Source: Syntrophomonadaceae bacterium (GTDB taxonomy: Bacteria; Bacillota; Syntrophomonadia; Syntrophomonadales; DTU052). From it: 41,986 bases of DNA. The stretch spans positions 1-41,986 of the forward strand of contig JAAYEQ010000010.1 of NCBI GenBank assembly GCA_012728655.1, given 5' to 3'. Positions 1 to 41,986 of the stretch are shown piece after piece (position 1 is the first letter of the stretch; every line of letters starts with the position of its first letter). The notes beneath the pieces were generated by a model. It made no database searches, had not been told where the DNA came from, and saw only the letters and a list, made by a program, of their open reading frames with translations. The position numbers and the translations under genes are program-made.

Positions 1-1
1 A

Positions 2-625
2 AAAGTCTGGGGCGAGTTCAGCAAATACTTCAAGAAGGATGCCATCCTTACCACCAATACCTCGACGCTTTTGCCGTCACTGTTTGCCGAGGCCAGTGGA
101 AATCCGTCGCGGTTCCTCGCCTGGCATTTCGCCATGCCGGTCTTCATACTCAACATAGTCGATGTTATGCCCCATGCAGGAACCGACCCGGCAGTAACCG
201 AAATCATGATTGAACATTCACGTCGTATCGGTCAAACCCCTATTTATATCGCCAAGGAGTGGCCCAAGTACGTTTACAACGAGATGTTCACCTCCCTCCT
301 GGCCGCTGCGCAGCGACTGGCAGTCAATGGAGTTGCCAGCATTGAAGACATTGATCGCGCCTGGATGGTAATCATGGAAATGCCGCGAGGCCCCTTCGGC
401 ATAATGGACAATGTGGGACTCGATACCTGCCTGGCCGTCACCAAGGAGGCTGTTGCCGCCGATCCGAACTATCCCTATGGCAAGGAGATCATCGCCATGC
501 TCCAGGCCAAGGTCGACGCCAACGAGCTGGGACGGAAAACCGGCAAGGGGTTTTATACCTACCCCAACCCGGCCTACGAGCAACCGGGCTTTGTCGAACG
601 CGTAGTTCCCAAGTACAAGAAATAA
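2..625 (+). CDS. 3-hydroxyacyl-CoA dehydrogenase (5' end cut off by window)
   Basis: The reading frame is open from base 2, so the gene begins before the window and only about 207 C-terminal residues are seen. The first residues contain TNTSTLLPS, the conserved strand at the end of the NAD-binding Rossmann domain of 3-hydroxyacyl-CoA dehydrogenases. WHFAMPV follows, the counterpart of the family's HFFNPV segment that carries the catalytic His. The rest fits the helical C-terminal dimerisation domain, ending in a KTGKGFYTY segment typical of Hbd/FadB-type enzymes. The family oxidises 3-hydroxyacyl-CoA to 3-ketoacyl-CoA with NAD in the cytoplasm. It is probably the end of a beta-oxidation operon lying to the left. 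Short-chain versus multifunctional type cannot be settled without the N-terminus. Confidence 0.88.
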   Translation, partial: KVWGEFSKYFKKDAILTTNTSTLLPSLFAEASGNPSRFLAWHFAMPVFILNIVDVMPHAGTDPAVTEIMIEHSRRIGQTPIYIAKEWPKYVYNEMFTSLLAAAQRLAVNGVASIEDIDRAWMVIMEMPRGPFGIMDNVGLDTCLAVTKEAVAADPNYPYGKEIIAMLQAKVDANELGRKTGKGFYTYPNPAYEQPGFVERVVPKYKK

Positions 626-686
626 AAAGTTATCAATCTTTGAGATGCATCAAGATTCTGCGTGGGTTACATGACAAGAGATTGGT

Positions 687-712
687 AACGCCCGGCTCGA
701 TTGCCGGGCGTT
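687..712. terminator. GC-rich hairpin between convergent genes
   Basis: A perfect 10-bp stem (AACGCCCGGC, 687-696, with its complement at 703-712) closes a 6-nt loop. It lies about 60 bases after the dehydrogenase stop and about 75 bases past the stop of the convergent hydrolase. Neither side has a good T-run, so termination is likely but not proven; it could serve both genes. Confidence 0.55.
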
Positions 713-787
713 AATGTTGCCGTCACCTTAAACCGGCTCCCGGACAGTCTATAAAGCGGAATTCGGCTTATCATCCGGTTGGGACCA

Positions 788-1690
788 CTACCCCAGGTTG
801 AGGTTGGACGGCCGGACCCCGTCCACTAAGTAGAAACGATCCCCGTCCTGCTCGACCTTCCCCAGACGTATAAGCCTTTCCAGGTGATGCCAAACCATCA
901 TGTATTCAAACACAAAAATGCGTTTGGGGTGTCCCTGGAATATGGGTTGTTCCGCAGCAATATCGATGATAGTCCTTTTCCCTGCATGAAGCAGACGGAC
1001 AATCTCTTTCTCCCGCCGAAAAATAACATCACGATATTCATCCAGCAATTTTGCAGTACCGGATGTGAACGGTTCCGGAGCATGACCCGTAATCACAAAA
1101 TCAGGACCGAGTTGGCGAAGCCTCTCCAGGGACTCCAGGAATTCGTCTACACTGGATTTTACATTGCCATACCAGGGGCCGAAAGGCTCCAGATCGATGT
1201 CCCCCGTAAATATGAATCCCTCACGGGGAAAGGCAAATCCACTGTGCCCCGGGGTATGACCCGGCAGATGCATAACCTCCACCTCAGTCTTCCCGAAGAC
1301 ATACTTCTGGCCATCCCGGTGGGTACCATCGGCAGGTCTAAACCTGTAACCCATGCGGTCAATCTTCATATTATTGAAGTTTTCAGGTCCAAAGAGATCA
1401 CTTCCCAGCATCTGCAAAAAAGAATCACGGGACGCCACATACCCGTGGTCCTTTTCGTTAAGCAGCAGTTGGGCTTTCGGATATTCACTGTTGCGTAGCG
1501 CATGATCCACGTGACCGTGGCTGCCCAGCAGGATGTTTATGTTCTGTTCCTTGAGGTATTCAAAGTCTTTCTCGCTGGTTGCCGAATCGATTAGACCGTT
1601 AATTTCATCCTTGATAAAAATGCAGGTGCAATGAGGAAAGTTACGGTTGGGCGGATCAACCAGCCAAACGTTTTCCGACAGCTTTTTCAT
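788..1690 (-). CDS. metallo-beta-lactamase-fold hydrolase
   Basis: This 300-residue cytoplasmic protein has the HxHxDH zinc motif (H58, H60, D62, H63 in SHGHVDHA). The later metal ligands of the fold are also visible: GHTPGHS, FTGDID and ITGHAPEP. The roughly 80 residues after the last motif look like the small C-terminal helical domain of LACTB2/CoA-thioesterase-like relatives. The ATG is preceded by GGGAGG at a good distance. The gene stands alone, divergent from the MarR gene. Members hydrolyse thioesters, lactones or phosphodiesters. The beta-oxidation neighbourhood makes a thioesterase-like role possible, but the substrate cannot be read from sequence. Confidence 0.85.
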   Translation of the reverse strand: MKKLSENVWLVDPPNRNFPHCTCIFIKDEINGLIDSATSEKDFEYLKEQNINILLGSHGHVDHALRNSEYPKAQLLLNEKDHGYVASRDSFLQMLGSDLFGPENFNNMKIDRMGYRFRPADGTHRDGQKYVFGKTEVEVMHLPGHTPGHSGFAFPREGFIFTGDIDLEPFGPWYGNVKSSVDEFLESLERLRQLGPDFVITGHAPEPFTSGTAKLLDEYRDVIFRREKEIVRLLHAGKRTIIDIAAEQPIFQGHPKRIFVFEYMMVWHHLERLIRLGKVEQDGDRFYLVDGVRPSNLNLG

Positions 1691-1972
1691 AGGGTCCTCC
1701 CGTCTTAACTTATGCCCAAAGTATTATCTCCACCGTCACATCAATTGCAGGTTCTCTATTTGGGGTTTCGCCGCAATCGGCGGAATTCCTTGCGAATAAA
1801 TTACACCAGCGGATTTTCCTGTACTGTTACCAACCCTGCATAACCGGGAAGGACAGTATTCTGACAGCGGGGTTCAGGCGCCCCACTGCGTTATTACGCA
1901 TGACACCCTTAATACTTTTATCAGTCGCGGTGATCCCCGACGGTACCTTCCTCTCAATATGTCAGCATGCAG

Positions 1973-2015
1973 TTTACAAGCTATTTATTTGTGTGTAATA
2001 TATTAGCATGCTAAT
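1973..2015 (+). promoter_or_regulatory. promoter and palindromic operator of the MarR gene
   Basis: TTTACA (1973-1978) and TAATAT (1996-2001) are separated by 17 bp and form a plausible sigma-A promoter. A perfect 14-bp palindrome centred on TTAGCATGCTAA (2002-2015) abuts the -10 element. A second AGCATGC core lies just upstream of the -35 (1964-1970). This is the arrangement expected for an autorepressing MarR protein. The rest of the 1691-2052 intergenic stretch holds the divergent hydrolase's ribosome binding site and no visible gene. Confidence 0.65.
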
Positions 2016-2052
2016 TTGATCAATAAGCACGGGAAAGGGGGGTGGCATACAA

Positions 2053-2484
2053 ATGGAAAAACAAGATTTTCCATTAGACTCCGTATGCTTCAAGCTGGGA
2101 AAGGTATACCGCAATGTCCAGCGGTATTATGAGAACAACCTTCAGTCCTTTGGACTTACCCCTGTGCAGTACTTCGTTATAATGAATCTTTACCGCCATG
2201 ACGGAATGAAGTTCAAAGATTTGGCCAACGCTCTTTCCATTGAAGGTCCAACTTTGACCGGATTGATCGACCGAATGGAACGAGCCGGTTTCCTGGAGCG
2301 CCGCGGTGATCCGGAGGACCGTCGTTCCGTCCTGGTGTACCTGACTGATAAAGGAAAGCTGATCGGCCCCAAAATACACAACCTGGCAAGCCAATTGGAT
2401 GAGAAACTGAAAGCTCAGTTCTCCGATCAAGATTTTGAGCTTTTTTTGGATATTCTTGACCGGATTGAAGTTCCGGAAAATTAA
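2053..2484 (+). CDS. MarR-family transcriptional regulator
   Basis: The 143-residue protein has the MarR architecture. An N-terminal dimerisation helix (about residues 8-40) is followed by a winged helix-turn-helix: FKDLANALSIEGPTLTGLID is the helix-turn-helix and ERRGDPEDRRSVLVYLTDKG the wing with its DxR signature. The ATG follows an AAAGGGGGGTGG ribosome binding site. MarR proteins are dimeric DNA-binding repressors released by small aromatic or acyl ligands. The dienoyl-CoA reductase gene follows 108 bp later on the same strand, so the pair is probably one transcript, with the regulator sensing an acyl-CoA or fatty-acid-like ligand. The ligand is inference. Confidence 0.9.
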   Translation: MEKQDFPLDSVCFKLGKVYRNVQRYYENNLQSFGLTPVQYFVIMNLYRHDGMKFKDLANALSIEGPTLTGLIDRMERAGFLERRGDPEDRRSVLVYLTDKGKLIGPKIHNLASQLDEKLKAQFSDQDFELFLDILDRIEVPEN

Positions 2485-2592
2485 TACAACCTATCGGCGG
2501 CTTCAGCACGGGTTTATGAAAACCAATATGTCCACTGGTTCTCTCACAAGTCATCCGTCAGCCATACAAAAATGCGTAAAGAGGTGAAGTTG

Positions 2593-4530
2593 ATGAAAGG
2601 TCTCGAGCACTTATTGCAGCCAATCAGAGTAAAAAACCTGACGATACCGAACCGGGTGGTTCTGCCTCCGATGGGAACGGTTCTTACCAACAGCGACGGT
2701 TCGGTAAGCGAACGCCTGCTGGCGTTTTTTGAACGGCGGGTTAAGAGCGGAGCAGGTTTTGTAATCAATGAGATCACTTCCGTACATCCGAAGGGTTCTT
2801 CCTTTCCCGGCGAGTTGGCAGCCTTTGACGACCGTTACATCCCGGGACTCAGGAAACTGGTTGAGGTGGCCCACCGCCACGGCAGCAAGATAGCGGCCCA
2901 GCTGCACCATGTGGGGCGGGAGAGCTCAGGCTTACTGGATGCCGGTGAAGCTATGGGACCCTCGGCCATCCCCAGTTATGTTTACGGCAAAGCCCCCCGG
3001 GAAATGACCCTCGATGATATTGCCGAGGTTATCGAGTCTTTTGGCAAGGCCGCCGCCCGGCTAAGAGAAGCCGGATACGACGCGGTGGAGATCCACGGTG
3101 CCCACGGTTATCTCCTGTGCCAGTTCCTGTCCGCCAACTCAAATAAGAGAACGGATGAATACGGTGGAGACCTGCGGCAGAGAGCCCGCTTTGTTATCGA
3201 GGTGCTGCAAAGCGTGCGGCGGGCGGTAGGGGACGATTTTCCCATTTCGTTACGCCTATCCGTCGAAGAAATGATCAAGGGCGGTTACACCATCGATGAG
3301 ATGGTACCGATAATCCCTGAATTCGTTAAGGCCGGGGCCGACATCATCCATGCTTCCTTCGGAACCCATGGCACTCCGGGGGGACTAACCAGCGCCCCGA
3401 TTGAATATGAGCCCGGTTTCGCCATGCCTCTGGCGCGCAGGGTTAAAGAGGTGGTTGACGTTCCGGTTATCGGAGTGGGCCGCTTTACCGATCCCTTTAC
3501 GGCCAATGACTGCATTGCCCGGGGTGACGCGGACATGATCGCATTCGGTCGCCAGCACCTGGCTGACCCGGATTTTCTGATAAACGCCATTAACGGAAAA
3601 CCACACGAAACCATCGAGTGTCTGGCCTGCAACCAGGGATGCATTGAGCGGGAGATGCTGGAAGGCAGGAGGATCCGCTGTGCTATCAATCCTGAGACCG
3701 GGATGGAGCTGAGGTATCCCACCAAACCGGCAGAAAAAAGCCGCGTGGTTTGGGTTATCGGAGGAGGACCTGCAGGTCTTACCGCCGCTCATGAGAGCGC
3801 ACGTTTGGGCCACCGGGTAACCCTTTTCGAAATGGAAGCCCAAACCGGCGGGCAGGTTAATCTGGCCGCCAAGGCTCCCTTCAAAGAGGCTTACCGCCGC
3901 TGGATTGAGAAGCTCACCGCGAAAGCGGAAAGGGCCGGAGTGAGTTTCCAATTTAACACCCAGGTAACTCCGGAGATGATTGCTGCCGGCAATCCCGAGG
4001 TTGTGATCCTGGCCACCGGAGCGGAGGAAGCGGTGCCGCCGATCCCCGGCATTGATCTCCCCCACGTTCACTTTGCCCGCCAGGTGCTGAAAGGCGAGGT
4101 AGAGTGCCGCGGGAAGGTGCTGGTCGTCGGTGGCGGCCTGGTGGGGATGGAAGTTGCCGACTACTGCCGAGAGCAGGGATGCACCGAACTGATCCTGATT
4201 GAGGAGTTGCCGGAGTCTCCTGTAACCAAAGCCTCTTCCCATGGATACATGCTGCACAAACGCTTCCGCCAGGCCGGTTACCAAATGATCCTGGGAGCCA
4301 GAGTGACGGAAATAACCCCGGACGGTGTGGCCATATCAGTCGGAGGGGATGAGCGGCGGCTGACCGGGATTGACCATGTAATCATTGCCGCCGGAACCAA
4401 GTCCCGCAACGAACTCAAGGATTTCCTGCAGGAGAAGGGTATTGTCCATCATGTAGTGGGGGATGCCGTCCAAGGCCGCCGGATCATCGAAGCGGTGGAG
4501 GAAGGGGCCCGAGCCGCCTGGTCCATTTAG
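2593..4530 (+). CDS. fadH: 2,4-dienoyl-CoA reductase-like flavoenzyme (FadH/Old Yellow Enzyme family)
   Basis: This 645-residue enzyme has three parts. An FMN-binding TIM barrel comes first (residues 1-330; EIHGAHGYLLCQFLS is the usual active-site strand). The [4Fe-4S] ligands are C343, C346, C350 and C363. A two-dinucleotide-fold flavoprotein domain follows (VIGGGPAGLTAAHE for FAD, VLVVGGGLVGMEVAD for NAD(P)H). In the family, electrons pass NAD(P)H-FAD-FeS-FMN to reduce the 2,4-dienoyl-CoA formed from unsaturated fatty acids. An ATG at 2572 is in frame, but the AAAGAGGTG ribosome binding site lies after it and 6 nt before the ATG at 2593, so the later start is chosen. The MarR gene upstream is probably its regulator. 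Related anaerobic enoate or bile-acid-type reductases share this layout, so the substrate is only probable. Confidence 0.85.
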   Translation: MKGLEHLLQPIRVKNLTIPNRVVLPPMGTVLTNSDGSVSERLLAFFERRVKSGAGFVINEITSVHPKGSSFPGELAAFDDRYIPGLRKLVEVAHRHGSKIAAQLHHVGRESSGLLDAGEAMGPSAIPSYVYGKAPREMTLDDIAEVIESFGKAAARLREAGYDAVEIHGAHGYLLCQFLSANSNKRTDEYGGDLRQRARFVIEVLQSVRRAVGDDFPISLRLSVEEMIKGGYTIDEMVPIIPEFVKAGADIIHASFGTHGTPGGLTSAPIEYEPGFAMPLARRVKEVVDVPVIGVGRFTDPFTANDCIARGDADMIAFGRQHLADPDFLINAINGKPHETIECLACNQGCIEREMLEGRRIRCAINPETGMELRYPTKPAEKSRVVWVIGGGPAGLTAAHESARLGHRVTLFEMEAQTGGQVNLAAKAPFKEAYRRWIEKLTAKAERAGVSFQFNTQVTPEMIAAGNPEVVILATGAEEAVPPIPGIDLPHVHFARQVLKGEVECRGKVLVVGGGLVGMEVADYCREQGCTELILIEELPESPVTKASSHGYMLHKRFRQAGYQMILGARVTEITPDGVAISVGGDERRLTGIDHVIIAAGTKSRNELKDFLQEKGIVHHVVGDAVQGRRIIEAVEEGARAAWSI

Positions 4531-4649
4531 TTCGGCAGAGATGATATTGTGGTTTATTTCGTAATCGGGCACAACGTACCGGGCGGCCAGTCGTCTTTAA
4601 AACCCTCAGCATACATTAACGAGAGCCGCCTTAAGGGTTAAGAAGATGT

Positions 4650-4690
4650 AGAGGGTTCTCGCATTTATCAAATGGAGAACCCTCTTTCTT
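4650..4690 (+). terminator. rho-independent terminator after the dienoyl-CoA reductase
   Basis: A perfect 11-bp stem (AGAGGGTTCTC, 4650-4660, with its complement at 4675-4685) is followed by TTCTTT. It lies between convergent genes and has its T-rich tail on the plus strand, so it ends the MarR-fadH transcript. It may also stop read-through from hcp. Confidence 0.8.
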
Positions 4691-4753
4691 TATAAGAACC
4701 GGAGATAGCCGGCAGCGACGTGCGTTCAGCTTTTCTCGGTCCGGCAACTGCAT

Positions 4754-6385
4754 TTAACTCGCCAGGATCGCCTCCAGATCTGCATCCGCGTTGGATATCG
4801 GTTTTATTCCATAGTTGTCTACCAGCACTTTCAATACTCCTGGGGAAATAAAGGCCGGCAGCGTAGGCCCAAGCCGGATATTCTTGATCCCCAGGTGGAG
4901 CAGAGTCAGGAGTATTGCCACCGCTTTCTGTTCATACCAGGACAGCACCAGTGACAGCGGCAGGTCATTGACCCCGCATTCAAAAGCGTTGGCCAGGGCT
5001 ATCGCAATCTGAATCGCCGAGTAGGCATCATTGCACTGTCCCAAATCCAGCAGCCGGGGAATACCTCCAATAGTACCCAGTTCTCGGTCAAAGAACCGAT
5101 ACTTGCCGCAACCCAGGGTCAGAATTACCGTGTTGTTGGGAGCCTTTTCTACTATTTCGGCGTAATATCCGCGGCTGCCCCGGGCTCCGTCACACCCGCC
5201 TACCAGCAAAAAGTGTTTGATGTCTCCTTTTTTTACTGCTTCTATCACCCGGTCCGCTACACCCAGGACGGCATTACGGGCAAATCCCGTCATTACAGTC
5301 GGTCCCTCCTGGTTGTCGCCAAACCCCGGCATCTCCAGAGCCTTGTCAATAATCGGCTGGAAGGAACCGTTTTCCACATACCGAACCCCGGGCCAGGCAA
5401 CGGGACCGGTGGTAAATATGCTCTCAAAATAGGTTTTCTGAGGCTCCTGCAAACAGTTGGTGGTCATCAGGATGGGTCCGGGGAAGCGGCTGAACTCCTG
5501 TTTCTGGTTCTGCCAGGCGGTCCCATAATGCCCCACCAAGTGCGGGAATTTTTTGAGTTCGGGATACCCATGAGCCGGCAGCATCTCACCGTGGGTATAG
5601 ATGTTGATGCCTCTGCCCTCCGTCTGTTCCAATAAGTGCTTGAGGTCCAGCAGATCATGCCCGGATACCAGGATGCACTTGCCCTGGATGCGCCCCAGAC
5701 TCACCGGAGTCGGTTCGGGATGACCGAAGGTTTTGGTGTTTCCGGCATCCAACAGTTCCATAGCCCGCAGGTTGACGGCACCGCATTCCAGGACCAGGTC
5801 AAGCCAGTCTTTCAGGCTCAGCGAGTTATTGGTAAGGTTGGCCAGTGCTCTGTGTATGAACTGATATACCTCGGGATCCTCCTGTCCCAGCACCGCGGCG
5901 TGATGAGCATAGGCGGCTATTCCTCGTACCCCGTAGACCAGGATCTGTTTTAAGGACCTGAGGTCCGGGTCGTCTTCGGTAAATCCCAGGTGTCCAACCC
6001 CTTCACCCTGCAGGATTAAACCCTGCAGGTCGCCCGCGGGTATGAATTGAAGTGACGGATCGTCCCATTCATCACCGGTTACGGGATTCCCCCATTTGCT
6101 GATCAGGTTCTCCCTCAACTCCACCGCTTTTCTGATATACTCGACCAGAGACTCGGGGTCGAAATTAACATTGGTAAGAGTGGTAAACAAGCCTTTAACA
6201 ACAAAGCGGTCAATTTCAGGTTTCGTTATCCCCTTCTTCCCCAATGCAAAAGCCACACGGCTCAATCCACGGATAGCATAAGTCAATAAGTCCTGGAGTT
6301 GGGCAACCTCAGGCTTCTTGCCGCAAACCCCGGAAACGGTACAGGCGACTCCTTTGGCAGTCTGCTCACACTGATTACAGAACAT
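4754..6385 (-). CDS. hcp: hydroxylamine reductase / hybrid cluster protein, class I
   Basis: The 543-residue protein opens with MFCNQCEQTAKG. C3, C6, C15 and C21 have exactly the spacing of the N-terminal [4Fe-4S] ligands in class I Hcp from strict anaerobes. Later cysteines of the hybrid Fe-S-O cluster are seen in MTTNCLQEP, GGCDGARGSRGYY and LTLGCGKYRF, with DLGQCNDAYSA following. Hcp reduces NO or hydroxylamine in the cytoplasm and protects anaerobes from nitrosative stress. The ATG follows GGGAGG at 7 nt. It lies 88 bp downstream of the Rrf2 regulator on the same strand, consistent with a two-gene stress operon. No hcr reductase gene is adjacent. Confidence 0.95.
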   Translation of the reverse strand: MFCNQCEQTAKGVACTVSGVCGKKPEVAQLQDLLTYAIRGLSRVAFALGKKGITKPEIDRFVVKGLFTTLTNVNFDPESLVEYIRKAVELRENLISKWGNPVTGDEWDDPSLQFIPAGDLQGLILQGEGVGHLGFTEDDPDLRSLKQILVYGVRGIAAYAHHAAVLGQEDPEVYQFIHRALANLTNNSLSLKDWLDLVLECGAVNLRAMELLDAGNTKTFGHPEPTPVSLGRIQGKCILVSGHDLLDLKHLLEQTEGRGINIYTHGEMLPAHGYPELKKFPHLVGHYGTAWQNQKQEFSRFPGPILMTTNCLQEPQKTYFESIFTTGPVAWPGVRYVENGSFQPIIDKALEMPGFGDNQEGPTVMTGFARNAVLGVADRVIEAVKKGDIKHFLLVGGCDGARGSRGYYAEIVEKAPNNTVILTLGCGKYRFFDRELGTIGGIPRLLDLGQCNDAYSAIQIAIALANAFECGVNDLPLSLVLSWYEQKAVAILLTLLHLGIKNIRLGPTLPAFISPGVLKVLVDNYGIKPISNADADLEAILAS

Positions 6386-6473
6386 ATGACAACCTCCCTC
6401 ATAATTATAATTAGATATTTTGGGTGTAATTTGTCCTTTTTAGGGCAACATAAATCCATACTTCCTTAACCGA

Positions 6474-6899
6474 TCATCCCCCTTCGTTGTCTGATGATAT
6501 GAGATCAGCCAGTGTCTCCCGGCTAAGCTCTGCGGTTAGAGCAGCCTGAGCCCTGCTCAGAATCCTCCTGATCTTGCAGTTCTGCTTATTGTTACAGGGA
6601 TAACCCGGTGCTAAACAGACGTTGATGGCCAATGGGCCTTCGATGGCATTAAGGATGTCCAGGATGGTGATCTTGTCGGGTGCCACGGCCAGCCTCACTC
6701 CGCCCTGAACCCCCCTCTGGGTCACAACCAGCCCGGCTCGGGACAGCAACTGTAAAGTTTTATGCAGAAATGTCTCCGGAATTTCTTGCCGTTCGGAGAT
6801 AGTTTTGGCGGAAATGAACTGTCCCTCGGGAGCTTGGGCCAACTCAATCATGGTTTTGATACCATATTCGGTCTGTCTGGTGATCTGCAACTCGTGCAC
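6474..6899 (-). CDS. Rrf2-family Fe-S transcriptional regulator (NsrR/IscR-like)
   Basis: This 141-residue protein has the Rrf2 winged-helix signature: ITRQTEYGIKTMIELA, ISAKTISERQEIPETFLHKTLQLLSRAGLV and the RGVQGGVRLA wing. Three cysteines, C95, C102 and C108, form a C-x6-C-x5-C cluster site, slightly longer than the C-x4/5-C-x5-C of NsrR and IscR. Its position directly ahead of hcp suggests a nitric-oxide sensor controlling hydroxylamine reductase and itself. The listed start is GTG, but AAGGGG touches it. A TTG three codons later (6890) is 8 nt from the same site and would give the usual MQITR family start, so that start may be the true one. Confidence 0.88.
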   Translation of the reverse strand: MHELQITRQTEYGIKTMIELAQAPEGQFISAKTISERQEIPETFLHKTLQLLSRAGLVVTQRGVQGGVRLAVAPDKITILDILNAIEGPLAINVCLAPGYPCNNKQNCKIRRILSRAQAALTAELSRETLADLISSDNEGG

Positions 6900-6966
6900 C
6901 CCTTAAGCGGATTATTTCGGTCCACAAAATCTATAAAATAATATAACTCAGGATTCCGCGATTGGC

Positions 6967-6993
6967 AACAAAAAAATTGTTTTTTATAAACAA
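6967..6993. promoter_or_regulatory. overlapping AT-rich inverted repeats between rrf2 and the ABC operon
   Basis: AACAA-N5-TTGTT (6967-6981) overlaps TTGTTT-N5-AAACAA (6977-6993), and a further AACAA copy follows. These lie in the divergent gap between the Rrf2 gene and the ABC transporter genes. They could be an operator for either transcript, but low sequence complexity means chance is not excluded. Confidence 0.35.
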
Positions 6994-7070
6994 CAAAAAA
7001 TGCGAGTAGAGAACCTGATTTTTATCCAAAATACTAAGGGAAAACAGGAAGATGCGAAAGTGCGGTACCG

Positions 7071-7754
7071 ATGGAACACATCATTGAAATGAAAGGGATT
7101 TCCAAGGTATACAAGACCGGCGACGAAGACACCGTGGCTCTGCAGGACGTCGACCTGACCGTAACCAGAGGCGAATTCCTGGCCATAATGGGCCCTTCGG
7201 GTTCAGGCAAATCCACGTTGATGCACATCATTGGTCTGCTGGACCGCCCTACTGCCGGGCAGTACCTCCTGGAGGGCCGCGATGTCAGCAGGCTTAACGA
7301 CAGCAGCCTGGCCAGGCTGCGCAATCAGAAGATCGGCTTCGTATTCCAGCAGTTCAACCTGCTGCCCCGCACCACCGTTCTGGGCAATGTACTTCTCCCC
7401 ACCATTTACGGCAGGCTCAAAAATAGCCGGAGTCGGGCCTTTGAGGTCATCGAGGAAGTCGGTTTGAGCGATCGCGTAAACCACACGAGCAATCAGTTAT
7501 CGGGCGGGCAGATGCAAAGGGTGGCCATTGCCCGTGCACTGATAATGAATCCGGACATCATTCTGGCCGATGAACCGACCGGCAACCTGGACAGCAAACG
7601 CTCACTGGAGATCATCGACTTGTTCAAAAAGATCAACTCCCGGGGAGCCACAGTGATCATCATCACCCATGAGGAGCATATTGCCCGTAATGCCAACCGG
7701 ACCATCAGATTGCTGGATGGAAAAATCGTTGCCAATGCTGAGAGGATCGCATGA
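7071..7754 (+). CDS. ABC transporter ATP-binding protein, MacB/LolD type
   Basis: The 227-residue ATPase carries Walker A (GPSGSGKST), the Q-loop region (FVFQQFNLLPR), the signature LSGGQMQRVAIARAL, Walker B (IILADEPTGNLDS) and the switch His in ITHEEH. The DEPTGNLDS form and the length are typical of the MacB/LolD/FtsE-like ATPases that drive mechanotransmission exporters. No strong ribosome binding site precedes the ATG. Its stop overlaps the permease start by 4 bases (ATGA), so the two are translationally coupled. It would energise the adjacent permease to export a peptide, lipid or antibiotic-like compound; the substrate cannot be inferred. Confidence 0.93.
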   Translation: MEHIIEMKGISKVYKTGDEDTVALQDVDLTVTRGEFLAIMGPSGSGKSTLMHIIGLLDRPTAGQYLLEGRDVSRLNDSSLARLRNQKIGFVFQQFNLLPRTTVLGNVLLPTIYGRLKNSRSRAFEVIEEVGLSDRVNHTSNQLSGGQMQRVAIARALIMNPDIILADEPTGNLDSKRSLEIIDLFKKINSRGATVIIITHEEHIARNANRTIRLLDGKIVANAERIA

Positions 7755-8998
7755 GGTACTGGCTCCTGATCAATCAGTCGCTGAAAGCCATATTTGTCAA
7801 CAAAGTCCGCAGCCTCCTAACGGTGCTGGGAATCGTAATCGGCATCGCCTCCATTATCAGCCTGGTATCTCTCGGTGAAGGCGTCAAAGTCAGCATCTCC
7901 GACCGCATCCTGGCACTTGGGGCCTCCAACCTGACGGTGGTACCGGGAGCGGTCGCGGGGGCCCGAACCTTGGACCCTACCAAAGCCCCGTCTCAAACCC
8001 GGGGATTTACCTTGTCCACATCATCCCTTACGGAAAAGGATGTGCAGTCACTTGCCGACCGGAAGCGGCACCCGCATATCAAATACATATCCGGTGAGAT
8101 AACCGGTTCCACCATTGTCAAAACCGACAGGGGTGACAAACGCTTTCCCGTTCTCGGCGTTTCACCGGACTATTTTGCCATCAACAATCTCACCATCGAG
8201 CGGGGACGCAGTTTAGACCAAAGCCATGTCGATGAAGGAGCAAATGTTCTGGTACTCGGCAATCAGCTGGCAGCCGACCTTTACGGCAACCGGGATCCTA
8301 TCGGAGCTACGTTAAACATTGAGGGTACGGAGTATGAGGTTATCGGCGTTTTCAAGCCGGCGGAGGAGTCGGGGCTGGCCAACCCCAACATTCAGGCGTA
8401 CATTCCGTACACCTCCGCCATGGAAACATTCAACTCCCTCAATTTTAATTTCATATACATTCAGGCCACCGATGAGAGTGTGGTACCGTCCCTCAAGCAA
8501 GATATTCGAAAAACCCTGTTGAAAAACCACCAGATCCAAAATTCCTCCCTGGCCGATTTCACCGTAATTTCCTCGGGTGATATTCTGTCGGCCGTTGACA
8601 GTATTACCGACATTCTGACCTCAATGCTGACCGGTATTGCCGCTATCTCCCTCCTGGTAGGCGGAATCGGCATCATGAATATTATGCTGGTGTCGGTAAG
8701 CGAGAGAACTCGGGAAATAGGGCTGCGAAAAGCAGTCGGTGCCCGTACCGTAGACATACTAAATCAGTTTCTAATCGAGGCGGTCCTGTTAACCCTTACC
8801 GGCGGCATCCTGGGTATAGCACTGGGTTTTATGATTGCCCGGGCGAGCGAATCCTATCTTGGGTTTACACCCATTGTCACCTTTAACACCATTCTGCTGG
8901 CCGTGGGAGCCTCAACCATGGTCGGCCTGGTATTCGGAGTCTATCCTGCGGTGAAGGCCTCCCGTCTCAACCCCATTGATGCGCTAAGGTACGAATAA
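7751..8998 (+). CDS. ABC transporter permease, MacB/FtsX type
   Basis: The 415-residue membrane protein has the MacB plan. One membrane helix near residues 18-40 is followed by an extracytoplasmic core of about 240 residues. Three C-terminal helices come next (about 290-315, 342-365 and 378-400), with the FtsX-domain sequences SERTREIGLRKAVGAR and the terminal AVKASRLNPIDALRYE. With the preceding ATPase it would form a dimeric exporter. In Gram-negatives MacB works with a membrane fusion protein and TolC; none is encoded here, as expected for a single-membrane organism. The pair may belong to the Rrf2/hcp stress neighbourhood, but it is divergently transcribed. Confidence 0.92.
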   Translation: MRYWLLINQSLKAIFVNKVRSLLTVLGIVIGIASIISLVSLGEGVKVSISDRILALGASNLTVVPGAVAGARTLDPTKAPSQTRGFTLSTSSLTEKDVQSLADRKRHPHIKYISGEITGSTIVKTDRGDKRFPVLGVSPDYFAINNLTIERGRSLDQSHVDEGANVLVLGNQLAADLYGNRDPIGATLNIEGTEYEVIGVFKPAEESGLANPNIQAYIPYTSAMETFNSLNFNFIYIQATDESVVPSLKQDIRKTLLKNHQIQNSSLADFTVISSGDILSAVDSITDILTSMLTGIAAISLLVGGIGIMNIMLVSVSERTREIGLRKAVGARTVDILNQFLIEAVLLTLTGGILGIALGFMIARASESYLGFTPIVTFNTILLAVGASTMVGLVFGVYPAVKASRLNPIDALRYE

Positions 8999-9333
8999 CC
9001 GGCTATTCATATGCCGTCCCGGCAAGACGCCATTTATATACCGGTTTCTGCCCATATCCTTCATATCTAACACTATGTTTTGAGGGGGCATGCCCCCGTT
9101 CGTATATAAAGAAATACCTCAGCCGGCAAATCTGTTCTGCCCGGGATGCGATCCATTCCTCCGATTATTCTTATATAAAGAAATGCCGGAGCGAGGCTGC
9201 TTTAGGCTTTTCTCCACCTGCAACTGGCGGTTGTGAAAACAATACAAGGTGTAGTAGACTGATAGACAAACTGGACCTGATTACCAGTTACACGCCCGGT
9301 TTGTCACAGGTTTTCTGGGAAGGGATTTTCAAG
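8999..9333 (+). promoter_or_regulatory. 335-bp gap with palindrome and direct repeats
   Basis: No gene is visible. The stretch contains a perfect 14-bp palindrome GGGGGCATGCCCCC (9084-9097). Two direct copies of TATATAAAGAAAT follow (9103-9115 and 9172-9184), 69 bp apart. A GGGAAGGGA ribosome binding site (about 9317-9325) ends the gap. The palindrome may weakly terminate the ABC operon and the repeats may be promoter or operator DNA; both readings are inference. Confidence 0.4.
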
Positions 9334-11553
9334 ATGAAGCGGCTTTCCTTATTAATCGCATTAATTCTGTTACTGGTATCTGAGCAGCCGGCACTTGCTC
9401 AACCACCGGATCCTCCCGGCAAGGTTTACCTGGTGGTGGTTGACAAACTATCCATCAATGATATCGATGCCAAAACCACACCCGCTTTGGCTGAGCTGGC
9501 ACGCAAGGGCGCTGTCGGCTTGGTAAGCAACCGCACCCTTGGCAGCAGCAACACCGAAAACGGTTCATTGACTATCGGAGCCGGCAACCTGGCCCGCACA
9601 TTCAGCCCGGGAATAGTCGCGTATAACGTGGATGAAACGGTGCCCGGCCTGAGTAAATCCGCGGGAGAAATCTATCAGTCGACAACGGGTATTGACCCGG
9701 GTTCCGCCGCGTGCGTGCTGGTAAGCCTCCCGGCGCTGGCGGCGGGGATGGCAAAGGAAAACACCAATACCCGTTTGGGCTCGTTGGGTGAGACCTTAAA
9801 AGAACACGGTTTCAAGGTGTGCCTCCTGGGCAACGCCGATAACGGTTATACCGCAGACGCCAGGTCACGCCCGTCAACAGCCATTGCCATGGACGGTTCC
9901 GGTCGGGTGCCCTTGGGCAACATATCCTCCCATACGACCATCCCCTCCGCCAGTTTTCTGGGGCTGGAAACCAACTACGGTTTTCTGCAGGCGGAAGTAT
10001 CCCGATATCGGGAGGCGGCCGACGTAATAGTCATTGAACTGGCCGACCTCGCCCGTCTGGAGAGAGCCCCGGCTGCTTTCCCTTATGTATTTAAGGCGGA
10101 AAGGATACGACTTCTGAATAACATCGACAACTTTGTCGGGGAATTAATGACACAAATTACCGATAATGATCTGCTGCTGGTCATATCACCTTCCCCGGCC
10201 AAACAGGAACTGGAGTCCAAGAATTCCTTTACCCCCTTGTTGGCTTACGGTTCCGGATATGAAGGCCTTCTTACCTCGGGATCCACCCGCCGGGACTTTG
10301 TGGTAGCCAATACCGATATAGCACCGACCGTTCTATCCTTTATGGGCATCGAAGACTATGGAATTCACATGATCGGGCAGCCGGTAATAGCCAAACCTGC
10401 CGAGGGCCTCGATACCCTGGATACGGCCCAATCCCTGGCGGCATCAACCGCTTTGACCAACCGTCTCCGTTCCCCTCTAGTCAAGGCTTATGTGGTCTAC
10501 CAGATAATTGTTATAGCTCTGGTTTTGCTTTTACTGGCTGTGTTCAAGAAAACATTCCAGTGGCTGCCCCCGCTGGTCCTGGTGATGGGAGTGGTTCCGC
10601 TGGTGCTGCTACCACTGGGAAAGATAAGCCTGCCTTATGAGTGGGCCTATGGTTTGCTGGCGCTTCTGGCCACCCTGCTCCTTACCTGGGTGTTAAGCCT
10701 CGTCTTCAAGCCCAACTATTATAAAGCATTCGTACTCGTAAGTTTTGCCACCCTCCTGGCGCTTAATGTCGATCTGCTTACCGGTGCCACCATGATCAAA
10801 TCATCAGTCCTGGGTTACGATCCGATGGCCGGTGCCCGTTATTATGGAGTGGGGAACGAATATATGGGGGTTATGATCGGAAGCAGCATCCTGGTCTGTG
10901 CGGCCGCGTATCAAGTATGGCAGCGGAAATGGGTGCTGGGCCTGATCGGTTTATTCCTGGCCTCTCAGGCCATCCTTATATCAACGCCCGGACTGGGTGC
11001 CAATACCGACGGTGCCCTGACCGCTCCGGCCGCGTTCTTGGTCACCCTGATGTTCTTCAGTGATATCCGTGTCAGCCTCCGCAATCTTCTATTGGTAGGC
11101 TCCGCCATCGGGTTCTCGGTATTGGGTCTGGTCCTATTCGACCTCAGCCGTCCGCCTGATCTGCAGTCCCATGTGGGCCGGGCTGCCAACCAGGTCCTCA
11201 CCGGCGGTTGGCAGGAAGCCTTAACCATAATCCTCCGGAAGGCCAGCATGAATCTCAAGCTCATACGCTACACCATCTGGAGCCGTGTCTTTTTGGCCGT
11301 TTTGGCGGCTCTGGTAGTTCTGATCTACCAGCCGAGCGGAGCAATGTCCCGTCTTAAAGCGGAATGTCCCCGCCTCTTTCAGGGATTTTCCGGGATCCTG
11401 GTCGGCGCAGTGGTGGGGCTGATTGTCAATGATTCCGGGATTGTCGCCGCCGCCACCACCAGCATATATATAATTGCTCCCGTCCTGCTGCTCATCTTCT
11501 CCCAGAGTGAGGAACCGTGCCAGGAATTGATTCCTGTGCAGGACGAACGGTGA
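9334..11553 (+). CDS. alkaline-phosphatase-fold-like polytopic membrane protein, function unknown
   Basis: This 739-residue protein has a signal peptide (MKRLSLLIALILLLV, cleavage near residue 23). An extracellular domain of about 360 residues follows, resembling the alkaline phosphatase/sulfatase superfamily. KVYLVVVDKLS gives the first metal Asp position, and TPALAELARKGAVG and ANTDIAPTVLSFMGI are typical strands. From about residue 385 to 725 the chain is mostly membrane helices (about ten), with GVGNEYMGVMIGSS and NDSGIVAAATTS between them. The D-H pair usual in phosphatases is replaced by ISPSPAKQ, so catalysis is uncertain. The ATG at 9334 follows GGGAAGGGA at 8 nt; a TTG at 9301 is less likely. 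It may act on cell-wall polymers, but no function is assigned. Confidence 0.75.
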   Translation: MKRLSLLIALILLLVSEQPALAQPPDPPGKVYLVVVDKLSINDIDAKTTPALAELARKGAVGLVSNRTLGSSNTENGSLTIGAGNLARTFSPGIVAYNVDETVPGLSKSAGEIYQSTTGIDPGSAACVLVSLPALAAGMAKENTNTRLGSLGETLKEHGFKVCLLGNADNGYTADARSRPSTAIAMDGSGRVPLGNISSHTTIPSASFLGLETNYGFLQAEVSRYREAADVIVIELADLARLERAPAAFPYVFKAERIRLLNNIDNFVGELMTQITDNDLLLVISPSPAKQELESKNSFTPLLAYGSGYEGLLTSGSTRRDFVVANTDIAPTVLSFMGIEDYGIHMIGQPVIAKPAEGLDTLDTAQSLAASTALTNRLRSPLVKAYVVYQIIVIALVLLLLAVFKKTFQWLPPLVLVMGVVPLVLLPLGKISLPYEWAYGLLALLATLLLTWVLSLVFKPNYYKAFVLVSFATLLALNVDLLTGATMIKSSVLGYDPMAGARYYGVGNEYMGVMIGSSILVCAAAYQVWQRKWVLGLIGLFLASQAILISTPGLGANTDGALTAPAAFLVTLMFFSDIRVSLRNLLLVGSAIGFSVLGLVLFDLSRPPDLQSHVGRAANQVLTGGWQEALTIILRKASMNLKLIRYTIWSRVFLAVLAALVVLIYQPSGAMSRLKAECPRLFQGFSGILVGAVVGLIVNDSGIVAAATTSIYIIAPVLLLIFSQSEEPCQELIPVQDER

Positions 11554-11677
11554 TTGGAGGCGCCTGCTCGTTCCCGGTCATATCCAAAGCATAGGATAAG
11601 GCAGGTTCGAAATATTTTTCAATAGCCCATGCCGGTATATAAGCGGTACAGCTTTACTCCGGTTGAGGAGGTAATTT

Positions 11678-12322
11678 ATGAAGGTTATGGTTTTTGCGCC
11701 TCATCCCGACGATGAAATCCTCGGATGCGGCGGTACCCTGGCCGGCCATGTTGAAGCCGGCGATTCAGTAACCGTGGTGTACATGACTTCGGGTGAGGCG
11801 GGAAGCAGCCATATCCCCAAAGAGCAACTGGGCCCCATCAGAGAGCAGGAAGCCTTGAGGGCCTGTTCTCTGATGGGAATTACGGACCTGGTCTTCCTTA
11901 GAAATCCTGACAGTAATCTGTCATACGATGAGGACAACCTGCGGCTTCTAACCAGCCTTATCCGGAATAGACAGCCGGAATATATTTATCTTCCCCACCG
12001 GCACGATGCCCATAATGATCACAGAACAACCTATGAACTGGTGGTTGCAGCCTTGACCCGAGCGGCGCAGCCCACGCAAGAGGATAGAAGTTCGCCCTGG
12101 AAGGTATCACTGGCGTTGGCCTATGAAGTATGGACCCCTATACAGCAGTATTCGCGGGTGGTGGACATAACTCCCTATATAGACAAGAAAATAGCGGCTC
12201 TCTCCCTTCACCGTTCACAACTGGCGGAGCTACGTTACGACGAAGCCGTCCGCAGTCTCAACCGCTACCGCGGGATTATGACCGGTGAAGGCGACTACTG
12301 CGAGTGTTTTCAGATTTTATAA
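11678..12322 (+). CDS. PIG-L/LmbE-family deacetylase
   Basis: This 214-residue cytoplasmic enzyme begins with MVFAPHPDDEILGCGGT. H9, D12 and the downstream H112 of HDAHNDH are the usual Zn ligands, and D11 is the general base. The family removes N-acetyl groups from GlcNAc-linked compounds (mycothiol, bacillithiol, GlcNAc-PI) or from other amides. AGGAGGT precedes the ATG at good distance. The amidohydrolase gene starts 16 bp after its stop, so the pair is an operon and probably acts in sequence on one substrate. Without thiol-cofactor genes nearby, a BshB-type role cannot be claimed. Confidence 0.92.
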   Translation: MKVMVFAPHPDDEILGCGGTLAGHVEAGDSVTVVYMTSGEAGSSHIPKEQLGPIREQEALRACSLMGITDLVFLRNPDSNLSYDEDNLRLLTSLIRNRQPEYIYLPHRHDAHNDHRTTYELVVAALTRAAQPTQEDRSSPWKVSLALAYEVWTPIQQYSRVVDITPYIDKKIAALSLHRSQLAELRYDEAVRSLNRYRGIMTGEGDYCECFQIL

Positions 12323-12337
12323 GAAAGGCGGATGTGA

Positions 12338-13684
12338 ATGCTGCTAAAAGCAACCCCTTCGGATTCAATCATCTTCAAGGACGCTTTGATCGTCACCATG
12401 AATCGGCAAAAGGAAGTCCTGCAGGGAAACCTGCTGGTTGAGGGAAACCGGATCAAGGCCGTCGGACAGGTGGATGCCGAAGCCGGGCGGGTAATTGATG
12501 CGAGGAACAAGGTGCTGATACCCGGACTGATACAGGCCCATGTCCACCTGTGCCAGACCATCTTCCGGGGCCAGGCCGACGATTTGGAACTCCTGGACTG
12601 GCTAAATACCCGGGTTCTTCCTTTGGAGAGTACCCATGACCCGGAATCCATTTACTATTCAGCCCTGCTGGGCATTGGAGAGATGTTCCAGGCCGGCACC
12701 ACCGCCATCATCGACATGGAAAGTGTTCATTACACTGAATCCGCCTTTGAGGCCATCATTCAGTCCGGGATGCGGGCAGTTAGCGGCAAATGTATGATCG
12801 ACCACGGTCAAGGGTTACCTGAAGGCCTGATGGAGAAAACCTCCGACTCTCTGCAGGAAAGCGTCGATCTGATGGAGAAATGGCACGAAAGCGGCAACGG
12901 GCGTTTGCACTATGCCTTCAATCCCCGGTTTGCCGTCTCCTGCAGTGAGTCCCTGCTCATCCAGGTTCGAGACCTGGCGGAAAAGTATGGGGTTCGCATC
13001 CACACCCATGCCTCGGAAAACCGCAACGAAGTGGCCATCGTTAGGGCGGAACGGGGAATGGACAATGTCGCCTACCTGCATCACCTGGGATTGACCGGGG
13101 AGCGGCTGGTCCTGGCTCATTGTATATGGGTAAGCGAGGAAGAGATTGACATGCTGGCCCATACCCGAACCAATGTGGTCCACTGTCCTTCCTCCAACCT
13201 GAAGCTGGCGTCGGGTATTGCTCCGATTCCCGCCATGATTGAACGCGGTGTCAATGTTTCTCTGGGGGCTGACGGTGCGCCATGCAATAACAACCTTGAT
13301 CCCTTCCTGGAAATGCGCCTGGCAGCCCTGATTCACAAGCCCCGGTACGGGCCGGCATCCATGCCGGCCCGAAAGGTCCTGGAGCTTGCCACCCTGGGGG
13401 GAGCCCGGGCCATGGGCCTGGAAGCGGAGATCGGCTCTCTGGAAGTCGGCAAGAAAGCCGATCTGGTGATGATCAATCGGGATGGGCTCCACGGCATTCC
13501 CGGGAATGATATCTACGCTCAAATTGTATATCAACTCAAAGCCGGCGACGTGGCCTTAACCATGGTTGACGGCCGCGTAGTGTATGAAGACGGGATGTTG
13601 CTGACCATTGATAAGGACGAGGTAATGCGCCAGGCCGGTGTTTGCCTGAGCCGGATCAAGAAAAAACTGCCCCATCTGTTCTGA
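12338..13684 (+). CDS. amidohydrolase (MTA/SAH deaminase, SsnA/TrzN family)
   Basis: The 448-residue enzyme has the metal-dependent amidohydrolase set: H68 and H70 in AHVH, H222/H224 and E228 in HTHASENRNE, LAHCIW, HCPSSNLKLASG, and the metal Asp in SLGADGAPCNNN. The order and spacing match the mononuclear-metal deaminases that act on methylthioadenosine, S-adenosylhomocysteine, guanine or chlorotriazines. The ATG is 8 nt from AAAGGCGG. It is coupled to the deacetylase upstream, so an N-acylated nucleoside or heterocycle is a possible substrate (inference). Its 3' end doubles as the arm of a terminator hairpin. Confidence 0.9.
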   Translation: MLLKATPSDSIIFKDALIVTMNRQKEVLQGNLLVEGNRIKAVGQVDAEAGRVIDARNKVLIPGLIQAHVHLCQTIFRGQADDLELLDWLNTRVLPLESTHDPESIYYSALLGIGEMFQAGTTAIIDMESVHYTESAFEAIIQSGMRAVSGKCMIDHGQGLPEGLMEKTSDSLQESVDLMEKWHESGNGRLHYAFNPRFAVSCSESLLIQVRDLAEKYGVRIHTHASENRNEVAIVRAERGMDNVAYLHHLGLTGERLVLAHCIWVSEEEIDMLAHTRTNVVHCPSSNLKLASGIAPIPAMIERGVNVSLGADGAPCNNNLDPFLEMRLAALIHKPRYGPASMPARKVLELATLGGARAMGLEAEIGSLEVGKKADLVMINRDGLHGIPGNDIYAQIVYQLKAGDVALTMVDGRVVYEDGMLLTIDKDEVMRQAGVCLSRIKKKLPHLF

Positions 13685-13692
13685 TGGGGCAG
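13661..13692 (-). terminator. bidirectional terminator overlapping the amidohydrolase stop
   Basis: A perfect 10-bp stem (CTGCCCCATC, 13667-13676, with its complement at 13683-13692) closes a 6-nt loop. The amidohydrolase stop codon falls at the loop/stem edge. The six A's at 13661-13666 give TTTTTT on the minus strand, so it is a textbook terminator for the convergent enoyl-CoA hydratase transcript. On the plus strand the tail (GAAGCATTTTC) is weaker. Confidence 0.75.
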
Positions 13693-13839
13693 GAAGCATT
13701 TTCCCCTCCGGTATTGCCGCCTAATTCGGCAGCCCCACCTGCCGCGGGAGAATTATCTCGACCCCGCCGGAAGCAGAGCCTTAATTGCGCCCAAACGCGT
13801 TTTGCAAAACCATGGACAGGTCTTTTCCTTTAGTGGCGT

Positions 13840-14625
13840 TTATTTTTTGCGGTAGACCGGGCTTTTGCCCTCCATGATGTTGTACATCATCAGCATGATC
13901 TGGTTGCGGTTCTCCATCGCCAGGGCCGCTTCCAAACCGGCACAACCCAGGCTGTGATTTATGGCCTCCTTGGTCATCCTCAGTACCAGCGGGTCTTTGG
14001 CGGCCATGGTCCGGGCAAGATCAAGGGCCGCATCCATCAATTCCTCCCGTTCCACACAACGGGAAGCCAGGCCCAGGTTCATTGCCTCCTCGGCCGACAT
14101 TATCCTGCCGGTCAGCATAAACTCGTAGGCTCTGCCTGCACCGATCAGGCGGGGCAGGAAATAGCTGCTTCCCATATCGGCTCCACCGATTCCGACATTG
14201 ACATAGGCACACAGAAAACGGGCATCTTTGGAAATGACCCTAATATCCGACGCCATGGCAAAGCTGAAACCGGCTCCGGCCGCCGCGCCGTGTATTACAC
14301 ATATAATCGGCTGCGGCATCTGCCTCATAAACAACTCGATCTCGCCCAATCTGGTCTGCCAGTCAAACATCAGGGGAGCGGTGTATGTGGGAACCGGAAC
14401 CCCTTCGTTCATATCCAGTCCCCCGCAAAAGCCTTTTTCGGCTTCCCCTTTGAGAATAACGACCCGAATGTCCAGGTTGTGTTTTAGACTGCCCCACAAA
14501 TCCAGGAGCTCATCCAGCATCTTCAGGTTGAGGGCGTTGAGTTTTTCCGGGCGGTTCAGCCCCACCAGCAGAATCCCGGGTTCGATCTCTTCTACCTTGA
14601 GTGTTTCATAATTGCTCCAGGTCAA
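13840..14625 (-). CDS. enoyl-CoA hydratase/isomerase (crotonase family)
   Basis: The 261-residue protein has the crotonase motifs: LNRPEKLNAL, KGFCGGLDM (first oxyanion-hole segment), GAAAGAGFSFAMASDIR (second) and SYFLPRLIGAGRAYEFMLTGR. The usual first catalytic Glu region reads GGADMGSS, with Asp in place, so the exact reaction (hydratase, isomerase or dehydratase) is open. It acts on 2-enoyl-CoA in the cytoplasm and fits the fatty-acid theme of the window. The start is TTG, with GGGGG 8 nt upstream and AGAGG adjacent; no better in-frame start exists. It stands alone, ended by the hairpin at 13661-13692. Confidence 0.88.
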   Translation of the reverse strand: MTWSNYETLKVEEIEPGILLVGLNRPEKLNALNLKMLDELLDLWGSLKHNLDIRVVILKGEAEKGFCGGLDMNEGVPVPTYTAPLMFDWQTRLGEIELFMRQMPQPIICVIHGAAAGAGFSFAMASDIRVISKDARFLCAYVNVGIGGADMGSSYFLPRLIGAGRAYEFMLTGRIMSAEEAMNLGLASRCVEREELMDAALDLARTMAAKDPLVLRMTKEAINHSLGCAGLEAALAMENRNQIMLMMYNIMEGKSPVYRKK

Positions 14626-14804
14626 CCTCTTTTCCCCCTATCGTAATAATTGTAAAATCATACTGTACCTTTATCTGTTAACGTACCATAAACAGTTCCC
14701 TTAAGCCAGAGGAACCGGAAAGATCGGCAAAGTGCTGTCAATAACTATACTTCTCCGCAGACTCCCGAATCCTTGTTCCAAGTAGTATTGGACGCGATAA
14801 GATC

Positions 14805-15077
14805 ATGAAGTTCAACTCTGAAATCTTGATAATCTATATTGCTGCCATTAATGCTCTTGCCTTCGCTCTTTTCGCCCAGGACAAGCGGTTGGCCCAAAAC
14901 CGCCGCTGGAGGATTCGGGAACGGAGTCTGCTCCTGGTTGCCCTTCTCGGCGGCGCGACCGGCGGGTTAATCGGCATGCATGTCTTCCGCCATAAAACGC
15001 GACACCTTCTATTCAGATGGGGACTCCCCCTGATGGTTATTGCGCAGGGCTTGTGCCTGTTTCACTTACTGTGGTGA
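14805..15077 (+). CDS. DUF1294 small membrane protein
   Basis: This 90-residue protein has a membrane helix at residues 7-23. A basic segment QDKRLAQNRRWRIRERSLLL then leads into a glycine-rich helix (LLGGATGGLIGMHVF). The HKTRHLLFRWG segment and a last helix (76-90) follow. The DK-x-A-x6-R-I-x-E and GG-x-x-G...HKT pattern is that of DUF1294, a family of unknown function sometimes fused to cold-shock domains. The ribosome binding site is weak. It is a lone plus-strand gene between two minus-strand fatty-acid genes. Confidence 0.8.
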   Translation: MKFNSEILIIYIAAINALAFALFAQDKRLAQNRRWRIRERSLLLVALLGGATGGLIGMHVFRHKTRHLLFRWGLPLMVIAQGLCLFHLLW

Positions 15078-15104
15078 TCCATGGACTCAGCCTTCTGCCG
15101 GGCA

Positions 15105-15139
15105 ATAAAAAAGATGCCGGGTTCAGAGTGACACCCGGC
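15105..15139 (-). terminator. terminator of the first acyl-CoA synthetase
   Basis: The stem GCCGGGT/ACCCGGC (15116-15122 and 15133-15139, 10-nt loop) is followed on the minus strand by ATCTTTTTTATTG. It lies 25 bases past the acyl-CoA synthetase stop and serves that gene; the plus strand lacks a T-run. Confidence 0.8.
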
Positions 15140-15163
15140 AACCGCTTCACAATGTTCAATATT

Positions 15164-16789
15164 TTATTGATTGGCAAATTCCTTCTCTATCTCCTGACGC
15201 AGGAGCTTCTTCTCGATCTTGCCCAGCGGGGTCATGGGGAAGGAATCCCTGAAGACGTATTGGCGTGGAATCTTGTAGGGCGCCAGATACTCCTTCAGAT
15301 ACTCCTGAATAGCGTCGGGGTCGAGCTGGGCTCCGGGTTTGGGTACGATGTATGCTCGGCCCACTTCGCCCATAACCTCGTGCGGAACAGGAAGCACAGC
15401 CACCAGGGCCACACCGGGATAACGCGAGATGTACTCTTCGATTTCGGCCGGATAAACGTTCTCACCGCCGGTAATGTACATCTCCTTGATGCGGCCTACC
15501 AGACAGAGGTCGCCGTTTTCGTCAATGTAGCCGGCGTCACCGGAATAGAACCATCCTTCTTCATCGAAAGCGGCCGCTGTGGCTTCCGGCATCCTGAAGT
15601 ACTCCTTCATCAGCGACGGACCACGGTAGGCGATTTCCCCGGGGGTGCCGGGGGGAACTTCTTTGCGATCCTTGTCAACGATTTTCATTTCAAACTCCGG
15701 TGCCACTTTTCCGACCGTCTTATTAAGGTTTTCAACGCTGGCACCGATATCAGTATAGGTTATAAGACCGGAAGTCTCGGTCATACCCATGGGGTTGCAA
15801 CAGTACGGGGTTATTTCTTTCATCTTGGTCAGTATATCTTTGGGTGCCATGGCTCCGCCCACCATACAGAAGCGAACGGAGGACAGGTCGTAATCCTTGA
15901 AGTTCGGGAGGTTGAATTGCATTACAAACATGGTGGGGACACCCGCGAAGATTGTCACCTTGTGCTTTTCCATCTGCTCGAGCGAAACAACCGGGTGGAA
16001 CTGGTCGATAATTACCTGCGTCGCTCCAGCTATGATAGGCGATGCTCCCAACTCGGTGGCACCGCTCACATGGTTAACCGGCACGTGGTGCAGGAACCGG
16101 TCATTCGGAGTAATACCTGTGGGAGCGCCAAACTCATCAATCAGTACCAGGGATTGGGAAATTACGCTTCTGTGGGTCAGAACGGCTCCCTTGGGTTGCC
16201 CGGTAGTACCCGATGTGTATACGATGAGCAGTCCGTCATCCGGTTCAACCTGGGATTCCCTTTCCGCCAGTGCTTCTTCATACTCCAAATAATCCTCACT
16301 CATAATCTCTTCCCAGGTAATGGCTCCGGGAAGCTCAGCCGGTCCGCCCACAACCCAGACCTGTTTTACCGAAGGACACTCCGGCAGTGCAGCCGCCAGT
16401 CTTTCCTGGTAGTTTGCCACCTCTCCCAATGAGTACAGGGTCAGTACATAACTGGCTTCCGAATTATTCAGCACATACTTCATTTCATGAGGTGTATGCC
16501 GGGTACCCATACCCACAATAATGGCTCCGACCATGCTGGCTGCCATGTAGAAGGTCATAAACTCAGGCCGGCCGTTCATCAAATACCCAAGGCGGTCCCC
16601 TTTCTGAACCCCTATCTTCATCAGAAATCTGGCAAATTTCCGGGAATTGTTCAGGAATTCACCGTAAGAGATTTCCTTGTCATGATAAATGAATGCCGGG
16701 TGATTGGGATCCCTTTCCGCGTTACGCTTCAAATAGTCAGAAAGCCTTGGCAGCGCTCCTTCCAGTCGATTCCTCGATCTGTCAGTCAT
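15164..16789 (-). CDS. acyl-CoA synthetase (AMP-forming)
   Basis: The 541-residue enzyme has the adenylate-forming motifs in order: P-loop YTSGTTGQPKGAVLTH, MGMTETSG, GWFYSGDAGYIDENGD, GRIKEMYITGGENVYPAEIEE and the C-terminal catalytic Lys region PLGKIEKKLLRQE. The family activates a carboxylic acid with ATP to acyl-AMP and then acyl-CoA. The length and motif style fit medium/long-chain fatty-acid or aryl-acid ligases. The ATG follows GGGAGGCGG. Its leader contains an unusual inverted repeat (16901-16938). With the hydratase and dehydrogenase it would feed beta-oxidation; chain-length preference is unknown. Confidence 0.92.
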   Translation of the reverse strand: MTDRSRNRLEGALPRLSDYLKRNAERDPNHPAFIYHDKEISYGEFLNNSRKFARFLMKIGVQKGDRLGYLMNGRPEFMTFYMAASMVGAIIVGMGTRHTPHEMKYVLNNSEASYVLTLYSLGEVANYQERLAAALPECPSVKQVWVVGGPAELPGAITWEEIMSEDYLEYEEALAERESQVEPDDGLLIVYTSGTTGQPKGAVLTHRSVISQSLVLIDEFGAPTGITPNDRFLHHVPVNHVSGATELGASPIIAGATQVIIDQFHPVVSLEQMEKHKVTIFAGVPTMFVMQFNLPNFKDYDLSSVRFCMVGGAMAPKDILTKMKEITPYCCNPMGMTETSGLITYTDIGASVENLNKTVGKVAPEFEMKIVDKDRKEVPPGTPGEIAYRGPSLMKEYFRMPEATAAAFDEEGWFYSGDAGYIDENGDLCLVGRIKEMYITGGENVYPAEIEEYISRYPGVALVAVLPVPHEVMGEVGRAYIVPKPGAQLDPDAIQEYLKEYLAPYKIPRQYVFRDSFPMTPLGKIEKKLLRQEIEKEFANQ

Positions 16790-16900
16790 TATTAACCGCC
16801 TCCCATATTGTGATTTTCGGTTTACTACACCCTCTATTGATTACAGACCCTATCACCCCCAAAACCATGAATAATTTCCCGTCTGTCGCGTTCTCTTAGG

Positions 16901-16944
16901 TTTTATAAAGGGCAGACGTGATATCATTCTTTATAAAAATGATA
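16901..16944. promoter_or_regulatory. nested inverted repeats upstream of the acyl-CoA synthetase
   Basis: TTTTATAAAG (16901-16910) is repeated in inverted form as CTTTATAAAA (16929-16938). Nested inside is TATCATT (16922-16928) with AATGATA (16938-16944). The block is 112-155 bp upstream of the synthetase start and could bind a TetR/FadR-like regulator, or hold the promoter. The rest of the 16790-17124 gap shows no gene. Confidence 0.45.
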
Positions 16945-17124
16945 CCTAATAATACCCATGCAACCAATCGACTTTTTATCCGCACAAGTACGGATTAATT
17001 GGGGTTTTAATTGTGAAACCCACACCCCCACCTGCATATAATTATATTACAGCCGATTACAATATAAAAACCTCTTATGAAGAATTAATGACAAATTGTC
17101 AATCCGACTGGCTGGAGCGAACAC

Positions 17125-17153
17125 TTGTTTGCATGCTTGTGCGGTGCTATAAT
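17125..17153 (+). promoter_or_regulatory. extended -10 promoter for the zinc-ribbon gene
   Basis: TTGTTT (17125-17130) and TATAAT (17148-17153) are spaced by 17 bp, with a TGn extension before the -10. This is a good sigma-A promoter about 110 bp ahead of the zinc-ribbon start. Confidence 0.65.
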
Positions 17154-17266
17154 ACAATTAACCAATGGAAATGCAGCCAACATATCCTTAAATGATGGCG
17201 AGAGCGTTGTGGGAAAGAAAACGAATCCCGCACCTTCAGGCATTCTTCGAGTCAAGGAGGTGGGTT

Positions 17267-17461
17267 ATGTACCAGTTCATCTGCCCAAAATGCGGCGGCC
17301 GGAGCTATTCCGCATCCAGGCTTTCCACCTTAAAGAATCCTGAATGTCCCTATTGCAGATCTCCATTGGCTCAGGAAAGCCAGGAGGTATCCGATATTGC
17401 CCCGACAGCAGAGAACGATGCCAAGAGCATTGACACCAAGCCGGCCCCGGATCACAGTTGA
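17267..17461 (+). CDS. zinc-ribbon microprotein
   Basis: A 64-residue protein with one rubredoxin-like zinc ribbon: CPKCGG at residues 6-11 and CPYC at about 27-30, followed by a polar, probably disordered tail. The ATG follows AAGGAGGTG at 7 nt, a strong site; the frame is open further upstream (17192), but the ribosome binding site decides this start. It has its own promoter (17125-17153). The PAS kinase gene begins 219 bp later on the same strand. Such small ribbons bind zinc and often nucleic acid or a partner protein; the role is unknown. Confidence 0.75.
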   Translation: MYQFICPKCGGRSYSASRLSTLKNPECPYCRSPLAQESQEVSDIAPTAENDAKSIDTKPAPDHS

Positions 17462-17579
17462 AGACAGCAGACCGCGTTCCGGGTTTGCTCAGGATAACCT
17501 TGGGATGCATACAGCCAATTATTAAACCGCGTGCCCTATCATAACCCGGCATTCAACATATCACGACTCACCTCCTGGA

Positions 17580-17610
17580 GAAAAATGTTGGTCCGCACTA
17601 GACATTTTTC
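17580..17610 (+). terminator. AT-rich hairpin between the zinc-ribbon and kinase genes
   Basis: GAAAAATGT (17580-17588) pairs with ACATTTTTC (17602-17610) around a 13-nt loop. No clean T-run follows and the stem is AT-rich, so it is a weak terminator or an operator of the kinase gene. Confidence 0.35.
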
Positions 17611-17679
17611 TACAAATTATTTGCTTATATTGTGACAAAATGCTTACAGACGCTAATTGTTAGTCTGGGAGGACTGGAT

Positions 17680-19527
17680 ATGGCCAGAGTCGCTGACCAG
17701 AACTCAGAAGCAATAAAAATCGCATTTCCGAGGGAATTCGGCACCGGGATTCCGGAACTCGAGGATGTCATTGACAGCCTGGGAGAGCCTATTCTTTTAT
17801 TGGATTGGCGGGGCCATATTCAGTATTTGAATAAAGCGGCTGTTTCTCTTTTTGATTCTGCCGACCAAGAGAAGTTAACCCGGGAAACAGGTGACGCATT
17901 TCTTAAATTAAACCCTCTGCTGGCCGAGAAATTCGATGAGGTAGTTCAAAGAAATTCGCCGATTAACTTCGAGGTCGAGCTGCAGAATCGATGGTATGAA
18001 GTCAATTATAGCCCAAACCGTAAGTGGGTTTCGGTTCACTTGCATGACATCTCCAAAACCAAAGAGCTTGAATCAGAACTGCAGCTATTTACGGAACGCT
18101 TCGAGGCATCCGTCGACAATATGCTCGATTCCTTTGTTATTCTCTCTGCGATCCGAGACGAATCAAACATTATTCAGAACTTTGTTATCGAGTTTCCCAA
18201 TCGCTACGCGTGTTCCATACTGAAGAAAAAACCCGAGGAACTCATCGGCAAGACCTTACTCGAAGTCTACCCCGGGCATCGCGATTCCAGCCTCCTCGCC
18301 GACTACATCCGGGTGGTTGAAACCGGGCACCCATTAAAACTGGAATCCTATTATTATGAGCAGCCGGATTTTTCCGGGTATTTTGATATACAGGCTATCA
18401 AAATCGGCGACGGCCTGGCGGTATGCTGGCGTGATGTAACTCGGCGCCACTTGACCGAGGAAGCCCTGCGCTTGTCAGAAGAGCGATTCTATAAAGCATT
18501 CCAACTGAATCCGGCCACCATGTCCATCTCCAGGGTTAAAGACGGATCATATATTACCGTTAACCAGCGGTGGCTTGAAACCACCGGATACACCCTGGAA
18601 GAGGTTATTGGGAACAATGCGACCAACCTCGGTCTCTGGGCCGATGTTAACTTTTGTCGTGTTTTTTCCCAAGCATTCGGCACCAGCAACAGTCTGCGGG
18701 GCTTGGATGTCAGGGTACGAACCAAGTCGGGCAAGATTTTGACCGGCCACCTCTCGTCCGAGATCATCATGATGAACGGTGAACCCTGCTGGCTGACGGT
18801 ATTCCAGGACATGACTGAAAAACGGCTGTTGGAACAACATCTGGCGCGATTGGACCGGCTCAACCTCATCGGGGAAACTGCTGCCAGCATCGGGCATGAA
18901 ATCAGAAACCCCTTGACCTCGGTACGCGGCTTTTTGCAGTTAATGGCAGAATCCGAAGAAGGCGCCGCTTTTAAGGAATACTTCGATATCATTATTGAGG
19001 AACTCGACCGCACCACCTTTATCCTTTCGGAGTTCCTGCTGCTGGCCAAGGACAAGGCCGTAAACCTTCAGCCCAACAATCTTAACAGCATAGTTCAGGC
19101 AATTTACGCCCTCCTGCAGGCAGATGCCAACCGCGCCGAAAAAACCATCAAATTGGATCTGGAACCGATACCGATCTTGGACCTTGACCAGAAGGAGATC
19201 CGGCAGTTGGTATGCAACCTGGCCCGCAACGGAATAGAAGCCATGGAGTCGGGAGGAACGCTGGTCATCTCCACCCGGTTCATTGACGGTTATGTTGTTT
19301 TGTCGGTTAAAGATAATGGTAAGGGTATTGCCCCGGAAATCCAGGAAAAGCTTGGCACCCCATTTGTCACCAATAAAGAAGGCGGAACCGGCCTGGGTCT
19401 CGCCGTATGCTACAGTATTGCTGCGCGCCATCATGCCCAATTGTCTTACGAAACCGGTCCGCAGGGAACGACCTTCTTTGTCAAGTTTAAACCCCCGGAA
19501 CCTGCATTTATTCCTCCCGCGCTCTGA
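17680..19527 (+). CDS. soluble PAS-domain sensor histidine kinase (sporulation-kinase-like)
   Basis: The 615-residue protein has no membrane segment. Three PAS-like domains (about residues 25-125, 140-255 and 265-385) precede the HisKA domain, with the phospho-accepting H406 in ASIGHEIRNPLTSVRGFLQLM. A HATPase domain follows, with the N box NLARNGIEAMESGG, G1 KDNGKGIAPE and G2 GGTGLGLAV. The H-box and soluble multi-PAS plan resemble KinA/KinE kinases that feed Spo0A, which suggests an orphan phosphorelay kinase; no response regulator is adjacent. The ATG at 17680 is preceded by GGGAGG; a GTG at 17632 lacks a site. The ligand is unknown. Confidence 0.9.
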   Translation: MARVADQNSEAIKIAFPREFGTGIPELEDVIDSLGEPILLLDWRGHIQYLNKAAVSLFDSADQEKLTRETGDAFLKLNPLLAEKFDEVVQRNSPINFEVELQNRWYEVNYSPNRKWVSVHLHDISKTKELESELQLFTERFEASVDNMLDSFVILSAIRDESNIIQNFVIEFPNRYACSILKKKPEELIGKTLLEVYPGHRDSSLLADYIRVVETGHPLKLESYYYEQPDFSGYFDIQAIKIGDGLAVCWRDVTRRHLTEEALRLSEERFYKAFQLNPATMSISRVKDGSYITVNQRWLETTGYTLEEVIGNNATNLGLWADVNFCRVFSQAFGTSNSLRGLDVRVRTKSGKILTGHLSSEIIMMNGEPCWLTVFQDMTEKRLLEQHLARLDRLNLIGETAASIGHEIRNPLTSVRGFLQLMAESEEGAAFKEYFDIIIEELDRTTFILSEFLLLAKDKAVNLQPNNLNSIVQAIYALLQADANRAEKTIKLDLEPIPILDLDQKEIRQLVCNLARNGIEAMESGGTLVISTRFIDGYVVLSVKDNGKGIAPEIQEKLGTPFVTNKEGGTGLGLAVCYSIAARHHAQLSYETGPQGTTFFVKFKPPEPAFIPPAL

Positions 19528-19552
19528 TCATAGAAACCTTCCGGTAAGGCCT

Positions 19553-19572
19553 TCAGCCATTATGGCTGCCTG
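19553..19572 (+). terminator. weak hairpin after the PAS kinase
   Basis: CAGCC/GGCTG (19554-19558 and 19564-19568) with a 5-nt loop lies 27 bp after the kinase stop and is followed by CCTGTTTC. It is short and only a possible terminator. Confidence 0.3.
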
Positions 19573-19714
19573 TTTCAAATCCGGAGATGCCGGGACCCGG
19601 TATTTGGTATATAATGAAACAACCAAAGCCAGGGTCACATTAGTTACACCATATATTTTACGGATATCGTTTTTCCGATAACGGGCAACCAAGCCCACAT
19701 AACCTTTACGGGGA

Positions 19715-21280
19715 ATGAACGAGGTGGCAAGCAGACCAAGCAAGTTGCGCAAATTATTCCGATTCACTTTAATCTCGATACTCGCAGTGTTTTTCGTCTT
19801 GGGGAGTGCCTCCGGCGCCCATGATAACAAGGGCAGCAACGGTCTTGAGGATGTAATCATAGCCCCGAGTCTGTCCTTTACGATAGAAACCTATTCCGGC
19901 ATCAGTTCACGGCTGGAAGGGCTAACCATAAGGGAAGAGCCTTTACTGCGGCAGATCAGCTATAATTATAGAATTGTTAACGGCGACCGGGAAATCGGCC
20001 GGGTTACTCTGACCTGCCAGGATTTACGCCACGGCGGTCTCATTTTTTATGTCGAATCCCGCAACCTCACCGTTGATAACCATATATGCCGGGGACGTTT
20101 AACCCTGCTGGGCCCGCATCTCACTGTCGGAAAGACCTTCGTTTATCCCGACGGTAAGCGGATTGTCGGGCAATCCTCCTGGGATTACATTAGCCCCACG
20201 CAGTTGATATCGCAGCTTCCACCCGGGATCGCATTTCTGGACGGAGAAGCAAGGTCATTGGTATTGGGACCGGTGGACCGGTTAGAGTACCTGGGGAACG
20301 GTGTTTATCAGGAAGTGAATACCTTCCCCGTATCAGTGAGGCGGAACGCGAACCGGAGTGAATTTAGCTTCCCTCTTGCCGATGCCAAGGGAGGCATAAT
20401 CCGCTTTTGGGGCATAATACATAACCAGCAACTGGTGGCGTGGGAGGATGAGGCTGTCGTTGCCGCGATTCAACGGGCCGACCTCAACAAGACCCGCAAA
20501 TTCTGGCTGGACGGGGTCTACGACCTGGTGCCCTCCAGCTATACCCCTACTCATCCCCACGCTTTCTGGCGCTGTCCAGCCCAGCATGTGGGCAGGTCAT
20601 TCTTGACCAAAGCAAGCCCTTACACCTATGCGATTGCCGTCAGCTCCATGTACAGTGCCATCAGAACTCAAAACCGCAGCGGTTTCTGGCCGACCGAACC
20701 TCAATCCGAATGGCTGGCTGAAGAATACGGTTTCGGCCCCAATTTCTATGACACCCGATTCAATACCGATGCAGCCCAGTACCTCCTGGAGGCTTACCAA
20801 AAATATGGTGATGAAACCGCCTTTAATGCAGCTCGGCGTTATGCCGACTTCCTGTGCCGTTTTGCGGAACAGTACTCTTACCGGAGTAAAAACGGAGGTT
20901 ACCTTGTACCCGACTACCAGGCTGCAAGCGGCGAGCATCGTACCCATACCTCGCTCAACCACCTGCTGGCAGAAATGAATTTCCTGTACCATATGTACCT
21001 GGCCACCGATGAGGTGGAATACCGGGATACTGCGGACATGATGCTGCTGGCGGTCAAAGATACGTGCGATGAGTGGATCAAGGACAGCGGAGAACTCTGG
21101 TATGCCCGTCTCCCCAATGGTGATTACGGTTATCAGGACTACCCCACCCTGACCCTGAACGACCTGCGGCAGTCGCTGGATCTGATTACCAGAATCTACG
21201 GTCATCCCGACCCGGATCTGGACCGGCTCAAGAGTTCCAAGGAGGCTTATAACCGGGCGAACGGAATACCGCTCTGGTAG
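19715..21280 (+). CDS. exported protein of unknown function with helical-toroid-like C-terminal half
   Basis: The 521-residue protein has a basic N-terminus and one hydrophobic segment (residues 15-35, ending in GSASGA) that is a signal peptide or anchor. Residues 45-260 look beta-rich. The C-terminal half is helical, with repeated aromatic motifs: GFWPTEPQSEWLAEEYGFG, FYDTRFNTDAAQYLLEAYQKYG, HTSLNHLLAEMNFLYHMYLAT and DYPTLTLNDLRQSLD. It resembles the alpha/alpha toroid of glucuronyl-C5-epimerase- or glycoside-hydrolase-like proteins, which suggests a polysaccharide substrate outside the cell. This is fold-level inference. The ATG has only GGGGA directly before it, so a TTG at 19745 is also possible. 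It is a single gene, convergent with DUF2225. Confidence 0.7.
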   Translation: MNEVASRPSKLRKLFRFTLISILAVFFVLGSASGAHDNKGSNGLEDVIIAPSLSFTIETYSGISSRLEGLTIREEPLLRQISYNYRIVNGDREIGRVTLTCQDLRHGGLIFYVESRNLTVDNHICRGRLTLLGPHLTVGKTFVYPDGKRIVGQSSWDYISPTQLISQLPPGIAFLDGEARSLVLGPVDRLEYLGNGVYQEVNTFPVSVRRNANRSEFSFPLADAKGGIIRFWGIIHNQQLVAWEDEAVVAAIQRADLNKTRKFWLDGVYDLVPSSYTPTHPHAFWRCPAQHVGRSFLTKASPYTYAIAVSSMYSAIRTQNRSGFWPTEPQSEWLAEEYGFGPNFYDTRFNTDAAQYLLEAYQKYGDETAFNAARRYADFLCRFAEQYSYRSKNGGYLVPDYQAASGEHRTHTSLNHLLAEMNFLYHMYLATDEVEYRDTADMMLLAVKDTCDEWIKDSGELWYARLPNGDYGYQDYPTLTLNDLRQSLDLITRIYGHPDPDLDRLKSSKEAYNRANGIPLW

Positions 21281-21354
21281 ATCCTGCAGCACACCCGGGG
21301 ATGCATAATGTGGAACCGGCCTCCCCGTACCCTGGTTTATGTGCAGCCGATTTG

Positions 21355-22236
21355 CTATTTGTTTTTACTGAACAGCCTCTTCAGGCCTTTGGGGGGCGAC
21401 GTTTTGGAAGTGGAATCGGGTGTATCCTGCGTTTTTGCTGCTTCAGATTGGGAAGCCCGCTGTGCATTGATTATCAACTGCCTCTGATCGCGGGCTTTTT
21501 CCTTGAGGGCACTTTTAGCGGTCCGGTCCGTAATCACTCGTCCAAGATAGTGCAGTGCTTCCTGGTAATTGCCAACTCTCCTTGATAATTCTCCTATAAG
21601 AAAGGCCAGCGTGCTTTCGTCCATCCCCGCCGCCGGGAAGGGTCCTTTATCGTAGGCCGATTTCAGCCCGATCAAAGCCTGGTTCAGACATTTAATCTCG
21701 TTGTCCGTATCCTCCATGGTACGATAAACCCATCCCATTTTAAGGCATAACATGGCGATATCGATGGGTCGTGCTTTGCGGACCGTCGCGCTCACCAAGG
21801 CCAGTTTAAAACGTTCAACCGCGATATGGGCGTCATAAAAAGGAGGGTACTGTTTGGGTCGCCATTTACTGCTGATGTGTTGCCGGATCAATTCCGCTTC
21901 CGCCTGTGTCAACGGTTGGGTGAAGCTTGATTGGGTGGCGGCATATCCACAATTATTGCAGATCCATATTTCATAGAACAGCGGGTTGATATCCTGGTAA
22001 TGAGGCATTGAGTCGGTATCTCTGCTCACCAAACGCAATGCGGATCGGCGAATTCTCTTGACCGTCACCCGGGAGTTGCATACCGGGCATCCCACTTCAG
22101 AGTCAAACAGGTATTTGGCTTCGTTGTTCTTTTCGCTTGCAGGTCCGGGGTGTTTCTCCTTTTCATCGTCCTCATCCTGGTAAAGAGGCTTATTTTCAAT
22201 ATTTTGGAGTCCGAACTCCTCCAGTCCCTCAAACAT
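21355..22236 (-). CDS. DUF2225 protein (zinc-ribbon plus TPR-like)
   Basis: Starting at the ATG at 22236 the protein has 293 residues. An acidic linker precedes a zinc-binding region (CPVC, then CNNCGYAA about 50 residues on). A helical repeat region follows (AMLCLKMGWVYRTMEDTDNEIKCL, LSRRVGNYQEALHYLGRV) that resembles TPR units. The order CPVC...DxDxxPHY...INPLFYEIWICNNCGYA identifies DUF2225, a Firmicute family of unknown function. The frame is open to 22428, but that stretch runs through the upstream terminator hairpin, and the family start MFEGLEEFG has AGGAG ahead of it. An ATG at 22353 is the alternative. It is likely cytoplasmic. Confidence 0.82.
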   Translation of the reverse strand: MFEGLEEFGLQNIENKPLYQDEDDEKEKHPGPASEKNNEAKYLFDSEVGCPVCNSRVTVKRIRRSALRLVSRDTDSMPHYQDINPLFYEIWICNNCGYAATQSSFTQPLTQAEAELIRQHISSKWRPKQYPPFYDAHIAVERFKLALVSATVRKARPIDIAMLCLKMGWVYRTMEDTDNEIKCLNQALIGLKSAYDKGPFPAAGMDESTLAFLIGELSRRVGNYQEALHYLGRVITDRTAKSALKEKARDQRQLIINAQRASQSEAAKTQDTPDSTSKTSPPKGLKRLFSKNK

Positions 22237-22396
22237 GCCGTGATTGTCTCCTGCTCCCTGCAAGATAATCCCCCCAGCAAAAGACGTTTTCGAAAAACCA
22301 TCAGGTATTAATCCCGCCAACAGCGGATTAAAGACCTTGGTACTAGGATACATAATTCCCGACGTTAATTGAAGGAAATTATTTACATATACAGTA

Positions 22397-22437
22397 AAAT
22401 AAAAAAGGCTGTTCCGTTGAGACAGCATGAACAGCCT
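22397..22437 (-). terminator. terminator of the lipoprotein gene
   Basis: The stem AGGCTGTTC/GAACAGCCT (22406-22414 and 22429-22437, 14-nt loop) is followed on the minus strand by TTTTTATTTTAC. It starts 21 bases past the lipoprotein stop. Its presence excludes an upstream start for DUF2225 inside it. Confidence 0.85.
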
Positions 22438-22457
22438 AATAGGGCACTTTCAGCAAT

Positions 22458-22991
22458 CTAATCGATATACCGGGAGTAAACCAGTCTAATCATTTCTATT
22501 TCCATATCCGAAGTAATCTGGGGATTCACAATCGTATCATCATCCCGGTCCACATCGAGGATAACCAGGGCTCCTTCCCCGACTTCAAACCAGCCTTCCA
22601 GTTTCTCGCCGCTGTGGATGCTCTCGGGTTCGCTGTACTTCTCCCGATACTTGGCAATTGCTTCGATGGCTTTGTCTCCTACTTTAACCCCCATATCGGT
22701 TGCCATATCGGGTGCGGTTACGTCGACCTGCATCACCTTCCCGGAGTCCTTACCAATGATGACTTTAACACCTTCCCGGTAATCCAGGATATAATAGGGC
22801 TCACCGAAATGGCCGCCTTCTTCCTCGAAACTCTCCTCATAATCATTGCCCAAAACGTCGGTCACCTGGTTCCGGGTATCCCCCAGATGGATTCCCCCGA
22901 TGCTGGGTGTCGTTTCATCCCGGGGTTCGCCCGCACAGCCGCCGATCAGCAACATGACGCCAACAACCGCCAATGCGATAATCTGTTTCAA
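22458..22991 (-). CDS. small lipoprotein of unknown function
   Basis: From the TTG at 22991 the protein has 177 residues. A lipoprotein signal (MKQIIALAVVGVMLLIGGC, lipidated Cys at residue 19) precedes a soluble domain of about 155 residues. That domain opens with GGIHLGDTRNQVTDVLG, a segment like the start of small surface folds in other exported Firmicute proteins. GGAGGG lies 7 nt before this TTG, while the in-frame ATG at 23006 has no site, so the TTG is chosen. It follows copA on the same strand after 130 bp; co-transcription is possible. Confidence 0.75.
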   Translation of the reverse strand: MKQIIALAVVGVMLLIGGCAGEPRDETTPSIGGIHLGDTRNQVTDVLGNDYEESFEEEGGHFGEPYYILDYREGVKVIIGKDSGKVMQVDVTAPDMATDMGVKVGDKAIEAIAKYREKYSEPESIHSGEKLEGWFEVGEGALVILDVDRDDDTIVNPQITSDMEIEMIRLVYSRYID

Positions 22992-23066
22992 TCCGGGTCC
23001 CTCCATTTTTATATGTCTATTAAAAATACGATAGACCCAGAGGAAGATTTCACAACCACGTCCGGT

Positions 23067-23091
23067 AATTCCTGTTATCTGTCCAGGAATT
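23067..23091 (-). terminator. inverted repeat after copA
   Basis: AATTCCTG (23067-23074) pairs with CAGGAATT (23084-23091) around 9 nt, just beyond the copA stop on the minus strand. There is no T-run, so it may attenuate copA or be an operator for the lipoprotein gene. Confidence 0.35.
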
Positions 23092-23121
23092 GACAGCTGC
23101 CTGATCGTTGGGCCATGCCGT

Positions 23122-25515
23122 TTATGCCAGCTTCACCCTCTTCAGCCGCAGGGCATTTGAAACTACCGATACCGAGCTCAGAGCCATGGCCGCCCCCGCG
23201 ATAACCGGGTTCAAAAACCCCGCGGCGGCTACGGGTATTCCGATGATGTTGTAAATGAACGCCCAGAACAGGTTCTGCTTTATGTTGCGCATGGTAGCCC
23301 GGCTCAGGCGAATGGCAGTCACAATCGACCGCAGGTCCCCGCGCATCAGAGTTATGTCCGCCGCCTCCATGGCTACATCGGTACCGGTGCCAACCGCTAT
23401 TCCCACATCGGCGGTTGCCAGGGCCGGGGCGTCATTGATTCCGTCTCCCACCATGGCCACCACCCGTCCCTGATCGCGCAGTCGTTTGATTTCGCGCGCT
23501 TTGTCCTCCGGCAAAACCTCCGCCAGCACATGCTCGATGCCCACCTGCCTGGCTATAGCCTCGGCCGTGCGCCGGTTGTCGCCGGTAATCATCCACACCT
23601 CAATCCCCGACTCGCGTAACTCCCTAATTGCCTCGGCCGAGTGCTCCTTGACCGTGTCGGCCACCGCCAGAGCAGCTGCAACCTGACCGTCCACTGCCAT
23701 CAAGACTGCGGTCTTGCCGGCCTGTTCCAGCTCATCCACCGCTTTCTGCAGTGATGTTATGTCAACTTGGTGCTCTCTCAGAAACCGCCTGGTGCCGATG
23801 TGGATTACCCTTCCCTCTTGACGGGTTTGGATCCCCTTTCCGGGAATGGCCCTAAACTCGTCGGGTGCAGCCGGCTGAAATCCCTTAAGCCGTTCCCCGA
23901 CCCCCTTCACAATGGCCTCGGCAATCGGGTGTTCCGACATATACTCCGCTTGGGCTGCCCATTGCAGCAGCTCATCCTCCCGACCTGCAAACGCCGGGGC
24001 AGCAATCACATCGACCAGTACAGGTTCGCCCTTGGTTATGGTTCCGGTTTTATCCAGGACTACGGTGTCAACCTTGTGGGTCCGTTCCAGGTGTTCCCCA
24101 CCACGGAACAGCACTCCGTTTTCCGCTCCCCGTCCCGTTCCCACCATGACCGAGGTGGGAGTGGCCAGACCCATGGCACAGGGACAGGCTATCACCAGTA
24201 CGGCGGTGGCATTAATCAGAGCCCGGGCCAGGGTTCCTTCTCCAATCACCCAGTACCAGACCACAAAGGTTAATATCGCTATGGCGATAACCGCCGGTAC
24301 GAAGTAGCCGGCTACTACGTCCGCCAGGCGCTGGATGGGAGTCTTTGAACCCTGGGCCTCCTCCACCGCACGTACGATCTGAGCCAACACGGTATCACGT
24401 CCCACCCGGGTGGCCTCCACCTGCAGCATTCCAAACTTGTTGACGGTACCTCCGGTTACCACGTCGCCGGCCTGTTTGTCAACCGGAATACTCTCCCCGG
24501 TCAGCATGGATTCATCCACCGCAGAATAACCCTCGATCACCTTGCCATCGACCGGGATGCGTTCCCCCGGCCTTACCAGCACCCGGTCTCCTACCATCAC
24601 CTGTTCGGTGGGGATATCCATCTCCTGCCCGTCTCTGATAACCCTGGCCGTCCTAGGGGCCAATCCCATCAGCTTCTTTATGGCCTCGGAAGTCCTTCCT
24701 TTAGCCAGACTCTCCAGGTACTTGCCCAACAGCACCAGGGTTATCAATATGGCGCTGGTCTCAAAATAGACGTCGGCATGCGGGTTCAGAATTGAGATGA
24801 TGAGACTGTAAAAGTAGGCGGCGCTGGTTCCCAGGGCAACCAGGACGTCCATATTGGCCGCTCTGTTTTTCAGGGCAAAATAAGCCCCCCGGTAAAAGGT
24901 AAAACCGGCAATGAATTGAACCGGAGTCGCCAACATGAGTTGCACCGGCACGCTCATCATCCAGTGAGGGAGCGGAAGGTCCAGGAGTTCGGCCAGCATC
25001 ATCACCAAAAACGGCAGGGAGAAAGCTATGGCAAATATCAGCATGCGGCGCCGTCCTTTGAGTTCATCCGACTCCGCCGCCTCTTTTTGCCTAACTGTTT
25101 CCAGCGGTTTTGCATTATAACCGGCGCGCTGCACCGTCCTAATGAGTTCCTCCACATCAACCCGGGCGGGATAATACTCAACCGTGGCAATTTCGGTAGC
25201 CAGGTTAACATTGGCCTGTTTAACCCCCGCCAACCGGTTCAACTCCCTCTCCACCCGGGCCGAGCAGGCGGCACAGCTCATCCCTTCTATCCGCAGTTCC
25301 GTTTTTTCCGCCGGTACTGAATACCCCAATCTTTCAATCTTTTGGGTAATGTCGCTGAGGCTCACTTCTTCCTGGTTATATTCAACTGTTGCCTGCTCAA
25401 GAGCCAGATTGACCTCGGCTCTCCTCACTCCGGGCAGTTGCTGCAGTCCCTTCTCTATCCGCGCCGCACAGGCGGCACAGCTCATACCACCGATCTTTAA
25501 ATTAATCCTATCCAT
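23122..25515 (-). CDS. copA: copper-exporting P1B-type ATPase
   Basis: The 797-residue pump has two N-terminal heavy-metal domains, each with GMSCAAC (Cys 13/16 and 81/84). The transmembrane metal motif is CPC in [13 protein letters not shown]. The phosphorylation site is DKTGT, with the family His in SEHPIAEA, the ATP loop [14 protein letters not shown] and the hinge [17 protein letters not shown]. The final helices read [13 protein letters not shown] and [15 protein letters not shown], where N/Y and M/SS are the Cu(I) ligands of CopA. It exports Cu(I) from the cytoplasm. AGGAGGGGG precedes the ATG at 25515; an ATG at 25539 is in frame but lies before this site. No CopZ or CsoR gene is adjacent. 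Confidence 0.96.
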
Positions 25516-25562
25516 ACGACCCCCTCCTGGTGAACACATCTTTCACCATCGGCTTGATGCGG

Positions 25563-25601
25563 CCCTGTTATCATGCCCTGTAACCATGACCGGGTACAGG
25601 G
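25563..25601 (-). promoter_or_regulatory. candidate copper operator upstream of copA
   Basis: CCCTGTAACC (25576-25585) and the inverted GGGTACAGGG (25592-25601) match 9 of 10 across a 6-bp spacer. A further direct copy, CCCTGTTATCATG (25563-25575), abuts the left arm. The block is 48-86 bp ahead of the copA start, where a copper-responsive repressor or activator would bind. Which regulator family acts is unknown. Confidence 0.5.
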
Positions 25602-25752
25602 ATGGAATACAGACTCAATCGGCAGTGGTTTAACAGTCCTCGAGCATGCCTGCTGCCGGTTTCCTCAGACAGCCTGATTTTCTTCTGCCGTGAAATTGTA
25701 CCTTTTAATTTAGCGTATATTCTTTGGTAAAAGCAAGAAAGGAGTGTGCAAA

Positions 25753-27927
25753 GTGAAGTCCGTCAATCGTCGCCTTGTATTACTGCTGGCAGCAGTCTTT
25801 TTTCTGACCGTCCTCCCCTTGCGTTCATCGGCCGCCGACCAACCGCCGGTCTCGCTGCAGAGGGCCATTGAGATCGCCAAACTCAATTTCAAGATCCCGG
25901 AATCATACACCCAGTTTACATCGGAATTCAGCGATCATGAAAATTTCCCCACCTGGTCGCTGTCGTGGAGGTCAAAGGACGGCAGCGGCGGCAGTTTTCG
26001 GGTCGAGGTCAGTGCCGACACCGGTGAGATTACGGGCATGGATTTCTACCAACCTGACGACAGCACCAACTTTGCAGTTCGCATCCCTTCTTATTCGATC
26101 GATGAGGCCGCCAGGATATCGGAGTCGTTTTTGCAAAGGATTGTCCCCGGTCGCATGAAAGAACTGCGCCCGGTCTCTCCGATAAAGCAATCTGAGAACA
26201 CCTACCACAGCCTGAACGAGTACGTTTTTTACTGGCAGAGGGTGGTAAACAACATACCCGTTCAGGGTGAGAGAGCGGTGGTGAGGGTGAACAAGTTCAA
26301 TGGAACGGTAGTTTCGTATCAACTGAACTGTACCACCAGCCAATTCCCCTCGTCATCCCGGGTGATTACCGCAGCTCAGGCGGAAAAGGCATTCAAGGAT
26401 ATGGGTATGTTCGAACTGCAGTACCTGGTTCCACCGCCATACCGTCCCTTGAACCAGGACGATGCTGCGGAACCGCAACTGGTTTACCGCCTCACCCATA
26501 AGTCGGGAGGAATGATTGACGCCAATACCGGGAAACCCTTCATCGTCCCCCCGGGGCATTACCTGCAGGGATTGGACATCTACATGGGCGCCGCGGGAAT
26601 GGCCGAAAAACGAGCAGCATTAATGGATCAAGCAGCCAAGGTGGAGTTGTCCCCCGAGGAACAGGAAGAAATCATCAAGCATGCCAATCTCCTCACCCAG
26701 CAGGAGGCCTGCCAGGTTGTATTCGAATGGATCCCTGCAGCCAGAGATATGTCGCTGCGCAATGCCCATCTGGAAGCAGTATATGGGCAGCCGCAGGACA
26801 GAGTCTGGATCTTAAGCTTCACAAAGAAGGATGCCCAGGGCAAGGACCACCGGGTTTATGTCCGTTTGGATGCAGCATCCGGGGAAATCCTGTCCTTCTC
26901 CTACAGTTATCCCCGGGATTCTTTCACCAAAGAAAAGATAAAAAGCCCTGAAGTTCTGGAAAAAACAGCCCGCGATTTCCTGCAACGCCTTCAGCCGGAG
27001 AAATCAAAGTACATCAGATTGGACCCTTATAACGAGAACCATTCGGACCCGGATGATCAATCCCCTATCAGATATTTTTATTTCAACCGGTTGGTCAACA
27101 ACATCCCGGTACCCAACCATGGAATAAGCGTAGCCCTTGATTCCATCAGCGGTGAAATTATTGAATACGAATTATACTGGCCGGACCTTAAATTCCCTGC
27201 TCCCACCGGTATCATGAACACCACCCGGGCGGTTGCGTCTTATCTTGAGCAGCAGCCCCTTACTTTGAGCTATTGCATACTGACATCGGACCGGGGAACC
27301 AAGGAGGTACATCTGGTATACATACCCTGGAGTGATTATGATTCCGGTCCATATATGATGCTGGATGCCCGCACCGGAAAGCTGCTTGACTGGAATGGCC
27401 GGCCGCTTCCCGAGCCTCCGGCTGCCGAAGCCTTTAATGATATTGACGGCATCCCCGGCCAGAGGGAGATCAACATTCTGGGGCAGATGGGCTTCTTCGG
27501 GGAATACGGAAACAGTTTCAAACCCAACCAGCCGATTACGCTGGTTTCGTTTCTGCGGGCTCTCATCCTGGCCCGACAAGGAGATAAAGGGGTCTATGAA
27601 CTTGATGACGCCGAAATACTCAAGCAGGCCAAATTTTACGGCTGGCTAAGGGAGGACCTTCCTGCGAACACCGCCCTTAATCGGGCAACCGCCGGTCGGA
27701 TCATAATTCGCTATCTGGACCTGGAACGAGTGGCCAGGCTGCAGAACATCTACCTAAATCACTATGATGACATCGATAAAAACGACAGCTTTGTCGGTTA
27801 TGCCGCCATTTTGAAAGGATACAAAATCATGGAGGGTGAAGGCTCCAAATTCCGTCCTTCCGCTGTTGTAAGCAGGGCGGATGCTGCCGGTTTCATATTC
27901 CGTATGTCAAAGGTCGACCTCAAGTAG
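25753..27927 (+). CDS. PepSY/YcdB-like exported protein with S-layer homology domains
   Basis: The 724-residue protein begins at a GTG 8 nt from AAAGGAG, with a signal peptide (MKSVNRRLVLLLAAVFFL, cleaved near SSA-AD). Residues 30-560 hold repeated PepSY/YcdB-type units: FRVEVSADTGEITGMDFY, AVVRVNKFNGTVVSYQL, VYVRLDAASGEILSFSYS, SVALDSISGEIIEYEL and MMLDARTGKLLDWNG. The end has two SLH-like modules (FNDIDGIPGQREINILGQMG; YDDIDKNDSFVGYAAILKG...FRPSAVVSRADAAGF). It is therefore probably bound to the wall through SLH. PepSY units often inhibit or chaperone proteases; no protease gene lies next to it. Confidence 0.85.
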   Translation: MKSVNRRLVLLLAAVFFLTVLPLRSSAADQPPVSLQRAIEIAKLNFKIPESYTQFTSEFSDHENFPTWSLSWRSKDGSGGSFRVEVSADTGEITGMDFYQPDDSTNFAVRIPSYSIDEAARISESFLQRIVPGRMKELRPVSPIKQSENTYHSLNEYVFYWQRVVNNIPVQGERAVVRVNKFNGTVVSYQLNCTTSQFPSSSRVITAAQAEKAFKDMGMFELQYLVPPPYRPLNQDDAAEPQLVYRLTHKSGGMIDANTGKPFIVPPGHYLQGLDIYMGAAGMAEKRAALMDQAAKVELSPEEQEEIIKHANLLTQQEACQVVFEWIPAARDMSLRNAHLEAVYGQPQDRVWILSFTKKDAQGKDHRVYVRLDAASGEILSFSYSYPRDSFTKEKIKSPEVLEKTARDFLQRLQPEKSKYIRLDPYNENHSDPDDQSPIRYFYFNRLVNNIPVPNHGISVALDSISGEIIEYELYWPDLKFPAPTGIMNTTRAVASYLEQQPLTLSYCILTSDRGTKEVHLVYIPWSDYDSGPYMMLDARTGKLLDWNGRPLPEPPAAEAFNDIDGIPGQREINILGQMGFFGEYGNSFKPNQPITLVSFLRALILARQGDKGVYELDDAEILKQAKFYGWLREDLPANTALNRATAGRIIIRYLDLERVARLQNIYLNHYDDIDKNDSFVGYAAILKGYKIMEGEGSKFRPSAVVSRADAAGFIFRMSKVDLK

Positions 27928-27945
27928 GAGAAATTTCCACGCGAT

Positions 27946-27975
27946 AAAAGGACTCCAACCCCGGAGTCCTTTTTT
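27946..27975 (+). terminator. strong terminator after the SLH protein
   Basis: An 11-bp perfect stem (AAAAGGACTCC with its complement, 27946-27956 and 27963-27973) with a 6-nt loop runs into TTTTTT. It is a canonical intrinsic terminator 18 bp after the stop. Confidence 0.93.
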
Positions 27976-28421
27976 GTGACTTTATAACCACAACCAAACA
28001 CAGTCGGGCACCTGCTTATAAGCTCTGACTGTCCAGCCCGGCTCCCAACGTATTTGGGGTTTGTTTAACAATAATTTAATAAAAATTACCTCGATTATTT
28101 TGACAAATTTTCTTTAATTAGAAGGGAATTTTTCGAAAAGTGTTGAATTGGTATAGTTATAGGATCCATGTTGTTGCGGAACACCGGACGTGGAACAAGA
28201 TGCAGTTTTATCGAGGGCAAGATGGAGAGGGGGTATGGAATAAGGGATTTTGCGGCAGTTATTGACCGGCAACAGATTGGATCCACTGCCTTGTCTGCTT
28301 CCGCCTTTTCTGAGTTCCTTCCCGGTTAAAGCAACGCTCTTTGCCATTCTACGTAAAAGCATTTTTTCGATGCGGTGAAACGTACAAGAAATCGACGCAA
28401 AAAAGGGGAGGTTGCACTTTT
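27976..28421 (+). other. 446-bp gap before the second acyl-CoA synthetase
   Basis: No convincing gene, RNA family or repeat is seen. The left half is AT-rich and contains a TTGACA (28100-28105) without a well-spaced -10. The middle (28190-28260) is purine-rich on the plus strand. GGGGAGG about 10 nt before 28422 is the synthetase ribosome binding site. A long untranslated leader is possible. Confidence 0.4.
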
Positions 28422-30131
28422 ATGGCAAACATGTTTACGCACGAGAATATGTACCCTGAGCTTCACAAGAAAAGACCCTGGATTAGACACTATGATCACC
28501 TGGTGCCGCCTGAGATAAACTTTCCACAATGGCCGGTGTATGAACTGCTTTTCAACACCGCTAACAATCACCCCGATCAAATCGCGATGTGGTTTTACGG
28601 AACTGAAACCACCTACTGGGACTTGGCAATGCAGGTCATCCGCTTTGCCAATGCACTGGTCGAAATCGGCGTCAAGAAGGGTGACCGGGTAGGTGTACTT
28701 TTGCCCAACAGCCCGCAGTTTAACCTGGCATTTTGGGGAACCCTGACCGCCGGCGGTATCGTGGTCAACATGAACCCCATGTATCCGGTCGATGAACTTG
28801 AATTCATGGTCAAGATTACAGAACTGGAAACCGTAATCACTTATGAGGAATGCGTACCCAAAATTAAGGAACTGTGCAAGAGGGTTAAAATCCCCAATGT
28901 AATCGTCACCAAACTCTCCGACTTCATCAAAAACTCGGGAGTAAGTACGCCCGAAAGCCTGGGACTGGAACCCGGATGGTATCACTTCTCGCAAATCCTG
29001 GATGCCTGCAGCAAGACCTCCAAGCCGAGAACCGGAGTTACCAAGAATGATCCGGCGGTAATCCAGTTTACCGGAGGAACCACGGGAACCCCCAAGGGAG
29101 CAACGCTTTCCCACGCCAATCTGGTGGCCGGTATTTACGAATGTGCTATTTACGGCCATAACATAACAGCAACCATCCCGGTGCAAAGGCTTAAGGCTTT
29201 TTGTGTACTGCCCTACTATCATATCTACGGTCAGGTCTGCCAGATGGGATGGTGTATATACTCGGCAGCAATGCAGATCATTCTCCCACGGTTCGAGATT
29301 AATGAAGTACTGGACACCCTGGAAAAATTCGATGATATTACCTATTTTGGTGCAGTGCCCACTATGTTAACCGCCATTTTCAATCATCCGCGGGCCGAGA
29401 AGATGAACCTGGGCAAAAAGTTTACCTTCATCGGCAGCGGCGGCGGACCGTGTCCAATCGAACTGATCAACAAACTCCTGGACATGAATGTATATTATTC
29501 TGAAGGCTGGGGAATGAGCGAAACCGCCTCCGTCGGTATGTCCAACCCCGACTTCGGATTGAAGAAACCTTTAAGCGTAGGTGTCCCGGTTCCCAACATG
29601 GATATTCGAATCGTTGATCCCGAAACCGGTGAGGATGTTCCCCAGGGAACTCCCGGAGAGTTATGGGTTAAAGGTCCCTATGTAATGATGGGCTACTGGA
29701 ACAATCCGGAAGAAACCGCCCAAGTGCTGACCGAAGATGGATGGCTTCGTACCGGCGATGTGGTTTACCAGGACGAAGACGGATACGTTTTCATCGTCGA
29801 CCGTACCAAGGACATGATCATTGCCGGCGGATTCAATATTTACATGCAAGAGGTTGACCGGGTCATCATGGGACATCCCAAGGTAGCCGATGTCATATGT
29901 GTTGGAATCCCCGATGAATACCGCGGTGAAACCTTGAAGGCCTTTATCCAGCTTAAACCGGGCGTAACCGCGACCGAAGAAGAAATCATTGCCTTCTGCC
30001 GTGAAAAAATGGCTGCCTATAAGGTGCCAAAGATGATCGAGTTCCGCTCTGAATTACCCAGGTCAGCAGTCGGTAAAGCCCTGCGCCGCATCTTAAGAGA
30101 GGAGGAACTGGCCAAGCGGCAGAACAAATAG
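28422..30131 (+). CDS. long-chain acyl-CoA synthetase (AMP-forming)
   Basis: The 569-residue enzyme has FTGGTTGTPKGATLSH (P-loop), GWGMSETASVGM, GWLRTGDVVYQDEDGYVF, DRTKDMIIAGGFNIYMQEVD and the Lys motif PRSAVGKALRRIL. The N-terminal PPEINFPQWPVYELLFNTA and the overall length fit FadD-like long-chain fatty-acid ligases. It makes acyl-CoA from fatty acid, ATP and CoA in the cytoplasm. The chosen ATG is preceded by GGGGAGG; upstream in-frame ATG codons lack a site. It is the second ligase in the window and is not close to the first in sequence, so a different chain-length or acid preference is likely. Confidence 0.92.
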   Translation: MANMFTHENMYPELHKKRPWIRHYDHLVPPEINFPQWPVYELLFNTANNHPDQIAMWFYGTETTYWDLAMQVIRFANALVEIGVKKGDRVGVLLPNSPQFNLAFWGTLTAGGIVVNMNPMYPVDELEFMVKITELETVITYEECVPKIKELCKRVKIPNVIVTKLSDFIKNSGVSTPESLGLEPGWYHFSQILDACSKTSKPRTGVTKNDPAVIQFTGGTTGTPKGATLSHANLVAGIYECAIYGHNITATIPVQRLKAFCVLPYYHIYGQVCQMGWCIYSAAMQIILPRFEINEVLDTLEKFDDITYFGAVPTMLTAIFNHPRAEKMNLGKKFTFIGSGGGPCPIELINKLLDMNVYYSEGWGMSETASVGMSNPDFGLKKPLSVGVPVPNMDIRIVDPETGEDVPQGTPGELWVKGPYVMMGYWNNPEETAQVLTEDGWLRTGDVVYQDEDGYVFIVDRTKDMIIAGGFNIYMQEVDRVIMGHPKVADVICVGIPDEYRGETLKAFIQLKPGVTATEEEIIAFCREKMAAYKVPKMIEFRSELPRSAVGKALRRILREEELAKRQNK

Positions 30132-30162
30132 GCTGAAAAGCCCGCGCCAACCCGCAGAGGCC

Positions 30163-30244
30163 AAAGCCCCCGGTCGGTTTTCGTCCCCGGGGGCTTTGTT
30201 CCTTCTATTTTCAACCCACCGGGTGAAGTGCCCGGTGGGTTTTT
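30163..30244 (+). terminator. tandem terminators after the second acyl-CoA synthetase
   Basis: Two perfect 11-bp stems follow the stop. AAAGCCCCCGG with its complement (30163-30173 and 30187-30197) is followed by a T-rich stretch. AACCCACCGGG with its complement (30213-30223 and 30231-30241) ends in TTTTT. The second also separates the gene from the convergent hydrolase. Confidence 0.9.
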
Positions 30245-30276
30245 CGTTGCAATGGAAACAGTTCGGGTTTAATGAT

Positions 30277-31146
30277 TTAAGCCTCTTTAAAGATAAAGAA
30301 TTCTTCCAGCATCGGGGTGATCTTCTCGGCTTCCTCGTGCTGAACCCAGTGCGTCGCCTCATCGAAATAAACCACCCGGCTCTCCTCACAGTAGGCTGCA
30401 CTTTGTTGGGCCTGTTCCGGAACCAGAGCGGTATCATTCACCCCCCACAGGACCAGCGTGGGTACGGTGATTTTAAGGGGATCCTGGAGTTCAAAGAATT
30501 GCGGGACAAAGGCCCGGTACCAGTTGACCATGGCCTGAGCGGACCCGGGTTGGGCAAAAGCCGCACGGTACTCTTCCAGTTCTTCCTTGGTGAACGTACC
30601 CGGCCGACTCGTCTTGCCCAGCACATTCACCGGCCAGGAGAAATTATTGGCAGCCAGCATCTTCTCCGGGGCCTGTGGTATCTGAAAGAAGAAAACATAC
30701 CAGCTCTTCTGCATCTGCTTAACGTTGCCAAACAGGTTTTCTCGTATCACGTTGGGATGAGGACAATTCATGATAACCAGGCGTTTTATCCGCTCGGGGT
30801 AATGGGCGGCGGTCCACCAGGAAACCATACCTCCCAAATCGTGTCCCACCAGGAATACCTGTTCGCGGCCGTATGACTCTATTAATCCCACCACGTCACG
30901 AGCCAATTCGTCCGGGGAATAGGAATTAACCCCCTCCGGTTTGTCGCTCAGATTATAGCCCCGCTCGTCGGGTGCTATCGCGAGGTATCCCCGTTCCCCA
31001 AAGTATTGCAAATACCTGCGCCAGGCATAACAGCAGTCGGGGAAACCGTGCAGGAATACGATCATCGGTCCATCCTGGGGCCCGGCTTCCAGGACGTGCA
31101 ATTTCACTCCATTGGTCGTTACAAACTTTTCTCTTATGTCCGCCAT
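30277..31146 (-). CDS. alpha/beta hydrolase, epoxide-hydrolase-like
   Basis: The 289-residue enzyme has the HGFP oxyanion motif (H33), the nucleophile elbow VGHDLGG with D103 instead of Ser, an acid in WGVNDTALVPE and the catalytic His in DEATHWVQHEE. An Asp nucleophile with HGxP is characteristic of epoxide hydrolases and haloalkane dehalogenases rather than esterases. AAGGGGTG lies 6 nt before the ATG at 31146; an in-frame TTG at 31167 precedes that site and is rejected. It stands alone and convergent to the acyl-CoA synthetase. The substrate is unknown; epoxy fatty acids would suit the neighbourhood (inference). Confidence 0.88.
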   Translation of the reverse strand: MADIREKFVTTNGVKLHVLEAGPQDGPMIVFLHGFPDCCYAWRRYLQYFGERGYLAIAPDERGYNLSDKPEGVNSYSPDELARDVVGLIESYGREQVFLVGHDLGGMVSWWTAAHYPERIKRLVIMNCPHPNVIRENLFGNVKQMQKSWYVFFFQIPQAPEKMLAANNFSWPVNVLGKTSRPGTFTKEELEEYRAAFAQPGSAQAMVNWYRAFVPQFFELQDPLKITVPTLVLWGVNDTALVPEQAQQSAAYCEESRVVYFDEATHWVQHEEAEKITPMLEEFFIFKEA

Positions 31147-31449
31147 AATACACCCCTTATTTTTCAATAGTCTTGCATCTATGGTCAGTAAACAGGGAGA
31201 TGCCGGTTTCCAGATGTTTCTTAAATGTGGGTTTCTTTACTTCATAACAACCTTACTATACCGAAATCCACAATACCTTTCAACCGGTCCGCTGCTTTGC
31301 CGCTTCCAAACAAGGAAAACAAAGGTGCGCATGTCCATCGATATTATTGGTCACAGAGCCCATCCATGTACAGCAAAGAATCAAAACCGCCTCTCCGGGA
31401 TATATGCCAATTGTGTCATTGGTTTCCTTGCTGTTTGAATAAAAAGGTT

Positions 31450-31475
31450 TTTTAGAATTTTGTCTAATTCTAAAA
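31450..31475. promoter_or_regulatory. perfect inverted repeat ahead of the soluble receptor gene
   Basis: TTTTAGAATT (31450-31459) and AATTCTAAAA (31466-31475) are perfect 10-bp arms with 6 bp between them, 55 bp before the receptor start. The symmetry and position suggest a repressor operator; a weak terminator is the alternative. The remaining part of the 31147-31530 gap shows no gene. Confidence 0.5.
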
Positions 31476-31530
31476 TTATTGTCGCAAAACTGGTGTACGT
31501 GGAGAGATTAGCGGAAAGGGGACATATGAA

Positions 31531-32673
31531 ATGATTAACATGGAATTCGCAGAGAAGTTCAAAGAAGTTGCCTCAGTGTTGGTCGAGATCACCCCGGGCG
31601 GCGCAAGGTACTGGATCACGGATACCGAAAAGGTAACATGGCAGGCCACTTCACAGTTGGGCTATGCGACTACATTGGAGATCGGTACCAAACTTCTTCC
31701 CAACTCGGCAGCATCTCAGGCAATTAAGAACAAAAAGGCCATGGTTCAGGAGATAACTGCAAATGGTATCACGGCCATAAATGCTGCCATTCCCATATTT
31801 GAAGGAGATGAAGTGGTAGGAGCATTGTGTGCAGCTTTTCCCAAAGCACATGCCTTGGAACGTGCCTTCCCGATATTTGCTCCCATGATAGCCAATATGT
31901 TTCCCGAAGGAGTCTTCCTGTGGCTGAGTGACACTGAAAAGCTTATCCATCGCCAGGGCACCAAAAAGTATGACCTGGTTGAATGGCAGGTAGGCTCCAA
32001 TATCGCGCCGGTTCCCGAGATTGTGCAGTGTATGCGGGAAAAGAGACCTATCAATACAGAGTTTTATAATGAAGAGTACGACATCCATGTGAAGCTGAGT
32101 GTCGCACCCGTATTTGATGAAAGGGATAAGGACAAGGTAATCGGAACCTTTGGACTCAGTATGCCCAGAGCAGTGGCGGTCAGACTCCAAAACATGGCCG
32201 ACAACCTGACCAAAGAACTGGAACAATCAGCGGCCGTGATACAGGAGCTCGCAGCATCCGCCTCGGAAATCAGTGCCAATCAACAACAGCTCCACGAAAA
32301 CATAGGAAACATTCTGACCCTCTCGGAAGAAATAAACAACATCTTGGCCTTTATCAAACAGATAGCAGATGAAACTAAGATGCTCGGGCTTAACGCCGCA
32401 ATCGAAGCCGCCCGCGCCGGGGACGTGGGACGAGGATTCGGCGTAGTAGCCGATGAAATCAGAAAACTCTCCGATGATTCCCGGGAAACAGTTTCCAAGA
32501 TCAGAGAGTTGACAGACAAAATTAAAGCCGCAGTTGAAGAAGCGAAACGGAATTCGGACCTGACACTGGGTAACAGTGAAAATCAGGCCGCTGCCACCGA
32601 ACAAGTATCGGCCAGCCTCACGGAAATCATGACCCTGGCTGAAAAACTGGCCAAGATCTCGAAGAGAATATGA
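31531..32673 (+). CDS. soluble receptor with duplicated sensor domain and short MCP signalling region
   Basis: The 380-residue protein has no membrane helix. Two copies of a roughly 90-residue sensory unit are visible (about residues 24-110 and 126-215). Each begins with WITDTEK or WLSDTEK and contains an [15 protein letters not shown]- or [15 protein letters not shown]-type helix and a closing VVGAL or VIGTF strand. A coiled-coil region (220-380) follows with the chemoreceptor tip [34 protein letters not shown]. The AAAGGGG site is 9 nt before the ATG. The signalling arm is shorter than in full MCPs. It could signal to CheA/CheW, or to another partner; no che gene is nearby. Confidence 0.85.
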
Positions 32674-32689
32674 CATAGACGTGCTGTGC

Positions 32690-32724
32690 GGCGGCTTCCA
32701 GAATTCGGAGGCCGCCTGCTTTCT
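32690..32724 (+). terminator. terminator after the soluble receptor
   Basis: GGCGGCTTCC (32690-32699) pairs with GGAGGCCGCC (32707-32716), ten pairs with one G-U, around a 7-nt loop, followed by TGCTTTCT. It lies 16 bp past the stop. Confidence 0.7.
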
Positions 32725-32886
32725 AACAGCTTATCAAACTCTGCACCTCATCCAAAGATTGTGCCAACCTGGCATAACCGAACAAGCCATCCTGTTTGCG
32801 GTTTCCAGCTCGCGACCCTATCGACAGATCCGCACAGGCATAATAAGATGGACTCCAAATCGACCGCCCCTCCCCTATGAGAAAAT

Positions 32887-32906
32887 TTAAGAAATTCTTA
32901 AGAAAT
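32887..32906 (+). promoter_or_regulatory. 11-bp-spaced direct repeat, probable OmpR/PhoB-type operator
   Basis: TTAAGAAAT occurs twice (32887-32895 and 32898-32906) with an 11-bp period, the geometry bound head-to-tail by OmpR/PhoB-family regulators. It sits 110 bp before the response regulator start, so autoregulation is likely. The remainder of the 32725-33015 stretch shows no gene. Confidence 0.6.
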
Positions 32907-33015
32907 ATGGCCGCTTTTTTGTAAGCCTTGCTCTTTAAGATGTAATCAGGTTCACGGGTTTAACGGAATTGCATTCAGGACTGCGGTGGCCCATTATGTA
33001 AAGGGGGTGATAACA

Positions 33016-33717
33016 TTGGAAAAGCAACGGGTTCTGGTAGTTGATGACGACCGGGAGATAGTAAACGCCATTGCCATCAATCTGCAGAACGAGGGCTATG
33101 AGGTACTGAAAGCCTACGATGGACTGCAGGCCCTCGATATAATAAGCACGCAGAAGGTGCATCTCATCATCCTGGATGTCATGATGCCCAAGTTGGACGG
33201 GCTTTCCACTACGATGAAGATTCGTGCCGAAAAAAACATCCCTATCATCATTCTGTCGGCAAAATCGGAGGATACGGACAAAGTCCTAGGGCTTTCGATG
33301 GGAGCCGACGATTATGTCACCAAGCCGTTCAACACCATGGAGCTCATGGCCCGGGTTAAATCACAGTTGCGACGTTATATGACCCTGGGGGATGTCAATG
33401 TGCAGAACCCGGCGAACATCTTGAAAACAGGCGGTCTCTGCTATGACCTGGAATGTCATACCCTGACCGTCGACGGCGAGCCGGTGAGGTTAACCCCCAC
33501 CGAAACCAAGATAGTTGAACTTCTGATGCGCACTCCGGGACGGGTCTATCCGGCGGAGGAGATCTACGAGCGCGTATGGGGGGAAAAAGCCTATGGGGTT
33601 GAAAACACGGTTATGGTACACATCCGCCGCATCCGGGAGAAGATCGAAATAAACCCGAAAGAGCCGAAATACTTAAAGGTGGTATGGGGCATTGGATACA
33701 AAATCGAAAAACTCTAA
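33016..33717 (+). CDS. OmpR-family response regulator
   Basis: The 233-residue protein has a receiver domain: D10/D11 acidic pair, phospho-acceptor D54 in LIILDVMMPKLDG, S in ILSAKSE, and the Lys of YVTKPF. An OmpR-type winged helix follows (LTPTETKIVELLMRTPGRVYPAEEIYERVWG, NTVMVHIRRIREKIE, YLKVVWGIGYKIE). The start is TTG, 6 nt from AAGGGGGTGA; the frame is open upstream to 32986, but the site decides this start. It overlaps the histidine kinase gene by 26 bp, so the pair is coupled. The repeat at 32887-32906 is its likely binding site. Confidence 0.95.
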   Translation: MEKQRVLVVDDDREIVNAIAINLQNEGYEVLKAYDGLQALDIISTQKVHLIILDVMMPKLDGLSTTMKIRAEKNIPIIILSAKSEDTDKVLGLSMGADDYVTKPFNTMELMARVKSQLRRYMTLGDVNVQNPANILKTGGLCYDLECHTLTVDGEPVRLTPTETKIVELLMRTPGRVYPAEEIYERVWGEKAYGVENTVMVHIRRIREKIEINPKEPKYLKVVWGIGYKIEKL

Positions 33718-35725
33718 ACCCTTTCTGGCCTGGCTCTCATTTTTCGCAGGGCTGAGCCTGTTGTTCTTTATTTTGTTCTCAGGTTTTGCGGCTCTGGTTC
33801 ACTCCGGCGGCAACTTTGAGGTTCTGAAATTGCAATTCAGTAAGGACTATAAGGATACCGCCGCATTCAAGGAACGAACAGCCAATTATTTTGATCAGTT
33901 GACCTATGCGGCTACAGCCGATAATGTCTACCTGGGAAACCTAAGTGACGAAGGAGACAACCTCAGGTATTATCTGGTCAATCAGGCAACCGGCTTGACG
34001 TTAAAGAATACCGGTGAAGAACTCAAGCTTTCTCCTTCCAGCGGGCTGCCGGTTTTGCCGGACGGCTACAGCTATTTCTGGTATTTCGACGGGGAAAAAC
34101 TCCAGGTAATAGACAATGGCCGCCCGGTCGATATCAAGCGCACCGACAGCGGCTATCGGGAGATTACACGCCGGCTGATGACAAACCACTCCGGTTCCGA
34201 GTCAGCCGCCGCTCTCGCCAATACCCGTATAGTACTGGCGGTAAAGGATATCCTGGAGGAAAACCCTTACGGTCATTCCGATTATTACGCCGAACAGAAA
34301 TTCATTTCGATTATCAAACCCGTCTATGGATTGCTGGTCGTTTTGACCATGGTCTGCCTGGGGTTGTATCTTTTCCAACGCCAGGAAAAACAAAGGTTGG
34401 ATAAAGCCCTGGCCGCCTGGTCAGGAAAATTCTGGATAGAAGCAAAGGCATTCCTTTCCTTCATGGTGCTAATCTTCCTGGCCGTGGTTCTGGAGAAGAA
34501 CTATTGGCTTGGTTTGGCACCTTTCACTTCGGAGTTCGTGCTTAACGCGACCGCGGTCACCATCGCTCTTTTAATAACCGGATGGTGGTTTTACCTGATG
34601 TTGATCGATCTGCTGGTCAACCGCAAAGCCTTCTTTGGCCACAACCTGGTAAATACTGTTATAAACTGGTACCGTAAATTAGAAAGCCGTTACCCCTGGC
34701 AGGAAGCCATGCTGAAACGGGCATATTTTCTCCTGGCCGCTGTAACGGTCCTGGCTTTGTTTTCGGTATTTTTCTTGCTGCAATCTGTCGGAACCGGGAA
34801 TTCCATTTCATTTATTATGTCCCTTATTCTGGCAGCAACCGGAGTGTATCTCATAATCCGTTACATGAAGCGTTTTCAACAGACTGTCACCAGTATGGGG
34901 CAGGTTGTTGATCATATTGAGCTGATTAAGCACGGCGATTTTAATACCCGGCTGGAGCTGCCTGAAGATGACGACATGTATCAGACGGCCATAAACCTAA
35001 ACTCCATCCAGGAGGGCATGAGCAATGCGGTCGAGGAAAAAATGAAATCCGAACGCATGAAAGTGGAGCTAATAACCAATGTTTCCCACGATTTAAAGAC
35101 TCCCCTGACCTCGATTATCAGCTATATAGACCTTCTGGCAAAGGAAGAAGGTCTGCCGGAGCACGTCAATGATTACATCAGTATACTGGCACAAAAGTCG
35201 GAGCGCCTCAAAAACCTGATCCAGGATTTGTTCGACTTATCAAAAGCCAGCAGTGACAGCATGGCTCTGGATTTGGAAAAGCTCGATCTGGCAAGGCTCA
35301 TCCACCAAACCATGGGAGATATGGAGGAACAGATAACCGCCTCCAATCTTGCCTTCCGGCTGAACATCCCCGACCGGCCGGTGATAATAGAGAGTGACGG
35401 CGGCAAACTGCGCCGAGTACTGGAAAACCTGATTTCCAACGCGTTGAAATACTCCTTGCCCGGCTCGCGGGTGTTCATCGACCTTGTCACCACCGATGGT
35501 GAAGCGATTGCCACGATAAAGAATACCGCCAACTATGAAATGGATTTTACCCCCGATGACATTATGCAGCGTTTCGTCCGGGGAGATGAATCCAGGAGCA
35601 CCGAAGGTTCCGGACTGGGACTATCCATCGCCCGGAGCTTTACCGAGATATGCGGCGGCAAGTTCTCAATCACCATAGACGGGGATTTGTTCAAGGTGGA
35701 GCTTCGGTTCAGCCTTGCACCTTGA
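33692..35725 (+). CDS. membrane sensor histidine kinase, partner of the OmpR regulator
   Basis: The 677-residue kinase has about six membrane helices (12-36, 211-227, 253-267, 283-305, 344-364, 370-390). The first two flank an extracytoplasmic domain of about 175 residues, and the others form a multi-helix block that is unusual for a simple two-helix sensor. A HAMP-like linker (about 391-445) leads to the H-box with H466 in NVSHDLKTPLTSI. The N box is RRVLENLISNALKYS and the G2 box GSGLGLSIA. The usual DxGxG G1 box is not obvious; the segment reads IATIKNTANYEMDF, as in some clostridial kinases. The TTG start lies inside the regulator gene, behind AAAGGTGG. The signal is unknown. Confidence 0.93.
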   Translation: MDTKSKNSKPFLAWLSFFAGLSLLFFILFSGFAALVHSGGNFEVLKLQFSKDYKDTAAFKERTANYFDQLTYAATADNVYLGNLSDEGDNLRYYLVNQATGLTLKNTGEELKLSPSSGLPVLPDGYSYFWYFDGEKLQVIDNGRPVDIKRTDSGYREITRRLMTNHSGSESAAALANTRIVLAVKDILEENPYGHSDYYAEQKFISIIKPVYGLLVVLTMVCLGLYLFQRQEKQRLDKALAAWSGKFWIEAKAFLSFMVLIFLAVVLEKNYWLGLAPFTSEFVLNATAVTIALLITGWWFYLMLIDLLVNRKAFFGHNLVNTVINWYRKLESRYPWQEAMLKRAYFLLAAVTVLALFSVFFLLQSVGTGNSISFIMSLILAATGVYLIIRYMKRFQQTVTSMGQVVDHIELIKHGDFNTRLELPEDDDMYQTAINLNSIQEGMSNAVEEKMKSERMKVELITNVSHDLKTPLTSIISYIDLLAKEEGLPEHVNDYISILAQKSERLKNLIQDLFDLSKASSDSMALDLEKLDLARLIHQTMGDMEEQITASNLAFRLNIPDRPVIIESDGGKLRRVLENLISNALKYSLPGSRVFIDLVTTDGEAIATIKNTANYEMDFTPDDIMQRFVRGDESRSTEGSGLGLSIARSFTEICGGKFSITIDGDLFKVELRFSLAP

Positions 35726-35753
35726 AATAAAAACCGTTAATTCCCCGTCAAAT

Positions 35754-35781
35754 TTGGTCTTATAATCAAATGTGTTATAAT
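35754..35781 (+). promoter_or_regulatory. promoter of the riboswitch-betaine transporter operon
   Basis: TTGGTC (35754-35759) and TATAAT (35776-35781) are 16 bp apart. This puts transcription start near 35788, about 50 nt before the riboswitch. Between them, ACCAGA (35785-35790) and TCTGGT (35812-35817) can form a small leader hairpin. Confidence 0.6.
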
Positions 35782-35838
35782 GTTACCAGACCTTGGCGTG
35801 CTGATTTACATTCTGGTTAAACCCGACGCTTAACGGTT

Positions 35839-36006
35839 AACGCCAGTCTGATAGCCCGAAAAGACAATTGAATACTATGACTGTTCTATATGCCGAGTCC
35901 TCAATATACATGAGGAGCGGGGGAACCACTATATTGGGGTGAATCTAATTTCCGAATTGGTAGGGATGCCCTTGTCCCGAACCCGTCAGCTAACCTCGTA
36001 GGCGTT
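35839..36006 (+). ncRNA. c-di-AMP riboswitch (ydaO-yuaA type)
   Basis: The conserved ydaO core is present in order: GCCGAGTCC (35892-35900), GGAGCGGGGGAACCA (35914-35928), TTGGGGTGAATCT (35934-35946), GTAGGG (35960-35965) and a TCCCGAACCCGTCAGC/TAACCTCGTAGGC block (35975-36003). The closing helix P1 pairs AACGCC (35839-35844) with GGCGTT (36001-36006). This RNA binds cyclic di-AMP; in the family ligand binding favours termination. The terminator hairpin follows 22 nt downstream, giving a complete OFF switch. It precedes an osmolyte ABC importer, a typical target of c-di-AMP control, so high c-di-AMP would cut osmolyte uptake. Confidence 0.93.
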
Positions 36007-36028
36007 TAAGGGGAGAATATGCGGTGTT

Positions 36029-36058
36029 AAAGAGCCGAATCTTCTCGGCTCTTTTTAT
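36029..36058 (+). terminator. riboswitch expression-platform terminator
   Basis: A 10-bp stem (AAAGAGCCGA with its complement TCGGCTCTTT, 36029-36038 and 36045-36054) with a 6-nt loop runs into TTTTTATT. It is placed just after the riboswitch P1 helix and is the likely c-di-AMP-controlled attenuator. Confidence 0.9.
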
Positions 36059-36149
36059 TGCTTCTCGTCACGCCTATCAGTTTTTCCCACCAGTTTCCTC
36101 ATGGTGTTTTCAATGAAAGGAGGGAGTAGTCCGCGCCATTCTGGTTTTG

Positions 36150-36170
36150 CTTATCTGTCAGGCAGATAAG
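36150..36170 (+). promoter_or_regulatory. second leader hairpin before the substrate-binding protein
   Basis: CTTATCTG (36150-36157) and CAGATAAG (36163-36170) form a perfect 8-bp stem with a 5-nt loop, about 60 nt ahead of the substrate-binding gene. It has no T-run, so it is not a second terminator; mRNA stabilisation or an operator is possible. Confidence 0.4.
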
Positions 36171-36229
36171 TACCCATTTTCGGCAAACATATCATCACTT
36201 ACATCTTATTTCGCAAGGGAGGAATTGCT

Positions 36230-37093
36230 GTGAAAAAAATCTGGATAACAGCCGCGCTATTATTAGCTATGACTATGGGCCTGGGGTTGATTGCCGGGTG
36301 CTCCAACACCAACGATACCGGTCAAGACAGGGTAATCAAACTGGGACACGCCCCCTATGACTATGAGGTTCCCTTTATCGAAATAACCAAGCAGATTGCG
36401 GAAGAGCGAGGTTACCAGGTGGAGGTGATGGAGGGTGATATCGGTTTTATGTTTATGTCGCTGGTGCAGGGAGACATTGATGCCTGGCCCGGAGTTTGGC
36501 TGCCTTCGATTCACCGTACCTACCAGGAAAAATACGGTGACCAATATGAACTGGGCAGTGCCATATTTACCGATGCTCCGGTGGGCTGGGTAGTACCCAA
36601 ATACGTTGAAATAGACTCCATTGCCGATCTTCAGGGCAATGAGGACCTGGTAGGCGGCAAGTTGGTCGGTTTTGAGCCAGGGTCGGGGATGATGCTGGTT
36701 TCCGAGGAAGTAGTTGACGGTTATGACCTCAACATTGAAATCCTATCCGGCACCATGGCTTCAATGATGGCCGAAGTAGACTACGCGATCAAGCAGCAGC
36801 AGCCCATACTATTTCTGGGGTGGAGACCCCATACCATGATGGTAAAGTATGACGTGAAGGTGTTGGACGATCCCAAGGGTTATTGGGAAAAAGACTCCGA
36901 ATTATGGGGTATAAGAAAGGGATTTCAGGACAAGGCACCTGATATGTACAACTTCTTTAAGAACTTCAAGATGAGCCTGGACGATACCGAGGAGTTCCTG
37001 TACGCATATCAAGAAGAAGGCAAAGATGTCAAGGCTTTGGCCAAGGCCTGGATCGACGAACACCGGACCGAAATTAACTCGTGGTTTGAATAA
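36230..37093 (+). CDS. glycine-betaine-type ABC transporter substrate-binding lipoprotein (OpuAC/ProX family)
   Basis: The 287-residue protein has a lipoprotein signal (LGLIAGC, lipidated Cys near residue 24). An OpuAC fold follows: GHAPYDYEVPF, GDIDAWPGVWLPS and GWRPHTMMVKYDVKVLDDPKGYWE. In the family aromatic residues cage a quaternary ammonium. Here the usual PHW reads PHT, and the first W region reads YDYE, so the ligand may be atypical. The GTG start follows AAGGGAGG. It is the first gene of a three-gene importer (spacing 30 bp to the ATPase), under the c-di-AMP riboswitch. Likely substrate: glycine betaine, carnitine, choline or a related osmolyte. Confidence 0.9.
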   Translation: MKKIWITAALLLAMTMGLGLIAGCSNTNDTGQDRVIKLGHAPYDYEVPFIEITKQIAEERGYQVEVMEGDIGFMFMSLVQGDIDAWPGVWLPSIHRTYQEKYGDQYELGSAIFTDAPVGWVVPKYVEIDSIADLQGNEDLVGGKLVGFEPGSGMMLVSEEVVDGYDLNIEILSGTMASMMAEVDYAIKQQQPILFLGWRPHTMMVKYDVKVLDDPKGYWEKDSELWGIRKGFQDKAPDMYNFFKNFKMSLDDTEEFLYAYQEEGKDVKALAKAWIDEHRTEINSWFE

Positions 37094-37123
37094 GTGTTTT
37101 TTCCTATCAAGGAGGTCCCCTGA

Positions 37124-38320
37124 ATGAGTCTTATCGAAGTAAACAACCTTTTTAAGATATTTGGGAAAAACCCGACAAAAGCTCAAAAGATGTTGGCCGA
37201 AGGATATTCCAAGGATCAGATTCTCTCAAAACTGCAGGCAACTGTTGCCGTCAATGATGCTTCTTTTACCGTCGAGCAAGGTGAATTATTTGTTGTGATG
37301 GGCCTATCCGGCAGCGGCAAATCAACTCTGATACGCTGCCTCAACCGGCTCATTGAACCTACTTCGGGCCGTGTAATAATAGATGGTGCTGAGGTTACCA
37401 AGATGGATCATAATGCGTTACAGGACTTGCGCCGCCAAAAAATAAGCATGGTCTTCCAGGGTTTCGCGGTTTTCCCTCATATGACAGTACTGGAAAATAC
37501 GGCTTACGGCTTGAAGATCAGGGGCCTGCCTCTCAAGGAGCGCAACCAAAAAGCTTATGAGACTTTGGAAATGGTGGGGTTAAAGGGTTGGGAGAATTAC
37601 TACCCCGACCAACTCAGCGGGGGGATGAAGCAAAGGGTAGGCCTGGCCCGGGCCCTGGCTACCGAACCGGATATTTTACTAATGGACGAGGCCTTTAGCG
37701 CCCTGGACCCACTGATCCGGAAAGAAATGCAGAATGAACTGATTCAACTGCAGAACACCGTGCGTCGAACCATTGTGTTTATAACCCACGATCTTGACGA
37801 AGCCTTAAAAATTGGTGACCGTATCGCATTGATGAAAGATGGGGCCATCGTTCAGATAGGAACTCCTGAAGAAATCCTGATGAATCCAGCCAGCAACTAT
37901 GTGGAGAAATTTGTTGAAGATGTTGATCGCTCACGGGTACTGACCGCAGAGATGGTCATGAAAAAACCGATTGCGGTTGTTACCTACCCCAAAGACGGAC
38001 CCCGGGTAGCCCTGCGCTGTATGCGGGAAAACGGAATATCCAGCATCTTCGCAGTTGATAACCGTTTCCGTCTCCAGGGAATTGTCATGGCTGAGGACGC
38101 TTTGGAAGCGGTGGAACAAAACCAAAAGGACCTGACACAGATACTTAACCGGGATATATCAACTGTAAAACCGGATACGATATTAAAGGATCTGTTTAGC
38201 CTGCTTTCCCAGAATAACCTGCCCCTGGCAGTAGTCGACAACGAGAACCGGCTATTGGGAATAATAGTCCGTGGTTCGGTCATGGCCAAGCTGGCTGAGG
38301 GAGGGGGAGCTGATGATTGA
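37124..38320 (+). CDS. glycine-betaine-type ABC transporter ATPase with CBS domains
   Basis: The 398-residue ATPase has Walker A (GLSGSGKST, about 60-68), signature LSGGMKQRVGLARAL, Walker B ILLMDEAFSALDP and the ITHDLDEA His. From about residue 270 two CBS-type units follow (TAEMVMKKPIAVVTYPKDG..., QILNRDISTVKPDTILKD...), as in ProV/OpuAA/OpuCA. In related transporters these domains gate activity by ionic strength or bind c-di-AMP. AAGGAGGT precedes the ATG. Its end overlaps the permease start by 8 bp. Confidence 0.95.
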   Translation: MSLIEVNNLFKIFGKNPTKAQKMLAEGYSKDQILSKLQATVAVNDASFTVEQGELFVVMGLSGSGKSTLIRCLNRLIEPTSGRVIIDGAEVTKMDHNALQDLRRQKISMVFQGFAVFPHMTVLENTAYGLKIRGLPLKERNQKAYETLEMVGLKGWENYYPDQLSGGMKQRVGLARALATEPDILLMDEAFSALDPLIRKEMQNELIQLQNTVRRTIVFITHDLDEALKIGDRIALMKDGAIVQIGTPEEILMNPASNYVEKFVEDVDRSRVLTAEMVMKKPIAVVTYPKDGPRVALRCMRENGISSIFAVDNRFRLQGIVMAEDALEAVEQNQKDLTQILNRDISTVKPDTILKDLFSLLSQNNLPLAVVDNENRLLGIIVRGSVMAKLAEGGGADD

Positions 38321-39152
38321 TTTTTTTATTCCGGTGGCTGATTGGATTAACACGGCCTTTGATGCCATCAGCCTTAGTATAAGCCCAACCCTCAGGACAA
38401 TAAGCGCCTTTTTGGAAACCATAATCAAAGGCTTTGAAAACATTCTGTTGTGGCCGCCCGAAGTAGTAATCCTGGTCCTGGCCAGTATACTGGTATGGAG
38501 GGTAGCAGGTGCCAAATTAGCTGTTTTTGCCTTTCTCGGACTCCTGGCCACTATTGGTATGGATGTCTGGCAGGAGACGATGGCCACGGTCGCCCTGGCC
38601 CTATCCGGAACTCTGGTTTCCCTCCTGTTTGCCATACCGTTGGGTATACTGGCATCACAGAGCAATACAGCCGAGAGGATTATTCGTCCAATACTTGATT
38701 TTATGCAGACTCTTCCCAGCTTCGTATACCTGATACCAGCAGTCATGTTCTTCGGCATGGGTAAGGTTGCCGCTCTGGTTGCAACCATGATCTTTGCCAT
38801 GCCGCCTCCGGTTCGTCTGACCAACCTGGGGATCCGTGAAGTGTCCCATGAAATGGTGGAGGCAGCGCGTTCGTTTGGTTCAAACCGTTGGCAAACACTG
38901 GTTGATGTCCAGCTGCCGCTGGCGATGCCTACCATCATGGCTGGTGTTAACCAGTGTATCATGATGGCGTTGTCTATGACGGTCATAGCATCCATGATCG
39001 GAGCAGGCGGCCTGGGTTTGGTAGTGCTGCGCTCGATGCAGACACTTGATATCGGTATGGGAACAGTCGGTGGTCTCGGCATAGTCATCCTGGCTATCAT
39101 TCTTGACCGTTTAACTGAAAGCATTGCCGGCGATAATCGCAATAACAGGTAA
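38313..39152 (+). CDS. glycine-betaine-type ABC transporter permease (ProW/OpuAB)
   Basis: The 279-residue membrane protein has about six to seven helices and the permease EAA loop EAARSFGSNRWQTLVDVQLPL, followed by PTIMAGVNQCIMMALSMTVIASMIGAGGLG, typical of ProW/OpuAB. Only one permease is present, so it should homodimerise. The ATG at 38313 lies just after GGAGGGGGAG and overlaps the ATPase stop; a GTG/ATG further upstream is not needed. The operon thus encodes binding protein, ATPase and permease, and ends with a hairpin. Confidence 0.94.
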   Translation: MIDFFIPVADWINTAFDAISLSISPTLRTISAFLETIIKGFENILLWPPEVVILVLASILVWRVAGAKLAVFAFLGLLATIGMDVWQETMATVALALSGTLVSLLFAIPLGILASQSNTAERIIRPILDFMQTLPSFVYLIPAVMFFGMGKVAALVATMIFAMPPPVRLTNLGIREVSHEMVEAARSFGSNRWQTLVDVQLPLAMPTIMAGVNQCIMMALSMTVIASMIGAGGLGLVVLRSMQTLDIGMGTVGGLGIVILAIILDRLTESIAGDNRNNR

Positions 39153-39189
39153 CCATGGACATCGTGCTGTTGCCGCTTCCTTGAAAATG

Positions 39190-39229
39190 CTTGGACAGCA
39201 TGTATTAATTCATGCTGTCCAAGGTTATA
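39190..39229 (+). terminator. long hairpin after the betaine transporter operon
   Basis: A perfect 13-bp stem (CTTGGACAGCATG with its complement, 39190-39202 and 39211-39223) with an 8-nt loop is followed by GTTATAT. It lies 37 bp after the permease stop; the tail is T-poor, but the stem is strong. Confidence 0.7.
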
Positions 39230-39324
39230 TGTGCGCCGGGTCTGGAACTGCTGACAACCCACTTTGTCAACAGGCTGAATATTTCATATTCATGTTTCCC
39301 CTTCATCAGCAAATTCCAATTGGG

Positions 39325-40758
39325 TTATTCCTTTATGCCGGCAAGGTATTTGGCCAGGTTTTTCTTGGACTCCATATCGTAGGAGCTCATCACCGCAATG
39401 TCTTCCATAATTGGCGACCCTCCACCATGTACACCGGCGATCTGCCCAAGTACCGTTGCCATTTCTGAGGTCAGAAGGTCGCTGGCAAGATGGAAAGCTC
39501 GATAGTGGTTCTCGGGCGAGACTCCCTCTCTTCTGGTAACGTACTTCTTGACGAATTCACCGACAACAGGATGGTTGTACTCCTTGCTGAGAGGCAAGGT
39601 AGCAGGAAGACCCCCGGCGATATCACAGAGTATGTTGTACTCATGGTAGATGTTGTGACCGGCATGTCTTCTTCCTACGTTGGCGTAGATGATATCCGGA
39701 ATCTGAGTTCCCGAAGGAGCTTTTTTGGACTTAACTGCAGAAGCAATACCTGCGGCGAATACCAGCTCAGCCACGCTCACCATCTCGGCCAGTTTCTCCC
39801 TGACGTGGCTCATCTTTTCTATTCCCAGATAATCAGCCAGTAGTGCGGTGGTTCCCATCAGCACATCACCCATGCCGGGTTTGCATCCACAGTAGCTATG
39901 GCGGTGGTACAGGGCAAACAGCAACGCCAATTCGCCCCCGAACTCAGTTTCACCATTGATAAATATCCTCTCATTGGGCACAAAAACGTGGTCCAATACG
40001 GTGAAGCTCTCCACATCGGCAAATTCCGCTATAGGGGCTTCCATTCCCGGAGCCCTTTCCGCAAAACGGCTTTCGCGGCCAATCAGGTACACACCCTCGG
40101 CATCCGCAGGAATGGCAAAAGCTATCGCCCAGTCTTTTTCGTCCTTCATCAGCCTGCGGGTGGGAATAACTATAATTTCGTTAGCGTAGGGTGCCATTGT
40201 ATTATGAAGCTTGGCTCCGCATACCACTACTCCATCCGGTCTTCTTTCCACTACCCGCACATACTGGTCAGGATCCGGCTGTTCTCCCGGCCTCAGCCTT
40301 CTGTCACCCTTGGGGTCGGTCTGGCCCCCAGCGGCCACCAAATCGTTTTCCTGAAAGTACTCCAGGTATTTCAGGAAGCGTTGGTGATAATCGGTTCCAT
40401 ACTTGATATCGGCATTTTTGGTGGTTATGGAAAGAGCATTCATCATATCAATACCCATGCATCTCTGAATACACCCGCCCACCAGATTGCATAATACGCG
40501 GGTCATCTCCTGTTTCATCAACAGGTCTTCCTGGCTTTGATGGATATGAGTAAAACGGTTGATTGGTTTACCGGTAAGATGGGAAGTGGTAACCAGCCAC
40601 TTTTTATATTTGGGATCCTCGGCCAGATCGAAAGTTAGCTGAATGGCCTTGCTGGCTCTCACGATCCGCGGGTCGTCGCGACCGATTAGCTCTCCGTCAA
40701 GATAAATGTTTTTCCTCATGGCAAACAATGAATTTAAGTACTGTTCAGAAGTTCTCAC
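39325..40758 (-). CDS. abfD: 4-hydroxybutyryl-CoA dehydratase-like [4Fe-4S]-flavoprotein
   Basis: The 477-residue protein belongs to the HpaB/AbfD family. C96, C100, H285 and C292 sit at the spacing of the [4Fe-4S] ligands of clostridial 4-hydroxybutyryl-CoA dehydratase (Cys99, Cys103, His292, Cys299). Y289 and K293 match its catalytic Tyr296 and Lys300. GAKLHNTMAP and the HGGGSPIMED end are also typical. This favours radical dehydration of 4-hydroxybutyryl-CoA to crotonyl-CoA over aromatic hydroxylation. GGAGGAATT precedes the GTG start. No 4-hydroxybutyrate dehydrogenase or CoA-transferase gene is adjacent, so its pathway here is unclear; it could feed crotonyl-CoA into the beta-oxidation enzymes. 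Confidence 0.85.
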   Translation of the reverse strand: MRTSEQYLNSLFAMRKNIYLDGELIGRDDPRIVRASKAIQLTFDLAEDPKYKKWLVTTSHLTGKPINRFTHIHQSQEDLLMKQEMTRVLCNLVGGCIQRCMGIDMMNALSITTKNADIKYGTDYHQRFLKYLEYFQENDLVAAGGQTDPKGDRRLRPGEQPDPDQYVRVVERRPDGVVVCGAKLHNTMAPYANEIIVIPTRRLMKDEKDWAIAFAIPADAEGVYLIGRESRFAERAPGMEAPIAEFADVESFTVLDHVFVPNERIFINGETEFGGELALLFALYHRHSYCGCKPGMGDVLMGTTALLADYLGIEKMSHVREKLAEMVSVAELVFAAGIASAVKSKKAPSGTQIPDIIYANVGRRHAGHNIYHEYNILCDIAGGLPATLPLSKEYNHPVVGEFVKKYVTRREGVSPENHYRAFHLASDLLTSEMATVLGQIAGVHGGGSPIMEDIAVMSSYDMESKKNLAKYLAGIKE

Positions 40759-40992
40759 AACAATTCCTCCAATACATTAAAATTGATTGAGATGAAATGC
40801 CTAAGCCATTTTTGGTCTTTATTCAAAAAAGGGATCCCTCTTTTGAAACAACTATGGATGCATATCTGAATATTCGTATAAGCAAATTCCGTGCCAGAAA
40901 GAACGGGAATCACTTTTCTATCTTTGAAATCGCCAGGAATGCTGCGATCCGCGATTTCCATCACAATTTGAAGCGTGAGCCGGGCGTATACC

Positions 40993-41036
40993 TAATGCTC
41001 AAAGTGTAAACCATGCAGTTTACACTTTGAGCATTA
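40993..41036. repeat. perfect 19-bp hairpin in intergenic DNA
   Basis: A perfect 19-bp inverted repeat, 40993-41011 paired with 41018-41036, flanks a 6-bp centre (CATGCA). The arms contain GCTCAAAGTGTAAAC. It is 235 bp upstream of the dehydratase start and about the same distance past the bacterioferritin stop. There is no T-run. The rest of the 40759-41271 stretch holds no believable gene. Confidence 0.75.
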
Positions 41037-41067
41037 TTGACCTGAGTTAGATCCATATAATTGTGCA

Positions 41068-41114
41068 AAAATAAAGAGCCAAGACAAGGCCTCCGGCAAA
41101 CCACACCGGAGGCC
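41068..41114 (-). terminator. probable terminator of bacterioferritin
   Basis: GGCCTCCGG (41088-41096) and CCGGAGGCC (41106-41114) form a perfect 9-bp stem with a 9-nt loop. On the minus strand it is followed by CTCTTTATTTTTG after about 10 nt. It lies about 160 nt past the bacterioferritin stop, so the assignment is moderate. Confidence 0.5.
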
Positions 41115-41271
41115 CTGCAGTGGCTTAACACCATGTTATTCTCGACTCCAACTAATCGGGTCAGCTATTTTTAAAACACGGATTGAAAAACGTCAGGGTT
41201 ACAGGAACGGGACATATCCCCATAACCTAAAAACTCGGGTTGGAGCAAGACTTTTAAGTCCGATGAGACAA

Positions 41272-41739
41272 TTATTCAACTTGGGTTGACAAGAATATGG
41301 GCAAAGTCATCTGCTCAATCTGATCTAAAAGCTCCTCGAGTTCATCGATATGACGGTCTTCATCGTTTAGAATCTCTATGAGAAGATCCCGTGTTGCATG
41401 GTCACGCACCTCAGCCGCGAGCACGATGGCATCATTATAAGCTTTGATTGCGCTTTCCTCCGCAGCACGGTCATTTTCTATTTGCTTGGGAACATCTTTT
41501 CCAATATGGATGCTGCTCAGCTTGGATACAATGGGTGTACCACCGAGAAACAGAATCCTACCGATGAGCTTTTCGGCATGCCTCATTTCCTGTATTGCCC
41601 GTTTCTCAAAGCTCTCATGCAGCTTACCGTAGCCCCAGTCCTCGCACATCTCAGCGTGTACAATGTACTGATTGATGGCCGCAAGCTCGTCCGCAAGCAA
41701 AGCATTAAGAGTTTCAATAAGCTTCGGATCACCTTGCAT
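41272..41739 (-). CDS. bfr: bacterioferritin
   Basis: The 155-residue four-helix protein has the ferroxidase ligands E18, Y25, E51, H54, E94, E127 and H130 at exactly the numbering of classic bacterioferritin when started at the ATG at 41739. M52, the haem-ligating Met, is also present (QEMRHAEKLIGRILFLGG). It oxidises Fe(II) and stores iron in a 24-mer, protecting against iron-driven oxidative damage. AGAGGAG lies 8 nt from this ATG; a GTG two codons earlier (41745) is too close to it. It has no bfd ferredoxin partner nearby. Confidence 0.93.
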   Translation of the reverse strand: MQGDPKLIETLNALLADELAAINQYIVHAEMCEDWGYGKLHESFEKRAIQEMRHAEKLIGRILFLGGTPIVSKLSSIHIGKDVPKQIENDRAAEESAIKAYNDAIVLAAEVRDHATRDLLIEILNDEDRHIDELEELLDQIEQMTLPIFLSTQVE

Positions 41740-41931
41740 ATGCACAACTCCTCTCTTTTAAATTAGTGTCAATAATTATATACAGGTTTGACCTACTTGT
41801 TGCGCCGACGGAAAGCGATGATGTGAACTGCATTTTCTCATACACTATGTTTGTGGTAGTATAAGAATACCGAGAATGGCAGTCTAAAATTCCATAGTTC
41901 GGTAAAAAAGGAGGAGTCACTGCATAGCATC

Positions 41932-41986
41932 CTGAAAATAAGCCTCTGAGCATATCATTGTAAGGAGGCAATTTAAAGGAGTGCTA
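41932..41986 (+). promoter_or_regulatory. ribosome binding sites for a gene starting beyond the window
   Basis: Two Shine-Dalgarno-like sites, AAGGAGG (about 41961-41968) and AAAGGAG (about 41975-41982), end the window. A plus-strand gene probably starts just past the end. Nothing else was recognised between 41740 and here. Confidence 0.4.

Follow-up and report, generated by a model that had tools for sequence, protein, structure and literature searches.

A widespread, unnamed bacterial protein family joins an exported alkaline phosphatase-fold ectodomain to a membrane domain that may adopt a GT-CB glycosyltransferase fold

An open reading frame in a 41,986-nucleotide stretch of DNA from a Syntrophomonadaceae bacterium (contig JAAYEQ010000010.1; hereafter the window) raises the question of what a protein does when an exported phosphatase-like domain that appears to lack its metal ligands is joined to a large membrane domain. 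A first-pass annotation had proposed that the exported domain resembles the alkaline phosphatase (AP) superfamily with ISPSPAKQ in place of the D-H metal pair, that it is fused to a membrane part of roughly ten helices carrying conserved-looking GVGNEYMG and NDSG motifs, and that the product may be either a wall-polymer enzyme or a pseudoenzyme sensor or transporter. We followed up these proposals by structure prediction, by a family alignment with inspection of the metal-site columns and by a survey of gene neighbors. The proposed fusion was borne out by the structure models and the alignment, and the gene is laid out as follows.

9334-11553, + strand: whole gene, encoding an exported AP-fold ectodomain and an 11-helix membrane domain (739 amino acids)
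9334-9399, + strand: signal-peptide-like N-terminus, residues 1-22, ending ...ALA before QPP; read by eye, and a helix in the model

The reading frame starts with ATG, and an alternative TTG start 33 bases upstream is possible.

A widespread family unnamed in Pfam and NCBIfam

The source genome (2.3 Mb in 79 contigs) contained one copy of the gene, and close relatives of the 739-residue protein were found in Syntrophothermus MAGs. Comparison of the window protein with Pfam and NCBIfam gave nothing above the curated cut-off. Ten full-length members had no family common to more than one of them (best E values, 0.17 in Pfam and 0.052 in NCBIfam), and homologues from the contigs L090 and L081 gave nothing in NCBIfam at an E value of ≤1e-5. 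A search of PDB sequences with the window protein returned nothing convincing, the top row, a trigger factor at an E value of 0.015, being taken as chance. A literature search, which included Clostridioides difficile locus tags, listed no description of the protein. Homologues at an E value of ≤1e-5 were nevertheless detected in 235 (59%) of the 398 phylum genomes sampled, and in 212 of the 356 genomes of good quality, so the gene is no local oddity and its occurrence is more than chance. The family is thus unnamed in Pfam and NCBIfam, widespread, and of wider scope than one unusual fusion. Nine loci came from a scan of named genomes, Dethiobacter and two Paenibacillus among them, and a plasmid collection gave matches in C. 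difficile, Acetoanaerobium and Nonomuraea records; in C. difficile the annotation reads either "hypothetical protein" or "membrane protein." Full-length two-domain members also occurred in Nonomuraea (L082) and on L090, a contig filed as phage. As a separate observation, a Syntrophomonadaceae MAG carried a tandem pair of family genes on one contig (L035, 5707-7932 and 7947-10091), and two matching places per genome were also seen in many other genomes of the phylum sample.

Carriage of the gene was compared with two marker genes across the 398 phylum genomes. SpoIVA was present in 229 of 235 carriers and 107 of 163 noncarriers, counts that are uncorrected for shared ancestry. Within the LpxC-bearing genomes, and with the same lack of correction, the gene occurred in 63 of 66 that had SpoIVA and in 1 of 18 that did not. 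Among the sampled Bacillota, carriers were nearly all spore formers by gene content, and the gene is also found in Actinomycetota, which are not known to form endospores. Gene carriage therefore tracks spoIVA as a correlate only and does not assign a function, because shared ancestry was uncorrected and Actinomycetota have the gene without endospores. The gene was present in 64 of 84 LpxC-bearing genomes compared to 171 of 314 without LpxC, which rules out a monoderm-only (teichoic acid) function.

An origin from a virus or plasmid was rejected. Searches of viral_contigs with several patterns found no relative of the protein, PHROG gave no match to the window and C. difficile proteins and a weak one to the Nonomuraea protein (E value, 0.13), and the sole match in a phage collection lay on a contig that looks bacterial. 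That contig, L090 (MT835771.1, filed as Bacteriophage sp.), appears to be a piece of an actinobacterial-looking chromosome with glycosyltransferase and metabolic genes, labeled mostly by eye, with GT87 and GT2 assigned by Pfam. Three records labeled as plasmids (L081, L082 and L083) likewise look chromosomal: the C. difficile record carries EF-G, Clp ATPase, RadA and DisA genes, and the Nonomuraea and Acetoanaerobium records measure 11.85 Mb and 2.6 Mb.

An AP-fold ectodomain and its metal site

The full protein was modeled with AlphaFold2 from 10 sequences (mean pLDDT, 70; pTM, 0.67; pLDDT under 50 in segments 70-97 and 168-199), and conservation was read from an alignment of 86 rows, obtained from 118 gathered sequences after duplicates were dropped. 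The ectodomain features discussed below are these.

9403-10407, + strand: AP-superfamily (iPGM-like) ectodomain, residues 24-358, from VIA-align, hhalign and Pfam matches in the family
9571-9585, + strand: TIGAG, residues 80-84, counterpart of iPGM NIGAG; G84 in 84/84
10045-10056, + strand: D238-x-x-R241, a conserved ectodomain pair, each residue in 83/86
10183-10206, + strand: ISPSPAKQ, residues 284-291, in place of the D-H metal pair
10276-10329, + strand: S315..T318..D328-IAPT, C-terminal AP-fold core shared with iPGM (DIAPT); T318 in 85/86, D328 in 86/86

The top VIA-align match of the ectodomain was iPGM (1o98; Z 19.6, 224 residues aligned, 3.2 Å), followed by sulfatases and nucleotide pyrophosphatases; Z values of 16.7 to 19.6 over 213 to 248 residues to these groups identify the AP-superfamily core fold. 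YejM and LtaS structures were also among the structural matches. An hhalign comparison of a 41-sequence ectodomain profile with iPGM gave 94.5% (E value, 8e-8), whereas the same type of comparison with the unrelated SEDS profile, used as a control, gave 0.2%. When 54 single ectodomains were searched against Pfam, the four commonest matches were all AP-type (SGSH_C in 21, Sulfatase in 9, Phosphodiest in 9 and Metalloenzyme in 8); the iPGM family PF01676 (Metalloenzyme) was recorded at an E value of ≤10, with a best value of 5.2e-5. The ectodomain of the window member itself had no AP-type Pfam match, PF01676 included. These data show computationally that the ectodomain has AP-fold ancestry, closest to iPGM, with which it shares its fold and the IGAG and DIAPT motifs, in agreement with the superfamily first proposed for it.

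The profile alignment with iPGM paired NTDIAPT with RDIAPT, and SNTENGSLTIGAGN with the nucleophile segment GNSEVGHLNIGAGR, and placed P286-S287 at the metal-binding D-H position (SPS against ADH). Across the 86 homologues there was no conserved D-H at this position, P286 being present in 77 of 83; the column equivalent to the nucleophile, column 74, was variable (T in 16, S in 9 and P in 22 of 84), and the Asp of the D37 column was kept in 57 of 82. Judged by these columns, the two-metal site (Asp, Asp-His, His) and the Ser/Thr/Cys nucleophile are absent family-wide, and the computation indicates that the metal site was lost across the whole family. The ectodomain therefore appears to be a fold relative of the AP superfamily and not a catalytic member. 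The replacement of the D-H pair by ISPSPAKQ was upheld, and the alignment revealed no conserved metal site, so that neither a complete site nor a known family speaks against the original reading. In contrast to iPGM, the family protein is exported and fused to a membrane domain; the alignment lacks the iPGM catalytic residues, D-H pair and nucleophile alike, and the signal-like N-terminus and membrane topology do not fit its cytoplasmic location.

Other envelope proteins resemble the family in bearing an AP-fold ectodomain on a membrane protein. The phosphotransferases LtaS and EptA/MCR keep their metal site, whereas in the 86 homologues it is missing throughout. YejM/PbgA is described as a membrane protein whose periplasmic AP-fold domain is without the typical catalytic residues (PMC7018646), although a contrary report describes a metal site and phosphatase activity (PMC7576196). 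The family differs from YejM/PbgA in domain order, which is reversed (YejM has an N-terminal membrane anchor followed by the periplasmic AP domain), in having 11 helices with invariant polar residues, and in occurring in other bacteria; no sequence match between the two was found.

Topology and fold of the membrane domain

The membrane domain was modeled alone with a pLDDT of 77 and a pTM of 0.81, the key loop at residues 497-507 falling below a pLDDT of 50. Its helix list, read by eye, comprised 11 membrane helices after the signal-like N-terminus, which corrects the earlier count of roughly ten. Lys and Arg made up 0.207 per residue of the inside loops compared to 0.076 of the outside loops, a bias that supports placement of the ectodomain outside, as the signal-like N-terminus requires. 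The following segments were distinguished.

10456-11502, + strand: membrane domain with a predicted GT-CB-like fold, residues 375-723, 11 helices, from model and topology
10831-10869, + strand: GARYYGVGNEYMG, residues 500-512, outer loop TM4-5, includes GVGNEYMG
10987-11013, + strand: P552-GLGANTDG560, outer loop TM6-7; P552 in 81/84, G555 in 85/85
11167-11181, + strand: SHVGR, residues 612-616, start of the long outer loop TM8-9; H613 in 86/86
11236-11254, + strand: R635-K636...N640, long outer loop TM8-9; R635 and K636 each in 84/85
11428-11439, + strand: NDSG, residues 699-702, outer end of TM11

The alignment of 86 homologues established that the two motifs singled out at the start are near-invariant: in GVGNEYMG, G505, G507 and N508 were each found in 84/84, E509 in 82/84 and G512 in 83/85, and in NDSG, N699 and D700 were each found in 84/85, S701 in 81/85 and G702 in 85/85. 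In a 66-row alignment P422, R502, G505, G507, N508, G555, H613, K636, N699, D700 and G702 were invariant. All 26 of the 26 positions conserved at 93% or more fell in outer loops or no more than 8 residues from the outer end of a helix; in the predicted topology, then, every near-invariant residue belongs to the outer face, and the inner face has none.

In enzymes of the GT-CB class the conserved residues are described as lying without exception at the outer face; those of clan GT-C1 have, in addition, an extended outer loop toward the C-terminus, Arg residues that serve the diphosphate and a His, Asp or Glu that serves the acceptor, and superposition between clan members gave 5.3 Å over 192 residues (PMC10920833). 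The conserved positions of the family show the same outer-face pattern in the predicted topology, which has positive-inside support, and the long C-terminal outer loop has a predicted counterpart in the loop TM8-9, which averages 49 residues over the stretch that was counted and carries H613, R635 and K636.

A Foldseek search with the membrane-domain model gave no significant match, and the weak matches (E values, 0.18 to 1.1) were mostly transporters such as NHA2, IrtAB and URAT1. We also compared the model with 994 PDB chains by VIA-align. Only six entries reached a Z of 8 or more, namely, four of RodA (6bas, Z 11.2, 220 residues aligned, 4.7 Å; 6bar, 10.8; 6pl6, 9.9; 6pl5, 9.2), WaaL (7tpg, Z 11.2, 272 residues aligned, 5.6 Å) and FtsW (8p1u, Z 9.9); these Z values of 9 to 11 are moderate, as helical bundles can reach a Z of 13 by arrangement alone. 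The RodA and WaaL superpositions may be set beside the published 5.3 Å over 192 residues. Next below came a GPCR at 7.4, with the arabinosyltransferase AftA at 6.5, and NHA2, IrtAB and URAT1 were absent from the best 50 entries.

The membrane profile scored 1.0 to 2.1% against SEDS and 0.4 to 5.0% against Wzy in hhalign, compared to 0.1 to 0.25% for controls, values that are not significant on a scale where the known related pair SEDS-Wzy scored 12 to 84%. When single sequences were ranked by hhalign against 107 other polytopic open reading frames, Wzy stood above the controls (P = 0.001) and SEDS was marginal (P = 0.049), a ranking that is weak because the members are related. The weak SEDS alignment paired GARYYGVGN..E with GSSRWLGIG..PSE, PGLGAN with PDLGTS, and NDSGIVAA with the NIGVVAG segment; this putative motif correspondence is suggestive only. 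Pfam searches of 66 membrane domains gave scattered weak matches and no GT-C family, PDB sequences gave chance matches only, and BFVD folds gave nothing. Naming the domain by sequence was given up, the Pfam matches being scattered and weak and the PDB sequence matches chance. Rows for TAL effectors were set aside as a repeat artifact, and no single domain was significant. RodA and FtsW (SEDS, GT119) and WaaL (GT121) resemble the membrane domain, as modeled, in helix order and in a candidate GT-CB fold; they also share the outer-face position of the conserved residues and, in the predicted topology, an extended outer loop toward the C-terminus that carries His and Arg/Lys. They differ in having no significant sequence similarity to the family, which has a large N-terminal AP-fold ectodomain and its own NDSG motif. 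We consider the GT-CB fold predicted for the membrane domain to be supported but not proven.

Gene neighborhood and candidate function

The survey of gene neighbors revealed a recurrent glycosyltransferase. In a profile search, 43 of 76 unique flanked loci had a GT4 gene on the same strand and no more than 300 bases away, upstream in 40 cases. The fraction is not from a random sample, because loci came mainly from the best-scoring homologues, supplemented by 30 taken from genomes more distant. Removal of duplicates left 88 unique loci, of which 76 were flanked by 700 bases or more on each side. In 47 regions spanning 837 kb, the GT4 gene cluster (PF00534, PF13439) lay beside the gene in 29, and 31 GT4 matches were adjacent and 1 was not. 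No adjacent GT4 was present in 33 of the 76 loci, that of the window included; a GT4 gene elsewhere in the source genome (L084) is cut by a contig end and was left unassigned. The GT4 protein tested had no naming model in NCBIfam, the best match being below the cut-off. The adjacency shown computationally points to glycan chemistry.

Other neighbors were less constant. In the window, the gene is followed by another coding region.

11678-12322, + strand: PIG-L-type deacetylase (PF02585), downstream neighbor; link doubtful

A partnership with this deacetylase was rejected, because the adjacency was kept, among the 47 regions, only in the window and a close relative (L033). Family genes also sit in a frequent operon of the order GT4-gene-SpeD-polyprenyl synthase-MenG-UbiD-UbiA-Mqn (MqnE-type). 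The GT4 pair occurs also without the quinone genes, which we therefore judged to be neighbors and not partners, and a role in menaquinone synthesis was dropped. The AdoMet decarboxylase gene (SpeD) was seen in 23 of 47 regions, often between the gene and the polyprenyl synthase (L041-L080 operon). On L090 the family gene is flanked by GT87 on one side and an unnamed polytopic gene on the other, with GT2 farther out; in Nonomuraea a HIT gene adjoins it, and threonyl-tRNA-synthetase-like and CDP-alcohol phosphatidyltransferase genes lie within 9 kb. Elsewhere in the window, we noted by eye a large exported protein with PepSY-like/YcdB-type repeats and a C-terminal S-layer-homology-like stretch (25744-27927) and a glycine-betaine-type ABC transporter with binding protein, ATPase with a CBS-like end, and permease (36230-39152).

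Our preferred reading, to which we give a little under even chances, is that the protein may be a two-part envelope enzyme, a GT-CB-type glycosyltransferase combined with a noncatalytic AP-fold domain and working with GT4. In this scheme, the GT4 enzyme encoded next door in most lineages would synthesize or lengthen a lipid-linked sugar at the inner face, the lipid-linked sugar would then be flipped, and the membrane domain would transfer it, or a glycan carried in the same way, to an outside acceptor as a polymerase or ligase. R502, H613, R635/K636 and N699-D700 would form a candidate active site opening outward, and the apparently dead iPGM-like ectodomain would serve as a noncatalytic docking lid that binds acceptor or product. 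We infer the catalysis, the lipid-linked donor, the roles of individual residues and the partnership with GT4; that the membrane part is the working half of the family is likely. Of the two initial suggestions, wall-polymer enzyme and pseudoenzyme, both stay candidates, sharpened in that the catalytic candidate is now the membrane domain and not the ectodomain.

The main rival is a flippase or transporter, in which the 11-helix domain moves a glycolipid, such as the GT4 product, to the outer leaflet, where the AP-fold ectodomain receives it. An adjacent GT4 fits a cytoplasmic glycolipid that needs export, the conserved polar residues could line its exit, and the weak Foldseek matches were mostly to transporters. 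However, a flippase should have some near-invariant positions on the inner face, where we predict none, and the transporters named by Foldseek gave way to RodA, WaaL and FtsW in VIA-align; we consider this reading rather unlikely. Improbable in our judgment is a YejM/PbgA-like pseudoenzyme acting as sensor or regulator, in which the dead AP domain would recognize a lipid of the envelope and signaling would fall to the membrane part: YejM structures do appear among the ectodomain matches, but conservation is strongest in the membrane domain, where charged residues are invariant over Bacillota and Actinomycetota beyond what signaling would seem to need, and the gene partner is a glycosyltransferase and no protease or regulator.

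It is quite improbable that the GT-CB likeness reflects a common helix arrangement in a domain of new fold and other chemistry. Such a reading would explain the moderate Z values and the absence of significant Foldseek or sequence matches, yet RodA, WaaL and FtsW take every rank with a Z of 8 or more among the 994 chains, and the topology and the pattern of the conserved face also match GT-CB. An active AP-superfamily phosphotransferase with an unusual metal site (phosphoethanolamine or glycerol-phosphate; LtaS/EptA/PIG-N-like) would account for the AP fold and the LtaS structure among the matches, and the order of an ectodomain followed by many helices resembles eukaryotic PIG-N-type enzymes. 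Neither a conserved nucleophile nor a D-H pair is present in the 86 homologues, however, and the conserved residues that remain (R179, D238, R241, T318 and D328) do not form a two-metal site; with ligands and nucleophile unconserved, an active phosphatase or phosphotransferase was rejected as highly improbable.

Under the two-part envelope enzyme reading, the family may be a new outer-face glycosyltransferase family, a GT-CB fold with a captured dead iPGM-like domain in a two-gene unit with GT4, making an undescribed envelope glycan; this fuller proposal we advance only tentatively. The family matters because it has no name in Pfam or NCBIfam, yet it occurs in 59% of the genomes sampled, has eleven membrane residues invariant in 66 members and keeps a conserved glycosyltransferase neighbor. 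The ectodomain would offer a clear example of how the fold of a glycolytic enzyme can be moved outside the cell and put to a noncatalytic use. If the membrane domain is a GT-CB enzyme, then spore-forming Bacillota, and some Actinomycetota at least, would share an unrecognized envelope glycan pathway.

Follow-up and report, generated by a model that had tools for sequence, protein, structure and literature searches.

Organization of the proXVW locus

The window, which is the whole stretch of 41,986 nucleotides analyzed in this study, contains a c-di-AMP riboswitch aptamer and an intrinsic terminator, followed by the genes proX, proV and proW and an inverted repeat (Table 1). The ProX/OpuAC-ProV-ProW operon of the preliminary description was borne out by Pfam and NCBIfam. 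ProV scored 485 bits against TIGR01186 (cut-off 326.6), and its best match in the PDB was L. lactis OpuA (7AHC; query residues 4-392, E 1.6e-126). The AlphaFold model of ProV (mean pLDDT 87.6) matched 7AHE best, a structure described as 'OpuA inhibited inward facing'. The best PDB matches of ProX and ProW were the substrate-binding domain of OpuA and the OpuA permease (7AHC), respectively. Both proteins matched separate parts of the 7AHC permease chain, while the genes in the window are unfused. The end of proV and the start of proW share 8 nt. At the positions of the cationic, ionic-strength-sensing helix-turn-helix of OpuA (Lys16, Arg17, Lys19) ProV has Lys and Asn, and the third Lys lies one position off. 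The operon is best explained as an osmotically controlled importer, the exact substrate of which would be betaine or a related solute. The inverted repeat is a possible end of the transcript; its tail is not U-rich.

Table 1. Features of the proXVW locus, with positions in the window
Feature	Position	Strand	Evidence
c-di-AMP (ydaO/yuaA) riboswitch aptamer, RF00379	35881..36019	+	cmscan, 107.6 bits
Predicted antiterminator (35883-35887 with 36031-36035, 35890-35895 with 36022-36027)	35883..36035	+	Inference
P1 closing helix	35891-35894 : 36001-36004	+	Covariance model alignment; folding of transcripts ending at 36006-36018
Intrinsic terminator (10-bp stem, 6-nt loop, U tract to about 36058)	36029..36054	+	
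proX, substrate-binding lipoprotein, OpuAC family, 287 aa, GTG start	36230..37093	+	PF04069, E 1.5e-57
proV, ATPase of betaine/proline/choline ABC importer, 398 aa	37124..38320	+	TIGR01186
Tandem CBS domains of ProV, about residues 269-391	37928..38296	+	PF00571 twice; fold model
proW, permease	38313..39152	+	PF00528, E 3e-27
13-bp inverted repeat 3' of the operon	39190..39223	+	

Riboswitch and terminator

A ydaO-type switch had previously been placed at 35839-36006, and a covariance search with RF00379 had been proposed as a check. The search confirmed the identity of the switch with a full-length match (model positions 1-134, E about 7e-25, gathering score 38). The span had to be corrected, as the earlier start lay about 42 nt and the earlier end 13 nt too early. 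This was the sole Rfam match across the 42-kb window, and a permissive scan of 35500-37200 gave no second match at E<=1. A Na+ riboswitch in tandem was not found in either scan. Our own model, R1, scored the aptamer at 109 bits. In an alignment with 18 other aptamers from the class all invariant core columns were present in the window aptamer, and its bit score ranked among the best of the class.

The terminator, previously located at 36029-36058, also proved to be real, and most of its stem pairs had pairing probabilities >0.9 when the full leader was folded. Folding of growing transcripts gave P1 at most transcript lengths up to about 36018. With transcript ends at about 36026-36046 the 5' strand of P1 switched to 36022-36027, and at the same lengths 35883-35887 paired with 36031-36035 from the left arm of the terminator. 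The resulting predicted antiterminator is incompatible with both P1 and the left arm of the terminator, and it was the minimum free energy fold of transcripts ending at 36030-36046. For a transcript ending at 36042, free folding yielded -44.2 kcal/mol and folding with P1 enforced -41.0 kcal/mol. The alternative was thus better by 3.2 kcal/mol, a difference that bound ligand could overturn. The duplex energy of the antiterminator (-11.2 kcal/mol) was matched by 2% to 6% of dinucleotide shuffles, and the complementarity exceeded chance modestly or even marginally. In the complete leader the terminator formed both with and without P1. On paper, and as supported by the foldings, the leader would be a transcriptional OFF switch. 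In a c-di-AMP riboswitch of Dehalobacter the ligand causes transcription termination in vitro; unlike in the window, the alternative helix suggested for that RNA involves the opposite shoulder of P1 (PMC9337991).

CBS domains of ProV

The C-terminal CBS domains of the ATPase, previously assigned to residues 270-398, were confirmed by two PF00571 matches and the fold model with slightly different borders (Table 1). The pLDDT of this region was mostly about 84-96 and fell to 75 in the last full block. At the c-di-AMP contact positions reported for Listeria OpuCA, window ProV has Ala284, Ile305, Ser307, a gap at the position of Tyr, Ile380, Val382, Arg383 and Gly384. The corresponding positions are Thr, Val, Ser, gap, Val, Ile, Arg and Gly in Lactococcus OpuA, and Gly, Arg, Tyr, gap, Ile, Ser, Lys and Gly in E. 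coli ProV. The CBS regions of window ProV and Lactococcus OpuA were identical at 43 of 122 positions, and Arg383 aligned with Arg358 of Listeria OpuCA. The pocket of the latter consists of V260, V280, T282, Y342, I355, R358 and A359 according to a review, whose I357 reads Thr in the 5KS7 sequence (PMC7288161). Window ProV has A, I, S, gap, I, R and G instead, which is identical only at I355 and R358; the aromatic residue and the Thr are missing. Because of this residue pattern the CBS domains were classified as OpuA-type and not OpuCA-type.

The preliminary description had also stated that CBS domains of related transporters can bind c-di-AMP. In Lactococcus OpuA, c-di-AMP was bound in the cryo-EM structure and the transporter was inhibited (PMC10243994). 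S. agalactiae BusA (PMC5919688) and B. anthracis ProV2 (PMC11302148), however, did not bind c-di-AMP in DRaCALA. BusAA homologues were likewise DRaCALA-negative, although this assay has limits for membrane complexes (reviewed in PMC10243994). Lactococcus OpuA is the only demonstrated c-di-AMP binder among the OpuA/BusA-type CBS ATPases, and sensing by this type is contested because of the positive cryo-EM result and the negative DRaCALA results for other members. With its OpuA-type residues and the binding seen in OpuA on one side and the DRaCALA negatives on the other, an action of c-di-AMP on the CBS domains of window ProV is plausible.

Occurrence of the riboswitch in the genome, class and phylum

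The genome encodes one diadenylate cyclase, DisA, and a 7TM-HD (PgpH-like) hydrolase, and c-di-AMP should therefore exist in this organism. A second diadenylate cyclase was not found in the genome, which is rated 96% complete. Five RF00379 riboswitches were present in the genome, each located before compatible-solute genes. Besides the window operon with its OpuA-type CBS domains, they precede a proX-proV-proW operon without CBS domains at C78 (L070), an OpuC-like operon at C47 (L071), an ectoine-type ABC ATPase at C36 (EhuA above cut-off) and a glutamate 2,3-aminomutase at C11 (likewise above cut-off), whose product would be the osmolyte beta-glutamate. The pocket of OpuCA is largely retained in the C47 ATPase, which has V, V, T, Y, L, T and R at these positions. 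Three betaine-family importers, one with OpuA-type CBS domains, one with OpuCA-type CBS domains and one with none, are thus all located behind c-di-AMP riboswitches. As these importers differ in their CBS domains, slow control of transcription and fast control of transport are separable in one background. This ready-made control set within one genome constitutes the value of the case.

RF00379 riboswitches were detected in 52 of the 63 genomes of the class. A proV gene in these genomes was considered linked if a riboswitch lay on the same strand within 4.5 kb, judged by position. Counted in this way, without regard to kinship and with the stricter filters of the class-wide RNA scan, linkage was found for 32 of 36 ProV genes with CBS domains and for 23 of 27 without them (Fisher p 0.72). 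In a sample of 100 ProV loci from other parts of the phylum, 11 had a strong and 3 a weak riboswitch match. By type these were 9 of 72 OpuA-type CBS loci, 2 to 5 of 10 CBS-less loci and none of 18 OpuCA-type loci. A special coupling of the riboswitch with CBS domains, which the preliminary description had implied, was rejected, since CBS-less importers of the class have the riboswitch equally often and the phylum sample also showed no preference for CBS domains. The riboswitch therefore tracks betaine import and not the CBS domains, and nothing points to selection for the pairing as such. The linkage of riboswitch and ProV characterizes the class, not the transporter family, and a riboswitch before a CBS-bearing importer is the ordinary, standard arrangement in this class. 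Presence of the key Arg showed no significant link to presence of the riboswitch (33/4 versus 53/16, p 0.19, kinship ignored). Several of the unlinked ProV genes of the class sit near contig ends.

Gene order and relatives of the operon

The standard CBS operon of the class has the order riboswitch-V-W-X, with about 200 nt from riboswitch to proV, while the CBS-less operon has the order riboswitch-X-V-W and a distance of about 1230 nt. The window operon combines the order X-V-W with a CBS-bearing ProV, which is unusual in the class. In a tree of ATPase domains window ProV fell outside the main cluster of CBS-bearing ProVs from the class and grouped with G051:C43 and then G228:C7 (support 0.98 and 0.63). 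The closest operon relative, G051:C43 (74% ProV identity), has the same gene order and no riboswitch; an overlooked riboswitch was searched for before this operon and was not found. G228:C7 lies outside the class (62% ProV identity) and has proX upstream and a riboswitch. Two histories would account for this, loss of the riboswitch in G051 or its gain in the lineage of the window. The identity of the window aptamer to other aptamers was flat (0.63 to 0.73) and does not distinguish an aptamer that travelled with the operon from one acquired otherwise. A single-protein search of genome contigs yielded three distant relatives only.

A wider scheme for the class can be drawn up, in which the c-di-AMP riboswitch would be a general transcriptional brake on import and synthesis of compatible solutes, and CBS inhibition an optional fast second brake. 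The first brake would sit on differently built betaine importers, two with and one without CBS domains in this genome, and the X-V(CBS)-W operon of the window would owe its riboswitch to an acquisition separate from that of the standard V-W-X operon. We regard this scheme, taken as a whole, as possible but rather doubtful.

Proposed control of the importer

Control of the operon by a c-di-AMP riboswitch, as put forward in the preliminary description, is strongly supported by the covariance model match, the terminator, the plausible antiterminator and the class-wide association with betaine import. At high c-di-AMP, when there is no hyperosmotic stress, c-di-AMP would bind the nascent leader RNA and hold P1 closed. 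The terminator would then form and proXVW would be left untranscribed. A drop in c-di-AMP would let the 5' strand of P1 pair downstream; the left arm of the terminator would be sequestered and the operon read. On transporters that are already assembled c-di-AMP probably acts as well, by binding between the two CBS domains of ProV and inhibiting transport, as it does in Lactococcus OpuA. We lean, with some reserve, towards this whole proposal of an OFF riboswitch on proXVW together with probable CBS inhibition of the importer. If CBS sensing is true, one messenger may shut the importer down twice, at transcription and at transport.

A lesser but still considerable probability was assigned to control at the transcriptional level only. 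The riboswitch would then work as an OFF switch while the CBS domains, blind to c-di-AMP, respond to another adenine nucleotide, contribute to gating by ionic strength or serve only to hold the ATPase dimer together. The DRaCALA results for several OpuA-type CBS ATPases, the missing OpuCA-type pocket and the equal frequency of riboswitches before CBS-less importers are in agreement with such an arrangement. CBS domains are also retained by ProV of E. coli, a genus not known for c-di-AMP. Lactococcus OpuA, however, binds c-di-AMP in the assembled complex despite its DRaCALA-negative homologues, and window ProV shares the OpuA-type residue pattern including the Arg.

Control of translation or RNA stability by an intact aptamer, with the hairpin at 36029-36054 not being the output, appears improbable. 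In a strict scan a simple terminator-like hairpin was found within 220 nt of just 24 of 48 distinct aptamers, which would suit such control, but this rate is far above that of shuffles (7%). Moreover, the terminator in the window itself is strong, and the start codon of proX, about 170 nt past the hairpin, is too distant for direct occlusion. That the riboswitch is a decayed, unresponsive passenger captured when the operon moved is highly improbable, as every invariant column is retained and the score is among the best of the class, even though the closest relative has no riboswitch and the gene order departs from the class standard.

Comparison with known systems

OpuA/BusA of Lactococcus and Streptococcus is, like the system in the window, a betaine ABC importer with CBS domains on the ATPase, and the homology of window ProV to OpuA extends over the full-length ATPase including the C-terminal tandem CBS domains (7AHC, 7AHE). 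In OpuA/BusA, both levels respond to c-di-AMP, with transcription being repressed and the transporter inhibited (PMC10243994, PMC8517857). The transcriptional tier is the BusR protein in lactic acid bacteria, which are without the riboswitch, whereas it is a riboswitch in the window. The substrate-binding domain of OpuA/BusA is fused to the permease, whereas proX and proW are separate here. OpuC of Listeria and Staphylococcus is likewise an osmolyte ABC importer with a CBS-bearing ATPase. The CBS domains of OpuCA, however, bind c-di-AMP via a V-DT...Y...TRA pocket, which is absent from the window and mostly present in the C47 paralogue.

Other systems resemble the window operon in their regulation. 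B. subtilis ktrAB combines a c-di-AMP riboswitch with the c-di-AMP-binding KtrA of the same transporter (PMC11302148, PMC7288161), but this is a potassium channel with an RCK_C domain and not a betaine ABC importer with CBS domains. Of KtrAB-like two-level control, the riboswitch is present in the window and the protein receptor is predicted. In B. subtilis mgtE, Mg2+ acts on a riboswitch and also, in the transporter that this gene encodes, on the CBS region (PMC8844918); here the ligand is Mg2+ and the transporter a Mg2+ channel. Dehalobacter ablA, like the window operon, has a c-di-AMP riboswitch and a terminator before an osmolyte gene (PMC9337991). It differs in the tandem arrangement with a Na+ riboswitch, which was not found in the window, and in serving osmolyte synthesis instead of import.

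The location of ydaO riboswitches near osmoprotectant genes has long been known (PMC7288161). A riboswitch combined with CBS domains on a betaine ABC importer was not found described in the literature searched, which fell short of key subscription papers. Two-level control by c-di-AMP is already known from KtrAB (riboswitch and KtrA) and BusA (BusR and CBS domains). The arrangement in the window is not a new kind of system and would be a further instance of this known two-level control.

Targets of the riboswitches and possible source of c-di-AMP

Compatible-solute genes were located downstream of all five c-di-AMP riboswitches in the source genome (G000), and betaine-family importers were the targets of three of these (the window, contig C47 [L071] and contig C78 [L070]). 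A CitMHS/ArsB-type transporter gene follows the riboswitch-preceded aminomutase gene on C11. Glutamate or lysine 2,3-aminomutases were also found behind such riboswitches class-wide, and dapB, a class-III aminotransferase (EctB-like) and a GNAT acetyltransferase occurred there in a single case each (synthesis loci L012, L014, L016, L017, L021, L025-L027, L029, L033 and L038). These targets represent osmolyte synthesis.

DisA was the sole diadenylate cyclase detected in G000, and no CdaA was found in this 96% complete genome. Because it is the only cyclase found at this completeness, osmotic control in G000 is suggested to be fed by the DNA-integrity cyclase. A RadA-like gene adjoins the DisA gene.

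Features discussed, with their coordinates
Feature	Location	Context
VanR/VanS-like two-component system	window 32986-35725	same strand as riboswitch
HpaB-superfamily protein	window 39325-40758	3' of operon, opposite strand
Bacterioferritin (over its cut-off)	window 41272-41745	3' of operon, opposite strand
Ectoine-type ABC ATPase	C36 (L003)	behind c-di-AMP riboswitch
Glutamate 2,3-aminomutase	G000:C11:67000-72500 (L072)	behind c-di-AMP riboswitch
DisA diadenylate cyclase	G000:C63 (L006:798-1874)	

Surroundings and nearest relative of the operon

The VanR/VanS-like system, in which an OmpR-type regulator is paired with a membrane kinase of 677 aa, stops immediately upstream of the riboswitch and remained under every NCBIfam vancomycin-resistance cut-off. 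The HpaB-superfamily protein may be 4-hydroxybutyryl-CoA dehydratase-like. The nearest relative of the entire operon (67 to 75% identity) was locus L073 (G051:C43), whose genome belongs to the same order as G000; the c-di-AMP riboswitch was absent from the 640 nt upstream of it, and its gene order was identical to that in the window.
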